DNA of 64,000 nucleotides from Leifsonia williamsii. GTDB taxonomy: Bacteria; Actinomycetota; Actinomycetes; Actinomycetales; Microbacteriaceae. Both the position numbers and the translations under genes were made by a program. The notes under the pieces were generated by a model that did not search any database, had not been told where the DNA came from, and saw only the letters and a list, made by a program, of their open reading frames with translations. Location of the stretch: contig NZ_JAROCF010000001.1 in NCBI RefSeq assembly GCF_030433685.1, positions 310,001 through 374,000 of the forward strand, in the 5' to 3' direction. Positions within the stretch are counted from its first letter, which is position 1; the number at the start of each line of letters is the position of its first letter. Positions 1 through 64,000 of the stretch are shown piece by piece.

Positions 1-568
1 CCCAGCGGGTGATCCAGCTGCGGGTGGGTTCCAGGATGCGCTGCTTGGTGGTGACGCCGCCCACGCGCTGGTCGGCGAACGGCTTGACCAGCTCGGCCAG
101 CGTGCCCTCGGTCCAGATCGTGTCGGAGTCGACCAGCACGGTGATCTCGCCGGTCGACATCTTGGTGCCGATCATGACCGCGTTGCGCTTGCCGGGGATC
201 GGCGTGTGGACCCAGCGCACCAGGGGCGCGAACTCCTCGCAGACCTCGGCCAGCTCGGGGTTCGGCGCGCCGTTGATCACCACGATGATCTCGCCCGGCT
301 TCTGCTCGACCATGCGGCCGAGCACGTCGCGGAAGAGGTCGAGCGGCTCGTCTACCACCGGGACGACGACGCTGGTCGTGCCGTGGAAGTCGTCGGTGTA
401 CGGCCGGTAGCGGCGCGACATCAGCACCTTCACCAGCCAGATGACCCAGATCAAGGCCGAGTAGACGGCGAACAGATAGAACTCCGGATGGCCGCCGATC
501 ATGTGCCGGAGTTGCAGCAGGAAGATGAACACGGACGTGACCTCGCAGTGCTGGAAGGGGGGTGGCAT
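1..568 (-). CDS. Membrane glycosyltransferase family 2, N-terminal part (runs off left edge)
   Basis: The minus strand is open from an ATG at 568 to the window edge, giving about 189 residues; the C-terminus lies outside. The protein starts with a hydrophobic stretch (roughly residues 13-45) holding one or two membrane segments. A GT-A fold follows, with the strand motif TTSVVVPVVDEP near residue 58 and a VDSDT (DxD-type) motif near residue 140 for metal and nucleotide-sugar binding. This resembles hyaluronan-synthase or cellulose-synthase-like enzymes that polymerise or export sugars at the inner membrane. A GTG at 532 is an alternative start; no strong ribosome binding site decides between them. 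The family call is firm, the sugar substrate is unknown. Confidence 0.8.
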   Translation of the reverse strand, partial: MPPPFQHCEVTSVFIFLLQLRHMIGGHPEFYLFAVYSALIWVIWLVKVLMSRRYRPYTDDFHGTTSVVVPVVDEPLDLFRDVLGRMVEQKPGEIIVVINGAPNPELAEVCEEFAPLVRWVHTPIPGKRNAVMIGTKMSTGEITVLVDSDTIWTEGTLAELVKPFADQRVGGVTTKQRILEPTRSWITRW

Positions 569-940
569 CCACGTCGGTGGGGATCTGGTCAGGCTCGGGT
601 GGCCCCAGTTCTACGGGAGTTCGGAGATGCCCCGCAAGTGGGGGTGCACCGGGGTGACCACCCGGGCCGGAGGGGCCGTCAAGGGGCCCTGTCCGCGTGT
701 CGGCGGACAGCCTCCATGGCCCGTCATCACCGGCGTGTCGCGGGCAACGCCCCGCGCAGAAGTGCCGGTCAACTGAGCAATCGTCGACACGGCCGCACGG
801 CGGCGGCGAGACGTACCGTTGGAAGGTTTTGTCCCCCGCTTTGTACCCCGATCGCCGGCCGCGCCGCGGTCGCCCCGTGTTACGAAGTTTTACATCGGCG
901 ACACATGGCGTTCACGTGCCGGAGACGCTCGCTCGACATC
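569..940. other. Intergenic region without a recognisable gene
   Basis: About 370 bases lie between the start of the glycosyltransferase and the stop of the cupin-like gene, both on the minus strand. Reading frames here lack plausible coding features. The stretch around 880-905 is locally AT-richer and could hold the glycosyltransferase promoter, but no clear -35/-10 pair or operator was found. Confidence 0.4.
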
Positions 941-1294
941 TCAGGACGGTGTGGACGGGCCGAGCGCCGGAGGTGTCGCCGCGCCGTCGGGCCGAGGCTC
1001 CTTGAGCTCGACCAGGATGGTGTGCGTCGGGGAGTCTCCGATGTTGCGGCCCAGGTGCGACTGCTCCGCGATCCAGAGCGCGCGGCCGGCCTCTAGCTCG
1101 ACCTCCGCCTCGCGGCCGTCGACCTCGAGCCGGCGACGGAACCCGCTCAGCGTCACCATGACCGAGTCCGGGTGGTGATGGAGGTGCGTGGTGTCGCCGG
1201 GCTCGTCGTCGTAGGCGAGCACGCGCACGCGGTCGTTCTCCCAGAGCACCCGATAGCGTTCAGGGTCGGTCCGGACGGGATCGTCGTCGACCAT
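941..1294 (-). CDS. Small cupin-like protein
   Basis: The 117-residue product is hydrophilic. It has a THLHHHPDSVMVTLSG segment typical of the first cupin motif (clustered His in a beta-barrel), followed by a basic strand and a GRALWIAEQSHLGRNIG segment that resembles the second cupin motif. Such proteins bind a metal or small ligand; the function here is unknown. ATG at 1294 is preferred over an in-frame GTG at 1300; neither has a good ribosome binding site. It is divergent from the lipoprotein at 1401 with about 105 bases between them, so the two may share a promoter region. Confidence 0.7.
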   Translation of the reverse strand: MVDDDPVRTDPERYRVLWENDRVRVLAYDDEPGDTTHLHHHPDSVMVTLSGFRRRLEVDGREAEVELEAGRALWIAEQSHLGRNIGDSPTHTILVELKEPRPDGAATPPALGPSTPS

Positions 1295-1400
1295 GCGCAC
1301 AGGCTACAGCGCGGCGAGCCCCGGGGATATGCTGGCGCCGAGATCGCTGCCCCGGCGAACGGCTGCCGGGCGGTATGGCTGCCGAGAAGGCGAGGACCCC

Positions 1401-1991
1401 GTGATCCGGACGCGCACGACACCGACCACCAGGCGGGCGAGGAGGGGTGCCGTCGCGGTGGGTGTCGCGGTCGCGTCCCTCCTGCTGTTCACCGGCTGCG
1501 ATCTGTTCGCGCCGCAGGACACCCTCGACATCAGGGACGTGACCGACGGCGCCTCGGGCTCGGTGGGCGACGTCCATATCGCGAACGCGGTACTGATCAC
1601 CGAGAACAAGGGCGACCCCGCCAATCTGGTCGCCACCCTGGTCAACGAGTCGAACAAGGACCAGGAGGTGTCGATCCACGCGGGCGGCGCGTCGGAGTCC
1701 GTGTCGCTGACGGGGTCGGAGGTGCTGCAGCTCGGCACGTCCGGAGGCCAGAGCATCGTGTTCGAGAACCTCGACGCGACGCCCGGCGGCCTGACCGACA
1801 TCACGTTCGCCGGCGCCGACGAGTCCACGACCCTCCAGGTGCCCGTCCTCACCGGCGGGCTGCAGGAGTACCGCGACCTGGTGCCGACGCAGACGCCGAC
1901 CTCCACGCCGGGGTCGACCTCCACACCGGGGTCGACCTCCACACCGGAGCCGACGCCGACCGCGAAGACGGACGAGTCGAACGGAGGCTGA
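1401..1991 (+). CDS. Putative lipoprotein
   Basis: The protein starts at GTG 1401 behind a purine-rich site (GAAGGCGAGGA) and has 196 residues. An Arg-rich n-region is followed by a hydrophobic segment ending in the lipobox LLFTGC, so it should be lipid-anchored on the outer face of the membrane. The mature part is mostly beta with no known catalytic motif. The C-terminal 35 residues are a Thr/Pro/Ser repeat (units like TSTPGS), typical of a cell-wall-spanning stalk. The longer frame beginning at 1293 would place about 36 extra residues before the signal peptide and is unlikely. Function unknown. Confidence 0.8.
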   Translation: MIRTRTTPTTRRARRGAVAVGVAVASLLLFTGCDLFAPQDTLDIRDVTDGASGSVGDVHIANAVLITENKGDPANLVATLVNESNKDQEVSIHAGGASESVSLTGSEVLQLGTSGGQSIVFENLDATPGGLTDITFAGADESTTLQVPVLTGGLQEYRDLVPTQTPTSTPGSTSTPGSTSTPEPTPTAKTDESNGG

Positions 1992-1993
1992 CC

Positions 1994-2473
1994 TCAGCCC
2001 TCGTCGGCGGTGTCGGCCGTGCGCGCCGCGGCGATGACCGCCGTCATGGTCCGGTGCAGCTCACGCAGGTCGTCGGCGCCCATGCCGAGGCGGCGCATCA
2101 TGGTCGCCGGGATGGTCTCGGCGTAGGAGCGCAGTTCGCAGCCCGCGTCGGTGAGCCGCACCTCCAGCACGCGCTCGTCGGCGCTGGAGCGCTCGCGGGC
2201 GACATAGCCCAGCGCCTCCAGCCGCTTGATCAGCGGCGACACCGTGCCCGGCTCGAGGCTGAGGAGGTCGGCGAGCCCGCTCACCGAGAGCGGCTCGCGC
2301 TCCCACAGGGCGAGCATCACCAGGTACTGCGGATGGGTCAGCCCCACGGGCTCCAGCACCGGCCGGTAGGCCGCGATGACCGTGCGCGCGGCGACGGCGA
2401 GGGCGAAGCAGACCTGGCTCTCGAGCGCGAGCGGATCGGCCGCCTGCGCGGGCCGTTCGGTGACGTCGGTCAT
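1994..2473 (-). CDS. MarR-family regulator of the OhrR type
   Basis: A 159-residue winged-helix repressor starting at ATG 2473. The N-terminal helix carries ESQVCFAL with a cysteine at position 22, the place of the peroxide-sensing cysteine in OhrR proteins. The HTH (LSVSGLADLLSLEPGTVSPL) and wing (RSSADERVLEVRLT) follow. OhrR proteins repress an organic hydroperoxide reductase (ohr) until the cysteine is oxidised. No ohr gene is present here: the neighbours are a small zinc-ribbon protein whose stop overlaps this start by four bases (ATGA), and a divergent nitroreductase. It probably controls these through the operator at 2700-2737. Family call firm, inducer inferred. Confidence 0.85.
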   Translation of the reverse strand: MTDVTERPAQAADPLALESQVCFALAVAARTVIAAYRPVLEPVGLTHPQYLVMLALWEREPLSVSGLADLLSLEPGTVSPLIKRLEALGYVARERSSADERVLEVRLTDAGCELRSYAETIPATMMRRLGMGADDLRELHRTMTAVIAAARTADTADEG

Positions 2474-2685
2474 CGCTCGGGGCAGTAGAAGCGGGTGGAG
2501 GTGCGCGAGTCGGCGGTGCGCTCGATGCGGTGCTCGCTCATCGGACGCCCGCACATCGGGCACGCAGGGTCGGCGGGGCGGATGTCCGGCCCCTCCGGGT
2601 GCCCGGCGCCGATGTCGGCCGGACCGGTGAAGGTGCGCACCACGTCGTTCGCCTTCTCGTAGAACCGCCAGAATCGGCCCGTCAT
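2470..2685 (-). CDS. Small zinc-ribbon-like protein
   Basis: A 71-residue protein with a CPMCGRPM motif near residue 42 and a C-terminal YCPE, giving two CxxC-like half sites that could bind zinc. The N-terminus (TGRFWRFYEKANDVV) is basic and aromatic. It is the first gene of a two-gene operon; its stop overlaps the start of the OhrR-like regulator, so translation is probably coupled. The start at 2685 lies just downstream of the 2700-2737 operator. Function unknown; this is too short for a confident family name. Confidence 0.7.
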   Translation of the reverse strand: MTGRFWRFYEKANDVVRTFTGPADIGAGHPEGPDIRPADPACPMCGRPMSEHRIERTADSRTSTRFYCPER

Positions 2686-2699
2686 GCTTCGGCCCTCCC

Positions 2700-2737
2700 A
2701 TTCGTTAGTACACCAACGATTATTGCACTAATCGAAT
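2700..2737. promoter_or_regulatory. Inverted-repeat operator between the OhrR-like operon and the nitroreductase
   Basis: ATTCGTTAGT at 2700-2709 faces ACTAATCGAAT at 2727-2737; the arms are complementary apart from one inserted base. It is AT-rich in a GC-rich context and begins 15 bases upstream of the small zinc-ribbon gene. The likely ligand is the MarR/OhrR-type repressor encoded downstream, which would make the operon autoregulated. Confidence 0.6.
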
Positions 2738-2850
2738 GACAGGGGGCTGGGAGCCCCTCGGAATAACGCCGGGGTCGATGTGTTTACATGGGTATAGCTG
2801 GGCAATGGAGCCTCATCGATCCATCGACATCCGATCCACGAGGAGCACCA

Positions 2851-3441
2851 ATGTCTCTCACCGACCTCGCCCCGCGCACCGCGGACACCACCGCCCGCCT
2901 CCTCCCGGCGCTCGCCGAGCGCTGGAGCCCGCGCGCCTTCGACGCCGACGCCGCCATCGACGAGTCGCTGCTGCACGCGGCGCTCGAGGCAGCCCGATGG
3001 TCGCCGTCGGCCAACAACACGCAGCCCTGGCGCTTCATCGTCGCCCGCCGTGGTGGCAGCGCCTTCGACACGATCGCTGAGAACCTGGCCGGCTTCAACA
3101 AGGCCTGGGCCGGATCGGCCAGCGTCCTGATCGTCGCCGTCGCGGAGCCGACCGACGCCGAGCGCAACGAGCGCCCGTGGGCCGAGTACGACCTGGGCCA
3201 GGCCGTCGCGCACCTGTCGGTCCAGGCCCACCACGACGGCCTCCACACCCACCAGATGGGTGGGTTCGACCGGGAGGGCCTGCGCCACGCCTTCGACCTG
3301 GACGACCGCCTCGTGCCGGTGTCGGTCATCGCGCTCGGCACGCTCGGCGACCCGGAGGGGCTGCCGGAGGTGCTGCGCGAGCGCGAGCTCGCCCCGCGCA
3401 CCCGCCGCCCGCTCGACGAGACTGTGCTCGTCGACGCCTGA
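2851..3441 (+). CDS. Nitroreductase-family oxidoreductase
   Basis: A 196-residue FMN-dependent nitroreductase-fold protein. ATG 2851 is preceded by AGGAG at 2841-2845. The N-terminal WSPRAFD and ARWSPSANNTQPWRF motifs bind FMN phosphate and ring, and the C-terminal ALGTLGDPEGLPE segment closes the flavin site. Members reduce nitroaromatics, quinones or small aldehydes with NAD(P)H in the cytoplasm. It is divergent from the OhrR-like operon, so redox-controlled expression is plausible. The substrate cannot be read from sequence. Confidence 0.85.
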   Translation: MSLTDLAPRTADTTARLLPALAERWSPRAFDADAAIDESLLHAALEAARWSPSANNTQPWRFIVARRGGSAFDTIAENLAGFNKAWAGSASVLIVAVAEPTDAERNERPWAEYDLGQAVAHLSVQAHHDGLHTHQMGGFDREGLRHAFDLDDRLVPVSVIALGTLGDPEGLPEVLRERELAPRTRRPLDETVLVDA

Positions 3442-3455
3442 GCGCGCAGCACGCG

Positions 3456-3504
3456 CACACGACGAAGGCCCGGATCCATTGAGGATCCGGGCCTTCGTCG
3501 TGTG
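3456..3504. terminator. Strong bidirectional terminator hairpin
   Basis: A perfect 22-base-pair stem (3456-3477 with 3483-3504) has a five-base loop. It lies between the convergent nitroreductase and the RCC1-like gene and can serve both. There is no long T-run on either side, which is common in high-GC actinobacteria. Confidence 0.85.
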
Positions 3505-3553
3505 TATCACGCCCGAGAGCGCGTCACGCAACAGCGCATCACGTAACAGCGCA

Positions 3554-5176
3554 TCAGACGGGACAGACCGCCGAGGCGATGCCGATGCCGTAGCCGTAGA
3601 ACGCGTTCGTGTGCACACCGAACGCCTTCAGCGACACGGTCTGGGCGGGCTGCCCGGCGAGCGCCGTCGCCTTGCTCACCGTGCCGTCGGCGTTGCCGGT
3701 CCAGATCCAGACGGTGCCCGAGGAGTCGAGCGCCTGGTAGAAGCCGTCGGAGGCGACGACGTCGACGATGGCCTTGCCCGTCAACCCCGCCACAGTCACC
3801 GACATCCAGTCCCAGTTCGATGCACTGAAGGTCTCCAGCACGCCTCCATCGCGGGTGAGCATCGCCAGGCCGGCCACCTGGTTGGCGGTGGTGGCTGTCC
3901 AGCCCGAGAATCCCGCGATACCGGTGTAGCGCTGCTGCCAGGTGCTGGATCGGAATGCGTTGCCGATCGTGAACAACCGGCCGTCAGCGGTGAGGACCGC
4001 CACTGCATTGTCGCCGGCAAACGTGTCTGTGATGTTCAACGGAGCGCCGGTGAGTTCCTTCGTGCTCAGCGCCGCCTCCGCGTTCGCGGTGACCTGGTAG
4101 ACCTTGCCCGACGGCATGACGAAGACGCCTCCGGTGTAGAACTTGCCCGAGTTGGTGCACCACGTGCTCAGGTGCGTTGCTCCGGCGCTGCCCGCGATGC
4201 CCCGCAGGGCGGTCATGCTCGAGCCGTTCATCGCTCCGCCGCCATAGAAGACGCCGTCCGTCGTCAAGAGGTAGAGGGCGTTGTCGTGCACGCGGACATC
4301 GAGGATCGCCCCCGTGAACCCGGTCAGCCGGGTGGGCGCCGACAGTGCGCCCTGGCCGGATGACGTGGCGTACCATGCCGCGACGCCGTCGGTCACGAGG
4401 ATGCCCGCGTACCATCTCGAGGTCAGCGTCGACCACACGGCGGCCTTGGTGATGCCGGTGATCGCCGACATCGTGCCGACGATGCCGTTCGGCGCGAACG
4501 CGTCGCCCCAGTAGGACACGCGCCCGGCAGGGTCGACGGCCACGAACGCGTTGTTCGCCACGGCGACGACGCGAGACAACGGCCACACCGCATCCTGCTT
4601 GACGACCGGGGCGGAGGAGTCGACCTGCGACCAGGTGAAGAGGGCACCGGCGGCGATCTCGGTGACCGGGACGGTGACCGCACCCGTGCCGGTCGCCTTG
4701 GGCGTTGCATACGTCGCGTTCACGGAGTAGGCGCCGAGAGCGCCGACCGCTCGCACGGCGGGGACGGTGACCGCCCCGCCGACGATGCTGAGGTCGATCT
4801 CGTGCGGGTCGGTCCAGCCGACGAACTGCAGGCCGTCGGGGAGCGTGACATGGACGACACCGCCGTCTTTGGCGGGCACACCGTCGACGGTCACCGCGAA
4901 CCGGATCGTCGATGCCGGGATGACGCTGCAGCGGGCGACACCGGGGAGGGTGGGCGTGGCCGGCGTGACCAGCACGACCGGCGGATCGGTGGACGCGGCG
5001 GCGGCCGGGCTGGCGGCGAGGAGGGAGATCGCGGGGACGGCCCAGGCGGCGCCGGCGATGGCGGTGCGCCGGGAGAGGGAGGGGCGGTCCGTGCCCGCAG
5101 CCGGGCTCGGCGCAGAAGCGGAAGGCGCAGAGGGGGAGGGCGCCGAGGAGGACGGCGGAGTGATGTGCTGGTTCAT
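3554..5176 (-). CDS. Tat-exported RCC1-like beta-propeller surface protein
   Basis: A 540-residue protein from ATG 5176. After a Ser/Pro/Ala-rich leader comes a twin-arginine signal (SLSRRTAIAGAAWAVPAISL) ending in ASPAAAAS, so it should be exported folded. Residues about 60-180 look like an Ig-like domain. The rest contains degenerate RCC1-type blades, each with a glycine, an aromatic strand and a WG/IG turn (for example GRVSYWGDAF, GRLFTIGNAF, GTVWIWTG). RCC1 folds outside eukaryotes are usually adhesion or scaffold domains. The upstream region carries the same hairpin element as the TasA-like gene at 5498, implying shared control. A longer frame to 5278 would put residues before the Tat signal and is not preferred. 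Confidence 0.8.
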   Translation of the reverse strand: MNQHITPPSSSAPSPSAPSASAPSPAAGTDRPSLSRRTAIAGAAWAVPAISLLAASPAAAASTDPPVVLVTPATPTLPGVARCSVIPASTIRFAVTVDGVPAKDGGVVHVTLPDGLQFVGWTDPHEIDLSIVGGAVTVPAVRAVGALGAYSVNATYATPKATGTGAVTVPVTEIAAGALFTWSQVDSSAPVVKQDAVWPLSRVVAVANNAFVAVDPAGRVSYWGDAFAPNGIVGTMSAITGITKAAVWSTLTSRWYAGILVTDGVAAWYATSSGQGALSAPTRLTGFTGAILDVRVHDNALYLLTTDGVFYGGGAMNGSSMTALRGIAGSAGATHLSTWCTNSGKFYTGGVFVMPSGKVYQVTANAEAALSTKELTGAPLNITDTFAGDNAVAVLTADGRLFTIGNAFRSSTWQQRYTGIAGFSGWTATTANQVAGLAMLTRDGGVLETFSASNWDWMSVTVAGLTGKAIVDVVASDGFYQALDSSGTVWIWTGNADGTVSKATALAGQPAQTVSLKAFGVHTNAFYGYGIGIASAVCPV

Positions 5177-5251
5177 GCTCAGATTCCGGATTCTGGATTT
5201 CAGGACGTTCCATGGTAACCCATGCGTCGGCGATCCGGAAGCGCTCGCTGT

Positions 5252-5334
5252 GGAGACGCGTACGCCGCGGGGATGCACACCGAGACTGCCTGCACCCGGC
5301 GCATCCCCGCGGCGACGTCTCCATCACAGCGCAG
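5252..5334 (-). promoter_or_regulatory. Duplicated hairpin leader element, copy 1
   Basis: The element lies 76 bases upstream of the Tat-RCC1 gene. An inverted repeat pairs 5263-5276 with 5301-5314 (14 perfect bases), extended by GGAGACG/CGTCTCC outside. The loop and right arm from 5280 to 5334 are almost identical to 6132-6187 upstream of the TasA-like gene. The stem has four G-C pairs where copy 2 has five, a paired length change. It could be a structured leader RNA or a duplicated operator. The rest of 5177-5497 shows nothing else clear. Confidence 0.6.
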
Positions 5335-5497
5335 CGGCGGCGGGACCACGCGACCGCTGACCGCATCCCGCGCCGTCTCTGCGTGGTCGGCCGGCCGACG
5401 GACGTGGGGCGGCGCATCGGCTTGGGGGTCGACGGAACCCCGGCGAGCGCTGAAGGGGCGCTCGCCGGGGTGCCTGCCACGCAGCCTGGTGAAGGGG

Positions 5498-6061
5498 TCA
5501 GGCGGCGGTCTGGGTCGCTGCGAAGGGCAGCGTCACGTCCAGCGACTGGCCGGCGACGGCGATCGTGGCGGACGCGGGAAGGGTGACGGTCATCGCAAGG
5601 GTGTGACCGGTGCCGCTCGTCCCGTTCGCGCCGATGGCGAAGTCGGAGAAGGCGGCGCCCGACAGCGCACCGGAGTACAGCACGTCCGAGGTCGCGGAGT
5701 CGACGATCTCCAGCTGGAGCACGTCCTGCAGCGCGTCCACCGGCGTGCCGGCGGAGTTCACGACGGTCGGGGTGGCGAGGGCCAGGGTCGCGTCGAGCGA
5801 GCCGGAGTTGAAGACGGTGAGGTCGCGGGTGACCGAGTCGCCCGGCGTCAGGCGGTCGAAGCCGTCCGAGAACTGCACGGCGTACGCCGCCGGGTTGCCC
5901 TGCTGGTCGTCGTCGAACTTGAGGTCGAGCGAGCCGGTCGCGAGCTGGGTCTGGACCTGCCCGGAGTCGGTGAAGGCGGCCACCGTGGTGGTGACGCCCA
6001 CGGCGAGGACGACCGCGGCGGCGGCGACGATCCTGGCACGGGCGGAGATGGCGAGAGGCAT
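5498..6061 (-). CDS. TasA/CalY-like SipW-dependent secreted protein
   Basis: The product has 187 residues; ATG 6061 is preceded by AGGAGC. The signal peptide (ARIVAAAAVVLAVGVTTT) is followed by AAFTDSGQVQTQLATGSLDL, the arrangement seen in SipW substrates such as TasA and camelysin. The mature domain is beta-rich with LTPGDSVTRDLTVFNSGSLD, as in camelysin-like jelly-roll proteins. TasA relatives form extracellular fibres; fibre formation here is inferred. A SipW-type peptidase is encoded 3 kb away, beyond the divergent LuxR regulator. The leader carries copy 2 of the hairpin element. Confidence 0.8.
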   Translation of the reverse strand: MPLAISARARIVAAAAVVLAVGVTTTVAAFTDSGQVQTQLATGSLDLKFDDDQQGNPAAYAVQFSDGFDRLTPGDSVTRDLTVFNSGSLDATLALATPTVVNSAGTPVDALQDVLQLEIVDSATSDVLYSGALSGAAFSDFAIGANGTSGTGHTLAMTVTLPASATIAVAGQSLDVTLPFAATQTAA

Positions 6062-6115
6062 GGGTGCTCCTGTGTTCCTGTGCGGGCAGCTCGCACGGAC
6101 GATCGGTGGAAGCCA

Positions 6116-6187
6116 CCGCGGGGGAGCTGGTCCGAGACTGCCTGCACCCGGCGCATCCCCCGCGGCGACACATCGATCACAGCGCAG
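6116..6187 (-). promoter_or_regulatory. Duplicated hairpin leader element, copy 2
   Basis: The element lies 55 bases upstream of the TasA-like gene. Stem 6116-6125 pairs with 6156-6165 (CCGCGGGGGA with TCCCCCGCGG). From 6132 to 6187 it matches copy 1 (5280-5334), including 29 identical bases in a row that span the loop. The outer left arm differs in sequence but keeps pairing, and both stem arms carry one extra base relative to copy 1. Confidence 0.6.
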
Positions 6188-6284
6188 GGCGGAGGGGCGT
6201 TCACCACTCAGCGGGCGGTGCGGAGCCCTGCTGAGTGGCGGGGTGAGTGCGTCCCGGCCTCTCCGGGGAGCGGAGGCGGGCGCC

Positions 6285-8840
6285 TCAGGCCCGCACGGTG
6301 GTCTCGGGCGTCAGCTCCGCCCGCGTGATCCCCGTCTTCTGGCGTACGCGGTAGAGGTGGTTCTCCACGGTGCGGAGGCTGAGGAACAGCGCCTCGGCGA
6401 TCTGCCGGTTGCTGAGGCCGTCCTTCGCGAGCTCCAGCACCTCCCGCTCCCGGTCGGTCAGCGGCGCGGGGCGGTCGGGCGTCTCGGCGGCGAACTCCCT
6501 CCAGCGCTCGGCGACGGCCGCGCCCGCGACGCGCTCGACGTCGTTCCCGGTCAGCGCCGCGCCCGTCTCGTCGAGCCAGCGCTCCGCCGCCGTGCGCAGC
6601 GCGGCGCGCTCCAGCGGCCCGCGCGCGCGGTGATGGGCGAGCGCGCGCAGCACTCGGGCCGCATCCCCTGCGGCGAGCGCCCGGTGGAGCCGGACGGCCG
6701 GCTGCAGCAGGGAGGCATCCACCCGGGACCAGGCGTCCCCGAGCTCTGCCAGCCGCTCGGGCGGCAGAGGTGCGGCGATGTGCAGCCAGCACAGCAGTGC
6801 GGGGAGGACGGCGCCGCGGTCGCGCTGCCGGAGCCCCGCCTCCCACAGCAGGTCGCCCGCCCCGGTGTCGGCGGCGTCGGCGGCGTAGCGCAGCTCGGCC
6901 TCGCTCCACTCGGCCATGATGTCGAGCCGCGGGCGCACCAGCGGATTCAAGCGCCGCAGCTCCGCGGCGAAGCTCTGCGCTCCGCGCAGGTCGCCGCGCC
7001 GGGCGCTCAGCACGGCGGCCAGGCCGAGGACGCGTTCGTCGAGCGCCGCGCTGATCGGGCCGGGCCGGCCGACGCGCAGGGCGGCGCTCAACGCGCGCCA
7101 GGCTCCCTGCTCGTCGCCCGCCGCGAGCTGCGCGGTCGCGAGCCCGCGCGCATGGATCTTGACGGTGAAGGGGTCGCCGCGGTCGAAGCCCTCGGCCAGC
7201 TGCGCACGCGACCAGGCGATCGCCTCCGTCACCCGCCCCGAGAGCAGGAGCGCGTCGGCTCGCGTCGCTGCCAGCCGGTCCAGGAGGTCGGCGGGGGCAT
7301 GGGCGGAGGTCACGGCGTGCGCGAGCTCCTCGGCGTCGGCGGTGCGCCCCTCCTCGAGCGCGGCCTCTGCTCGCAGGAGCTGCACCGTGTTGCGCAGCGT
7401 CGGGGGGACGTCAGCCGGCTGGGAGCCGAGCACCTGGCCCAGCGGGACGCCGGCCCGCAGCGGGCGGAGTAACCCGTCGACCGCCTGGCCGATCGCCGGC
7501 CCCCAGCCGCCCGCGTCCCAGCCCGCCGGGACGAGGGCGGCCGCCTCCTCCTCACGTCCGGTCGCGAGCTGCCACTGGTGGCGCAGGACCACGTACGCGG
7601 CGACGTCCTCCGCCGTGTCGCCTGGTCGCAGCTCCGTCGCCGCGAACACCTCCGACAGCCGCACCTCGTCGCCGATGGTGACCATGAGGATGCGCAGCAG
7701 CGGGAGCGCCCGCGTCACGTCCCGCTCGGTCAGCCACTCCCGGCGCAGGGCGGCGATGCGCGAGCGCAGGCGCTCGGTGAGCAGCGTGATCGCCACCGGC
7801 AGGCGGGGATCGGGAGGGTCGAGCTCGCCGACCGTCTGCCACCAGACCGGGTCGGCGTCGACCACGGCGGTCGCTTCTGCGGCGTCCTCGCCGAGCCGGG
7901 CCTCCACGTCGTCGGCGATGGCGGCGCGGTCGACCGGGTTCAACCGGGCCAGCAGGGCACGGGAGAGGGCGGGAGGCGAGACGACGACGGTGCGATCGTC
8001 GTCGGCCGCCGCGGTCACGACGCGTCCGGCGGCGGCGAGCGCCCGCAGCGTCTCCGCTCCCACGAGCCGGCGCGCGCTGAGCAGCGGGACGGCGCCGCAC
8101 CACGCGAGCAGCCGCAGAGCGTATGCCCGGTCCTCCGGCAGGTGTGCGAGGAAGACGGCGAGCAGCTCCGCCGGCTCGCTCACCTCGGTGACGCCTGAGC
8201 CGGACCAGACCCCCGCCTCCCGGCGTACGGAGCCCGCGCGCACCCCGGCCTCGAACAGCAGCAGAGCGATCAGCGGGTTGCCGCCCGAAGCGGTGGTGAG
8301 CTCGGCCACCAGCCCCGCCTCCACGGTTCCACCCGTGTGCTCGCCGAGCAGCTCGCCCATGCCGCGGATGCCGAGCGGAGGGACCTCCACCAGCGAGGCG
8401 GTCAGGCCGAGGTCGCGCGATGCCAGCGACACCTCCTGTCCGCCGGAGACCACGGCGGCGACGCGCGCGCCCACCGTCTGCGCCACGGCGAGGAGCAGCC
8501 CCAGGGAGGCGCGGTCCGTCTCCTGCACGTCGTCGAGCAGCACCAGCGGCCGCGGTCCGTCGAGGGTGCGGGTGAGCCACGCGAACACGTCGGCGGCTCC
8601 GGGGCGCGGCTCCACCTCGGCGAGGAAGCCGGGGACACCGTGCATGGCGGAGAACGGCACCTCCTTGGCCGCCCTCCTCGGCCGGACGAGCAGAGCGGGC
8701 CGCCCCGCGTCGTGCGCGCGCCGGGACAGCTCCGCGAGCACCCGGGACCGGCCCGAGCCGGCATCTCCGGTGACGACGACATCGAATCCCGCGTCGAGGC
8801 GCTGCAGCGCCGCGTCGACCGCCGCCCCGTGCACGGCCAT
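6285..8840 (-). CDS. Large LuxR-family (LAL/MalT-type) ATPase regulator
   Basis: An 851-residue protein with an N-terminal AAA/STAND ATPase: Walker A GDAGSGRS at residues 25-32 and Walker B PLVLLDDVQ near residue 100. A long helical, TPR-like middle follows. The C-terminal LuxR HTH (LTDREREVLELAKDGLSNRQ onward) occupies about residues 785-845. Such regulators use ATP and an inducer to activate promoters. It is divergent from sipW with 205 bases between them, and a symmetric motif set lies in that gap, so it is the likely regulator of the sipW-RCC1 operon and perhaps of the TasA-like gene downstream of it. Confidence 0.88.
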   Translation of the reverse strand: MAVHGAAVDAALQRLDAGFDVVVTGDAGSGRSRVLAELSRRAHDAGRPALLVRPRRAAKEVPFSAMHGVPGFLAEVEPRPGAADVFAWLTRTLDGPRPLVLLDDVQETDRASLGLLLAVAQTVGARVAAVVSGGQEVSLASRDLGLTASLVEVPPLGIRGMGELLGEHTGGTVEAGLVAELTTASGGNPLIALLLFEAGVRAGSVRREAGVWSGSGVTEVSEPAELLAVFLAHLPEDRAYALRLLAWCGAVPLLSARRLVGAETLRALAAAGRVVTAAADDDRTVVVSPPALSRALLARLNPVDRAAIADDVEARLGEDAAEATAVVDADPVWWQTVGELDPPDPRLPVAITLLTERLRSRIAALRREWLTERDVTRALPLLRILMVTIGDEVRLSEVFAATELRPGDTAEDVAAYVVLRHQWQLATGREEEAAALVPAGWDAGGWGPAIGQAVDGLLRPLRAGVPLGQVLGSQPADVPPTLRNTVQLLRAEAALEEGRTADAEELAHAVTSAHAPADLLDRLAATRADALLLSGRVTEAIAWSRAQLAEGFDRGDPFTVKIHARGLATAQLAAGDEQGAWRALSAALRVGRPGPISAALDERVLGLAAVLSARRGDLRGAQSFAAELRRLNPLVRPRLDIMAEWSEAELRYAADAADTGAGDLLWEAGLRQRDRGAVLPALLCWLHIAAPLPPERLAELGDAWSRVDASLLQPAVRLHRALAAGDAARVLRALAHHRARGPLERAALRTAAERWLDETGAALTGNDVERVAGAAVAERWREFAAETPDRPAPLTDREREVLELAKDGLSNRQIAEALFLSLRTVENHLYRVRQKTGITRAELTPETTVRA

Positions 8841-8943
8841 CCCGAACCCCCGTCCCGGCGCTCGCCGGCGGGCGCCATCGGGCGCAGTCTAGCGGCGGCG
8901 GGCGTGCACTCAGCCAGCGGGACGCGACCCGCGGCACGACACT

Positions 8944-9029
8944 CAGTACGCCACTCCCCTGCGTGCCGGAGAGCGCGCTGAGTACTGCGGTCCGGGGCCG
9001 CATACGGCGTACTGGAGGCACTCCCCTGC
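8944..9029. promoter_or_regulatory. Repeated motifs between the LuxR gene and sipW
   Basis: CAGTACGCC at 8944-8952 is repeated inverted as GGCGTACTG at 9006-9014. CACTCCCCTGC occurs at 8952-8962 and again directly at 9019-9029. A third AGTACT core sits at 8981-8986. The symmetric layout fits binding sites for the divergently encoded LuxR regulator at overlapping promoters. Confidence 0.5.
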
Positions 9030-9045
9030 CTGTGAAAGGAGCCCC

Positions 9046-9600
9046 ATGTCCACCGCCACCGCCACCGGTCGCCGCTCCACCCGCGTCATCGGCCGCGCCG
9101 CGAAGATCGTGCTCAACACGGCCGCCGTCCTCGGCCTCCTCATCGCCGCCGCGGTCGCCGCCGCCCTGCTCGCGGGCGTGCGCCCGATCGTGTTCGTCAG
9201 CGGTTCGATGCACCCGGCCATCGATGCCGGTGCGCTAGCCCTGACCAAGCCGGTCGAGGCGGGCGCGATCCGCGAGGGCGACATCGTCAGCGTCGTCCGG
9301 GACGACGACGTGCGGGTGACCCACCGCGCCGTCGAGACGAGCGAGTCCGAGGGGCGTGTCCTCCTCACGATGCGCGGCGACGCGAACAACGCCGTCGACG
9401 CCGACCGCTATGACGTCAGCGACGGCGCCGATCGCGTCTTCTGGCACCTGAACGGACTGGGCACCTTCCTCACCTCGCTCCGGACCCCCTGGCTGATCGC
9501 CGGGGCGGCCGCCCTGCTGCTCATCGCCGTGATCCCCGGGAAGAGGTCAGCCCGTCGTCGTGCCGAGAAGGCGCGGAGGCGCGCGGAGGCGGCCCGATGA
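9046..9600 (+). CDS. sipW: Signal peptidase I, SipW (ER) type
   Basis: A 184-residue membrane protease behind AAAGGA at 9036-9041. Residues about 20-45 form an N-terminal membrane anchor. The catalytic serine lies in VSGSMHPAI and the second catalytic residue is the His of VTHRAVE, so it has the Ser/His dyad of ER-type peptidases instead of the bacterial Ser/Lys. A second membrane segment and a basic tail (GKRSARRRAEKARRRAEAAR) end the protein. In Bacillus, SipW processes TasA-like proteins; here the next gene (start overlapping by ATGA) and the gene at 5498 both encode proteins with SipW-type signal regions. Symbol given by family resemblance. Confidence 0.85.
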   Translation: MSTATATGRRSTRVIGRAAKIVLNTAAVLGLLIAAAVAAALLAGVRPIVFVSGSMHPAIDAGALALTKPVEAGAIREGDIVSVVRDDDVRVTHRAVETSESEGRVLLTMRGDANNAVDADRYDVSDGADRVFWHLNGLGTFLTSLRTPWLIAGAAALLLIAVIPGKRSARRRAEKARRRAEAAR

Positions 9601-10781
9601 CCGGTCCGGCTCTGACGATCAGAGCCGCGCTCGCCGCCGGGACCGTCGCCGTCCTCGCGGCGCTGGTCGCGGTGACCCCGACGACGGCCGCCTTCGTCGA
9701 CGACGCCGCCGCGCAGACCGCGCTCGCGACGACTCCCCCACGCGATGTCGCGTTCACCGACGTGGAGGCGGGGCTCGACCACACACTCGCCCTCTCCTCC
9801 GACGGCAAGGTGTACGGCTGGGGACGGAACACGCACGGGCAGGTCGGCGACCCGGTGAGCGGCAACTTCACCACGAGACCGGCTGCCATCGCGGTGACCC
9901 CGCACCGGGTCACCGGCATCGACGCCGGGCGCTACGTCTCCATCGCCCTCGACGAGACCGGCGCCGTGTACACCTGGGGCGCCTCCACCGCGACGACGGC
10001 GGGAAGCACGCCGACGCGGGTCGGCGGGCTCCCGGCGAACATCGCCGGCGTCTCTGCCGGCGCCATGTTCTTCCTCGCCTGGACCACCGACGGACGGTTG
10101 TACTCGTGGGGAGACAACGCCAGCGGCAAGCTCGGCCGCGGCGTGGAGAACGTCACAGACCTCGTCCCCGGGCAGGTCACCGCCGCGGGCGTCGCCACGG
10201 GCATCGCCGGTGCCGACGCCGGGCGCGCCGGCGGGGTCGCCTGGAGGGCGTCCGGCACCGTCTACCAGTGGGGCGAAGGCCGCTGGGGCGCGCCGGGGAT
10301 GACCACTGGCGGCGTGCCGGCCGGAGCGATCGCCACGGCCGTGCAGGGGTCGGAGACGACGATGCTGCTCATGGCCTCCGGCGCCCTGTACTACGCGCTC
10401 GGCGCCGGGGCGTTCCAGGCGCAGACGGCGATCACGGGAGTCACGCGGGTGGCCGCGAACCACGCCGAGACCCACGACACCGAGACCTTCATGGCGACGA
10501 CCTCCGCCGGCACGCTCTACGCCTGGTGGGACAACGGTGTCGGCAGATTCGGCGACGGCACGACGACCCGCTCGGACTACCCGCGCGCCATCTCGCTCGC
10601 GGCCTTCGGATCGCCGCGGCTCAGCGACATCTCCGCCGGCGTCGGCCACTCCGCCGTGCTGACCGAAGCGGGCACACCCCTGCTCACAGGCGCCAACAGC
10701 TACGGCCAGCTCGGTGTGCTCGGCAGCCTGACGAACTCCGCCACCTACATCCCGCTCGCCCCGGTCGCGGTCTGGCCGTGA
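9597..10781 (+). CDS. Secreted RCC1-repeat beta-propeller protein with SipW-type signal
   Basis: A 394-residue protein whose ATG overlaps the sipW stop by four bases. The signal region (ALAAGTVAVLAALVAVTPTT then AAFVDDAAAQTALAT) closely resembles that of the TasA-like protein. The mature part has about seven RCC1 blades with turns such as GWGRNTHGQVGD, YSWGDNASGKLGRG, YAWWDNGVGRFGDG and GANSYGQLGV, enough to close a seven-bladed propeller. It is a likely extracellular scaffold or adhesin and a substrate of the adjacent peptidase. Confidence 0.85.
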   Translation: MTGPALTIRAALAAGTVAVLAALVAVTPTTAAFVDDAAAQTALATTPPRDVAFTDVEAGLDHTLALSSDGKVYGWGRNTHGQVGDPVSGNFTTRPAAIAVTPHRVTGIDAGRYVSIALDETGAVYTWGASTATTAGSTPTRVGGLPANIAGVSAGAMFFLAWTTDGRLYSWGDNASGKLGRGVENVTDLVPGQVTAAGVATGIAGADAGRAGGVAWRASGTVYQWGEGRWGAPGMTTGGVPAGAIATAVQGSETTMLLMASGALYYALGAGAFQAQTAITGVTRVAANHAETHDTETFMATTSAGTLYAWWDNGVGRFGDGTTTRSDYPRAISLAAFGSPRLSDISAGVGHSAVLTEAGTPLLTGANSYGQLGVLGSLTNSATYIPLAPVAVWP

Positions 10782-10802
10782 TCCCGTCTGGCCGTGATCC
10801 CG
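10771..10802. repeat. Tandem 16-base duplication over the RCC1 stop codon
   Basis: TCTGGCCGTGATCCCG occurs twice head to tail (10771-10786 and 10787-10802). The first copy contains the stop codon of the RCC1 gene, so the second lies just downstream. It is probably a replication slippage event without function. Confidence 0.8.
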
Positions 10803-10818
10803 TCGTCGCGCCGCCGGA

Positions 10819-11868
10819 TCAGGGGCGGACGAGCGACTTGATCGCGCGCCGCTCGTCCATCGCCGCGTACGCCTCGGCGATGTCGCGCAGCGGCAGCTCG
10901 AGGTCGAAGACGCGGCCGGGCTCGATGGCACCGGACCAGACGTCCTGCAGCAGCTCCTCCACGTAGTTGCGCACGGGAGCCACGCCGCCGTTGACGCCGA
11001 TGTTGTCGTTGAAGAGGGGCCGGACCGGGAGCTCGGGGCCGCCATTCGGGACGCCGACATAACCGACCATGCCGCCGGGGCGGGCCGAGCGGATGGCCTG
11101 GTCCATCGACTCCTTGGTGCCGACCGCCTCCAGCACGCAGTCGGCGCCGATGCCGTCGAAGAGCGCCTTGACCGCCGCGACGCCCGCATCTCCACGCTCG
11201 GCGACGATGTCGGTCGCGCCGAACTCGCGCGCGAGCTGCTGACGCGACTCATGGCGCGACATGGCGACGATGCGCGAGGCGCCGAGCCGCGCCGACGCGA
11301 GGACCGCGCACAGGCCGACCGCGCCGTCGCCGACGACCACGACGGTGCTGCCCTCGGTGACGCCGGCCGAGACGGCGGCGTGGTGGCCGGTCCCCATCAC
11401 ATCCGACAGGGTGAGGAGGCTCGGGATCAGCTCCTCGCGCGGGTACTCGGGCGTCGCCACGAGCGAGCCATCGGCGTGCGGCACGCGCACCCGCTCGCCC
11501 TGCCCGCCGTCGGCGTAGCCGCCGAGCTGGTCGTTGGCGCCCCACCAGCCGCCGTGCAGGCAGGAGGTGCTGACGCCGTTGCGGCAGTTCACGCAGGTCA
11601 TGTCGCAGTCGTAGAACGGCGCGATCACGAAGTCGCCCGGCTTGATGGTGCGCACCTCCGGGCCGACGGCCTCCACCACGCCCACGAACTCGTGGCCGAT
11701 GCGCCGCGGCTTCGGCGTCGGGGTCACCCCGCGGTAGCCCCAGAGGTCGGAGCCGCACACGCAGGCGGCGACGACGCGGACGATCGCGTCGCCCCCGGTG
11801 GACAGGACGGGGTCGGGAACCTCTTCGAGGCGCACATCGCGCTCTCCGTGAAGGACGGTGGCAAGCAT
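10819..11868 (-). CDS. Zinc-dependent alcohol dehydrogenase (MDR family)
   Basis: A 349-residue medium-chain dehydrogenase. It shows catalytic zinc ligands in ACVCGSDLWG and GHEFVGVVE, a structural-zinc loop with clustered cysteines (CDMTCVNCRNGVSTSC), and the NAD(P) Rossmann motif VVVGDGAVGLCAV. It probably interconverts an alcohol and an aldehyde or ketone in the cytoplasm. The start lies nine bases after the stop of the large adhesin gene on the same strand, so it may be read through from there, though a functional link is not obvious. The substrate is unknown. Confidence 0.88.
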   Translation of the reverse strand: MLATVLHGERDVRLEEVPDPVLSTGGDAIVRVVAACVCGSDLWGYRGVTPTPKPRRIGHEFVGVVEAVGPEVRTIKPGDFVIAPFYDCDMTCVNCRNGVSTSCLHGGWWGANDQLGGYADGGQGERVRVPHADGSLVATPEYPREELIPSLLTLSDVMGTGHHAAVSAGVTEGSTVVVVGDGAVGLCAVLASARLGASRIVAMSRHESRQQLAREFGATDIVAERGDAGVAAVKALFDGIGADCVLEAVGTKESMDQAIRSARPGGMVGYVGVPNGGPELPVRPLFNDNIGVNGGVAPVRNYVEELLQDVWSGAIEPGRVFDLELPLRDIAEAYAAMDERRAIKSLVRP

Positions 11869-11877
11869 GCTCCCAGG

Positions 11878-14800
11878 CTACGCCCGGCGCGTGCGCCTCC
11901 GTGCCGCGAGCGCGAGGCCGCCGAGGAGGAGCGCTCCGGCCAGGAGGGCCAGCGCGGAGACGTCGAGGCCGGTGGAGGCGAGGTCACCCGTGGACGGCTG
12001 ACCGGCGGCAGCGGGACCTCCCGCGCCCTGGCCCGGCGTGGACGGGCCCGGCGTGGACGGGCCCGGCGTCGACGGGCCCTGCGCTGCCGGCAGCACGATC
12101 CCGCTGCGCAGCTCGCGCACCGAGCCGTCCGGCGCCGTGCCGACCGCGAGCAGCGTGTGCGAACCGGTGTAGCCGGCCGGGAGCACGACGGTCGCGGTCG
12201 CGGTGCCCTGGGCGTCCGCGTCCACCACGGCGAGGACGACCGGCGCGGAGTAGATGCCGAACGTCACCGGCGAGAAGGCCGCGAAGCCTGTCGCGACGAG
12301 CGTCACGCTCTGGCCCGGCGCCGGGTTGCCGGGCACTCCGCCCAGCGGGCCGTCGGCCGCGGGGGCGAACGGTGGCAGCGGCAGCACGGCGGCGTCGGTC
12401 ACCGTGATCGCGATGTCCCGCGTCACGTCCGGCATGCCGGGAGCGGTCGCCGTGAGGGTGGCCGTATAGGTGCCGGCCGGTTCGGTCGTGATGCCGGTGA
12501 TCGTGGCCGTTCCGTCCGGTCCCTGCGTGAGGGTCAGACCGCTCGGGAGGCCGGCCGCCGTGATCCCGGACACCGCCGGGAAGGCGTGGGCGGTCGTGAT
12601 CGCGGCCCGCACCTCCACACCGCGCGTCACCGCGAGTGCGCCGGAACCGGTGAAGGAGGTCGCCTCGTTCACGGTCAGCAGGACGGCTTGCGTCGCGGGC
12701 GCGGAGGCGCCGTTCGTCGCCGAGACGGTCACCGCGTAGGTTCCTCCGGCGCCCGTCGGGGGCGTGCCGGCGATCGTCGCCGTGCCGTCGCCGTTGTCGG
12801 TGAACGAGACCCCGTCGGGCAGCGGACCGGCGACGGCGATCGTCGTCGCGACGGGCCAGCCGGACGTCGTCGTGACGGTGAACGTGCCGGCGGCTCCGAC
12901 GGAGAACGACGCCGCGTCAGCGCTCGTGATGACGGGCGCTTCGCTCGCATCCAGCGTGAGGACCTGCGTCGCCCTCGGGTCGTAACCGTTCTCGGCCGCG
13001 AGGGTGAGCGTGTACCGGCCCGCCGATCCGGCCGGCGGTGCGGCGGCGAGAACGGCCGTGCCATCACCTTGGTCGGTCAGCGTCGCCCAGACGGGGAGGC
13101 CGGCGCCGGTGATCGCCGCGGCGGGTGTGCCGCTCGTGGTCACGGTGAACGTCTGAACGCCTCCACCCGCGGCCATCGTCGCCGTGTCCGCACTGGTGAA
13201 CGCCGGCGAGGTGCCCACCGCGAGTCGCGCGTCGGTGCTCGCCGAGCCCACGGCGTTGGTGAAGGTGGCGCGGTAGACCTTCCCGGCATCCGCGAGGGCG
13301 GCCGGGAACGACAGCGACGTGCCGGTCTCGCCGTCGAGCGGACGGAACGTCGTGCCGTCCGTGGACACCGACCACTGGACGCTCGGCGCCGGGAAGCCGG
13401 AGGCCGCGGCCGTGAATGTCACGGTCTCCCCTGCCTTCACCGAACGGTCGGCCGCCGGAGTCGTGATCTGCGGGGCTTCACGGACCGTGAGCGCCACGGT
13501 CTTCGACGCGGGTGCGCCGACGCCGTTGGTCGCGACGATCGTGACCGTGGCGACGCCGCCGGGGCCCGTCGGCGTGCCGCCGAACGATCCGGAGCCGTCG
13601 CCGTTGTCGGTGAAGGTGATGCCGGCGGGCAGCCCGGAGGCCGTGAGCGCGGGCGCCGGGTAGCCGCGCAGCGCGGTCGCCGCCAGGGCGAACGAGGTGC
13701 CGACGGTGGCCGTGGCTGAGGAGGCGACGGCAAGAGCCGGCGCCTCCCGCACGGTCAGGGTGAACGCCTGGGTCGTGGCGGGTCCGACGCCGTTCGACGC
13801 GGCGAGCGTGATCGGGTACACCCCGCCGGCGCCGGCGGCCGGCGTGCCGCCGAGCACGGCGGTGCCGTCGCCGCGGTCGACGAGGGTCACGCCGTTCGGA
13901 AGGGATCCTCCGGCGAGCGACACCGCGGTCGTCGCCGGCCAGCCCGCCCTGGTGCTGACGAAGAAGCCGTCGGCCTCGGAGGCGGTGAAGGTGGCGGCCG
14001 GCGCGCTCAGGAAGGCGGGGGCCTGCGTGACCGTCAGGGCGAAGCTCTGCTGGGCCGTCGGCTGGAATCCGTTGGCCGCGCTCAGGACGAACGGATACAC
14101 GCCGCCCGAGCCCTGCGGGGCGGTGCCCGACAGCAGACCCGTGCCGTCACCGTTGTCCGTGAGGGTCAGCCACGCGGGGAAGCCGGAGCCGGACCTCGAG
14201 AGGGTGGCGGCCGGGTATCCGGACGTCGTGACGGCGAAGGAGAGCGCTGCGCCCTCCGCGACGGTCGCCGCCGCCGCGCTCGTGAAGCCCGGCGCGGTGC
14301 CGACCGACAGCGTGGCCGCGGTCGTGACGGCGCTGCCTGCGACGTTGCTGAAGACGGCGCGGTACAGCGCCCCGTCGTTCTGCGCCCCGGCGGTGAAGCT
14401 GTACGTGGTGGAGGTGGCTCCCGCGAGATTCGCGTAGTTCGCCCCGCCGTCGGTCGAGCGCTGCCATTGGACGGTCGGCGCCGGGAAGCCGCTCGCCGTC
14501 GCCGTGAAGGACGCGGTCGATCCGTCGGTGACGGCCTGAGCGGCCGGGTTCAGCGTCACGGCGGGGGCCTGATGGACGTTCAGCGTGAGCGTGCCGGTTG
14601 CGGGCGAGCCCGCGCCGGTCGCCGTGAGGGTGACGGTGCTCACGCCTCCCGAACCGGTCGGGGTGCCCGAGATGGTGGCGACGCCGCTCCCGTTGTCGGT
14701 GAACACGAGCCCCGACGGCAGCGTCCCGGTGAGGGCGATGGCGGCTGCCGGATACCCGCTCGTCGTGATGGGGAAGCTGAACGGCGTGCCGATGCGGGCC

Positions 14801-16797
14801 GTGCCCACCCAGCCGCTCGTGAAGGCGGGCGGCTGCTGCACGGTGAGCGTGAAGCTCTGCGTGGCGCTCCCCTGACCGTTGGCCGCGGTGAAGACGAGGC
14901 CGCCCTGACCGCCCGTCCCGTTCGCGGGCGTGCCCGCGATCGTCGCGGTGCCGTCGCCGTTGTCGGTGAAGGTCAGACCGTTCGGGAGGGCGCCGGTGCG
15001 CGAGATGGTGGGCGTGGGACGGCCCGAGGTCGTCACGGTGAAGCTGCCGGCGACGCCCGTGGTGAACGTCGCGGAGTTCGCGCTCGTGAAGGCAGGGGCG
15101 GCGGTCATCGCGTACGTGAGGGCCTGCGTCGCCGGGCTCCCGACGCCGTTGGCCGCGGTGACGGTGATCGGGTAGTCCCTGGCCTGCCCGGTCGGCGTCC
15201 CCGCGATGGTCGCCGTGCCGTTGCCGTTGTCGGTGAAGGTGACGCCGGCGGGCAGCGAACCGCTCGCCGCGAGCGTCGGGACCGGATACCCGGTCGTGGT
15301 GACGGTGAACGAGCTCGCCACCCCGAGGGCGCCGGGGACCGTCGAGGCGGAGGTGATCGCCGGCGGCGCCGCAACGGTCACCGGCGTCGCGACGCGCGCC
15401 TGATCCAGCGCGGCCGTGACCGTCGCCGGACCGACAGTCGACGCGGTGAACGTGGTCGCGCCCGAGCCCGAGGCGAGGGAGGCGGAGGTCGGGGAGACGG
15501 TGCCGCCCGTCGCGGTCCACGCGACGCTCAGGTCGCGGAAGGCGGCGAGGGAACCACCGGGCACCGCTGTCCCCGAGGAGTCCTGGAGCCGCACCGAGAC
15601 CGTCGAGGTCGGAGAACCGGGGAGCGCGACCTGCGCGGGGACCGCCGAGCCGGCCAGCGTCAGCTGCGGCTGCACGGCCACCCCGCCGGAGACGGTGTCG
15701 CAGCCCGCGGCGCCCGGCGTCCCGCCGCAGCCCCACCATGTGCGCGTCATGTCGGCCGAACCCGACACCAGGCGCGCGGCGGGCGTGGTGTTGCCGGTGA
15801 TGCGGTTGTAGCGCGCGGTCAGCGCACCCGCCGTCACATCGATCGCGGAGGGGGAGCCCGCCGAGGCCGTGTTGCCGGTGAAGGTCGACCCCGTGATGCC
15901 GAGCGAGCCTCCATCGAGCCAGACGCCCGCCGCGTGGGACGAACCGCCGGTGGTGGAGTTGGCGGAGAAGACCGAGTCGGCGATGCTCATGGGCGCCGTG
16001 GCCGCGCTCCCCGCGATCGCGACAGCGCCGCCGCCGGTCGCGCCGGAGGTTCCCGACGCCGTGTTGCCCTGGAACGTGCTGTTCGAGATCGAGAGCGTCT
16101 GCGCGCCTCCCTGCGCCGCCTGGTAGTACACCGCGCCGCCGGAGCTCGACCCCGAGCTGTTGCTGCGGAACACCGCGCGGTCGATCGAGAGGGCGCCGCC
16201 GATGAACTGGATCGCCCCACCCGGGTTGTTCGTGGCGGTCGAGGCCGTGTTGGCGCGGTTGTTCTCGAACACGGAGTCGGTGATCGTCAGGGAGTCGGTG
16301 GCCGCGACGACGCTTCCCGCGCCGCCGATGACGGCGGCGCCTCCGAAGGTGTTGTCGACGCCGTCCGCGATCGTGACGCCGCTGATGCGCACATCGATGC
16401 CGCCGACGATGTTCGCGTCGAGGTTCAGGACCTGCTGGGTGCCTCCGCCCGAGATCGTGACCGCGGAGGCTCCGGCGCCGACGATGCTGATGCTCGTGCC
16501 GGAAGTGCGACCGACGAGGAGCGGTCCGCGGGTCAGCGCGTACGTACCGGCCGGGACGTTCACGACGGTCGTGTCGCCGGCGTTGTTCGCCGCGCACAAC
16601 GCGTCGCGCAGGCTGACCGGCGGGGCGACGGTCGTCGCGCCGCTGCTGCAGACGCCGGCGTCGCTGTCGGTCGTGGTGGACACCTGCAGGGTGCCGCTCG
16701 CCTGGGCCGGAAGCGCCACCCCGACGAGCGAAGCGACGACCGCGAGCGAGACGGCGAGCGCGGCGGGGAGGAGAGGGCGTCGGAGCGAGGACGGCAT
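11878..16797 (-). CDS. Giant cell-wall-anchored adhesin: beta-helix plus Ig-like (He_PIG) repeats, LASTG anchor
   Basis: A 1639-residue surface protein. A Sec signal (residues about 10-34, ending PAQASG) is followed by a parallel beta-helix domain to about residue 370 with repeated GGAV, NNRA and SNSTFQGNTA turns. About a dozen Ig-like domains follow; most share strings such as SLPAGVTFTDNGNGTATIAGT (putative-Ig/He_PIG type), and two are of the FPAPTVQW type. A Pro/Gly/Ser linker precedes the C-terminal sorting signal: LASTG at residue 1606, a hydrophobic helix and ARRRTRRA. LAxTG motifs are used by class E sortases of high-GC Gram-positives. No sortase gene lies in the window. It probably binds polysaccharide or other cells; the ligand is unknown. 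Confidence 0.88.
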   Translation of the reverse strand: MPSSLRRPLLPAALAVSLAVVASLVGVALPAQASGTLQVSTTTDSDAGVCSSGATTVAPPVSLRDALCAANNAGDTTVVNVPAGTYALTRGPLLVGRTSGTSISIVGAGASAVTISGGGTQQVLNLDANIVGGIDVRISGVTIADGVDNTFGGAAVIGGAGSVVAATDSLTITDSVFENNRANTASTATNNPGGAIQFIGGALSIDRAVFRSNSSGSSSGGAVYYQAAQGGAQTLSISNSTFQGNTASGTSGATGGGAVAIAGSAATAPMSIADSVFSANSTTGGSSHAAGVWLDGGSLGITGSTFTGNTASAGSPSAIDVTAGALTARYNRITGNTTPAARLVSGSADMTRTWWGCGGTPGAAGCDTVSGGVAVQPQLTLAGSAVPAQVALPGSPTSTVSVRLQDSSGTAVPGGSLAAFRDLSVAWTATGGTVSPTSASLASGSGATTFTASTVGPATVTAALDQARVATPVTVAAPPAITSASTVPGALGVASSFTVTTTGYPVPTLAASGSLPAGVTFTDNGNGTATIAGTPTGQARDYPITVTAANGVGSPATQALTYAMTAAPAFTSANSATFTTGVAGSFTVTTSGRPTPTISRTGALPNGLTFTDNGDGTATIAGTPANGTGGQGGLVFTAANGQGSATQSFTLTVQQPPAFTSGWVGTARIGTPFSFPITTSGYPAAAIALTGTLPSGLVFTDNGSGVATISGTPTGSGGVSTVTLTATGAGSPATGTLTLNVHQAPAVTLNPAAQAVTDGSTASFTATASGFPAPTVQWQRSTDGGANYANLAGATSTTYSFTAGAQNDGALYRAVFSNVAGSAVTTAATLSVGTAPGFTSAAAATVAEGAALSFAVTTSGYPAATLSRSGSGFPAWLTLTDNGDGTGLLSGTAPQGSGGVYPFVLSAANGFQPTAQQSFALTVTQAPAFLSAPAATFTASEADGFFVSTRAGWPATTAVSLAGGSLPNGVTLVDRGDGTAVLGGTPAAGAGGVYPITLAASNGVGPATTQAFTLTVREAPALAVASSATATVGTSFALAATALRGYPAPALTASGLPAGITFTDNGDGSGSFGGTPTGPGGVATVTIVATNGVGAPASKTVALTVREAPQITTPAADRSVKAGETVTFTAAASGFPAPSVQWSVSTDGTTFRPLDGETGTSLSFPAALADAGKVYRATFTNAVGSASTDARLAVGTSPAFTSADTATMAAGGGVQTFTVTTSGTPAAAITGAGLPVWATLTDQGDGTAVLAAAPPAGSAGRYTLTLAAENGYDPRATQVLTLDASEAPVITSADAASFSVGAAGTFTVTTTSGWPVATTIAVAGPLPDGVSFTDNGDGTATIAGTPPTGAGGTYAVTVSATNGASAPATQAVLLTVNEATSFTGSGALAVTRGVEVRAAITTAHAFPAVSGITAAGLPSGLTLTQGPDGTATITGITTEPAGTYTATLTATAPGMPDVTRDIAITVTDAAVLPLPPFAPAADGPLGGVPGNPAPGQSVTLVATGFAAFSPVTFGIYSAPVVLAVVDADAQGTATATVVLPAGYTGSHTLLAVGTAPDGSVRELRSGIVLPAAQGPSTPGPSTPGPSTPGQGAGGPAAAGQPSTGDLASTGLDVSALALLAGALLLGGLALAARRRTRRA

Positions 16798-16880
16798 GCG
16801 GGGGCTTCCGGTGGATTCGGGTTCGGGAGGCGGAGCGATCGTGCTGCCGACGCGGTTCGGGCGCGCGAGAGTGCGAGTGT

Positions 16881-16895
16881 TCTCACACTAGTGGT
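16881..16895. promoter_or_regulatory. Short palindrome upstream of the adhesin gene
   Basis: TCACACTAGTGGTGA has a perfect eight-base palindrome core (CACTAGTG) with partly symmetric flanks. It lies 84 bases upstream of the adhesin start, in the 193-base gap to the divergent Tat-signal gene. It could be an operator; the evidence is only symmetry and position. Confidence 0.3.
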
Positions 16896-16990
16896 GATGA
16901 AAATCGCACGTTGTCCCCTTTCTGCGGGACAGAGCGCCCGCCCGCGGATGCCCTAGGCTCTCCCCATCCCCCGCCCGAGGAAGGACCGCC

Positions 16991-17434
16991 GTGCCCGAGG
17001 TGTCCCGCCGTACCGTCATGGCCTCCGTGCTGGGCGGGCTCGGCGTCGCCGTCGCGGCGCCTGCGACCCCCGTGCTCGCAGCGGCCGGTGTCGCGGCGCC
17101 CGTGAGCGCCGCTCCTGCGGCTCCCGGCACTGCCGCGCAGCCCGCGCTGCCGGTCCGCTCGCTGTTCACCCCCGCCATCGGCCGACCGTTCCGCGCGGTG
17201 GACGGCGACCGCACGCTCGACCTGCGGCTGACCGCCGTCGACGACCTGGGCCCGGACAGCGCCGGCGACGAGCACCGGTTCGCACTGCGGTTCACCGCCT
17301 CGGGGTTCGACGCGGCCGACGGCACCTTCACCCTCCGTCGCGCGGGCGCACCGGACGTGCAGCTCTTCCTGACCCCGATCGGTCCGCGCGGCCTGACCCG
17401 CACGTTGCAGGCCGTCGTGAACCGGACCGCCTGA
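16991..17434 (+). CDS. Tat-signal protein of the tail-collar operon (DUF6916-like)
   Basis: A 147-residue protein from GTG 16991. The twin-arginine motif SRRTVMASVLGGLGVAVAAP opens an exported leader. The mature half (FRLTAVDD-like strands, HRFALRFTAS, GTFTLRRAG, QLFLTPIGP) is a compact all-beta domain of the kind found beside microcystin-dependent (tail-collar) protein genes. It is the first gene of an operon with a GNAT acetyltransferase (one-base overlap) and three tail-collar proteins. Export as a folded protein is predicted; the function is unknown. The DUF name is from memory of similar operons. Confidence 0.75.
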   Translation: MPEVSRRTVMASVLGGLGVAVAAPATPVLAAAGVAAPVSAAPAAPGTAAQPALPVRSLFTPAIGRPFRAVDGDRTLDLRLTAVDDLGPDSAGDEHRFALRFTASGFDAADGTFTLRRAGAPDVQLFLTPIGPRGLTRTLQAVVNRTA

Positions 17435-17898
17435 TGGCCGTGCGCACCGTCGCCCTCCGGCCGGCCCTCGCGTCCGACGAGCCCTTCCTGCGGCGCGTCT
17501 TCACCGACGCCCGCCGGTCCGAGTTCCCCGGTGTGCCCGCGGCGGACCTGGAGCCGCTGCTCGCCCTGCAGTACCGGGCGCACAGCGCGGACAGGGCGTC
17601 GCGGCACCCGCACGCCGAGGTGGCGATCATCACCGACGATAGCGAACCGGTCGGCTCGGTCACCGTCGACCGCAGCGACGGGCGCCTCCACCTCGTCGAC
17701 ATCGCCGTGCTGGCCGACCACCGCAGCCGAGGGGTGGCGACGGCGGTGCTGGAGGACCTCCTCGCGTCCGCCGAACACGTCACCCTCACGGTGTGGGCGC
17801 TGAACACGGCCGCGCGGAGGCTGTACGAACGCCACGGCTTCTCGGTCGTCGCCGAGCAGTTCGGCTACGTCCTGATGGCGACGGAGGCCGCCGCGTGA
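17434..17898 (+). CDS. GNAT-family N-acetyltransferase
   Basis: A 154-residue GNAT protein. Motif A with the acetyl-CoA loop is DIAVLADHRSRGVATAVLED, and motif B is LNTAARRLYERHGF. Its start overlaps the preceding stop by one base, so expression is coupled. GNAT enzymes transfer acetyl groups to amines of proteins or small molecules. Placement between an exported protein and three tail-collar proteins suggests modification of one of these products, but this is an inference from context. Confidence 0.85.
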   Translation: MAVRTVALRPALASDEPFLRRVFTDARRSEFPGVPAADLEPLLALQYRAHSADRASRHPHAEVAIITDDSEPVGSVTVDRSDGRLHLVDIAVLADHRSRGVATAVLEDLLASAEHVTLTVWALNTAARRLYERHGFSVVAEQFGYVLMATEAAA

Positions 17899-17941
17899 CC
17901 GCGCGCCGCCTCACCCCGCGAGCGATGAGCGAGGAGGACTG

Positions 17942-18460
17942 ATGTCGGAGCCCTACATTTGCGAGATCCGGCTGTTCGGCGGCAACTTCGCCCCCGCCGG
18001 CTGGGCCTTCTGCTGGGGACAGAGCATGTCCATCCAGCAGAACTCCACGCTGTTCTCGCTGCTCGGCGTCAACTACGGCGGCGACGGCGTGAACACCTTC
18101 AACCTCCCCGACCTGCGCGGGCGCTTCCCGCTGGGCTGGGGCACCAACCCGCAGACGCAGGTGGCGTACCCGATCGGCGGCGCCGTGGGCCAGGAGGCCG
18201 TCACGCTGACCACCGCTCAGCTCCCGATGCACGGGCACACCGTCCAGGCGGGCGGCGCGTCCACCACGGCGAGCGCCGCCGGCGCCTACCCCGCGGCGTG
18301 GGCGGACAATCCGTACTCGACCGACCAGACCGCACCCGCCGCGATGTCGCCCGCGGAGGTGCTGCCGACCGGAGGGTCGCAGCCGCACGAGAACCGGCAG
18401 CCGTACCTGGGCCTGTCCTTCATCATCAGCCTGTACGGCGTCTACCCCTCACGGGGCTGA
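17942..18460 (+). CDS. Phage tail-collar-domain protein (microcystin-dependent protein family), paralogue 1
   Basis: A 172-residue protein starting with EPYICEIRLFGGNFAPAGWA, then the collar signature CWGQSMSIQQNSTLFSLLG, NYGGDG and FNLPDLRGRFPLG. The C-terminal half has the usual LPMHGHT stretch and ends in LSFIISLYGVYPSRG. The family includes short tail-fibre tips of phage and many free-standing bacterial proteins of unknown role. No phage structural genes are nearby. Confidence 0.88.
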   Translation: MSEPYICEIRLFGGNFAPAGWAFCWGQSMSIQQNSTLFSLLGVNYGGDGVNTFNLPDLRGRFPLGWGTNPQTQVAYPIGGAVGQEAVTLTTAQLPMHGHTVQAGGASTTASAAGAYPAAWADNPYSTDQTAPAAMSPAEVLPTGGSQPHENRQPYLGLSFIISLYGVYPSRG

Positions 18461-18479
18461 GGCGGGAGGAGACCGCACC

Positions 18480-18980
18480 GTGTCCGAACCGTTCATCGGC
18501 GAGCTCCGGCTCACCGCCCTCAACTACGTGCCGCCCGGCTGGGCCATCTGCAACGGCCAGACGCTGCCGATCTCGCAGAACGAGCCGCTGTTCGCGCTGC
18601 TCGGCACCCGCTTCGGCGGCGACGGTCAGACCACGTTCAACCTCCCGGACCTGCGCGGCCGCGTGCCGCTCGGCCCCGACAACGTGCAGTACTCCCTCGG
18701 CCAGACCGGCGGCGAGGCGGCGCACACGCTGACGCAGCAGGAGATGCCGGCGCACGGGCACGCACTGGGCGTTGCCACGACGGCATCGGCGGCGTCGCCG
18801 GCCGGGGCCGTGCTGGCGCAGCCGGGCAAGGCCGCCTACGCGGCGACGGCCGCCACGACGATGTCCCCCATCACCGCGGCCGGCCCCGCCGGGCAGTCGC
18901 AGGCGCACGAGAACCTGGCGCCGTCGCTCGGCCTGACGTTCATGATCGCCCTCCAGGGCGTCTTCCCGAACCCGGAGTGA
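18480..18980 (+). CDS. Phage tail-collar-domain protein, paralogue 2
   Basis: A 166-residue protein from GTG 18480, 19 bases after paralogue 1. It contains PPGWAICNGQTLPISQNEPL, FGGDGQTTFNLPDLRGRVPLG and MPAHGHA, and it ends in GLTFMIALQGVFPNPE. The Cys-Asn-Gly-Gln form is the commonest version of the family motif. The middle Ala/Thr-rich region differs from the neighbours, as expected if ligand-binding loops diversify. Confidence 0.88.
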   Translation: MSEPFIGELRLTALNYVPPGWAICNGQTLPISQNEPLFALLGTRFGGDGQTTFNLPDLRGRVPLGPDNVQYSLGQTGGEAAHTLTQQEMPAHGHALGVATTASAASPAGAVLAQPGKAAYAATAATTMSPITAAGPAGQSQAHENLAPSLGLTFMIALQGVFPNPE

Positions 18981-18987
18981 GAGAACC

Positions 18988-19506
18988 GTGTCCGACTACT
19001 TCCTCGGCGAGATCCGACAGATCGCCTTCGACCGCGCCCCCAAAGGCTGGGCGCTCTGCCAGGGGCAGCTGTTGTCGATCGCGCAGAACACCGCGCTCTT
19101 CTCGCTCCTCGGCACGCAGTACGGCGGCAACGGGCAGACGACGTTCGCGCTCCCCGATCTGCGGGGCGTCACCCCGCTCGCCGCGGACGACAGCGGCCGC
19201 TTCCCCGTCGGCGCCCGCGGCGGCGCCGCGCAGGTGACTCTGACGCAGGCGAACCTGCCCGCGCACAACCACCAGCTCGTGGGGACGTCCGGCAACGGCA
19301 CGACGCCGTCGCCGCAGGGCGCGCTGTTCGCGACGCCCCGGGTGGGCCGGGCGGCTCAGCCCGCCTACGGCTCGACCGCTGCCGTCAGCACGGCGCCCGA
19401 CACCCTGGCGGTGCAGGGCGGCTCGCAGCCGCACAACAACCTCCAGCCGTACCTGACGGTGAACTTCATCATCGCCCTCAACGGCATCTACCCGTCCCGC
19501 GGCTGA
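18988..19506 (+). CDS. Phage tail-collar-domain protein, paralogue 3
   Basis: A 172-residue protein from GTG 18988, seven bases after paralogue 2. Motifs: PKGWALCQGQLLSIAQNTAL, YGGNGQTTFALPDLRGVTPL, LPAHNHQL and a C-terminal FIIALNGIYPSRG that matches the ending of paralogue 1. It is the last gene of the operon and its stop lies inside a hairpin. Confidence 0.88.
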   Translation: MSDYFLGEIRQIAFDRAPKGWALCQGQLLSIAQNTALFSLLGTQYGGNGQTTFALPDLRGVTPLAADDSGRFPVGARGGAAQVTLTQANLPAHNHQLVGTSGNGTTPSPQGALFATPRVGRAAQPAYGSTAAVSTAPDTLAVQGGSQPHNNLQPYLTVNFIIALNGIYPSRG

Positions 19507-19520
19507 GCGCGCGGGACGGG
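19491..19520 (+). terminator. Hairpin at the end of the tail-collar operon
   Basis: CCCGTCCCGCG at 19491-19501 pairs with CGCGGGACGGG at 19510-19520, an 11-base-pair stem that includes the last codons and stop of paralogue 3. It has no T-run. It sits between convergent genes (clpB ends at 19546) and could act for both strands. Confidence 0.55.
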
Positions 19521-19545
19521 TAGTCCGTACCTCGGGCGAGTGGTC

Positions 19546-21699
<2,154 letters not shown>

Positions 21700-21724
21700 A
21701 GGTGGTCCTTTCCAAACGGGGGCG

Positions 21725-21749
21725 AAGTTGAGTCTACTAGGCTCAACTT
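21725..21749. promoter_or_regulatory. HAIR operator (HspR binding site) upstream of clpB
   Basis: AAGTTGAG at 21725-21732 and CTCAACTT at 21742-21749 form a perfect eight-base inverted repeat with a nine-base spacer, matching the HspR HAIR consensus CTTGAGT-N7-ACTCAAG. It lies 26 bases upstream of the clpB ATG. The divergent gene at 21818 is 69 bases away and might also be affected. Confidence 0.85.
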
Positions 21750-21817
21750 TGGTTGGCGAGGGGGTATTCCGCCCGAGGCGAACTTCCTGCGACCGGCCCG
21801 CAGTATCCTGTCCCACG

Positions 21818-22174
21818 ATGATCGACCCCATGGATCTGCACGTCGTCCTGATGGACAGCGCGACCGCCGCCGCCCTCGCGCAGATCCTGCCGCTGCTGCT
21901 GCTCACCCTGATGGTGGAGCTGCGCCGGGTGGAGGTCCACCGCCGCGGGCGCGTCGTGCTCACGCGGGCGATGCTCGGCGCCTTCTTCCTCGTCTTCGGC
22001 GTGATCGAGACGATCCTGGTGCTGTCGATCGACGGCAGCTTCATCCCGTTCAGCTGGGCGGACCTCGCCGCGGGCCTGGTCATCTTCGGCCTGCTCGCGC
22101 TGCTGTTCGTGCTCTCGCTGCTGGACTCCCCCAGCGCGCGCCGCGGTGCGCGCGAGCGGAGCGACGACTCCTGA
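21818..22174 (+). CDS. Small membrane protein
   Basis: A 118-residue protein from ATG 21818 with three predicted membrane segments (about residues 16-34, 50-70 and 84-103) and a charged C-terminal tail ([12 protein letters not shown]). No family is recognised. It is divergent from clpB across the HAIR site. Confidence 0.65.
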
Positions 22175-22181
22175 CGCGGGG

Positions 22182-23321
22182 CTAGCCGCGCCGTGAGGCG
22201 GTGACCGTGAACTTGGTGTTGCGGGCGATCTGCCGCGTCGGGCCGACTGTCCGTTCCAGCGCCGGTCGATAGCCGAGGTGGGAGTTCCACACGGTCCACA
22301 GCTCGCCGCCGGGAGCGAGCACCCGGCCGGCGTCCGCGAAGAGTCGATGCGCGATGCCGGTATGGACGGCGGCGCCGATGTGGAACGGCGGGTTGAGCAC
22401 GATCAGGTCGGCCGAGGCGTCTGGTTGCGACGCGAGACCGTCGTCGCGGACGACCGTGACGCGCTCCGCGACGCCGTTGGCGGAGGCGGTCGCCGCGGCG
22501 GACGCGACGGCCGCGGCGGACTGGTCGGTCGCGACGACGCGCAGCGCCGGCCTGCCGACCGCGAGCGCCGAGGCGAGCACCCCGGTCCCGCACCCGAGGT
22601 CGACGGCGGTGCGCGCCTCCGGCACGGCCCGGTCGAGCACCGACAGGAGGAGCCGGGTGCCGATGTCGACGGACGTCCCGGCGAAGGCGGCGCCGTGCGC
22701 GCACACCCACAAGCCGGTCTCGGCGTCGAGCGACCGTTCGGGCCAGCGGTCGAGCACGGTCGCTGCCGCCGGGTGCGGCTCTGACACCGTAAGCACCCGA
22801 GCCTTCTGCCGCGCGAGCGACACGTGCACCTCGCCGAAGACGTCGGCGAGCACGGCGTTCATCGCGGTCGTCATGTGTTTGAGCATTCCGCCGGCGTACA
22901 CGGTGACATCCGGGCGGGCGTGCTCGGCGATCAGGGTCGCGATCTCGGCGAGCGCGTCGAGGCTGCGCGGCAGGCGGAGCAGGACGACGCGGGCTCCGCG
23001 AACGAGCGAATCGTCGAGCGGGTGATGCTCGTACGTGCCCTGGAGGCCGAGATCTACCGCGTTGGCGTCCAGGGCGCGCTCGCCGGTGAGGAGGTCCTGG
23101 TGCACCCGGATGCCGTCGGCGCCGCGCGCCGCCGCCGCGAGCGTCAACGCTCCGTAGGCGTCTCCCACCACGACGAGCCCGCCGCCGATGACGGTGTCGC
23201 CGGCGAGGTCGGCGATCAGCCGGTCCGCCGAGTCGGAGGCGAACAGGTTGGGCGCCTCCACATCCGGTCGGCGGCGGAGGCGCTCGTACGGGAAGCCGGG
23301 CGCGCGAGGGGGAGTCGACAC
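22182..23321 (-). CDS. Class I methyltransferase, RlmG/RsmC-like
   Basis: A protein of about 379 residues with a degenerate N-terminal methyltransferase-like half and a C-terminal catalytic half. The latter has the SAM-binding motif [15 protein letters not shown] and the NPPFH motif of enzymes that methylate exocyclic or ring nitrogens of guanine in rRNA. This two-domain build is that of RlmG (23S) and RsmC (16S). GTG 23321 is taken as start; an in-frame TTG at 23333 is the alternative. The exact rRNA target is inferred from the family. Confidence 0.8.
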
Positions 23322-23360
23322 CCCGCCAGTCAAGCACGAACGCTCCGCCCGGTTGCACGG

Positions 23361-23405
23361 CGGAGCCGCCGTGGAGGTCGTTGTGCGATCTCCACGGCGG
23401 CTCCG
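23361..23405 (-). terminator. Terminator hairpin after the giant repeat gene
   Basis: CGGAGCCGCCGTGGAG at 23361-23376 pairs perfectly with CTCCACGGCGGCTCCG at 23390-23405 across a 13-base loop. It lies 57 bases past the stop of the giant surface gene on the minus strand and before the methyltransferase start. Confidence 0.8.
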
Positions 23406-23461
23406 TTCGGCGCGGCTGAGTGGTGCTCCCGTCCCTGGGCTTGGCTGCCTGGCCGGCGGCC

Positions 23462-26400
23462 TCAGCTCTCCTGGGGCCGGCGGCGGAGCATCAGGACGAG
23501 TCCACCGATCAGCAGGAGGCTGAGGGCGCCGAGGCCGATGGGGAGGGCATCCTGACCGGTGCGGGCCAGGGTCTCCCCGAGATCCGGCGTTTCCGCCGCG
23601 GGTGCCAGCTGCTGCGGAACCTGGACGTTCACCGTGTTGCTGCCACCGTCGACGGTTTTACCGCCACCGGTGCCGTGCGCCCACGCCGTGTTCTCCACAG
23701 TGCCCCGCTGAATGTTCTCCGCGGTGAGGGCGTAGGTCGCCGTGGCCGTGACCGCCTGCCCGGGTTCGAGGTGTCCGGGCGTGCCGGGCCAGTCGCCGAA
23801 CGCGATCGGGCTGACGCCGGGGAGCGGATCGCTGATGCTGACGCTATCGAGCGGGACCGACCCGGTGTTCGTCACCACGAAGGTGAACAGCACCTCATCA
23901 CCGACCTGGCCCAGCGATCCCGGAGCCAGCGAGCCGGACTTCGTGATGCCGATGGCCGGTTCCCCGCTCTGGGGCTCCTCGACGTGCGGAAGCGGGACCG
24001 TGGCAGGGGTGTCGGGGGTGGTGACATCGTCACCGCCCGGCGTGCGACCCTTCGCGATCGCGACGTTCGACACCGCCCCCGCCGCAACATCGGCGGTGGT
24101 GATGATGTAGGCCGCGGTCGCTGTGGCGGTCTGCCCCGGCGCGAGCACGGACGTCGCACCCGGCCAGGTGTACTCGATCCCGCTCAGCCCAGCCAACCGG
24201 TCGCTGATGCTCACCCCGGTGAGGGTGACACCGCCGGTGTTCGTCACCGAGAAGGTGTAGTTCACCGCGTCCCCGGCAGCACCCTCGCCGGGCTGTGCCA
24301 GGGTGGCCGTCTTGACCACGCTCAGACCCGGTGTCGGGTTCAGCGGCACCACGGCCTCCGCGGGCGGAGCGTCCGTCGTGTCGCCGCCGGGCGTGGTGCC
24401 GGTCGCGGTTGCGACGTTCCCGACCGACCCGGCATCCACATCCGCCTGCGTGATCGTGTACGACGCGGTCGCGGTCGCCGCCTGTCCCGGCGCGAGCACC
24501 CCGGCCTCGGCGGGCCAGCTGTACTCGGGCGACGACAGGCCGGCCAGGCGGTCAGCGACGGTCACCTTCGACAGGGTGACACCACCACTGTTGGTCATCG
24601 TGAAGGTGTAGGTCACCACATCCCCGGCAGCACCGGTCGCGCCCGACGCGAGGGCCGCCTTCTTCACCACGGTCAGCCCCGGCGCCGGGTTCAGCGGCAC
24701 CACCGACTCCCCCGGCCCGCTCGGCACGGTCTCACCACCGGGCGTCTTCCCGGTCGCGAGGGCCGTGTTCGCCACCGATCCGGCATCCACATCCGCCTGC
24801 GTGATCACGTAGGACGCGGTCGCGGTCACCACCTGACCAGGAGCCAGGACACCGGCGGCACCGGGCCACGCGTAGCTGATTCCGGACAGCCCGGTCAGCT
24901 GGTCCTCGATGGTGACATCCGACTCGGTGACCGTGCCGGTGTTCGTCACCGTGAAGGTGTACTCGACACGATCACCGGCGACACCCTTCGCCCCCGCGAC
25001 CAGGCCACCCTGCTTCACCATGCTGAGCCCCGGAGCCGGAGTCAACGGCACCACGGAGGTGCCCGGGTCACTGGGAACCAGGTCACCGTCCGGGTCGGTC
25101 CCCGTAGCCGTGGCCACATTCGCCACCGAACCCGCATCCACATCCGCCTGCTTCAACGTGTACGACGCCGTCGCAGTGACGGACTGCCCCGGGGTAAGGG
25201 TGCCGGCGACACCCGGCCAGCTGTACGCTACCTTCGACAGGCCGGCCAGCTGGTCGGTGATCGTCACACGCGTCAGAGTGACGGTGCCCGTGTTGGTCGC
25301 CGTGAACGTGTAGTTCACCGTGTCACCCGCCTTGCCCGTCGCGCCCGGTGCGAGCGCGCCCTTCTTGGTGATGTCGAGCGCGGACGTCCCGTCGACCGGC
25401 ACCACGGCCTCCGCCGGAGGAGCGTCGACGTTCGAGCCGTCGGGCGCCTCACCGGTCGCCGTGGCGACGTTCTTGACGCGTCCCGCGTCGACATCCGCCT
25501 GCGTCAGCGCGTAGGTCGCCGTGGCCTTCGCGCTCTGGCCGGGGGCCAGGACGCCGGCCGCACCGGGCCATGCGTAGGCGATCGTCGACAGGCCGACGAG
25601 CTGGTCGTCGATGGTGACGCCGGTCGCCGTGACGGTACCGGTGTTGGTGATCGTGAAGCCGAAGTTCACGGTGTCACCGGCCTTACCGGTCGCACCGGCC
25701 GCAAGCGCGCCCGTCTTGGCGAGGCTCAGCGCCGGAGCCGGAGCCACCGGAACGATGACCTCGGCGGGCGGCGTCTCCAGATTCGAGCCGTCCGGGTTCC
25801 CACCCTTCGCGATCGCGACGTTCCGCACCGAGCCCGCATCGACATCGGCCTGCGTCAGCACGTAGGTCGCCGTCGCCGTGGCCTTCTGCCCCGGCGCGAG
25901 GGTGCCTGCGGCACCCGGCCACGTGTAGCTGATCGTGGACAGGCCAGCCAACTGGTCGCTGATCGACACACCCGTCGCGGTCTTGGCGCCGGTGTTCGTC
26001 ACCGCGAAGGTGAAGTTCACCGTGTCACCAGCCTTGCCGGTCGCGCCCGTAGCGAGTGCACCCGTCTTGACCAGCGTCAGAGCCGGCTTGCCGTCCACCG
26101 GGACGATGACCTCCGCCGGCGGGGTGTCGACCTCCGACCCGTCCGGGTTCTTACCCGTCGCGGTCGCGACGTTCTTGACCGAACCGGCATCCGCGTCGGC
26201 CTGCGTCAGTACGTAGGTCGCCGTAGCGGTGACCTTCTGCCCCGGAGCAAGCGTTCCCGCAGCACCCGGCCAGGTGTAGGCGATCGTGGACAGGCCGGTC
26301 AGCTGGTCGGCGATCGACACGCCCGTAGCGGTGGTGGCGCCGGTGTTGGTCACCGTGAAGGTGAAGTTCACCGTGTCACCCGCCTTGCCGGTCGCACCGG

Positions 26401-29400
26401 CCGCGAGCGCACCCGCCTTGACGAGGGTGAGGGCCGGCGTGCCATCGAGCGGCACCGTGGTCTCCGCCGGCGGGGTGTCGACGGTCGAGCCGTCCGGGTT
26501 CTTCCCCGACGCGGTCGCGATGTTGGTCACCGAGCCCGCATCCACATCCGACTGCTTCAGCGTGTACGTCGCGGTCGCGGTCGCAGACTGCCCCGGAGCA
26601 AGGACTCCGGCAGCCGCCGGCCACGAGTACGTGATCGTCGACAGGCCAGTCAGCTGGTCCATGATCGACACACTCTTCGCCGTCTTGGCACCGGTGTTGG
26701 TCACCGTGAAGGTGAAGTTCACCGTGTCACCCGCCTTGCCGGTCGCACCGGCCGCGAGCGCACCCGTCTTCACGAGCGTGAGGGCAGGCTTGCCGTCCAG
26801 CGGCACCGTCGTCTCCGCCGGCGGGGTGTCGACATTCGAACCGTCCGGGTTCTTCCCCGACGCCGTCGCGATATTGGTCACCGAACCGGCATCCACATCC
26901 GCCTGCTTGAGCGTGTAGGTCGCCGTCGCGGTCGCGGACTGCCCCGGAGCCAGCGTGCCCGCAGCGCCCGGCCACGTGTACGCGATCCCGGACAGACCCG
27001 CCAGCTGGTCGGCGATCGTCACACCCGTTGCCGTCTTGCCACCGGTGTTGGTCACCGTGAACGAGAAGTTCACCGTGTCGCCGGCCTTGCCGGTCGCACC
27101 GGCTGCGAGCGCGCCCGTCTTCACCAGCGCGAGTGCGGGCCTGCCGTCCAGCGGAACGATGGCCTCGGATGGCGGGGTGTCGACGTTGGAGCCGTCCGGG
27201 TTCTTACCCGTGGCGGTCGCGACATTCTTCACCGAGCCCGCATCGACGTCGGCCTGCGTCAGCGTGTAGGTCGCCGTTGCGGTCGCCTTCTGCCCCGGCG
27301 TCAACGTTCCTGCAGCGCCCGGCCAGGTGTAGGTGATCGAAGACAAGCCGGCGAGCTCGTCGGCGATCGAGACGCTGGTCGCCGTTGTGGCGCCGTTGTT
27401 CGTGACGGTGAAGGAGAAGTTCACCGTGTCGCCGGCCTTCCCGGTCGCACCGGCCGCGAGCGCGCCCGTCTTCACCAGGGCAAGGGCGGGAGCTCCGTCC
27501 AGCGGGACCTCCGCCTCGGACGGCGGGCTGTCCACGGTGGAGCCCTCGGGGTCCTTGCCCGTCGCCGTGGCGACGTTCTTCACGGAGCCCGCGTCGACAT
27601 CGGCTTGGGTCAGCGCGTAGGTCGCCGTCGCCGTGACTTTCTGGCCCGGAGCCAGCGTGCCCGCAGCACCCGGCCACGTGTACGTGATCGCGGACAGACC
27701 GGTCAGCTGGTCGACGATGGACACACCCGTCGCCGTCTGCGCGCCGTTGTTGGTGACGGTGAAGGAGAAGTTGACCGTGTCGCCGGCCTTGCCGGTCGCA
27801 CCCGAGGCGAGCGCACCCGTCTTCACCAGCGTCAGGGCCGGCTTGCCGTCCAGCGGTACGGTCACCTGGGCCGGGCCGCTCGGGATGGTGGAGCCGTCCG
27901 GGGCCTTACCGGTCGCGGTCGCGACGTTGACCACCGAACCCGCATCGACGTCGGCCTGCTTCAGCTTGTAGGTCGCTGTCGCGGTCGCCTGCTGCCCAGG
28001 GGTCAGCACCCCGGCAGCAGCCGGCCAGGTGTACGTGATGGTCGACAGCCCGGCGAGCTGATCGGCGATCACGACTCCCGTCGCCGTGACAGCGCCGGTG
28101 TTGGTGACGGTGAAGGAGAAGTCGACCGTGTCGCCGGCCTTCCCGGTGGCACCGGCGGCAAGCGCACCCGTCTTCTGCAGTGCGATCGCCGGCCTGCCGT
28201 CGAGGGGAACCTCCGCCTCCGACGGCGGCGTCTCGACGTCGGAACCGTCGGGGTTGGTGCCCTTCGCGATCGCGACGTTCTTCACCGAGCCCGCATCGAG
28301 GTCGGCCTGCGTCAGCGTGTAGGTCGCCGTCGCCGTGACCTTCTGCCCCGGAGCCAGCGTGCCTGCGGCACCCGGCCACGTGTACGTGATCGCGGACAGA
28401 CCTGTCAGCTGGTCGTCGATGGACACACCGGTCGCCGTCTTGGCTCCGGTGTTGGTGACGGTGAATGCGAAGTTCACCGTGTCGCCCGTCTTCCCGGTCG
28501 CGCCAGGAGCGAGGGCACCCGTCTTCACCAGCGTGAGGGCGGGCTGGCCGCCGAGCGGGACCTCCGCCTCGGCCGGCGGAGCCTGCACGGGCGTACCGTC
28601 GAGCGTCGTGCCCGCGGCCGTCGCCACGTTCGTGACCGAGCCGGCATCGACGTCCGCCTGCGTCAGCTTGTAGGTCGCCGTCGCGGTGGCCTTCTGGCCC
28701 GGGGCCAGTGTGCCCGCAGCACCCGGCCACGCGTACGTGATCGCGGAGAGCCCGGCCAGCTGGTCGTCGATGGTCACGCTCTTCGCCGTCACGGCACCCG
28801 TGTTGGTCACCGTGAAGGAGAAGTCGACCGTGTCACCGGCCTTCCCGGCCGCGCCCGAAGCGAGCGCTCCCGTCTTGGTCAGAGCGAGGCTCGGCGCGCC
28901 GTCGACAGGGACGACGACCTCGGCGGGCGGCGCGTCGACGTTCGAACCGTTCGGGTCCTTGCCGGTCGCCGTCGCGACGTTCTTCACGGAACCCGCGTCC
29001 ACATCGGCCTGCGTGAGTGTGTAGGTCGCCGTCGCCGAGGCCTTCTGGCCCGGAGCGAGCGTGCCCACGGCGCCCGGCCACGTGTACGTGATCGCGGAGA
29101 GCCCGGCCAGCTGGTCGGCGATCGAAACGCCGGTGACCGTCTGAGCACCCGAGTTGGTCACGGTGAAGGCGAAGGCGACCTTGTCGCCGGCCTTACCAGT
29201 TGCCCCGGCAGCAAGCGCACCCGTCTTCTCGAGCGTCAGCGCGGGCCGGCCGTCCAGCGGGACGGTGGCCTGGGCAGGCCCGGTGGGGACGGTGGATCCG
29301 TCCGGAGCCTTGCCGGTGGCCGTGGCCACGTTCACGACCGAGCCTGCATCGACGTCGGCCTGCTTCAGCGTGTAGGTCGCCGTCGCTGTCGCCGCCTGGC

Positions 29401-32400
29401 CCGGGGCGAGCAGTCCCACCACGGACGGCCACGTGTACGTCAGGGCGGACACGCCGGACAGCTGATCCGCGATCGAGACGGCCGTCGCAGTCACGTTGCC
29501 GGTGTTGGTGACCGTGAAGGTGAAGTTCACGGTGTCACCTGCCTTGCCGGTCGCGCCGGCAGCGAGCGCACCGGTCTTCGTCAGCGTGAGCGCGGGCTTC
29601 GGGGTCACCGGCACCTTCGCCTGGGCGGGGGCACCGTCGACCGGTGACCCGTTCGGGGCGGTCGCGTGCGGCACGGCCACGTTCGTCACCGACCCGGCGT
29701 CCACATCCGCCTGGGTCAGCGCGTAGGTCGCGGTCGCGGTGGCCTTCTGACCCGGTGTCAGGACGCCGGCCGCAGCGGGCCAGGTGTAGGCGAGCGCGGA
29801 GACACCAGGCAGCTGATCGGTGATCGCGGCCCCTGTGAGGGTCTGCGCGCCGGTGTTGGTGAGCTGGAAGGTGAAATCGACCCGGTCGCCGGCCTTACCC
29901 GTGGCGCCTGCGCCGAGCGCGCCCGTCTTCGTGAGCGCGATCGACGGCGTCGCGCCGGGGAGGGGGACCTCGACCTGGGCAGGGCCACCGTTGACGGGGG
30001 AGCCGTCCGGGGCCTTGCCCGAGACCGTGGCGACGTTGGTGACCTTTCCGGAATCGACATCCGCCTGGGTCAGCGTGTAGGTCGCGGTCGCGGTGGCGAC
30101 CTGGCCGGGCTTGAGCACCCCGGCGGCTGCGGGCCAGGTGTAGGTGGGGGTGGAGACACCGGCCAGCTGGTCGGTGATCTGGACACCGGTGACGGTGACC
30201 GCGCCGGTGTTGGTGACCGTGAAGGTGAAGTTCACCTTGTCACCGGCCTTGCCGGTTGCGCCGGCCGCGAGGCTGCCCGCCTTGGTGATCCCGAGGCCCG
30301 GGGTCGCGCTCAGCGGCACACTCGCGGCCGCCGGGTTGCTGGGAACCGTGGAGCCGGAGGGGGTCGAACCGGTCGCGGTGGCCACGTTGTCGACCTTGCC
30401 CGCGTCGGCGTCGGCCTGCGTGACCGTGTAGGTGGCGGTGGCGGTGACCTTCTGCCCAGGGGCGAGGGTTCCCGCGGTTGCCGGCCACGCGTATGTCAGC
30501 GCGGACAGGCCCGGCAACGGGTCGCTGATCGTCACATTCCGCAGCGTGGTCTGACCCGTGTTCTGCGCGGTGAACGTGTACGTGATGTTGTCGCCGGCGA
30601 CACCCGTCGCGCCTGCCCCCAGGGCGCCCGTCTTCGTCAGGGCGAGCTTCGCATCCTGCGCCAGCGGCACCGTCGCCTGCGCCGGACCGTCCGTGACGGG
30701 CTTCCCGGTCGGGTCGGTCCCGGCCACCGTGGCCTGGTTCGTCACCGCGCCGGCGTCGACATCGGACTGCTTCACCGTGTACGTCGCCGTTCCGGTGACG
30801 GTCTGGTTCGGCTTGAGCACACCCGCGGAGGCCGGCCAGGTGTAGACGATGCTGCTGATCCCCGGCAGCTGGTCGCTGATCGACACGGCGGAGATCGTCA
30901 CGTTGCCGGTGTTCTTCACGGAGAAGCTGAACTGGACCGTGTCACCCGCCTTCCCCGTCGCGCCGGCCGTAAGGGCACCGGTCTTGGTGATGGTGAGCTT
31001 GGGGGTCGTCGTGAGCGGCACGACCGCGTTCGCGGGGTCGCTCGTGGTCGGATCCCCGTTGGGCTGCACACCGGTCGCCGTTGCCGTGTTCGCGACGGAA
31101 CCTGCGTCGAGGTCGGACTGCTTCAACGTGTACGACGCGGTCGCGGTGGCCTGCTCGTTCGGAGCGAGGACGCCGGGGGCGCCGGGCCACTGGTAGACGG
31201 GAGCGGTCATGCCGGCCATCTGGTCCGCGAGCGTCACCGAGGAGAGGGTGAGGCCGCCGACGTTCTTGACGGTGAAGGTGTAGTCGACCACATCGCCGAC
31301 CGCACCCGTCGCTCCCGGGTGCAGCGCAGCGGCCTTGGTCAGCGCGAGCTTCCCGGCAGCGCCCAGCGGCACCTCGGCCGAGGACTCGTTGCTGTCCACC
31401 TGCGAACGCGTGAGGAGGTCGCCGTGCGCGATCGCGGTGTTCCAGATTCCGCCCGCATCCACATCGGACTGCTTGATCACATACGTGGCCGTCGCGACCA
31501 CCGTCTCCCCCGGAGCGAGCACACCGGCGGTGCCCGGCCAGGCGTAGCTCATCGGCGACAGGTCCTCGAGGGGGTCGACCACGACGACGTTGCGCAGGGT
31601 GAGGACACCGGTGTTGGTGACCGTGAACTTGTAAGTGACCACGTCTCCGGCCGCCCCACCCGTGGTGGCCGCGACCTTCTTCACCAGATGCAGCGCCGGC
31701 GTCTGGCCCAGCTGCACCGTCGCGGACGCCTTGCCGCCGTCAACCGGCTTCCCGGTCAGCGTGGTGCCCGCGGAGGACGCGGTGTTGGCGATCGACCCGG
31801 CGGACACGTCCGCCTGCGTCACCGTGTACGTCGCGGTCGCGGTCACCTTCTGGCCGGGGGCCAGCGTGCCCGGCGTCCCCGGCCACGTGTACGTCAACGC
31901 CGACATACCCGGCAGCGGGTCCGTGATCACCACATTCGTCAACGTGATCGGCCCCGTATTCGTCGAGCTGAACGTGTAGTTCACCGTGTCACCGACCCGG
32001 CCCACCTGGCCGGAGCCCAGCGCCGCAGCCTTCGTGATGTTCAACGCACCACGCGTATCCAGCGTCACCGTCGCCTGCGCATCATTCGACTTCACCGGCG
32101 CACCGGCCGGCGTGCGACCATTCGCGGTCGCGATGTTCGAGACGGCACCCGCATCCACGTCAGCCTGCGTGAGCGTGTAGGTGGCGGTCGCAGTCGCCCG
32201 CTCGCCGGGAAGGAGGACACCCACAGCACCCGGCCACTGGTACGTCAGTGCACTCATCCCCGGGAGGTTGTCCGTGATCACCGTGTTCGAGACGGTGACG
32301 CGACCCGTGTTGATCACGGTGAAGGAGTACTGGACCTTGTCGCCGGCGACCCCGGAGGAGCCGGCGGCGAGCGCGGCGTTCTTGGTCAACGTCAACTCCG

Positions 32401-34732
32401 GCGCCACCGACAACGGCACGGTCGCCTGCGCCGGCCCGGCGTTCACCGGAGACCCATTCGGCGCCACACTCGTCGCGGTCGCGACATTGTTCACCGAACC
32501 CGAGTCAAGGTCCTTCTGGGCAACGGTGTAGAAAGCGGTGGCAGTCACCGACTGACCCGGCATCAGGATCCCCGCCGTCCCCGGCCACTGGTAAGCCAGC
32601 GCGCTCATCCCGGCCAACTGGTCCTGAATCGTGACATTGCTCAACGTCTGATTGCCGATATTGGTCGCGACGAACGTGTACTCCACACGGTCACCCACGA
32701 CACCCTGCGCACCCGCCGCAAGCTTCGCCGTCTTCGTGATCGAGAGCGCAGGGCGAGGAGACAGCGGGATGGACACGGAGGCCCTGCCGCCGTCGACCGC
32801 GGCCCCGCCCGGCGTCGTACCGGCCGACGAGGCCGTGTTGTTGACGACTCCGGCATCGATGTCGGCCTGAGTGATGGCATAGGTGGCCGTCGCTGTGACC
32901 TTCTGGCCCGGCGTCAGGACGCCCACAGCACCCGGCCACTGGTAGCTGAGCGGAGAGAGTCCGGCGTGCGGGTCGGTGATGGCGACGTTGTGGAGAGTCA
33001 CGTCGCCGAGGTTGGTGGCGCTGAAGGTGTACGTGATCCGGTCTCCGGCGACTCCTGTGGCGCCCGCCGCCAGCGTGCCGTTCTTGGTGACGTTCAGCGC
33101 GGCCCTGGGGTTCAGGGTGACGGTCGCGGGTGCGCGGCCGCCGTCGACCGTGCTGTTGTCCGGCGCCTTACCCGTGGCCGTCGCGACGTTGGAGACGGCG
33201 CCGGCGTCGACATCGGCTTGCGTCAGGCGGTAGGTGGCCGTCGCGGTCACCGACTGCCCGGCCTGCAGCACACCGGCCGCACCCGGCCAGGCGTAGCTCA
33301 GGCCCGAAAGCCCGGGCAGCGGGTCGTTGATGGTGACGCCGGTCAGCGTCACGTTGCCCGTATTGGTCGCCGTGAACGTGTAGTTCACGATGTCACCGGC
33401 CTTGCCGGTCGCGCCCGGCGCCAACGCGGCCTTCTTCGCGATGGTGAGCTTCGCGCTCTGCACCACCGTGGTGACCGTGGTGGAGGTGTTGTTGCCGGTG
33501 TTGGAGTCGATGTCGACTCCAGCCACGGTCGCCGTGTTGGTGATCGTCGTGCCGACGCCCGTCGGTGCGGTCGCCGTCAGGACGATGGGCGTCGAGGTCT
33601 GGCCGGGAGCCAGGACGGTCTGGTGCGCTGCTGCCGAATCGCTGCAGCTGAGGTCGGCGACGGTCGAGACGGATGGATCGGTCGTGGCCGAACACCCCGG
33701 TGGCACGATCGAGCAGACGAGATCCCTCCCGGACAGCGTGCAGCCCTGGGGGGCCGAGGCGATCTGGGCGTTGGTCACATTGGCCGGCACCGCGTCCTTC
33801 ACGACGAAGCCGTGCGAGTTCATCGAGCCGGCGTTGGTGACGGCGATGTTCCACGTGATGGTGCCGTTGGGGTCGGCGGTGGCCGGCGCGGTCTTCTTCA
33901 CGGAGAGGTCGGTGACGGGCACCATGACGCGGAGGCCGAACGCGGCGGGAGCGGCCATCAGCGGGCAGAACGTGGAGGTCCAGGGGACGATGATCGCGTT
34001 GCGCTGGTAGAGCGTGAAGGTGAAGCTCTGGATGACACCCTTGAGCTGCAGGACGGCACCGGAGCCCCCGCCGAGCGGGTCGCAGGGGTTGGAGTTGACG
34101 GTGCTCTGGGACACCGTCCAGGACATCGGTGACGAGTGCACGTACGGGCCGGACGGCTCGGTGAGCGTGGAGAAGTCGTTCGAGGTGGCGCTCCGGCCGT
34201 TGATGGAGGACAGCGTGGTGTCCGTCCAGCCGAGGATGCAGCCCTTCGAGGTCGCCTCGGAGACCGAGTAGTACGTCGAGCTCTGCATGGCGAACGGCAC
34301 GACGGGGTCCACCACGGGCTGACCGAAGCTCACCGTGTAGGTGTACGTGTCACAGGTGTTGATCTGATAGCGCGACTTGCCGGAGACACACGGCGCCGTG
34401 CTCGTGCTGACCGCGCTCATGCTGGAGACCGTGCGGTTCGAGTCGCCCAGGCTCATCTGCTGCTTGGAGGAGCTCACGGTCAGCGTCGCCCCGGGCAGCG
34501 AGGAGAAGTTGCCGGGCAGCGACGCCGTCGCTCGCGACGAGCTGGACTGCGACCAGACCAGCTCCGGCAGATTCGATGCGGCCGAAGCCGCCCCGGCCGG
34601 CACCAGCACGGAGAACAGGAGGGCGAGCACCGTCACCACGGCGACGATCGGCGTCCTCCAACGCGGAGTGCGCCCCTCGGTGTCGAACGCCGTGTGCGCG
34701 AGCGCGCCGCGCGCCTGCTGCGAGCCGTCCAT
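23462..34732 (-). CDS. Giant LARTG-anchored surface protein with 28 DUF11-type repeats
   Basis: A 3756-residue protein from ATG 34732, preceded by GGGAGGA. A Sec signal (about residues 28-52, ending GAASAASN) leads into a unique N-terminal domain of about 380 residues. One divergent DUF11-like unit follows, then 28 tandem units of about 117 residues with the pattern [20 protein letters not shown], FTVTNTGxxT, [14 protein letters not shown] and [18 protein letters not shown]. The C-terminus has LARTG at residue 3722, a hydrophobic helix and RRRPQES, a class E sortase signal. It probably forms a long rod holding the N-terminal head away from the wall, as in other repeat adhesins. A longer frame to 34906 puts over 50 residues before the signal and is rejected. 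Central units are the most alike. Confidence 0.9.
23610..33456 (-). repeat. Array of 28 in-frame repeats of about 351 bases
   Basis: The coding repeat has a 351-base period (117 codons), confirmed by counting one unit in full; 28 units fill about 9.8 kb. Units in the middle of the protein (roughly units 12-24) share long identical stretches, while the first and last few are more divergent, which suggests recent expansion from the centre. The array should be unstable by recombination and difficult to assemble from short reads. Confidence 0.9.
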
Positions 34733-34889
34733 CTGTCCTCCCGGTGCCGTGCAGGAGGGCCCGCCGACGGCGCAGCTCTCCCCCTCAGAAATATGAAATG
34801 CAATCTGCAGAGTATCGAGTGCGACGGATGCAGAGGAATGCAAGTGGAGGAGTTGCGTGTGGCACGGCAGGCTTGCGTGCCGACACGCC

Positions 34890-34921
34890 GACGCGCCGCG
34901 GCACATCGGCCGCGGCGCGTC
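34890..34921 (-). terminator. Terminator hairpin after the amino-acid permease gene
   Basis: GACGCGCCGCGG at 34890-34901 pairs with CCGCGGCGCGTC at 34910-34921, a 12-base-pair stem with an eight-base loop, 43 bases past the permease stop. The rest of the 34733-34963 gap is AT-richer near 34790-34850 and probably carries the promoter of the giant surface gene, but no unambiguous promoter was found. Confidence 0.75.
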
Positions 34922-34963
34922 AGAATCGGGACGCTTCGTCCCCTGAATGGGTGTGGTCGAGAA

Positions 34964-36349
34964 TCAGTTGTGCGCGTACTCCTCGTCGCCGGCCTTCTCG
35001 CTGAAGTCCATGACAGGAGGGCGGCGGCGGAAGCCGCGCGTCAGCACCGCCAGGTAGACGACGCCGATGACGATCCACGAGATGCCGACGATGAAGGTGG
35101 TGGCCGTCAGCGACGTCCACAGCCACACCGTGAGCAGGAAGCCGATGGCCGGCAGCACGCCGTAGCGCACCCACTCCCCGGCGGACGGCCGCTCCCGCCC
35201 CTCCGCCGGGAAGAGGAAGGTCCGGATCACGGACAGGTTGACCATCGAGAAGGCGGCGAGGGCGCCGAACGAGATCATGGTCGCCGCGACGTCGAGCGTC
35301 AGGACCAGCGCCAGCAGGGACACGATGGAGACGACGAGCGCGGCGAACCACGGCGTCCGGAAGCGCGGGTGCAGCCTCCCGAACACCGCCGGCAGCACCC
35401 GGTCGCGACCCATCGAGTAGATGATGCGGGACACGCTGACCTGCGTGGTCATGCCCGAGCCGAAAGCGCCGACCACGTACACGGCGACGAAGAACGACGT
35501 GAGGAAGGTGCCGCCGACCTTCGCCATGAGGTCGACGCCGGCCGAGTCGACGTCCGCGAAGGCCCGCCAGTCCGGGTAGACGAGGGCGCCGAGCCAGGAG
35601 ACGACGATGAAGATCGCGCCGCCCACGAGCGTGGTGAGGAGGATGGCGCGGGGGATATCGCGCTTGGGGTTCTTCGCCTCCTCCGACAGCGTCGACACGG
35701 CGTCGAAGCCGAGGAACGACAGCGCGAGCACCGCTGCTCCGGCGAAGATCGGGCCGAGACCGCCGGATCCGGGGAGGAACGGCTCGATGAGGCTCGGGGT
35801 GTCGGCGGAGGGATTCGCCACCAGTTCCTTGATCGACAGCACGGCGAAGACGACCACCAGCAGGACGGACAGGGCGACGATCGCGACATTGAGCTTGTTG
35901 ACGAGGGTGATGCCGAGCACGTTGAAGAGCAGCACGAGCAGCAGCGCCGCGAGCGCGAACACCCACTGCGGCACCGCGGGGAACTGCGTGTTCAGGTAGA
36001 TGCCGATGAGCAGGAAGTTGATCATCGGGAGGAACAGGTAGTCGAGCATCAGCGTCCACCCGGTGAGGAAGCCGACGTGGCCGCCGAACGCCTGCTGCGT
36101 GTACGTGTACGCCGAGCCGGAGACCGGGTACCTCCGCGCCATCGCGCCGTAGCTCAGTGCGGTGAACAGCATGGCGACGAGCGCGACGACATAGGCCGAC
36201 GGGAGGTGATTGTCGGTGGTCTCGGTCACGATGCCGTACGTCGTGAACACGGTGACGGGCGCGAGATACGTCAGCCCGAAGAGGAGGAGCGCCGTGGGTC
36301 CGAGGGCGCGCTTGAGCCGTGGCGCCGTCGGGAGGTCGGTCTGAGTCAT
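34964..36349 (-). CDS. APC-family amino acid or amine permease
   Basis: A 461-residue integral membrane protein with about 12 hydrophobic segments. The first helix carries the APC signature FGLTYLAPVTVFTTYGIV, and an SGSAYTYTQQAFG segment follows helix 2. A DAVSTLSEEAKNPKRDIPRA loop after helix 6 is typical of the family. Closest in style are putrescine or amino-acid importers. It precedes a terminator and lies downstream of an amidohydrolase on the same strand, with 147 bases of repeats between them; a shared catabolic role is possible. Confidence 0.85.
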   Translation of the reverse strand: MTQTDLPTAPRLKRALGPTALLLFGLTYLAPVTVFTTYGIVTETTDNHLPSAYVVALVAMLFTALSYGAMARRYPVSGSAYTYTQQAFGGHVGFLTGWTLMLDYLFLPMINFLLIGIYLNTQFPAVPQWVFALAALLLVLLFNVLGITLVNKLNVAIVALSVLLVVVFAVLSIKELVANPSADTPSLIEPFLPGSGGLGPIFAGAAVLALSFLGFDAVSTLSEEAKNPKRDIPRAILLTTLVGGAIFIVVSWLGALVYPDWRAFADVDSAGVDLMAKVGGTFLTSFFVAVYVVGAFGSGMTTQVSVSRIIYSMGRDRVLPAVFGRLHPRFRTPWFAALVVSIVSLLALVLTLDVAATMISFGALAAFSMVNLSVIRTFLFPAEGRERPSAGEWVRYGVLPAIGFLLTVWLWTSLTATTFIVGISWIVIGVVYLAVLTRGFRRRPPVMDFSEKAGDEEYAHN

Positions 36350-36400
36350 GCGGTGGGGCCTCTCTGCGTGAGGTGGTGCATCGGGTCGGGGGAGGGTGGA

Positions 36401-36478
36401 GCCGATGGTGCGGTGGTGCAGGGGAGGTGGTGCCGGATGGTGCGGTGAAAGGAGGCGGTGCCGGATGGTGCGGTGAAA
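36401..36478. repeat. Short direct repeats between permease and amidohydrolase
   Basis: A 22-base unit beginning GGTGCCGGATGGTGCGGTG occurs at 36429-36450 and again at 36457-36478 (28-base period), with a partial copy at 36401-36415. The whole 36350-36496 gap is built of GGTG-rich variants. It is probably slippage-derived, and its length may vary between strains. Confidence 0.7.
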
Positions 36479-36496
36479 CGGAGGGGCGGCGGCCGG

Positions 36497-38074
36497 TCAG
36501 GTGCGGCGCGCGCCCTCCACCCAGGTGCCGAGCACGCGGACGGAGCGCAGGTCGTGCGGGTCCATGGTGCGGGGGTCGCGGTCGAGCCACACGAGGTCGC
36601 GTGCGGCGTCGGCGTAGGCCTGGTGGGCGACGCCGGAGGAGTAGGCCTCCAGCGCGTCCGTGAGCGGGAGGCGTTCGGCGGCCTGCCAGCCGCCGTGGGG
36701 GATGCGGTCGGCGGTCTGCCGGGTGGCGGCGGTGGCGACGCCCGGCCGCCAGTCGTTGTCGCTGACCGGCCAGTCGCTGCCGAACGAGATGCGGCCGGCG
36801 TCGTGGAGGCTGCGGATGGGGTACTGCAGCTCGCGGTCCGGGCCCAGCCGGGGCAGGGTGAGGGCCAGCATCACCGGGTCGAGCTGCGCCCAGAGCGGCT
36901 CGAAGTTCGCGATGACGCCCAGCCGGGCGAAGCGCGCCAGGTCGGTCGGATCGACGCGCTGCACGTGCGCGATCACCGGGCGACGGTCCCGCGGGCCGTT
37001 CTGCGCCTCCACCGCTTCGAACACGTCGAGGGCGGTGCGGCAGGCGGCATCGCCGATCGCGTGCAGATGCAGCTGGAAGCCGAGCCGGTCGAACGTGATG
37101 GCGGCCGTGCGGAGGGCGTCGGCGTCCCAGTTCGGGAGGCCGCGGTCGCCGGGGGCGTCCGCGTAGTCATCGAGCATCGCGGCGGTGCGGTTCTCGATGA
37201 CGCCATCGACGAAGACCTTGACGGTGCCGGCGGTGAGGAGGCGGTCGGCCAGCTCCTCGACGCGGCGGCGGCCCTCCACGAACTCCGGCACCTGGTCGCG
37301 CCAGCGTTCGGGGTCGGCCCGCAGAGCGAGGTTGACCCGGGTCGAGAGGAGGCCGCGCTTGGATGCCGTGAGGTACGCCTCCAGGTCGGCGGGCTCGACC
37401 CACGCATCCTGCAGCCAGGCGACGCCGAGAGCCGCGTACTCGGCGGTCGCCAGGCGCAGCGCCTCCACGCGCTCCTCGTGGGTCCGGCCGGGCTCGGCGG
37501 CGAGCAGCAGATCGACGGCACCCGGCTCCTGCAGGATGCCCAGCGGGCTGCCGTCCTCGCGGCGCGGGATGCGGCCGAGCGCGGGCTCGGGCGTACTCGC
37601 GTCGATGCCCGCCCTGCGAAGCGCCTCCGAGTTCACCCACACGGTGTGGTAGTCCCAGGCGCGCAGCACGACCGGACGGTCGGGCACCGCTTCATCGAGC
37701 CAGCGGGCGTCGAAGAGCCCCTCGGAGACGAGGGTGGCGTCGTAGCTGCCGCCGTAGATCCAGTCGAGCTCGGGATGCGCCTGCGCCCACTCCCGGACGC
37801 ACGCGACGATCTCCTCCACACTGCCGCACGAGCGCACCTGCGGCCCGAGCTTCTCGAGGCCGCCCTGCACCGGGTGCGCGTGGCCGTCGCCGAAGGCGGG
37901 CGCGAGCACGCCTCCGGCGAGGTCGACGACCTCCGCCGCCCGGCCCCGCAGAGCCTCCGCCTGGGCGCCGCGCGCGACGACACGGCCGTCGTCGATGGCG
38001 AGAGCGGAGGTCGCGGAGGCGTCGCTGCGATAGCTGGAGAGGACAGTGCCCCCGACGAAGACCGTGACGCCCAT
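36497..38074 (-). CDS. Amidohydrolase family protein (YtcJ/Amidohydro_3 type)
   Basis: A 525-residue metal-dependent hydrolase. ATG 38074 follows GGAGGTG at good spacing; an in-frame start at 38104 is less likely. The metal site begins with GDGHAHP near residue 65. Later ligands are seen in LHLHAIGDAA and PVIAHVQRVDP, and the final Asp in FGSDWPV. The N- and C-terminal beta-sandwich parts are present. The family hydrolyses C-N or related bonds in various small molecules; the substrate is not predictable. It is divergent from a TetR regulator across an operator. Confidence 0.85.
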   Translation of the reverse strand: MGVTVFVGGTVLSSYRSDASATSALAIDDGRVVARGAQAEALRGRAAEVVDLAGGVLAPAFGDGHAHPVQGGLEKLGPQVRSCGSVEEIVACVREWAQAHPELDWIYGGSYDATLVSEGLFDARWLDEAVPDRPVVLRAWDYHTVWVNSEALRRAGIDASTPEPALGRIPRREDGSPLGILQEPGAVDLLLAAEPGRTHEERVEALRLATAEYAALGVAWLQDAWVEPADLEAYLTASKRGLLSTRVNLALRADPERWRDQVPEFVEGRRRVEELADRLLTAGTVKVFVDGVIENRTAAMLDDYADAPGDRGLPNWDADALRTAAITFDRLGFQLHLHAIGDAACRTALDVFEAVEAQNGPRDRRPVIAHVQRVDPTDLARFARLGVIANFEPLWAQLDPVMLALTLPRLGPDRELQYPIRSLHDAGRISFGSDWPVSDNDWRPGVATAATRQTADRIPHGGWQAAERLPLTDALEAYSSGVAHQAYADAARDLVWLDRDPRTMDPHDLRSVRVLGTWVEGARRT

Positions 38075-38104
38075 CCCACCTCCGCTTCCCGACGGCCGTC
38101 CCAC

Positions 38105-38125
38105 AAAATGAACGCCGTTCTTTTA
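38105..38125. promoter_or_regulatory. Palindromic operator between amidohydrolase and TetR genes
   Basis: AAAATGAACG and CGTTCTTTTA flank a central C; eight of ten positions are symmetric, with a perfect GAACG/CGTTC core. It lies in the 70-base divergent gap, so the TetR protein probably represses both its own gene and the amidohydrolase. Confidence 0.6.
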
Positions 38126-38144
38126 TTTCGTCAGATACTAGGGT

Positions 38145-38855
38145 GTGATCGTGCCCGAGCGGAAGCCCACCGGAGGAACCAGCCGCTCAGCCCGTCGCGT
38201 CGGCCGCCCGACCACGACCGTGCTGACCAGGGATCTCATCGCGCACGCGGCCCTCCGCCTCCTCGACGAGGGCGGCCAGGAGGGGTTCACGATGGCACGG
38301 CTGGCGCAGGCGCTGCGCGTGCGGCCCAGCGCCCTGTACAACCACGTCGACGGCAAGGACGACGTGATCGCCGCCGTCCGCGAACTGGTCAGCGACCGCA
38401 TCGATGTGAGCGCCTTCGCGACCGAGCCGTGGGACGCGGCGATGCTGCACTGGGCGCACTCGTACCGGGTCGCCTTCGCGGCCCATCCACCCACCATCGC
38501 GATGCTGGCGACCATGCCGCTCACCGGCGCCCGCCGGACGATGCGCATGTACGACACGGTCGTGGCGGCGATGGTGGCGGGCGGATGGCCGGAGGCGGAG
38601 GTGCTGCCGGCCATCGTCGCGGTCGAGTCCTTCATCCTGGGCTCGGCGCTCGACGCCATCGCCCCCGGCGACATGTTCGACCCGGCGGGTGAGGAGGAGG
38701 CGGTCCCGGCGTTCGCGGCGGCCTACGCCGCGCGGGCGCGGGCGATCGGGGACGCGCCTCCCGCCGACGGGGCGTTCGAGGCCGGGCTGGAGGCGATGGT
38801 AGCGGGGCTGCGGGTGCGGTTCGCGGAGCTGGCACCCGGGCGGGCGACCCGCTAG
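38145..38855 (+). CDS. TetR-family regulator
   Basis: A 236-residue repressor from GTG 38145 (GTG 38151 also possible). The HTH is FTMARLAQALRVRPSALYNHV, after the helix RDLIAHAALRLLDEGG. The C-terminal ligand domain resembles the TetR_C group that follows a KDDVIAAVREL helix. It is divergent from the amidohydrolase and likely responds to that enzyme's substrate. A GATACT -10-like hexamer sits very close to the start, so the transcript may be leaderless. Its stop overlaps the convergent corA stop by four bases. Confidence 0.85.
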   Translation: MIVPERKPTGGTSRSARRVGRPTTTVLTRDLIAHAALRLLDEGGQEGFTMARLAQALRVRPSALYNHVDGKDDVIAAVRELVSDRIDVSAFATEPWDAAMLHWAHSYRVAFAAHPPTIAMLATMPLTGARRTMRMYDTVVAAMVAGGWPEAEVLPAIVAVESFILGSALDAIAPGDMFDPAGEEEAVPAFAAAYAARARAIGDAPPADGAFEAGLEAMVAGLRVRFAELAPGRATR

Positions 38856-39820
38856 ATCCACCCCTTCCGCTTGAACGCCCAGTACAGCCCGATGCCCAGC
38901 CCCAGCATCAGGACGAGCGCGAAGGGGTAGCCGTAGCGCCAGTGCAGCTCGGGCATCCGGTCGAAGTTCATGCCGTAGATCGTGCCCACCAGCGTCGGGG
39001 TGAAGAGGATGGCGGCCCAGCCCGAGATCTTCTTCACCTCGTCGTTCTGCGCCTGGCCGACCAGCGTGGTGTGAACCATGAGCGCGTTCTGAAGGATCTG
39101 CCGGAAGCCGTCGGCGCGCTCCGTCACGCGAATGACGTGGTCGTCGACGTCGCGGAAGCCGTTGCGCAGCCCGTCGTCGGCTCCGTGCGCCGCCAGGGCC
39201 TCCCGCAGCGTCTGCAGCACATCGCGCAGCGGGTTCACCGCGCGCTGGAACATCATGACCTCCGTCGACAGCTCGTAGATGCGGCGGGAGACCGCGCGGT
39301 CGCCGTTGAAGAGCTGGTCCTCGATCTCGTCGATGTCGTTCTCGAGGCCGGCCAGGACCGGTGAGTACTGGTCGACGACCTGGTCGAGGATGCCGTAGAG
39401 GGCGGCGATCGGGCCGTGCGCGAGGAGGGCGGGGTCGGCCTCCAGGCGGTGGCGCACCTCCGCCAGGTCGGGCTTGTCGAAGTGGCGCACCGTGATGAGG
39501 TAACCCTCGCCGAGGAAGACGTGCACCTCGCCGAACTCCACCTTCTCGGTCTCGTCGACGTAGGAGGCGGGGCGCAGGACGACGAAGGTGGAGTCGCCGT
39601 ACTTCTCGAGCTTGGCGCGCTGGTGCCCGCTGAGCGCATCCTCGACGGCGAGCGGAGGGAGGTCGAACTCGGCCGCGACGGCGCCCAGCTCCTCCTCGGT
39701 CGGCCGGTAGAGGCCGATCCAGGCGAAGCCACCGCGGTCGCGCACCGTCTCGAAGGTGTCCTCCAAGGTCACCGGAGAGGTGCGCCTGCCGTCCACGTAG
39801 ACGGCGTTGTCGACGATCAT
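38852..39820 (-). CDS. corA: CorA-family magnesium/cobalt channel
   Basis: A 322-residue protein from ATG 39820 behind GAAGGAGG. A long cytoplasmic alpha/beta funnel is followed by two C-terminal membrane helices. The first ends in the diagnostic YGMNF (GMN selectivity motif), and the protein ends with a basic AFKRKGWI tail. It should form a pentameric Mg2+ channel in the membrane. Stands alone; convergent with the TetR gene. Confidence 0.9.
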   Translation of the reverse strand: MIVDNAVYVDGRRTSPVTLEDTFETVRDRGGFAWIGLYRPTEEELGAVAAEFDLPPLAVEDALSGHQRAKLEKYGDSTFVVLRPASYVDETEKVEFGEVHVFLGEGYLITVRHFDKPDLAEVRHRLEADPALLAHGPIAALYGILDQVVDQYSPVLAGLENDIDEIEDQLFNGDRAVSRRIYELSTEVMMFQRAVNPLRDVLQTLREALAAHGADDGLRNGFRDVDDHVIRVTERADGFRQILQNALMVHTTLVGQAQNDEVKKISGWAAILFTPTLVGTIYGMNFDRMPELHWRYGYPFALVLMLGLGIGLYWAFKRKGWI

Positions 39821-39912
39821 GCCGCCTCCTTCCCTCGGACACGCTAGCCCGCGAGCACAGGAAAGATGTCGTGAATCAGTGGCCGGGTCGACGTTTTTCC
39901 TGTGCCCGACGG

Positions 39913-41106
39913 CTAGGCGGCCGGCTGCGCCTCGTCGCGCGCGGCGATGAACGCCTCCACGCAGCGGCGGATGTCCTCCTCGGTGTGCGCGGCAGACAGC
40001 TGCACGCGGATGCGCGCGCGGCCCTTCGGCACCACCGGGTACGAGAAGGCGGTGACGTAGACGCCGTGACGCTGCATGCCGTCGGCGATGCGGGCGGTGA
40101 GGGCGGCATCCCCGAACATCACAGGGACGATGGGATGCTCGCCCGGCAGCAGATCGAAGCCCGCCTCGGTCATCAGCCGGCGGAACAGGGCCGCGTTCTC
40201 GACGAGCTGGGCGCGGAGGTGATCCGACTGCTCCAGGAGGTCGAGGGCCGCGAGCGTCCCGGCCACGATCGAGGGCGCGAGCGTGTTCGAGAACAGGTAC
40301 GGGCGCGAGCGCTGGCGGAGGAGGTCGACCACCTCCTGGCGGGACGAGACGTAGCCTCCCGACGCTCCGCCCAGCGCCTTGCCGAAGGTGCCCGTGTAGA
40401 TGTCGACGCGGTCGGCGACGCCGCAGAACTCCGGCGTGCCGCGGCCGTGCTCGCCCACGAAGCCGACGGCGTGCGAGTCGTCGACGAAGACCAGCGCGCC
40501 GAACTCGTCGGCGAGGTCGCAGATCTCGCGCAGCGGGGCGATGTAGCCGTCCATCGAGAAGACGCCGTCGGTGACGATGACCGTGAAGCGTGCTCGCGCC
40601 TCCCGAGCGGCCTCCAACTGCGTGCGCAGGTCGGCCATGTCGCGGTTGCGGTAGCGGTAGCGCTGCGCCTTCGAGAGCCGGATGCCGTCGATGATCGAGG
40701 CGTGGTTCAACTCGTCGGAGACGATCGCGTCGTCGGCGGTGAACAGCGTCTCGAACACGCCGCCGTTGGCGTCGAAGCACGACGAGAACAGGATGGTCGC
40801 CTCTGTGCCGAGGAACGTGGACACCCGGCGCTCCAGCTCGAGGTGCTGGTCCTGCGTGCCGCAGATGAACCGCACGCTCGCCATCCCGTAGCCGTCGTCG
40901 TCGAGGGCGCGCTTGGCCGCTTCGCGGAGCGCCGGGTGGTCGGCGAGGCCGAGGTAGTTGTTGGCGCAGAAGTTGAGCACCTCCTGCCCGTCGGCCGTGA
41001 TCAGCGCCTTCTGCGGACCGTGGATGCTGCGCTCGCGCTTGGTGAGCCCCGCCTCCTCGATCTCGTTCAGCTGCGTCGCGAGGTGCTCGCGGAACGACCC
41101 GTACAT
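39913..41106 (-). CDS. kbl: Glycine C-acetyltransferase (2-amino-3-ketobutyrate CoA ligase)
   Basis: A 397-residue fold-type I PLP enzyme. [13 protein letters not shown] marks the N-terminus, [18 protein letters not shown] holds the cofactor-binding Asp/His, and the PLP lysine lies in [16 protein letters not shown]. It splits 2-amino-3-oxobutyrate with CoA into glycine and acetyl-CoA. Its ATG overlaps the stop of tdh by one base, so the two steps of threonine degradation are translationally coupled. Confidence 0.92.
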
Positions 41107-42149
41107 CAGACCTCCGTCCAGTCGAGGATGACCTTGCCGCCGCCGGCGGACGCCGCGGCCGCGAATCCCTGCTCCCAGTCGCGGGCGGGGAAGCGGTCGG
41201 AGACGATGGAGGCGACGGCGTCGTGCAGCGTCTGCGACGTCTGCAGCATGGCGCCCATCGCGTTCCAGGTCTCGAACATCTCGCGGCCGTAGATGCCCTT
41301 GAGGGTGAGCATGTGGGTGACGACGATGCCCCAGTCGATCGCGATGCGCTCGGCGGGCAGGCCGAGCATCGCGATCCGGCCGCCGTGGTTCATGTTCTCG
41401 ATCATGCGCGGCAGCGCGGTGGGCGCGCCGCTCATCTCGAAGCCGACGTCGAAGCCCTCCCGCATCCCGAGCGCCCGCTGCGCCTCGTGGATGTCGTGGG
41501 ACGAGACGTCGACCGTGTAGTCGGCGCCCATCCCCTTCGCCAGTTCGAGGCGGTTGGCGCTCACGTCGGTGCCGACGATGAAGCGGGCGCCGACGTGCCG
41601 GGCGACGGCGATCGCCATGAGGCCGATCGGGCCGCAGCCGGTGACGAGCACATCCTCCCCGACGACCGGGAAGGCGAGCGCGGTGTGCACGGCGTTGCCG
41701 AGCGGGTCGAACAGCGCCCCGACCTCCGGCTCGATGGTGCTGTGGTGCACCCACACGTTGGTCGCGGGCAGCACGAGGAACTCGGCGAAGGCGCCGTCGC
41801 GCTGCACGCCGACGCCCTTGGTGCGGATGCACATCTGGCGGCGGCCGGCGCGGCAGTTGCGGCAGGTGCCGCAGACGATGTGGCCCTCGCCGGAGACCAG
41901 GTCACCGACCTCCACGTCGTGCACCAGGTCGCCGACCTCGACGACCTCGCCGTAGAACTCGTGGCCGGGGATGAGCGGCGCGGCCACGGCGGAGGCGGCC
42001 CAGTCGTCCCAGCGCTGGATGTGCAGGTCGGTGCCGCAGATGCCGGTGCGCAGGACCCGGATCTTCACGTCCTCCGGGCCGATCTGCGGCTCCGGTCGCT
42101 CGACCAGCTCCAGGCCGGGTGCGGCCGCGGACTTGTACAGGGCTCTCAT
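41106..42149 (-). CDS. tdh: L-threonine 3-dehydrogenase
   Basis: A 347-residue zinc MDR enzyme from ATG 42149, with a purine-rich GAGGA upstream. Catalytic zinc ligands lie in [10 protein letters not shown] and [10 protein letters not shown], structural zinc in [15 protein letters not shown], and the NAD motif is [12 protein letters not shown]. It oxidises threonine to 2-amino-3-oxobutyrate, the substrate of kbl directly downstream. The TDH-specific NxWxHH-like segment ([12 protein letters not shown]) supports the assignment over other dehydrogenases. Confidence 0.9.
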
Positions 42150-42249
42150 GGTCACGTCCTCGTGGGGTCTTCGAGTGCGATGCGGGTACGGCCCCGCCTC
42201 GTGAGCAGCGCCGCGCACCCACATTACCTGCGGACGACGAAGGGCGGTT

Positions 42250-42663
42250 TCAGCGCTCCAGTGGCCGCCAGACGACGACCTGGTTGCTGCGGCGCGTGCG
42301 GGTGCCCGCGCGCAGCGTCACGACCTCGCCCTCCGAGCCGGCGGCGAAGACGCGGCGGCCGGGGCGGTTGAGGAGCTCGTCGGCGAGGGCGGACTCCAGC
42401 TCGCGGACGCGGCCGTGCAGGTCGCGCACCTGGTCCTCGAGTTCGAGGATGCGGCGGATGCCCTCCAGGCTCACGCCCTCGCTGCCGAGGCGGGCGATCT
42501 CCTGCAGCTTCTCGATGTCGCGCATCGAGTAGCGGCGGGACTTGCCCGCCGTGCGGCCGGGCGAGACGAGGCCGAGCCGGTCGTACTGGCGGAGGGTCTG
42601 CGGGTGCATCCCCGCCAGCTCGGCCGCGATCGAGATCACGAAGACCGGGCTGTGCTCGTCCAT
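42250..42663 (-). CDS. hspR: Heat-shock repressor HspR (MerR family)
   Basis: A 137-residue regulator with the MerR-type [23 protein letters not shown] and the second element [20 protein letters not shown] coiled coil ([20 protein letters not shown]) follows. It is the last gene of the dnaK operon and starts two bases after dnaJ. HspR binds HAIR sequences with DnaK as co-repressor; three HAIR sites in this window (clpB, two at dnaK) give a closed feedback loop. Confidence 0.92.
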
Positions 42664-42665
42664 CG

Positions 42666-43667
42666 TCAGCTCCGCGCCTTGGCGAGGAGGTCGTCGCGCG
42701 GGTTCTCGTCCGGGAGCGTGCCGGCGAACTGCTCCAGCGCCTCCTTCGCCTTGTCGGACAGGTGCGACGGGACCGCCACCTGCACCACGGCGAGCAGGTC
42801 GCCGGTGCCCTTCGACGTCTCCACGCCGCGACCCTTCACACGCAGCACGCGGCCGCTCGGGGTGCCGGGGGCGACGCGCAGCTTGACCGGGTCGCCGCCG
42901 AGCGTCGGGACCTCGATGGTCGCGCCGAGCGCGGCCTCCGCGAAGGTCACCGGCACGTTCACGCGCAGGTTGAGGCCGTCGCGCTCGAACACCGGGTGCT
43001 TTCGCACCGACACGGTCAGCACGATGTCGCCGGGCTCGCCGCCGTCGGGGCTCGGCTGGCCCTTGCCGCGCAGCTTGATCTTCTGGCCGTCGGCGACGCC
43101 GGCGGGGATCTTCACCTTGATCGGCTTGCCGTCGGAGGCCTGGAGGGTGATCGTCTCGCCCTTGGTGGCCGTGATGAAGTCGATGGTGGTGTGGGCGGTC
43201 ACGTCGCGGCCGCGGGTCGGGCCGCCGTAGCCGCGGAAGCCTCCACTCGTCTGGCCGAACCGGCCGTTGCCGAACAGGCCGCCGAGCACGTCGTCGAACT
43301 GGCCGCCGCCGGGGTAGCCGCCCTGCTGGAACGTGTATCCGCGTTGGCCGCCCTGCCCGCCGAACATCCCGCCGAAGACGTCGTCGAAGCCGCCCTGGCC
43401 GCCGCTGCCCGGTGCGGTGAACCGCGCCCCGGAGCCCATCGCGCGCACCTGGTCGTACTCTTTGCGCTCCTCGGGATCGCTGAGGACCGAGTAGGCCTCG
43501 CTGATCTCCTTGAACTTCGCCTCCGCGGCGGCGTCGCCCGGGTTCGAGTCAGGGTGGTACTTGCGTGCGAGCTTGCGGTAGGTCTTCTTGAGGTCCGCCT
43601 CGCTGACGTCCTTGGAGACGCCAAGGACCTTGTAGAAGTCCTTGTCGAACCAGTCCTGGCTTGCCAC
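42666..43667 (-). CDS. dnaJ: DnaJ-type co-chaperone without zinc finger (class B, CbpA-like)
   Basis: A 333-residue J-protein. The J-domain has [14 protein letters not shown] with the HPD motif, a G/F-rich region covers about residues 80-150, and a beta-sandwich substrate domain follows. The four CxxCxGxG zinc motifs of classical DnaJ are absent, so it is a class B protein like actinobacterial DnaJ1/CbpA. It stimulates DnaK ATPase. Encoded between grpE and hspR in the operon. Confidence 0.88.
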
Positions 43668-43787
43668 GGCGCCTCCTCTCTCAGTCTGTCGTGGTCGTGG
43701 GTGTGGACATGGATGGTGTGGTCTGCGGGGATGGAGGAGCGGCGGGACGTGTGCCCCGCCGCTCCGTCATCGCGTGCGTCGTGCCGG

Positions 43788-44456
43788 TCAGGCCGGCACC
43801 GAGACGACGACCTTGGCCACGCGGACCGTGGTCGAACCCAGCCGGTAGCCGGTCTCGACCACCTCGGCGACGGTGTCCGTCGTCACGTCCGGGGTGGGCT
43901 GCTGGAAGATCGCCTCGTGGATCTGCGGGTCGAAGGGCTCGCCCTTCTCGCCGTACGGGGTGAGGCCCAGACGCTCCACCGAGGTGCGCAGCTTGGCCGC
44001 GATGCTCGCGAACGCGCTGCCCTCGGGGAGGTCGCCGTGCTTCTCGGCCCGCTCGAGGTCGTCGAGCACGGGGATGAGGCCCTTCACGGCCTCACCCACC
44101 GCCCGCTCGCGCTCGATCTCGCGGTTGGCCTCGGTGCGCTTGCGGTAGTTGGCGTACTCCGCGGTGACCCGCTGGAGGTCGCCGAGCCGCTCCTGCGCGA
44201 GCTGCTCCGCCGTCGTCTGGCCGGAGAGGATGTCGAGGTCGTCGTCCGACAGGACGGTCCCCTCCTGCTCCTCGCCCGGCCCGACGTCGACGAGCTCCTC
44301 GTGCGAGAGGTCGTGGTCGGCGGCCGCATCCGCACCCTCGGCGTCCGGCTGGCGAACCTTGCCGGTCTCGGGGTCGATCCTGCGCTTGTCGCGGATGATC
44401 GGCTCCTCGCGCTCGGGCTCGTTCGAGCCCTGCCCGTTGGGGTTCTGGTCGGACAT
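43788..44456 (-). CDS. grpE: GrpE nucleotide exchange factor
   Basis: A 222-residue protein. A long acidic, disordered N-terminus is followed by the GrpE coiled coil (ERLGDLQRVTAEYANYRKRT) and the C-terminal beta domain (YGEKGEPFDPQIHEAIFQQP). It releases ADP from DnaK. Starts two bases after the dnaK stop; 120 bases separate it from dnaJ. Confidence 0.92.
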   Translation of the reverse strand: MSDQNPNGQGSNEPEREEPIIRDKRRIDPETGKVRQPDAEGADAAADHDLSHEELVDVGPGEEQEGTVLSDDDLDILSGQTTAEQLAQERLGDLQRVTAEYANYRKRTEANREIERERAVGEAVKGLIPVLDDLERAEKHGDLPEGSAFASIAAKLRTSVERLGLTPYGEKGEPFDPQIHEAIFQQPTPDVTTDTVAEVVETGYRLGSTTVRVAKVVVSVPA

Positions 44457-44458
44457 GG

Positions 44459-46336
<1,878 letters not shown>

Positions 46337-46371
46337 TTATGTTGCGTGGTACGAAAGTCATGGGGTCAAGA

Positions 46372-46392
46372 GTTGAGCCTCGACGACTCAAC
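46372..46392. promoter_or_regulatory. HAIR operator, dnaK-proximal
   Basis: GTTGAG (46372-46377) and CTCAAC (46387-46392) with a nine-base spacer fit the HspR HAIR site. It lies 50 bases upstream of the dnaK start. Confidence 0.85.
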
Positions 46393-46434
46393 ACTGTCAT
46401 CCACGAGGGATGCTGTCAAGGTCGGAGTCCAAAA

Positions 46435-46455
46435 CTTGAGTACATCTGACTCAAC
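46435..46455. promoter_or_regulatory. HAIR operator, dnaK-distal
   Basis: CTTGAG (46435-46440) and CTCAAC (46450-46455) with a nine-base spacer. It is 63 bases (about six helical turns) from the proximal site, so two HspR complexes could lie on one DNA face. It ends 24 bases from the stop of the MFS gene on the same strand. Confidence 0.85.
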
Positions 46456-46478
46456 TTTGGGAGAGTGGTCGGTATTCC

Positions 46479-48062
46479 CTAGCCCAGCGACATCCGCTCC
46501 CCCGTGTCCGACGGCGCCGGATCGGGGAGCCGCCGCATCCGCAGCGAGATCGCGATGCCCGCGAGTCCCGCGACGATCGGCACGCACAGCGCGATCTGCA
46601 GGGCGATGGGGCGCGAATCCGTGTTGATCCGGATGATCTCGGCCTGGACGTCCTCGGGCTGACCGGCGAGCTGCTCCTCCAGGTGCGTGTTCGACATCAC
46701 CTGGGCGTCCTCCTCGAGCGCGGCCGCAACCTGCTGCTTCTCGTCGCCGGCGAGGACGGTGCTGGAGGCGCTCGCCGCGCCGAACGTGGAGGCCAGCGTC
46801 GCCAGCATGATCGCGCCCGCGAACGCCAGGCCGAACGACAGGCCGAAGGAGCCAGCGGCCGAGTTGACGCCCGCCGCCTCGCTGACGCGCTCGTCCGAGA
46901 TGGGCGAGAGCGTGTAGTTGTTGAGCTGCGACACCAGTAGGCCGAGGCCGCACCCCGCGATGATCAGGGGCAGCGTGAGGTACCAGCCGGAGGTCGCGAT
47001 CGGCACCAGCGGGATGATCACCGCGACACCCACTACGAGCAGGCAGAACCCCCAGAGGATCAGGTTCGCGGGCCTCCCGCGGGCGAGCCTCCCGGCGATC
47101 AGGGCCACAGCGAACATGCTCAGGGACAGCGGCGCGATCGACAGGCCCGCCCAGAGCGCGTTGTACTCGAGCACCATCTGCAGGTATATCGGGAGCGCGA
47201 TCATCGTGCCGCCCAGTGCCACCTGCTGCAGCAGCTGCCCGGTCGTGCCCGACTGGAACAGCTTGGAGCGGAACAGCCCGGGGTCGAGCAGGGTCGCCCT
47301 CCCCCTCTTCCGTTGCGACAGCAGCCAGACGACGAGCCCGCCCAGGGCGGCCACACCGACGACGATGAGGAGGAGCACGCGTTCGCCGCCCTCCTGCCAC
47401 ACCAGGATGCCCGTCACGATGCCGCCCATGCCGACCACCGACAGCAGGGCGCCCACCAGGTCGATCGAGCGGGAGCCGGTGTACGGCACGTCCTTCACGA
47501 GCCCGATGCCCGACAGGACCACGGCGATGATCAGCGCCTCGATCAGGAAGCCGACCCGCCACGACAGGAACGTCGTCACCACACCGCCGAGCAGCGGGCC
47601 GACCGCGGCGGCGATGGCGGCGGAGGCGCCGACCAGGGCGTAGACGCGCTTCTGGTGCTCGCCCTCGAAGTTGCCGTGGATCAGCGACTGCATGGCCGGC
47701 AGCAGCAGGGAGGCGCCGATCCCGCCGATGACCGCCCAGAACAGGATGATCGCGCTCAGGTTCTGCGCCAGCGTCATCGCGATGGCGCCCACCGCGTAGC
47801 CGAGCAGCCCGAGGATGTAGGCGAGCTTGCGGCCGATCAGGTCGCCCGTCTTGCCGCCGATCAGGATGAAGGCCGCCGACACCAGCGCCTCCAATGCGAT
47901 GGCGCTCTGCACGCCGCTCACCGTCGTGTGGAGGTCGCGCACCACGGCCGAGATCGACACGTTCATCAGCGATGTGTCGACGACCAGCACGAACATCGCC
48001 ATCGCCAGGAGGATGGCGAGGCGCCCGTTGAACGGCGCCGCTGCGCCGCCTGACCCGCTCAT
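46479..48062 (-). CDS. MFS transporter of the DHA2 (14-helix) drug-efflux type
   Basis: A 527-residue membrane protein with about 14 hydrophobic segments. Motif A appears as GGKTGDLIGRKLAYILG, the N-terminal VLVVDTSLMNVSISAVVRDL is typical of DHA2 exporters, and AAAVGPLLGGVVTTFLSWR carries motif C. A large loop near the C-terminus precedes the last helix. It probably exports a toxic compound with protons. ATG 48062 has no clear ribosome binding site; GTG 48068 is an in-frame alternative. Not cotranscribed with dnaK (HAIR sites intervene). Confidence 0.85.
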   Translation of the reverse strand: MSGSGGAAAPFNGRLAILLAMAMFVLVVDTSLMNVSISAVVRDLHTTVSGVQSAIALEALVSAAFILIGGKTGDLIGRKLAYILGLLGYAVGAIAMTLAQNLSAIILFWAVIGGIGASLLLPAMQSLIHGNFEGEHQKRVYALVGASAAIAAAVGPLLGGVVTTFLSWRVGFLIEALIIAVVLSGIGLVKDVPYTGSRSIDLVGALLSVVGMGGIVTGILVWQEGGERVLLLIVVGVAALGGLVVWLLSQRKRGRATLLDPGLFRSKLFQSGTTGQLLQQVALGGTMIALPIYLQMVLEYNALWAGLSIAPLSLSMFAVALIAGRLARGRPANLILWGFCLLVVGVAVIIPLVPIATSGWYLTLPLIIAGCGLGLLVSQLNNYTLSPISDERVSEAAGVNSAAGSFGLSFGLAFAGAIMLATLASTFGAASASSTVLAGDEKQQVAAALEEDAQVMSNTHLEEQLAGQPEDVQAEIIRINTDSRPIALQIALCVPIVAGLAGIAISLRMRRLPDPAPSDTGERMSLG

Positions 48063-48139
48063 GGGCACACTGAAGCACACGCGGTGGCGGCACGGCGACG
48101 GTGCTGTTCGAGGTCGTGGAGAAAAAACTTCTGCACAGG

Positions 48140-48166
48140 TGTCGATCGCGGGCGTCGCCGTTCGAC
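48140..48166 (+). promoter_or_regulatory. Predicted ECF42-type promoter
   Basis: TGTCGA at 48140-48145 and CGAC at 48163-48166 with a 17-base spacer resemble the ECF42 promoter (TGTCGA at -35, CGA/TC at -10, as recalled from Streptomyces). It lies about 75 bases upstream of the DGPF-protein gene that precedes the ECF42 sigma factor, suggesting autoregulation. Confidence 0.5.
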
Positions 48167-48239
48167 GCGATAGTAGGAGGGCGCCGACGGGGCGCCCCCG
48201 GACGCACACACGCTGATGCGAGGACGCAAGGAGAACCCC

Positions 48240-48671
48240 ATGAAATACATGCTGATCATGCGAGCCACCGACGCCGCCAAGGACGCCTACGACGAGATGG
48301 ACTTCAACGAGGTCATCACCGCCATGGGCACGTACAACGAGCAGCTCATCAACGCCGGCGTACTCCTGGCGGGCGAGGGCCTGTCCGACGACGTGGCGAC
48401 GACCGGGTTCGTGGTCGACTTCTCGACCACGCCTCCGACCGTCACCGACGGCCCCTACGGCGAGACCCACGAGCTCTTCAACGGCTTCTGGATCCTGCAG
48501 GTCGGGTCCAAGGAGGAGGCGGCGGAGTGGGCGAGCCGCTGCCCGCTCGGCCCCGGATCCAAGCTGGAGGTGCGCCGCGTGACCGACGAGAGCGACTTCG
48601 CCGGGTACGAGGACAACGAGTACCTCCAGAAGGAGGCCGGCTGGCGCGCCGAGCTCGGCGAGAAGGCCTGA
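48240..48671 (+). CDS. DGPF/YCII-domain protein, partner of the ECF42 sigma factor
   Basis: A 143-residue protein from ATG 48240 behind AAGGAG. It opens MKYMLIMRATD and carries the family motif TVTDGPYGETHELFNGFWIL. The ferredoxin-like YCII/DGPF fold is regularly encoded beside ECF42 sigma factors and is usually the main target of that sigma. The biochemical function is not established. The sigma gene starts seven bases downstream. Confidence 0.88.
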   Translation: MKYMLIMRATDAAKDAYDEMDFNEVITAMGTYNEQLINAGVLLAGEGLSDDVATTGFVVDFSTTPPTVTDGPYGETHELFNGFWILQVGSKEEAAEWASRCPLGPGSKLEVRRVTDESDFAGYEDNEYLQKEAGWRAELGEKA

Positions 48672-48678
48672 TCCGGGC

Positions 48679-49917
48679 ATGTCCGACGTCGCCGCGCGGG
48701 TGGAGGCGGTGTGGCGCATCGAGAGCGCCCGCATCGTCGCCACCCTCGCGCGCGTCACCGGCGACGTGGGCCTCGCCGAGGATCTGGCGCAGGAGGCGCT
48801 CGTGGAGGCGCTGGGCCAGTGGCCGCGCGACGGCGTCCCGGCGAATCCGGGCGCCTGGCTCACCGCGGTCGCGAAGCGCCGCGCGATCGACCACTGGCGC
48901 CGCCGCGACCGGCTCGACGAGCGGTACCGGGCGCTGGCCCACGACCTCGACGACACGACCGAGGACGACTGGGAGCCGATCCCCGACGACGTGCTGCGCC
49001 TCGTGTTCACGGCGTGCCACCCCGTGCTCTCGAGGGAGGCGCAGATCGCCCTCACGCTGCGGGTCGTCGCGGGCATGACCACGCAGGAGATCGCCCGCCT
49101 GTACTTCGTGCCGGTCGCGACCGTGCAGCAGCGGATCGTCCGGGCGAAGAAGACGATCACGGAGGCGCGGGTGCCCTTCGAGACACCCGACCCGGCCGAG
49201 TGGACCGCCCGGCTCGGCGCGGTGCTGAGCGTCGTCTACCTGATCTTCACCGAGGGCTACGCCGCCACCTCCGGCGACCGCTGGGTGCGAGCCGAGCTGG
49301 CGGAGGAGGCGCTCCGCCTCGGCAGGATGGTCGCGGCGCTGCTGCCGCGTGAGCCGGAGGCGCACGGGCTCGTGGCGCTGATGGAGCTGCAGGCGTCGCG
49401 CTTCGCCGCGCGCACCTCCCCCGACGGCACGCCGGTCCTGCTCGCGGACCAGGACCGCACCCGCTGGGACCGCGCCCAGATCGCGCGCGGCAGGGCGGCG
49501 CTCGCCCGGGCCGACGCGCTGGGCCGCGGGCGCGGGCCGTATGCGCTGCAGGCAGCGATCGCCGAATGCCACGCGATCGCCCCGAGCGTCGAGGCCACGG
49601 ACTGGGCGCGCATCGTTCTGCTGTACGAGATCCTCGGCAGGGTGGCGCCGGGGCCGATCGTGGAGCTCAACCGCGCGGCCGCCGTCTCGATGGCGACCGG
49701 GCCGGCGTCCGCCCTCCTCATCGTCGACCGCCTGGCTGCGGAGGGCGCGCTGCGCGGCTCGCACCTCCTCCCGAGCGTGCGCGGGGAGCTGCTGGCCCAG
49801 CTCGGGCGGCACGAGGAGGCGGCTGCCGAGCTGACCGCGGCCGCGGGGCTCGCCGGGAACGAGCGGGAGCGGGAGGTGCTGCTGCGGAAGGCGGGGGAGG
49901 TGCGGGGGCGTGGGTGA
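48679..49917 (+). CDS. ECF42-group RNA polymerase sigma factor with C-terminal extension
   Basis: A 412-residue protein. The sigma2 region has ARVTGDVGLAEDLAQEALVE and the sigma4 region has GMTTQEIARLYFVPVATVQQ. An extension of about 200 residues with TPR-like helices follows (FTEGYAATSGDRWVRAELAE to the C-terminus). That architecture defines ECF42, whose extension is needed for activity in place of an anti-sigma factor; no anti-sigma gene is present here either. Encoded with its DGPF partner; both are probably transcribed from the promoter at 48140. Confidence 0.9.
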   Translation: MSDVAARVEAVWRIESARIVATLARVTGDVGLAEDLAQEALVEALGQWPRDGVPANPGAWLTAVAKRRAIDHWRRRDRLDERYRALAHDLDDTTEDDWEPIPDDVLRLVFTACHPVLSREAQIALTLRVVAGMTTQEIARLYFVPVATVQQRIVRAKKTITEARVPFETPDPAEWTARLGAVLSVVYLIFTEGYAATSGDRWVRAELAEEALRLGRMVAALLPREPEAHGLVALMELQASRFAARTSPDGTPVLLADQDRTRWDRAQIARGRAALARADALGRGRGPYALQAAIAECHAIAPSVEATDWARIVLLYEILGRVAPGPIVELNRAAAVSMATGPASALLIVDRLAAEGALRGSHLLPSVRGELLAQLGRHEEAAAELTAAAGLAGNEREREVLLRKAGEVRGRG

Positions 49918-49977
49918 GTGTCACGATTCGACGACGATTCACACCGCCTCCACAACCGCCGTCGCTACCGTGAGACC

Positions 49978-50772
49978 ATGCCGCAGGACCTCGACGCCGA
50001 CGCCGCCCCCGCACCCCAGGGACCGTTCACCGGGCCCGCGCCGCTCGCCGGCGAGCACGGCGGGCCGCTGCTCTCGTCGCGGGCGATCGAGGCGTTGCAG
50101 AGCATCGACCCCGACACGCTGAGCGAGGTGCAGGCGTTCCGGGCCGATTTCGCGCGGTTCATCATGCCGTACAAGTTCGGCATCGACGAGATCTCGACGA
50201 AGGTGTCCATCCTGCGCGAGGAGTTCGCCGAGCTGCACGACTACAACCCGATCGAGCACATCTCCAGCCGGCTCAAGTCGGCGGAGAGCATCGAGCAGAA
50301 GGTGGTCCGCAAGAACTGCGAGCCGTCGTTCGAGGCCATCCGCGACGCGATCACGGACATCGCCGGCGTGCGGATCGTATGCTCCTTCGTCTCCGACGTC
50401 TACCGCGTCTTCGAGCTGCTCACCGCGCAGGAGGACGTGCGGGTCCTGCGGGTGAAGGACTACATCGCCCACCCGAAGCCGAACGGCTACAAGAGCCTCC
50501 ACGTGATCGTCGAGGTTCCCGTGTTCCTCAGCGGCGGCCCGGTCGACGTGCCGGTCGAGATCCAGCTGCGCACGGTCGCCATGGACTTCTGGGCGAGCCT
50601 CGAGCACAAGATCTACTACAAGTACGACGGGGAGGTGCCGGGCGCCCTCCTGCGCGACCTCACCGCCGCCGCGAGCACCGCCGGACAGCTCGACGTGACG
50701 ATGGAGGGGCTGCACCGTCAGGTGCGCGGCGACACCGGCGGGGTGCAGTACACGCTGCCTCAGCGCGTGTAA
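49978..50772 (+). CDS. Small alarmone synthetase (GTP pyrophosphokinase, RelA/SpoT synthetase domain)
   Basis: A 264-residue single-domain (p)ppGpp synthetase from ATG 49978. Synthetase motifs are DIAGVRIVCSF, HPKPNGYKSLHVIVEVP and VEIQLRTVAMDFWASLEHK. The HD hydrolase and TGS/ACT domains of long Rel are absent, as in YjbM/YwaC-type proteins. It would make alarmone from GTP or GDP and ATP under stress. A GTG at 49918 is in frame but overlaps the preceding gene's end and adds a non-conserved stretch. Confidence 0.88.
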   Translation: MPQDLDADAAPAPQGPFTGPAPLAGEHGGPLLSSRAIEALQSIDPDTLSEVQAFRADFARFIMPYKFGIDEISTKVSILREEFAELHDYNPIEHISSRLKSAESIEQKVVRKNCEPSFEAIRDAITDIAGVRIVCSFVSDVYRVFELLTAQEDVRVLRVKDYIAHPKPNGYKSLHVIVEVPVFLSGGPVDVPVEIQLRTVAMDFWASLEHKIYYKYDGEVPGALLRDLTAAASTAGQLDVTMEGLHRQVRGDTGGVQYTLPQRV

Positions 50773-50807
50773 CCGCACCCCGCCTCCACCTCCACCCCGC
50801 GTCGGGG

Positions 50808-51581
50808 CTACTCGGCACTCGGCACCCGCTCCACCTCCGTGAGCCAGGCGTCGAACGTCTGCGTGCCGAGGCGCGCGGCCGGGCCGGCGAGGAGAGTGCC
50901 GTCGCGCAGCGCACGGCCCCAGCGCCCCGGCAGCGGTACGGCGAGCACCCGTCCGCCGTCGCCGATCGCGGCGAGGTAGCGGCGCACGAGCGTCGGCATG
51001 TCCTCGACACGCGGGCCGGCGATGTCGCCCGCGCGGCCGCGGGGCTCACCCACCGCGATCCCGGCGAGCGCCGCTCCGACCTCCGCGGCGGCGACCGGCT
51101 GCGAGGTCATGGCGGGCACGATCCGCAGCCGGCCCGGCTTGCCCCGGCCGGCCAGCTGCGCGGCGAACTCATGGAACTGGGTGGCGCGGAGGATGCTCCA
51201 GCCGGTGCCCGACTCCTCCACGAGCTGCTCCTGGAGGGCCTTGCCGGCGTAATAGGCGGCGGGAGCCTCCGCCGCGCCGATGATCGAGAGCGCGACGTGA
51301 TGCGGGACGCCGGCGGAGCGCTCCGCTGTCAGCAAGGTCTGCGTGACACTGCGGAAGAAGCGCTTCGAGACCGAGCCGCTGAGCGTCTCCACGGACGCGA
51401 CGTCCACCACGGCGGCGCAGCCGGCGAGCGTCTTCGCGACGGCGTCGACGGCCGCGGGGCCTCCGGTCAGGTCGACGCCGCGCGAGCGGCTGAGCACGAC
51501 CGGCTCGTGGCCGGCCTGCTGCAGGGCGGTGACGACGTGGCGGCCGACGACGCCCGTCCCTCCGGCGACGGCGACCCTCAT
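50808..51581 (-). CDS. NmrA-like NAD(P)-binding epimerase/reductase, ECF41 partner
   Basis: A 257-residue atypical SDR with the nucleotide motif VAVAGGTGVVGRHVVTAL at the N-terminus and no YxxxK catalytic pair that is easy to place (YYAGKALQEQL may be it). Genes for a decarboxylase, oxidoreductase or epimerase are the usual neighbours and targets of ECF41 sigma factors. It is the second gene of the divergent operon; its ATG overlaps the stop of the membrane-protein gene by four bases. Confidence 0.82.
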   Translation of the reverse strand: MRVAVAGGTGVVGRHVVTALQQAGHEPVVLSRSRGVDLTGGPAAVDAVAKTLAGCAAVVDVASVETLSGSVSKRFFRSVTQTLLTAERSAGVPHHVALSIIGAAEAPAAYYAGKALQEQLVEESGTGWSILRATQFHEFAAQLAGRGKPGRLRIVPAMTSQPVAAAEVGAALAGIAVGEPRGRAGDIAGPRVEDMPTLVRRYLAAIGDGGRVLAVPLPGRWGRALRDGTLLAGPAARLGTQTFDAWLTEVERVPSAE

Positions 51582-52024
51582 CGGAGCACCTCCGCTGCGG
51601 TCGGGCGGCCTTTTGTGACGGTGTGCTTGCGGACGGGCAGCAGCAGGGCCAGGCCGAGGAGGGCGCTCAACCCGAGCGAGACGAGCGCGCCGGCGATGTC
51701 TCCGGCCGACCCCTCGGGGTGGGAGGCGTGATAGCCGAAGTGCAGCACGCCGAACACCGCCCAGGCCAGCCCGACGACCCTCCCCGGCTGGGCGGAGCGG
51801 GAGAGCGCCGCGGCGAGGCTGGCGGCGCCGAGGCCGAGGTAGAGGGCGCCGACGTCGCGGATGAGGTGCTCGTTGAAGGGGCCGTCGACGTCGATCCAGT
51901 GCAGGCCGAATCCGGGGAAGGAGCGGTAGAAGGCGTCCGGCGCCGCGAAGGCCCAGCCGCCCACGTACGCCCCGAGGGCGACGCCGAGCGCGAGCAGCGC
52001 CCGGCGGAGAGGTGTGTTGTCCAT
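51578..52024 (-). CDS. Small four-helix membrane protein of the ECF41 operon
   Basis: A 148-residue protein with four predicted membrane helices (about residues 8-27, 58-76, 85-100 and 113-133). The extracytoplasmic loop holds FPGFGLHWIDVDGPFNEHLI, and a helix carries HFGYHASHPEG. It looks like a DUF4345/DoxX-type membrane protein; the function is unknown. The ATG at 52024 is only nine bases from the predicted -10 element, so the mRNA may be leaderless. Confidence 0.75.
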   Translation of the reverse strand: MDNTPLRRALLALGVALGAYVGGWAFAAPDAFYRSFPGFGLHWIDVDGPFNEHLIRDVGALYLGLGAASLAAALSRSAQPGRVVGLAWAVFGVLHFGYHASHPEGSAGDIAGALVSLGLSALLGLALLLPVRKHTVTKGRPTAAEVLR

Positions 52025-52033
52025 ACCCCTGTT

Positions 52034-52060
52034 GACGAAGTGGAATGCAGGAATGTGAGG
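52034..52060 (-). promoter_or_regulatory. Predicted ECF41 promoter for the membrane-protein/epimerase operon
   Basis: On the minus strand CCTCACA (52060-52054) and CGTC (52037-52034) are separated by exactly 16 bases, as in the ECF41 consensus TGTCACA-N16-CGTC (five of seven at -35, all four at -10). Confidence 0.6.
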
Positions 52061-52065
52061 TGGAA

Positions 52066-52092
52066 AGTCACACCGGGGCTTGCTGATCCGTC
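52066..52092 (+). promoter_or_regulatory. Predicted autoregulatory ECF41 promoter
   Basis: AGTCACA at 52066-52072 and CGTC at 52089-52092 have a 16-base spacer and match TGTCACA-N16-CGTC at ten of eleven positions. It is 28 bases upstream of the sigma gene's ATG and back to back with the minus-strand copy. Confidence 0.65.
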
Positions 52093-52119
52093 TTAATGGT
52101 CGAGACGGAAGGGGACGGC

Positions 52120-53025
52120 ATGGTTCAGGAGGATGCGGTGACGGTCGACGAGGCGGTGATCGCCGAGCGGCGGCACCTGCTCGCGCTCGCGTACCGGATG
52201 CTGGGCACGGTGTCCGAGGCCGAGGACGCCGTGCAGGAGACATATGCGCGCTGGTACCGCCTCACGGCCGCCGAGCGCGATGCGATCCAGTCGCCCGCCG
52301 CCTGGCTCACCAGGGTCGCGAGCCGGGTGTGCCTCGACGTGCTCGGCTCGGCGCGGGCGCGGCGCGAGCGGTACGTCGGGCCGTGGCTCCCGGAGCCCGT
52401 GCCGTCCGATGCGTTCGCGGGGGCGTCTGCACCCGCCGACCCGCTCGACCGGGTGACGCTGGACGACTCGGTGAGCATGGCCCTCCTCCTCGTGCTCGAA
52501 TCGATGACCCCGGCCGAGCGCGTCGCCTTCGTGCTGCACGACGTGTTCGGGATGCCCTTCGACGAGATCGCGGAGACCGTCGGCCGCTCCCCCGCCGCCT
52601 GTCGCCAGCTGGCGACCTCCGCGCGGCGACGGGTCCGGGAGGGGCGCGAGCAGCCGGTGGCGCGTGCCGAGCACGACCGGGTGGTGCGCGCCTTCGCGGC
52701 GGCGACGGACGGTGGTGACCTCGCCCAGCTCGTCGCGGTTCTCGATCCGGAGGTGGTGCTGACCTCCGACGGCGGCGGCATCGTGAGCGCGGCGCGGCGG
52801 CCCGTGCACGGCGCGGACAACGTGGCCCGGTTCATCCTCGGGCTCGTCGAGAAGTTCCCGGAGGCGAGGCTCGAGCCGCGCGAGACCGCCGACGGTCTCG
52901 GCTTCGTCGAGGTGCAGGGCGACCGCATCACGGGCGTCATCACGCTGAGCGTCCGCGACGGCGTGGTGTCGGGCATCCGGGCGGTGCGCAACCCCGAGAA
53001 GCTCACGCTCTGGGGCCCGGCGTGA
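52120..53025 (+). CDS. sigJ: ECF41-group sigma factor with SnoaL-like C-terminal domain (SigJ-like)
   Basis: A 301-residue sigma factor. ATG 52120 follows the strong site GGAAGGGGA; an earlier ATG at 52096 is less likely. Sigma2 has AYRMLGTVSEAEDAVQETYA, sigma4 has FGMPFDEIAETVGRSPAACR, and the SnoaL-like extension carries the ECF41 signatures SDGGG and RNPEKL. In this group the extension tunes activity instead of a separate anti-sigma factor. It probably activates itself and the divergent operon. Confidence 0.9.
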   Translation: MVQEDAVTVDEAVIAERRHLLALAYRMLGTVSEAEDAVQETYARWYRLTAAERDAIQSPAAWLTRVASRVCLDVLGSARARRERYVGPWLPEPVPSDAFAGASAPADPLDRVTLDDSVSMALLLVLESMTPAERVAFVLHDVFGMPFDEIAETVGRSPAACRQLATSARRRVREGREQPVARAEHDRVVRAFAAATDGGDLAQLVAVLDPEVVLTSDGGGIVSAARRPVHGADNVARFILGLVEKFPEARLEPRETADGLGFVEVQGDRITGVITLSVRDGVVSGIRAVRNPEKLTLWGPA

Positions 53026-53074
53026 GCGTCGCGTCGTTCACCCTCCGTTCCCCGCCCGGCCCTACGCTGTCCCC

Positions 53075-54511
53075 ATGACGACCGACCATCCGGGAGGCCG
53101 TGGTGCGGGCGACGACGCCCTGGTGACCACCGCGACCCCGCTCTTCGCCGACAGCGCGGCCGACCGCCGCATCCCCCGCCGGTGGGTGGTGTCGTGGGCG
53201 GCGTGGGACTGGGGAGGCGCGGCCTTCAACGCGGTCATCACGACCTTCGTCTTCACGGTGTACCTGACGAGCAGCCTGTTCGTGGACCCTCCGGTCGTCG
53301 CCGCTCGGGATGCCGAGACGTCGGGCTCGGGACCGGCGCACACCGCGTACGAGGCGGCGGTCGCCACGCTCTCCAGCGGACTGGCGTGGGGCGTTGGACT
53401 GGCGGGTGCCGTGGTCGCGATCCTCGCGCCGGTACTGGGGAGGCGCACCGACGGCTCCGGGAGGCGCAAGCTCTGGCTCGGCATCAACACCGGGGCCGTC
53501 GTGGTCGCGACCGCGCTGATGTTCTTCGTCGTCGGCTCGCCGGCGTACTTCCTGCTCGGCGTGGCGCTGGTCGCGATCGGCACGGTGTTCTACGAGATCG
53601 CCACGGTCAACTACAACGCGATGCTGGTGCAGGTGTCGACGCCGCGGACGGTCGGCCGGGTCAGCGGCATCGGCTGGGGCGCGGGCTATCTCGGGGGCAT
53701 CGTGCTCCTCCTGATCGTCTACTTCGGGATGGTGACCGGCAACGACGACGGCACCGGCGGGCTGCTGCACGTCCCGGAGGACGGCGGGCTGAACATCCGC
53801 ATCATCGCGCTGATCGCGGCACTGTGGACGCTGGTCTTCTCACTGCCTGTGCTGTTCGTCGTGCCCGAGATGACACCGAACGCGCGGACCAGGCGGGTCG
53901 GATTCTTCGAGTCGTACGCGGTGCTCGTCAGGGACATCGGGAGGCTGTGGAAGGAGAGCAGGAACACCGTCCTGTTCCTGATCGCGTCCGCGCTGTTCCG
54001 TGACGGGCTGGTCGGCGTGTTCACGTTCGGCGGCATCCTGGCGCAGGGCACGTTCGGCTTCACCAGCGGCCAAGTGATCGTGTTCGCGATCGCGGCGAAC
54101 GTGGTCGCCGGTGTCAGCACCCTCCTCTCCGGGAGGCTGGACGACCGCTTCGGACCGAAGGCGGTGATCGTCACGTCGCTGATCGGCCTGATCATCGCGG
54201 GCACGGCGGTCTTCTTCACGCACGACCTGGGCGCGACGGCGTTCTGGGTGGGTGGGCTGGTGCTGTGCCTGTTCGTGGGGCCGGCGCAGTCGGCGAGCCG
54301 GACCTTCCTGGCACGCGTCACACCGGCCGGACGTGAGGGCGAGGTGTTCGGGCTGTACGCGACGACCGGGCGGGCGGTGTCGTTCCTGGCGCCGACGCTG
54401 TTCGCGGTGTTCGTCGCGATCGGCGGGGCGCAGTTCTGGGGGATCCTGGCGATCGTGCTGGTGCTCGCGGTGGGGCTGGCGTTGCTGGTGCCGGTGAAGG
54501 CGGTGCGGTAG
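53075..54511 (+). CDS. MFS transporter of the UMF1 type
   Basis: A 478-residue protein with about 12 membrane helices. Family features are WVVSWAAWDWGGAAFNAVIT at helix 1, the motif-A-like LGRRTDGSGRRKLWL, GIGWGAGYLGGIVLL, and the second-half motif ASRTFLARVTPAGREGEVFG. This is the UMF1 (Atg22-like) group, for which amino-acid or other metabolite efflux has been proposed. Substrate unknown. Follows the ECF41 gene by about 50 bases but has its own start region. Confidence 0.85.
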   Translation: MTTDHPGGRGAGDDALVTTATPLFADSAADRRIPRRWVVSWAAWDWGGAAFNAVITTFVFTVYLTSSLFVDPPVVAARDAETSGSGPAHTAYEAAVATLSSGLAWGVGLAGAVVAILAPVLGRRTDGSGRRKLWLGINTGAVVVATALMFFVVGSPAYFLLGVALVAIGTVFYEIATVNYNAMLVQVSTPRTVGRVSGIGWGAGYLGGIVLLLIVYFGMVTGNDDGTGGLLHVPEDGGLNIRIIALIAALWTLVFSLPVLFVVPEMTPNARTRRVGFFESYAVLVRDIGRLWKESRNTVLFLIASALFRDGLVGVFTFGGILAQGTFGFTSGQVIVFAIAANVVAGVSTLLSGRLDDRFGPKAVIVTSLIGLIIAGTAVFFTHDLGATAFWVGGLVLCLFVGPAQSASRTFLARVTPAGREGEVFGLYATTGRAVSFLAPTLFAVFVAIGGAQFWGILAIVLVLAVGLALLVPVKAVR

Positions 54512-54636
54512 GCCCGGTTGGGTGCGTTGGGCGCTGAGCGCGGGGGTCGGGGTTGGGCGGCCGGGCGCGCATCGGGGTCGGTGGTTGGTAATGCAGGAGA
54601 CTTCGCCCGACACGCCGGTGAAGTGCGGGTAAGTCC

Positions 54637-54667
54637 GGAGATTCTGGCCGGGAGAGGCCGAATCTCC
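54637..54667. terminator. Terminator between the UMF1 transporter and the MarR gene
   Basis: GGAGATTC (54637-54644) with GGCC pairs with GGCC and GAATCTCC (54660-54667), with one bulged base; TCCCTTTCC follows. It lies between convergent genes within the 54512-54737 gap; nothing else is evident there. Confidence 0.7.
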
Positions 54668-54737
54668 TCCCTTTCCGACGGGGTGCCGGTCGGCCGGTGG
54701 GCGGGGCGGATGGCGAAGCCGGGTCAGAGAGGGACGG

Positions 54738-55592
54738 TCAGGCGCGCGGCCAGGACTGGGCGAAGCGCGCGAAGAGGGTGGCGAAGGTCTGCGCCTCCTC
54801 GGGGGTGAAGTCGGCGAGGGCCGCCTCGACGGCGGTCCGGCGGTGCGAGCGGACCTCCGAGAGCTGGGCGCGCCCGGCGGTGGTGAGCTCGAGCAGCGCC
54901 CGCCGCGCGTCGGAGGGATCGGGCACGCGGCGGACGTGGCCGCGCTCAACGCCCTCCTGCACCAGCCGGCTCGCGCGCGGCTGATCGACGCCGATCGCGG
55001 CCGCCAGGGTGCTGACCGAGAGCGGACGTCCGGCGCTGTCGGCGGCCTCGAGCGCCTCCAGCATACGGAAGCGTGCCATGCGGCCGAAGGCGGCGTCGCG
55101 TCCGCGGGCTGCGCCGCGCGAGCGGTCGGCCTCTCGCCGGCGCGGGTCGTCGCCGAAGGCGCCCTGCGGGAGGTTCGGTTCGCCGGGTGCGCCCCTGCCG
55201 GCGCTGGCGTTGCCCGTGGACGCGGCATCGGATACGTCGTGCGCGCCTGTGGCGTGCGGGTCGCCGGAGGAGTTTGCGCCGCCCGAGGCGTGCGGGTCGC
55301 CGGCGGCGTGCGCGTCGCCCGAAGCGTGCGCGTCGCCGGGGCCGTGGCCGGCATGGGGGCCCGGCCAGCCTCCTCGTCCCGGCCAAGCGCCGCGGGGGCC
55401 GTGGCCGGGGGCGCCCTCCCACGGACCATGCTGGCCGGCGCCGTGGGCGCCCGGGCCGTACGGGCCCGCGCCGTGCGGACCCCACGGGCCGCGGCGGCGG
55501 GGGTCGCGGCGCAGCGCGGCGAGCGCGGCCTCGATCATCGCGATGACGTCCGCCGAGGGCGAACCCTGCTGGTCTTGACCATGCTCCGACAT
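54738..55592 (-). CDS. MarR-family regulator with long Gly/Pro/His-rich N-terminal region
   Basis: A 284-residue protein from ATG 55592. After a short helix (ADVIAMIEAALAALRRD), residues about 30-165 are low complexity. They begin with GPWGPHGAGPYGPGAHG and continue with repeated GDAHASGDAHAAGDPHASGG units rich in His and Asp, a plausible metal-binding tail. Residues 165-284 form an intact winged helix with HTH LSVSTLAAAIGVDQPRASRL and a wing containing DPSDARRALLELT. The start codon lies inside one of two operator dyads, so the gene is probably autoregulated and possibly leaderless (TATAGT at 55605-55600). It faces the His-rich regulator at 55647. Confidence 0.8.
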   Translation of the reverse strand: MSEHGQDQQGSPSADVIAMIEAALAALRRDPRRRGPWGPHGAGPYGPGAHGAGQHGPWEGAPGHGPRGAWPGRGGWPGPHAGHGPGDAHASGDAHAAGDPHASGGANSSGDPHATGAHDVSDAASTGNASAGRGAPGEPNLPQGAFGDDPRRREADRSRGAARGRDAAFGRMARFRMLEALEAADSAGRPLSVSTLAAAIGVDQPRASRLVQEGVERGHVRRVPDPSDARRALLELTTAGRAQLSEVRSHRRTAVEAALADFTPEEAQTFATLFARFAQSWPRA

Positions 55593-55630
55593 GTATGTAA
55601 CTATACATTCAGTTGTATCAGTACATGCAA
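55591..55630. promoter_or_regulatory. Pair of 18-base operator dyads between two divergent regulators
   Basis: ATGTATgtaactATACAT (55591-55608) and TTGTATcagtacATGCAA (55613-55630) share the half-site WTGTAT and both have six-base spacers. Their centres are 22 bases apart, two helical turns, which suits cooperative binding of two MarR dimers on one DNA face. The first dyad overlaps the start codon of the minus-strand regulator. Confidence 0.75.
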
Positions 55631-55646
55631 ACAGAAAGGTCGAACG

Positions 55647-56666
55647 ATGACGAACATCGACGATTCGAACACCCCCGGCGCCTCCGGGCCCGACATGCCG
55701 CCCGGATACTGGTTCGGCGAGATCCAGAGCCGCCTGCGCGAGCGGATGCGCGACGCGCTCGCCGAGCAGGACCTCCGCCGTGGCAGCTGGCGCATCCTCC
55801 ACCTCCTCGCCGACGGTCCCGCCACCGCGCAGGAGCTGGCCGACCGATTGCCACGCGGGCGCCGGCACGGTCGCGCCGAGTCCGCCTCAGAAGGCCGCCC
55901 CGGCTGGTACGGACGCCCGGAGTGGCGCGGCGGACGCCCGCATCCCGGGTTCCGCCGCCAGGACCCCGACTTCCGCGAGACAGGCCCGCGCGGAGGCGGT
56001 GAGCGTGTGCACGGCGACGCGTGGCACCATGACGATCACCGCCAGGACCCCGACGACCGCCGCCACGAGTACGGCCGGGACCACGAGCGCCAGGACGACC
56101 AGCATCCGCAGCACCACGACCACCACGGGCACCACCACGACGAGCACCCGCAGCACCACGACGAGCACCCGCACCACCACGACGAGCGCGGACAGCACGA
56201 CCACCAGCACGACCGCCACGACGAGCGCGACCACCACGACCACCACCCCGGCACCGAGGCCGCCTTCGAGCGCGGGTTCGAGCGCGGGTTCCTGCGGGGC
56301 TTCGGTGCCGACCTGCGCCGTCACTTCGACCCGCGAGCGGGCTTCGGGCGCCCCGGCTTCGGGCCGGCCGGACCCTGGTTCGGCAGAAGGGACTTCCCGG
56401 GCCGCCCCTTCGGCCCGCACCCCCACCACCGCCCGCGCCGCATCGAGCGCACGCTCGCGGACTTCACCGAGCGCGGCTGGGTGTGGTTCGACGGCGACCG
56501 CGCCACGTTGACCGACGAGGGGCGGGCCGCGCACGACGCCGCCGAGCAGCGGGTGGAGCAGGTCCGCGCCTCCCTCGCCGACGGGATCGACCCCGCGGAC
56601 TGGGCGACCACCATGCGCACGCTCGAGCGGATGGCCGGGAATCTCGGCTGGGAGCGCCCGGCGTAG
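55647..56666 (+). CDS. Winged-helix regulator split by a His/Asp-rich insertion
   Basis: A 339-residue protein; ATG 55647 follows AGAAAGG. Residues 20-70 resemble the first half of a MarR/PadR-type domain (YWFGEIQSRLRERMRDALAE, then SWRILHLLADGPATAQELAD). The second half appears only at about residue 265 (RRIERTLADFTERGWVWFDG, then RATLTDEGRAAHDAAEQRVE). Between them lie about 190 residues that are Arg/Gly-rich at both ends and, over roughly residues 122-205, contain about 29 histidines in runs such as HHDHHGHHHDEHP. The insertion falls at the recognition-helix region. Metal sensing or metal storage is the natural guess, not shown. Codon repeats (CAC/GAC) explain the low-complexity DNA. Confidence 0.75.
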   Translation: MTNIDDSNTPGASGPDMPPGYWFGEIQSRLRERMRDALAEQDLRRGSWRILHLLADGPATAQELADRLPRGRRHGRAESASEGRPGWYGRPEWRGGRPHPGFRRQDPDFRETGPRGGGERVHGDAWHHDDHRQDPDDRRHEYGRDHERQDDQHPQHHDHHGHHHDEHPQHHDEHPHHHDERGQHDHQHDRHDERDHHDHHPGTEAAFERGFERGFLRGFGADLRRHFDPRAGFGRPGFGPAGPWFGRRDFPGRPFGPHPHHRPRRIERTLADFTERGWVWFDGDRATLTDEGRAAHDAAEQRVEQVRASLADGIDPADWATTMRTLERMAGNLGWERPA

Positions 56667-56675
56667 GCTGAAAGC

Positions 56676-57242
56676 ATGACTCCCCCGACGAGCCGCTCCG
56701 GCCGCGAAGAGGTCGTGCTGCTCGCCGAGGACGGCACCCCGATCGGCACCGCCGACAAGGCCACGGTGCACACCACCCAGACGCCGCTGCACCTCGCCTT
56801 CTCGTGCCACCTCTTCGATGGGGAGGGCCGCATCCTCGTGACGCGGCGGGCGCTCGGGAAGGCGACCTGGCCGGGAGTCTGGACGAACTCGTTCTGCGGT
56901 CACCCGGCTCCGGGCGAGGCGATCGAGGATGCGGTCGTCCGGCGGGCGCAGGACGAGCTCGGCACGCGGATCGACAACCTGGCGCTCGCGCTCCCCGACT
57001 TCCGCTACCGCGCGGTCGACGCCGCCGGCATCGTCGAGTACGAGATCTGCCCCGTCTACACGGCGACCATCGTCGGCGAGGTTGCACCCTCCCCCGCCGA
57101 GGTCGCCGAGTGGGAGTGGGTCGACCCGCGCGTGCTGCTGACGGCCGTGGACGCGACACCGTGGGCCTTCAGCCCGTGGCTCACGCTCCAGCTGCCCGCG
57201 CTCTACGCCGAGACCGGCGCCGAAGCTTCGGGTCAGCTGTGA
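56676..57242 (+). CDS. idi: Isopentenyl-diphosphate delta-isomerase, type I
   Basis: A 188-residue Nudix-fold enzyme. The N-terminal HLAFSCHLFDGEGRILVTRR, the catalytic cysteine in TNSFCGHPAPGE, the modified Nudix box region AIEDAVVRRAQDELG and the catalytic glutamate in VEYEICPVY are all present. It interconverts IPP and DMAPP for isoprenoid synthesis. It starts nine bases after the His-rich regulator's stop, so readthrough is possible, although the functions look unrelated. Confidence 0.93.
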   Translation: MTPPTSRSGREEVVLLAEDGTPIGTADKATVHTTQTPLHLAFSCHLFDGEGRILVTRRALGKATWPGVWTNSFCGHPAPGEAIEDAVVRRAQDELGTRIDNLALALPDFRYRAVDAAGIVEYEICPVYTATIVGEVAPSPAEVAEWEWVDPRVLLTAVDATPWAFSPWLTLQLPALYAETGAEASGQL

Positions 57243-57311
57243 GAAGCGCTCATATTCTCCACCTGTGAATGAAGCTGTGGATAACTGCCGTCGCCCATGC
57301 CGGCCGGGGCA

Positions 57312-58064
57312 TCAGTTCGCCCACACGCGGTCCACGCTGAGGCGCGGGACGAGGTGGCCGTCCCTCCCGTCGCTCCACTCGGGGAAGTCGAACACCGCCA
57401 GCATCAGCTGCAACGGATAGGCGGGCGGCGCGTCGAGAAGGCGCAGCACCCGGCCGTCGACGAGGAAGGCGGCGCGGGAGTCGTCCCAGCGGGCCTCGTA
57501 CGCGTGCGGCTCGGTGACGTCGATCGGGACCGGGATGCGCGCGAAGTCCTCCGCCAGCCCCGGGTCGCGGAAGCGGTGGAAGCCGATGCCGACGAGCGCC
57601 TGGTCGCGCGCGATGTCCCGACCGAACACCTCCATCACGCACAGCTCACCGCTGCGCTCCGGCTGATCCTCGAAGCCGATCAGCCAGAGCGACGCCATCG
57701 ACCGCGGCGAGAGGTGCAGGGAGGCCCGCAGCCCGGCCCGCGCCTCCCGGGCGCCGCCGCCGACGAGGCAGCCGCGGAACTCCTCCTGCGCCTCCTGCAC
57801 GGTCAATCCGTCGCGGAACGGCTGCTGGCCGATCGTCGAGCCGACCGGGCCCGAGTAGTTGCCGGTCTGCAGACCCGACACCCGCAGCGGCGTCTCGTGC
57901 ACGCCCTCCGCCCAGAGACCCTGCTCCGGCGGGATGGTCAGCTCGAGGCGGGAGGAGTGGATGCGGTAGGTCGCGCGCGAGGCGCCTTGCGAACTCCACG
58001 CTGGCAGATAGTGCGGGAGCCAGACGCTGCGGTCGAGCTCCGGCTCGTCGAAGTCGTCGAACAC
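57312..58064 (-). CDS. GH16-like (concanavalin-fold) protein with altered active-site motif
   Basis: A protein of about 250 residues from GTG 58064 (CTG 58082, overlapping the upstream stop, or an ATG at 58157 are alternatives). The N-terminus FDDFDEPELDRSVWLPHYLP and the beta-jelly-roll pattern are those of family 16 glycoside hydrolases. The catalytic stretch reads ELCVMEVFG where active enzymes have ExDxxE, so both glutamates are kept and the middle aspartate is a cysteine. It may be a weak hydrolase or a carbohydrate-binding relative. No signal peptide is visible, so it should be cytoplasmic. Probably cotranscribed with the gene at 58079. Confidence 0.72.
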   Translation of the reverse strand: MFDDFDEPELDRSVWLPHYLPAWSSQGASRATYRIHSSRLELTIPPEQGLWAEGVHETPLRVSGLQTGNYSGPVGSTIGQQPFRDGLTVQEAQEEFRGCLVGGGAREARAGLRASLHLSPRSMASLWLIGFEDQPERSGELCVMEVFGRDIARDQALVGIGFHRFRDPGLAEDFARIPVPIDVTEPHAYEARWDDSRAAFLVDGRVLRLLDAPPAYPLQLMLAVFDFPEWSDGRDGHLVPRLSVDRVWAN

Positions 58065-58078
58065 GGCATCACCCGCGG

Positions 58079-58597
58079 TCAGGCCGTCCGGACGGCGTCG
58101 ATGTGCTGCTCCAGCCACCAGGTGCGGCCGTCGTCGTCGGAGACCCAGCCGTCCCACTCGAAGGACTCGTCCGTGATGCCCGAGAAGTTCCAGCGGATCG
58201 GCCGGCCGTCGGTCTGCGTGCCGTCCTGCCGGATGCCGTCGCGGTGATGGGCGTTGGCGACGAGGGTGCAGAAGTCGCCCGCCGCCGCGCCGAACCAGCT
58301 CACCCGCCAGCCGCCGAGCGTCGGATCGTAGACGCGGACCGTCGTGCCGCGGGCGGCGCCGGCCTCACCGTCGGCCGGGACCAGCACGTCCTGCACGGCG
58401 AGGCCGCCGAGCGTGTAGGCGAAGATCCAGTCGGCCGTCGACTCCCGCCAGGCGCCGGTCGCCTCGTCGAGCAGCCGGGTCTCGGCGCGCCACGACCCCA
58501 CGAGCTGGCCGAAGAGGTGGAGGCGCTGGCCGCGCTCCGGGCTCGGTCCTGCCGCGATCAGGGCCCTGGCGAAGGCGGCATCGGTCGTCTCGCTCAT
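58079..58597 (-). CDS. Conserved hypothetical lipocalin-like (DUF1579-type) protein
   Basis: A 172-residue protein; ATG 58597 follows GAGAGGGG. It begins with a helical segment, then beta strands with HLFGQLVGSWRAETRLLD, WIFAYTLGGLAVQDVLV, TVRVYDPTLGGWRVSWFG and WWLEQHID. This is the calycin-like pattern of proteins that measure or bind small hydrophobic ligands. The function is unknown; the DUF assignment is tentative. Adjacent to the GH16-like gene. Confidence 0.7.
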   Translation of the reverse strand: MSETTDAAFARALIAAGPSPERGQRLHLFGQLVGSWRAETRLLDEATGAWRESTADWIFAYTLGGLAVQDVLVPADGEAGAARGTTVRVYDPTLGGWRVSWFGAAAGDFCTLVANAHHRDGIRQDGTQTDGRPIRWNFSGITDESFEWDGWVSDDDGRTWWLEQHIDAVRTA

Positions 58598-58631
58598 GTG
58601 CGCCCCTCTCGGTGGTGGTCCGGTGCTGGTG

Positions 58632-59237
58632 TCAGCCGACCGGCCGTCCCGCCTCCGTGCTGGAGACGTCGGTCCGGTGGAAGTTGAGGAAGGAGCGGGA
58701 GGCCGTCGGCCCACGCTGCCCCTGGTAGCGGGAGCTGTACTCGCTCGACCCGTAGGGCTTCTCGGCAGCGGAGGAGAGCCGGAAGAAGCACATCTGGCCG
58801 ATCTTCATGCCCGGCCACAGCTTGATCGGCAGGGTTGCGACGTTGCTCAGCTCGAGCGTCACGTGCCCCGAGAAGCCGGGATCGATGAAGCCGGCCGTGG
58901 AGTGTGTGAGCAGCCCCAGCCTCCCGAGCGAGCTCTTGCCCTCGAGCCGTGCGGCGACGTCGTCGGGCAGACTCACCAGCTCGAACGTCGACCCGAGGAC
59001 GAACTCGCCGGGGTGGAGGATGAAGGGCTGGTCGGCATCCACCTCCACGAACCGCGTCAGCTCGGGCTGATCGACGGCCGGGTCGATGAACGGGTACTTG
59101 TGGTTGTCGAACAGCCGGAAGAACCGATCGAGCCGCACATCGATGCTCGACGGCTGGATCATGGCCGGCTCGAACGGCTCCAGCGCGATGCGCCCGGCAC
59201 CCAGCTCGGCCTTGATGTCACGGTCGGAGAGAAGCAC
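58632..59237 (-). CDS. dcd: dCTP deaminase (probably dUMP-forming)
   Basis: A 201-residue trimeric dUTPase-fold enzyme. [12 protein letters not shown] opens the protein; [20 protein letters not shown] carries the catalytic region and [14 protein letters not shown] the conserved glycine turn. The C-terminal [11 protein letters not shown] closes over the nucleotide. The [11 protein letters not shown] form is that of bifunctional actinobacterial enzymes that turn dCTP into dUMP for dTMP synthesis. Confidence 0.93.
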
Positions 59238-59316
59238 GAGGTCAGCCTATCGGGGAGCGCGTCGCCCGCGCAGGGTCGCACTGGTGCGACGAGTGACGGG
59301 CAGGCTCTCCCGTGTA

Positions 59317-59344
59317 GTTTGTTGATACAGTCGTGCTAACAAAC
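59317..59344. promoter_or_regulatory. Operator dyad upstream of the membrane-protein/TetR operon
   Basis: GTTTGTT (59317-59323) and AACAAAC (59338-59344) are perfect inverted arms with a 14-base spacer whose ends also match (AC/GT). The site lies 13 bases before the ATG at 59358, well placed to block transcription. The TetR protein encoded second in the operon is the likely ligand. Confidence 0.65.
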
Positions 59345-59357
59345 GGAAGGCGGGGTC

Positions 59358-59897
59358 ATGATCCTTGGGGCGATCGTCGCCTGCGAGGTGGGGTTCTGGT
59401 TGGCCATCGTCGCCGGCCTCCTCGCCCGGTACCCGGGCCGGCGACCACGGCTCGGCGCCGCCCTCCTCGTCGCCGCTCCCCTGATCGACGTCGTGCTCCT
59501 CGCGCTGGTCGCGGCGGACCTGATCGGAGGCGCGACCGCCTCCTGGCACCACGGCCTCGCCGCGCTCTACATCGGCATCTCGGTCGCGTACGGGCACCGC
59601 ATGATCGCCTGGGCGGACGCGGCCTTCGCGCACCGCTTCCGCGGCGCCGCCCCGCGGGTGAAGCCGACGGGCTGGGCCTACACCGCCGCCTGCTGGAAGG
59701 ACGTGGCCCGCACACTGCTCGCCTGCCTCGTCGCCGCCGCGATCCTCGGCGCGCTGATCGTCGTCGTCGGCGCTCCCGAGCGCACGGCGGAGCTGCTGGC
59801 GTTCTTCCCCGCGCTCGGTGTGATCCTGGGCATCGACACGCTCTGGGCGATCAGCTACACGCTCTGGCCGAAGAAGCCGGCCGCGACGGCGAGCTGA
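59358..59897 (+). CDS. Integral membrane protein under TetR control
   Basis: A 179-residue protein with five or so hydrophobic helices (about residues 2-22, 31-55, 63-83, 112-135 and 140-165). The loop between the third and fourth helices has RMIAWADAAFAHRF and KPTGWAYTAACWKDVART. The protein resembles actinobacterial 2TM-repeat membrane proteins of unknown role often paired with a TetR gene, as here (next start two bases after this stop). May be an efflux or membrane-stress protein. Confidence 0.72.
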   Translation: MILGAIVACEVGFWLAIVAGLLARYPGRRPRLGAALLVAAPLIDVVLLALVAADLIGGATASWHHGLAALYIGISVAYGHRMIAWADAAFAHRFRGAAPRVKPTGWAYTAACWKDVARTLLACLVAAAILGALIVVVGAPERTAELLAFFPALGVILGIDTLWAISYTLWPKKPAATAS

Positions 59898-59899
59898 CG

Positions 59900-60487
59900 A
59901 TGCCCCGCCTGATCGATCACGAGGAGCGCGAACGCGAGATCGCCGACGCCGCGCTGCGGGTGCTGTCCCGCGACGGGCTCACGGCGCTCTCCGTCCGCAA
60001 CGTCGCCGCGGAGGCCGGGATCGCCACCGCCTCCCTCCGCCGCGCCTTCCCGGACCAGGACGTGCTCCGGCGCTTCTGCCTCGGCCACATCCGGCAGAAC
60101 GTCACCCGCCGCATCGAGCGGGTCCGCGGAGAGGGCCGGGAGGCGGTGCTCGCGGTGCTGCACGAGCTGCTGCCCCTCGACGACGAGCGCCGCGTCGAGT
60201 TGACCGCGCACCTCCAACTGGGCGCGCTCGCACTGAGCGACGAACGGCTGCGGCCGGTGCTGCTCGCGTTCAACACCGCGCTACGCGACCTGTGCGCGGC
60301 CCTGATCGCCGAGCTGGCGCGCGCGGGGGAGCTGTCGCCCTCCGTGGATCAGGCGGTGGAGGCGGATGCGCTGCACGCGCTCGTCGATGGCACGGCGTTG
60401 CACCTGCTGTGGAGCGACGGAGCGGCCGACCGGGAGCGGGCGCTGAGAGCGCTGGCGGCACGGGTGGAGGCGCTCGGTGCGCGGTAG
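59900..60487 (+). CDS. TetR-family regulator
   Basis: A 195-residue repressor from ATG 59900. The HTH is LSVRNVAAEAGIATASLRRA, preceded by REREIADAALRVLSRDG. The C-terminal part has the YcdC/BetI-like FCLGHIRQNVTRRIERVRG helix and ALHALVDGTALHLL. It is the second gene of an operon with a membrane protein and probably binds the GTTTGTT dyad at 59317, which would make the pair autoregulated. Confidence 0.88.
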   Translation: MPRLIDHEEREREIADAALRVLSRDGLTALSVRNVAAEAGIATASLRRAFPDQDVLRRFCLGHIRQNVTRRIERVRGEGREAVLAVLHELLPLDDERRVELTAHLQLGALALSDERLRPVLLAFNTALRDLCAALIAELARAGELSPSVDQAVEADALHALVDGTALHLLWSDGAADRERALRALAARVEALGAR

Positions 60488-60501
60488 GGCTGCGTCGCCC
60501 C

Positions 60502-60903
60502 TCAGCGCGGGTCGACCCGCACGGTCGCCGCGCGCGTCTTCGCCGTCACCATCGGCGGGTAGTACGGGCTGGTGCCGTACTTCGCCTCGTAGGCGCGGTC
60601 GATGCGGTCGTTGAGCTCGATGGCAGCGGGCTCGGTATCGCCGATCGGGGTGAACGCGACATCCTTCTCCACACCGCCGGCGGTGATGCGGCCGGCGCGC
60701 TGCGACCGCGCCGACTGATACCAGCGCGAGTTCGTGCCGTTGTAGGCGCGCACGTAGACGTTGCCATCGACGACGACCGACCATATCCAGGTGAGGGTGC
60801 CGAGCGTGGTTCCGTCGGCCCGGAACGGCGCGATGTGGAAGTCGTCGGTGGAGGCGATGGCCCGCAGCACGTCAGGGGTCCAGGTGGTGGCGTGGTCGGT
60901 CAT
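60502..60903 (-). CDS. DUF2255-family protein
   Basis: A 133-residue protein from ATG 60903. Features are LRAIASTDDFHIAPFRADG, the strand pair TWIWSVVVDGNVYVRAYNG, NSRWYQSARSQRAGRITAGG and the C-terminal YEAKYGTSPYYPPMVTAKTR. The split-barrel pattern resembles flavin-dependent nitroreductase/pyridoxamine-oxidase-like proteins. The function is not established. Confidence 0.78.
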   Translation of the reverse strand: MTDHATTWTPDVLRAIASTDDFHIAPFRADGTTLGTLTWIWSVVVDGNVYVRAYNGTNSRWYQSARSQRAGRITAGGVEKDVAFTPIGDTEPAAIELNDRIDRAYEAKYGTSPYYPPMVTAKTRAATVRVDPR

Positions 60904-61038
60904 GCCTTCGACACTAGGTCGGCACCGCACACGGAGGGATGCCCTGCTGGTACACCCGACCGGTTTGGCCGAACTCCGGCGACCAGGTAGTCTGGGCGAC
61001 AGCCTCCATCCCAGTGAATCACTGGGATTCCGGGCCGC

Positions 61039-61071
61039 GCGAGTGTAGTTCAATGGTAGAACCTCAGCTTC
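61039..61071 (+). pseudogene. 5' half of a tRNA-Gly gene, interrupted in the anticodon loop
   Basis: The acceptor strand GCGAGTG, TA, the D arm GTTCAATGGTAGAAC and the 5' anticodon stem TCAGC with loop start TTC match actinobacterial tRNA-Gly (CCC-type). After 61071 the 3' stem GCTGA, the T arm and its GGTTCGA loop are all missing. The break falls where tyrosine recombinases often cross over. Six bases of complementarity to the acceptor stem (CACTCG, 61098-61102 region) occur downstream, but no T arm precedes them. It is probably an attachment-site half. Confidence 0.7.
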
Positions 61072-61188
61072 TCCTACTCTGGATATCAGAGAGTCCCACT
61101 CGACCTATTAAGGCTCGTTGATCGGGGCTTTTCCTACTATTGACGTACTCCTGTGATCTATACGAAACGCCGTGGATCACGCCCAAAG

Positions 61189-61207
61189 CGGTGAGTAAAC
61201 GGTGAGC
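61189..61207. repeat. Direct repeats next to the integrase stop
   Basis: CGGTGAG occurs at 61189-61195 and 61200-61206, an 11-base period (one helical turn), immediately after the integrase stop codon. Short, phased direct repeats near attachment sites are often arm-type recombinase or excisionase sites. Confidence 0.5.
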
Positions 61208-62385
61208 TACGACAGCCCGGCTCCTGAATCGCCGCGCACATTGAAGCGTTCGAGGATCGCCGTCGAGTCGGGTACCTGCACAACTCGCGGCAGATAGGAC
61301 TGCTCTGTCGTGGCGTACGTCGAGTGGCCGAGTTGGTGCTGCGCGCGCTCCAGGCCGACGGCGTCGCGAAGGGCCGTTGCGACAGTGGACCTGAACTCCT
61401 TCGGCACCCGGCCTTCAAAGCGCGTGCCCTTCAATGCGATGTGCCACTGAAGTCGGAAGTTGTCAGGGATTCGCGGCGTGAGCGTTGAGGAGGGGAAGAC
61501 GAGCTCCGAAAAGGATTCCACGCGTCGACGAAGGAGCATCTTTCCCACGAACGTGGGCAGGAACAGTCGTCGGCCGCCGCCGGTCTTCGTCTTGTTCTGC
61601 ACGGTCCAGCGACCTTCGCGGTTCTTCGCCATGGTCCGGTGGATGTCGACTGTGAACGGCTGGATCGTGAAGTCGACGTCCTCCCACATCAGCGCGAACA
61701 CCTCGCCTGGTCGGCACCCCGTGCCAAGGAAGAAGTCCACCGGATCCGCTAGATCGGTGCCGCGGCGCCGACCGGATGCGTCCAAGCCGGCGTCCCAGCG
61801 AGCGAGAATCTCCCGCAACTCGGCGACATCTTCGAGGGAGAAGGTGGCGACTTGATGATCCGGCTCCTCTACCGGCGCGACTGATTTCATCGGGTTGGAT
61901 TCGATCGCGTCATGCCGGACGGCCATGGCGAACATCCCTGTGAGCAGGACGACGGCGATGCTCGCGTTCGAGTAGCCGTTCAGCCGGGCGGTTTGCTTGA
62001 TGAACCGATCCAACTTCGAGACGGAGGCCTCACGGATCATCCAACCGCCGAGATTCGGCACGACGTACTTGTCCAGGACCGCCTCGTAACGACGCAGTGT
62101 TCCGTTCGAGCGGGAGGTGTGGCTGAACTCGTCCCACCAGACGATCGCCAGGTCGGCGAGCCGGGTCTCCGGGTTGAGCTCGCCGTCGCCGAGCGGCTTG
62201 ATGCGATCCCGCATCGCTTCTCGGAGAAGTGCTTCGGCCTTCTGTTTGGTGCGCCCGATGCGTTCGATCTGTCGTGTGCGACCATCGACGTCGCGATAGC
62301 GGGCACGCGCGGCCCAGCGGCCTTGCGTAAGCATGCGCGTGGTGACGGTGCCCCACGTCTCGGAGACCAAAGGAGGACGGGACAT
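61207..62385 (-). CDS. int: Tyrosine-type site-specific integrase
   Basis: A 392-residue phage-type integrase. The N-terminal part has an arm-binding-like GRWAARARYRDVDGRTRQIE, and a SAM-like core-binding domain covers about residues 75-170. The catalytic domain has R225 in GCRPGE, the lysine region NKTKTGGGRR, R332 in KEFRS, H354 in LGHSTYA and the nucleophile Y364. The usual His of the HxxR box is Lys329, a deviation, although this position varies in some families. Its 3' end faces the broken tRNA-Gly, the common arrangement for elements inserted in tRNA genes. Confidence 0.9.
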   Translation of the reverse strand: MSRPPLVSETWGTVTTRMLTQGRWAARARYRDVDGRTRQIERIGRTKQKAEALLREAMRDRIKPLGDGELNPETRLADLAIVWWDEFSHTSRSNGTLRRYEAVLDKYVVPNLGGWMIREASVSKLDRFIKQTARLNGYSNASIAVVLLTGMFAMAVRHDAIESNPMKSVAPVEEPDHQVATFSLEDVAELREILARWDAGLDASGRRRGTDLADPVDFFLGTGCRPGEVFALMWEDVDFTIQPFTVDIHRTMAKNREGRWTVQNKTKTGGGRRLFLPTFVGKMLLRRRVESFSELVFPSSTLTPRIPDNFRLQWHIALKGTRFEGRVPKEFRSTVATALRDAVGLERAQHQLGHSTYATTEQSYLPRVVQVPDSTAILERFNVRGDSGAGLS

Positions 62386-62387
62386 GA

Positions 62388-62783
62388 TCAGCGACCCCCG
62401 TTCTCGATACGCGAGCCAGTCGGCCCGACTCCGCCGTTGCGGAGCTCGGGTGTCAGCGCGGGAAACGGCGATCCGTCGAGGTCAGCGGAATCCCGCTCGG
62501 GACTACGCGTGGCCCCCATGCTACGCGCGCGCTGCTGGGGTCGGCGAGGGTCGTTGAGGCGAACGAATGGAACGCACGCCGCCTCTGCCGTCAGCGCTGC
62601 CAATCGTCCGATCGGCGTGAGCGGGTCGGCTGCGATCGCCCATCCATCCATCGCATAGCGGCTGACGGTCTCGACGCACTCCTTCTTCTCTTCCAGGCTC
62701 GGGCTGAACGAGCCGACCACACCGATCAGCCCACTCTGCAGTTCCGGACGCATGTTTCTGGTGTCCATGACGATTACCCGCAT
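62388..62783 (-). CDS. Small element-encoded protein of unknown function
   Basis: A 131-residue protein from ATG 62783 behind AGGGGAG. The core MRVIVMDTRNMRPELQSGLI and SRYAMDGWAIAADPLTPIGR is hydrophobic to mixed, while the C-terminal third is Arg/Pro-rich and probably disordered. It ends two bases before the integrase start, so they form an operon; the size and position would suit a recombination directionality factor, but it shows no excisionase HTH. Longer frames upstream lack a good start. Not recognised. Confidence 0.55.
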   Translation of the reverse strand: MRVIVMDTRNMRPELQSGLIGVVGSFSPSLEEKKECVETVSRYAMDGWAIAADPLTPIGRLAALTAEAACVPFVRLNDPRRPQQRARSMGATRSPERDSADLDGSPFPALTPELRNGGVGPTGSRIENGGR

Positions 62784-63302
62784 GATGATCACTCCCCTGT
62801 CTCTCGTTCTTGTTTGCCTTCCGGCGGAGAGATCGAGAGCGAGTGGGAGGTGACGCAGTGCCGGGACCGTGGAATACCGGAGGGAGCGAAGCGAGTGAGG
62901 ATATGCCGCGAAAGCCCGGCACGGAGCACCGGAACGAGCTACGATCGGCCGGCGGAAAGACAAACAACACGGCTGACGCAGCGCCGCCCGCGGGCGGCTC
63001 CGCCCACAACAGCACCCGACGACATTGGTCTGCTGGGTCACATCGATGCCCGCGGTCACAGCGGCTGGTGAAGTCGATGGCGCTGCCACCGCAGCACGGT
63101 CGTGGTGGCTGTTGGTGACCTGTCCGGGTCCGTCATCGTTGATCGCTGACGCACGTTGTCGTTCCCGCCGGTCTGCCTGGCGCCCTTCGGGCTTATCTCG
63201 CGGCAGATCGGCGGGCTCCCGGGGCCTCAGTGGCGCAGCATCAGCTGCGCTGACGGGTCTACGTGCTCAGCCACGGAGGTCCTTCTCTGACGGCGAAGGG
63301 CA
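62784..63302. other. Non-coding or uncertain stretch between the element genes and fetB-like gene
   Basis: About 520 bases without a convincing gene; open frames here lack ribosome sites and family resemblance. An imperfect inverted repeat (TGTTTG and CTTCCG at 62811-62823 against CGGAAAG and CAAACA at 62953-62966) brackets about 130 bases upstream of the small element gene. The right end of the element may lie here, but no tRNA-Gly 3' half was found. Confidence 0.4.
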
Positions 63303-64000
63303 TTACCGAAGCGACGGAGGACGAACTCGCACCGGCGCGAGCCAGGCTGCGACCGTGACCGCTGTGATCGATCCCGCGCACATGATGGCCGCAAGTACCA
63401 CGACCTGGAACCGGCCGGCCTCCAGCGGTGAGACGCCGCCGAAGATGGCTCCGACGAACGCACCGGGGAGCGTGACGAGACCTGTGGTCTTGGTCTGATC
63501 GACCGAGGGGATGAGCGCCGAGTACACCGCGGTGCGCGCCAACTGCTGCGTGGACTGACGGGGTGTGGCTCCGAGCGCGAGCCATCCCTCGACCTCGTCC
63601 CAGCGGTCGCCGGCCGCCTCGGTGAAGCGGCGGCCGCTGAGGGTGGCGATGCTCATCGCGTTACCGATGATGATGCCGCCGATCGCGAGCGCGTAGCGGG
63701 CGGAGAACGTGAGCGCTCCTGATGCGAACACGATGGTGAGGGTGACCACCACGCCCACAGCCATCGCGGTAACCATCATGAAGGCGTGGTCGCCCGACCA
63801 GCCCACCCGGTGCGTCGCGGTGGCTGCGGCCACACCGAACATCACCAGGAGCGCGAGCGCGACCCAAAGCGGGTTGGTGATCACGCCAGCGAGCACGAGG
63901 CTGATGATGGCGAGCTGGGCGGCGCCGCGCACGATGGCGAACAGCGGAGCCCACCGGTGAGGGACACGGTAACCAGCGAGCACGGCCGTCGCGATGAGCG
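63303..64000 (-). CDS. FetB/YbbM-family ABC transporter permease, C-terminal part (runs off right edge)
   Basis: About 232 residues are visible; the frame stays open to the edge, so the N-terminus lies outside. It has about six membrane helices, the segment LAIGGIIIGNAMSIATLSGR and the cytoplasmic loop EGWLALGATPRQSTQQLART, followed by LIPSVDQTKTTGLVTLPGAF. These are the marks of the UPF0014 (FetB) permeases, implicated in iron export or homeostasis with an ATPase partner FetA, not visible here. Whether it belongs to the element or to the host chromosome is unclear. Confidence 0.85.
   Translation of the reverse strand, partial: LIATAVLAGYRVPHRWAPLFAIVRGAAQLAIISLVLAGVITNPLWVALALLVMFGVAAATATHRVGWSGDHAFMMVTAMAVGVVVTLTIVFASGALTFSARYALAIGGIIIGNAMSIATLSGRRFTEAAGDRWDEVEGWLALGATPRQSTQQLARTAVYSALIPSVDQTKTTGLVTLPGAFVGAIFGGVSPLEAGRFQVVVLAAIMCAGSITAVTVAAWLAPVRVRPPSLR

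Follow-up and report, generated by a model that had tools for sequence, protein, structure and literature searches.

A MarR-type gene pair of Leifsonia williamsii with a double operator and a histidine-rich insert in the predicted winged helix of one partner

The genome of Leifsonia williamsii carries two divergent genes for MarR-type proteins with a double dyad in between. One of them (P0002) is an intact MarR protein, and the other (P0001) has a predicted MarR fold that is interrupted by a His-rich insert. P0001 is read here as a putative metal-binding partner or effector of P0002 that does not itself bind DNA, with a probability of roughly 0.48. As far as can be judged from the sequences of related loci, the constant elements are the intact MarR protein, a partner with the MarR dimer helix and, nearly always, the operator, and most partners contain a His/Gly-rich part. 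The variable element is the DNA-binding part of the partner, which appears as split, as compact with a His-rich tail, or as absent.

The locus and its two proteins

The window is the whole stretch of DNA that was analysed, 64 kb in length, and corresponds to 310-374 kb of a 3.89 Mb genome. The closest named relatives at the P0001/P0002 locus, among the matches listed, are Leifsonia. The features are as follows.

53075-54511: ATG22/MFS-type transporter ORF, adjoining P0002 on the side away from P0001
54738..55592, minus strand: P0002, intact MarR protein, 284 aa; start codon overlaps dyad 1
54885..55106, minus strand: P0002 helix 2 to wing, residues 163-236; invariant QPRASR in helix 4, DPSDARR wing
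55158..55505, minus strand: P0002 His/Gly/Ala-rich region, residues 30-145; predicted disordered, pLDDT about 43-62
55591..55608: dyad 1, ATGTAT-N6-ATACAT; core TGTATN6ATACA at 55592-55607, 0 mismatches
55613..55630: dyad 2, TTGTAT-N6-ATGCAA; core at 55614-55629, 1 mismatch
55647..56666, plus strand: P0001, split MarR-fold protein, 339 aa (ORF, from sequence and fold prediction)
55701..55847, plus strand: P0001 helices 1-3, residues 19-67 (predicted structure)
55848..56426, plus strand: P0001 insert, residues 68-260; predicted disordered, His/Asp/Gly/Arg-rich
56253..56306, plus strand: P0001 helix with AFERGFERGF, residues 203-220 (low confidence)
56427..56642, plus strand: P0001 helix 4, two-residue wing and helices 5-6, residues 261-332 (predicted structure)
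56676..57242, plus strand: NUDIX-domain ORF, taken by us from a sequence motif to be idi (isopentenyl-diphosphate isomerase); 9 bases after P0001, possibly co-transcribed

The start codon of P0001 is the ATG at 55647 rather than the GTG with which the long ORF opens further upstream. The P0002 start codon overlaps dyad 1, and thus a leaderless P0002 transcript is possible. Promoter and terminator scans of 54400-57400 found none, with a consensus that may not fit a G+C-rich genome, and a search for structured RNA in 54000-58000 gave 0 Rfam matches at gathering score. A second P0001-type gene was sought elsewhere in the same genome and none was found at E <= 0.001. ATG22/MFS-type ORFs also lie beside the pair in L003, L007, L014, L024, L048, and L060, with fragments in L012 and L068.

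P0002 scores 41 bits against the Pfam profile MarR_2 (PF12802, cut-off 27), which bears out the preliminary description of the divergent partner as an intact MarR protein. In its AF2 model, the block 171-280 has a pLDDT of 92-97, the winged helix is intact and the dimer helices follow. Foldseek returned 123 PDB matches at E <= 0.001, those listed being of MarR type. The separate His/Asp/Gly-rich tail that had been ascribed to P0002 is not a tail, since the model places the His/Gly region after helix 1 (12-28) and before the winged helix (163-236). Against the NCBIfam models for AdcR (NF038251) and for ArsR/SmtB metalloregulators (NF033788), P0002 reaches 12.9 bits (cut-off 175) and 15 bits (cut-off 55), respectively, and P0001 is absent from the matches of both. 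The PadR family is absent among the Pfam matches at E <= 1 for P0001 and P0002 alike.

The Pfam scores of P0001 lie below the cut-offs, both for PF12802 (12.8 bits, cut-off 27) and for its top family PF25213 (26.5 bits, cut-off 35). Its predicted structure has the MarR fold, and the top match in a structural comparison is a MarR-DNA complex. The helix-turn-helix is not continuous, as a 193-residue insert splits helix 3 from helix 4. In the model, 193 residues separate the two winged-helix parts (45-67 and 261-288), in agreement with the distance of about 190 residues proposed earlier, and the insert is placed inside the winged helix and not outside it. The insert had also been said to split the DNA-binding domain at the position of the recognition helix; the split holds, but the insert fills the turn of the helix-turn-helix and the recognition helix is retained downstream of it, with basic residues immediately ahead of helix 4. 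The model gives helices 2 to 5 a pLDDT of 92-98 and leaves the insert itself disordered.

The insert is coding and under constraint. As cut by script (194 residues), it contains 35 His, and the cluster of about 29 His in roughly 80 residues that was first noticed is confirmed by an in-frame count of 29 within a single 80-residue stretch, with 0 and 1 His in the other two forward frames. The survey covered 12 genes from 13 Leifsonia-type loci (L012 was missed by the script and left out), and their inserts have 129-244 residues with 18-43 His in frame and 0-4 in the other two forward frames. The dN/dS is about 0.19-0.47 for the insert and about 0.12-0.33 for the core over seven overlapping pairs, which share loci and were compared in gapped pairwise alignments of low-complexity sequence. 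The net charge of the 12 inserts ranges from -14 to +9, so that a fixed acidic or basic role is unlikely. With 0 Cys in the P0001 insert and 0-1 over the 12 inserts, the composition is not that of a Cys-rich metallothionein.

Of 69 Leifsonia-type proteins, 54 contain the pattern [AG][FY]ERG[FY]xxG[FYV], and in every case in which its position was assigned it falls within the insert. Of 51 Microbacterium/Agromyces-type proteins, 46 have it, at 6-13 residues from the C-terminal end. It is found in 0/121 P0002-type and 0/48,200 shuffled proteins, a regex-against-shuffle count that was chosen after a weak matrix result. In the latter, scores >10 bits were obtained for 16/51 Microbacterium-type proteins versus 10/51 reversed, 0/255 shuffled, and 1/255 tail-shuffled sequences. 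AFERGF is absent from the 120 Salinibacterium-type proteins listed (of 289). From these patterns, the motif in the Leifsonia insert and the C-terminal motif of the Microbacterium/Agromyces-type proteins may be read as one module in two places.

The double operator and the forms of the partner in relatives

The two 18-base dyads share the same half-site as described, but the 22 bases said to separate them are the distance from start to start, and the gap is 4 bases. A general repeat scan did not report the dyads, and a pattern search found both. At up to 1 mismatch, TGTATN6ATACA has only these two matches in the window, where 0.02 are expected, and occurs at 4 places in the whole genome including both dyads; the backward pattern gives 1. 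A wider regulon was considered and rejected, as the other two genome sites (L112, L113) lie inside ORFs and their number is close to the backward control. Because these are the sole other loose sites in the genome and both are in ORFs, a local, self-controlling pair is likely. The stray site in L112 is probably a chance match and lies within a DUF326 ORF (L112:891-1310, near 394 kb of the same genome), presumably copper-storage-like, which adjoins a heavy-metal ATPase ORF with HMA and E1-E2 ATPase domains (L112:1558-3000).

With up to 2 mismatches allowed, 24 of the 25 P0002-type loci contain sites and 16 have two of them at a spacing of 21-22 bases, the locus of the window being one of the 25. 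Dyad pairs spaced 20-23 bases number 13 in 518,742 bases (64 loci), all at this place. By comparison with the locus gene maps, 12 of the 13 lie between the P0002-type gene and its partner, and one (L065) lies just 5' of a partner gene.

The two linked MarR-type proteins, the split winged helix, and the double operator of the preliminary description each recur in relatives. In the same 25 loci (window included), the partner is split in 16, lacks the winged helix in 6, and is compact or shrunken with a His tail at the C-terminus in 2; in 1 it was not identified. A second sample comprised the 19 family genomes, out of 199 searched, with a P0002-type gene at E <= 1e-25; it has six genomes in common with the first and contains 10 split partners (2 of them frameshifted), 4 without winged helix, 2 compact with tail, 2 compact without His, and 1 at a contig end.

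Leifsonia: The split gene, the P0002-type gene and a downstream idi are present in 12/12 Leifsonia loci (L003-L014) from a scan of named genomes, and split partners were found too in three other genera (g29, g49, g51). The P0001-type genes of L114 and L115 (genomes G055 and G178) appear frameshifted between the winged-helix parts, through either sequencing error in GC-rich repeats or decay.

Partners without winged helix: In six loci of Salinibacterium, Rhodoglobus and related genera the partner keeps helix 1 and the last helix, lacks the winged helix, and ends in a Gly/His-containing tail. The partners of L127 and L131 likewise lack the winged helix, and those of L130 and L132 (one further genus) have a His-rich N-terminus and then little beyond the last helix. 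Absence of the winged helix was judged by eye from the sequences, and Pfam gave no family for three such proteins. This form is common, as proteins of similar length number 289 at E <= 0.001, and 103 of the 120 listed match a helix-6 pattern with 34-71 residues ahead of it. A compact MarR-like paralogue, with a short extra loop in the helix-turn-helix turn and an acidic helix 4, lies within a few bases 3' of the winged-helix-less partner in L024, L030, L040, L042, L048, and L060; similar proteins are present in other Micrococcales loci.

Other genera: In the Microbacterium-/Agromyces-type loci L068 and L070, the partner is compact or shrunken and bears a His-rich tail at its C-terminus; the Microbacterium-, Agromyces-, and Plantibacter-type labels were given by likeness to named matches. 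L125 and L129 (two genera) have a compact, His-poor partner, and P0002 there is His-poor as well. In a tree of P0002-type domains, support is 73/87 for Leifsonia, 53/4 for the group without winged helix and 99/99 for g51. As support is low for two of these three groups, no direction of change is claimed.

Function of the pair and competing explanations

Since the partner can lack a winged helix while its gene lies at the same operator, binding to that operator is unlikely to be its main mode of action. The favoured reading is therefore a metal-binding partner or effector with feedback on P0002. The metal role of the pair is suggested by amino acid composition, and the 18-43 His per insert in the 12 Leifsonia-type genes support it. 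P0002 likely represses both genes; it would bind both dyads and shut down the P0001 and P0002 genes. Excess metal would be taken up by the His-rich parts of P0001 and P0002, and metal-loaded P0002 would release the DNA, whereupon P0001 would be produced. P0001 would hold the metal, and its MarR-type dimer helices may lead to self-association as a buffer. Alternatively, P0001 may pair with P0002 via the dimer helices and weaken its DNA binding. A more specific scenario is possible but doubtful, in which a MarR duplicate became a metal-loaded antirepressor that titrates the intact MarR repressor across the same double operator. Its DNA-binding domain would have been split, shrunk, or deleted according to genus, with the dimer helix kept together with a His-rich module that shifts among the N-terminus, the helix-turn-helix turn, and the C-terminus.

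Several observations run counter to the reading of P0001 as a metal-binding partner. Leifsonia P0001 has a conserved winged-helix core that is predicted with confidence, and this would be hard to understand if the core were of no use; some partner tails are His-poor, Cys is nearly absent, and almost no metal genes are nearby; and P0001 is frameshifted in two Leifsonia-type genomes. In the flanks of ten loci inspected by eye, no metal gene tied to the pair was seen except an ORF of L003. This copper-ATPase-like ORF (L003:7506-8846) lies about 2.6 kb past P0001 in one Leifsonia genome.

The low-His lineages are the main evidence against a metal role. In the six Salinibacterium/Rhodoglobus-type loci, the His maximum of the partner tail per 60 residues is 3-9, and among the 120 listed proteins without winged helix the lowest maximum in 60 residues is 2, although His makes up at least 3% of every tail among the 103 measured. 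The His maxima of P0002 and its partner correlate with a rho of 0.72-0.78 over 25 pairs with kinship ignored (0.72 with the L004 partner fragment, 0.78 with the whole L004 protein). The value is 0.76 without L004 (24 pairs), 0.75 in ten hand-picked pairs, 0.58 without Leifsonia and two His-poor pairs (13 pairs), and 0.62 (p 0.07) in nine Leifsonia pairs alone. Much of the correlation stems from related loci and the two His-poor pairs. The pair table has 34 loci, of which 8 lack the partner and one lacks a P0002-type match, and several starts are internal.

For Leifsonia, in which the winged-helix core has stayed conserved, the main rival is the metal-gated DNA-binding switch of the preliminary description. 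P0001 would still bind one dyad, and metal in the insert would open or close binding. The well-predicted core (pLDDT 92-98), the MarR-DNA complex as top structural match, the basic residues directly preceding helix 4, and the presence of two dyads for two proteins are consistent with such a switch. In contrast, the D-x-R wing motif, searched by regex, occurs in 0/118 P0001-type segments (that of P0001 included, taken from 120 listed proteins of 206) and in 120/121 P0002-type ones (120 listed of 281, plus P0002 itself). In the P0001-type alignment (61 rows), residues 261-269 at the start of helix 4 contain no invariant or near-invariant residue, whereas V202-V211 of helix 4 and R230 and R231 of the wing are invariant in the P0002-type alignment (51 rows). 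Moreover, partners without a winged helix occur at the same double dyad in other genera. The switch is thus a weaker rival than the metal-binding-partner reading, and unlikely. The earlier suggestion that the insert orders the DNA-binding domain finds no support, as helices 2 to 5 are confidently predicted with the insert disordered, the wing has two residues, the start of helix 4 is unconserved, and winged-helix-less partners are present at the same operator.

Rather unlikely, too, is a low-complexity part that does not serve metal at all. The Gly/Phe/Arg/His-rich disordered segment would provide self-association or pH sensing on a MarR-derived dimer module, with His varying by lineage. The tails without winged helix have median contents of 21% Gly, 13% Arg, 7% Phe, and 10.7% His (103 measured of 120 listed), the motif that recurs in inserts and C-terminal tails of other relatives is AFERGF and not a His motif, and hardly any metal genes were seen close by. 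However, up to 29 His stand in 80 residues of P0001 in frame only, both proteins are His-poor together in L125 and L129, and some inserts and tails consist largely of His along with Asp or Gly.

It is very unlikely that P0002 is a CrtR-type repressor acting on idi, so that the pair controls isoprenoid/carotenoid synthesis. This genome has another MarR gene (L111:7804-8367; PF01047, 48 bits), likely its own CrtR, which is divergent from a polyprenyl synthetase gene in a cluster 2.7 Mb away that we take to be crt. The crt cluster thus carries its own divergent MarR gene, for which reason CrtR was rejected as the main explanation; P0002 is not divergent from crt. The position of idi directly after P0001 and its downstream presence in 12/12 Leifsonia loci and in L119 agree with a CrtR role. 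Nevertheless, idi is 2.1-2.6 kb away in L007, L008, and L010, and its motif was found in only one of the six loci without winged helix (L048, about 1.8 kb away). In related genera of Micrococcales, CrtR is reported to be a repressor of the MarR family encoded divergently from the crt cluster (PMC6739363). The likeness to P0002 is that of a MarR repressor divergent from a gene under its control, and the difference is that a separate gene beside the crt cluster fills that place here.

Neutral GC-rich repeat expansion in a decaying paralogue would fit the imperfect tandem repeats of the P0001 insert and the frameshifts in two Leifsonia-type genomes, but is highly improbable with a dN/dS < 0.5 for insert and core in 7/7 pairs and with frame and His content retained in the 12 extracted genes of the 13 Leifsonia-type loci.

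Comparison with known systems and significance

No description of a His-rich insert in a MarR helix-turn-helix, or of this locus, was found in the open-access literature searched by titles and abstract starts, with subscription papers mostly outside. P0002 resembles MarR repressors such as Rv2887 (5hso) and MexR (1lnw) by sequence and predicted fold, P0001 resembles them by predicted fold, and the short dyads between divergent genes are likewise shared. In contrast to these repressors, P0001 carries a long insertion in the turn of its helix-turn-helix, its wing is only two residues long, and some of its relatives have no winged helix. ArmR is a short protein that acts as an antirepressor. The pair would resemble MexR-ArmR (3ech, an antirepressor complex according to structure titles) in that a second protein would bind the MarR repressor and relieve repression, whereas the partner here is a putative MarR-derived dimer module with a His-rich part. 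YqjI is a Ni-responsive PadR regulator with a His-rich N-terminal extension and an intact DNA-binding domain. Compared by description, it shares a His-rich segment on a winged-helix regulator, and differs in its terminal extension, its PadR family, and its whole DNA-binding domain. In SmtB/SmtA of Synechococcus, a winged-helix repressor is encoded divergently from a metal-holding protein, with the operator between them (PMC4353254). The likeness is one of layout, the metal function here being putative; SmtB is of the ArsR/SmtB family and SmtA is a metallothionein, whereas the supposed holder here has a MarR fold and is His-rich and without Cys.

At this one conserved locus, a MarR-type protein occurs in several states: with a split DNA-binding part, in compact form, or with that part missing. 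The dimer helix is retained throughout, in most cases along with a His-rich part. Proteins annotated as MarR regulators at this locus may, as a caution, not bind DNA. If the reading of P0001 as a metal-binding partner of P0002 is true, the locus would offer a natural series for testing how a DNA-binding protein turns into a partner that carries a ligand and acts on its sister protein. It could then also represent a metal switch of Actinobacteria that relies on His and does without Cys.
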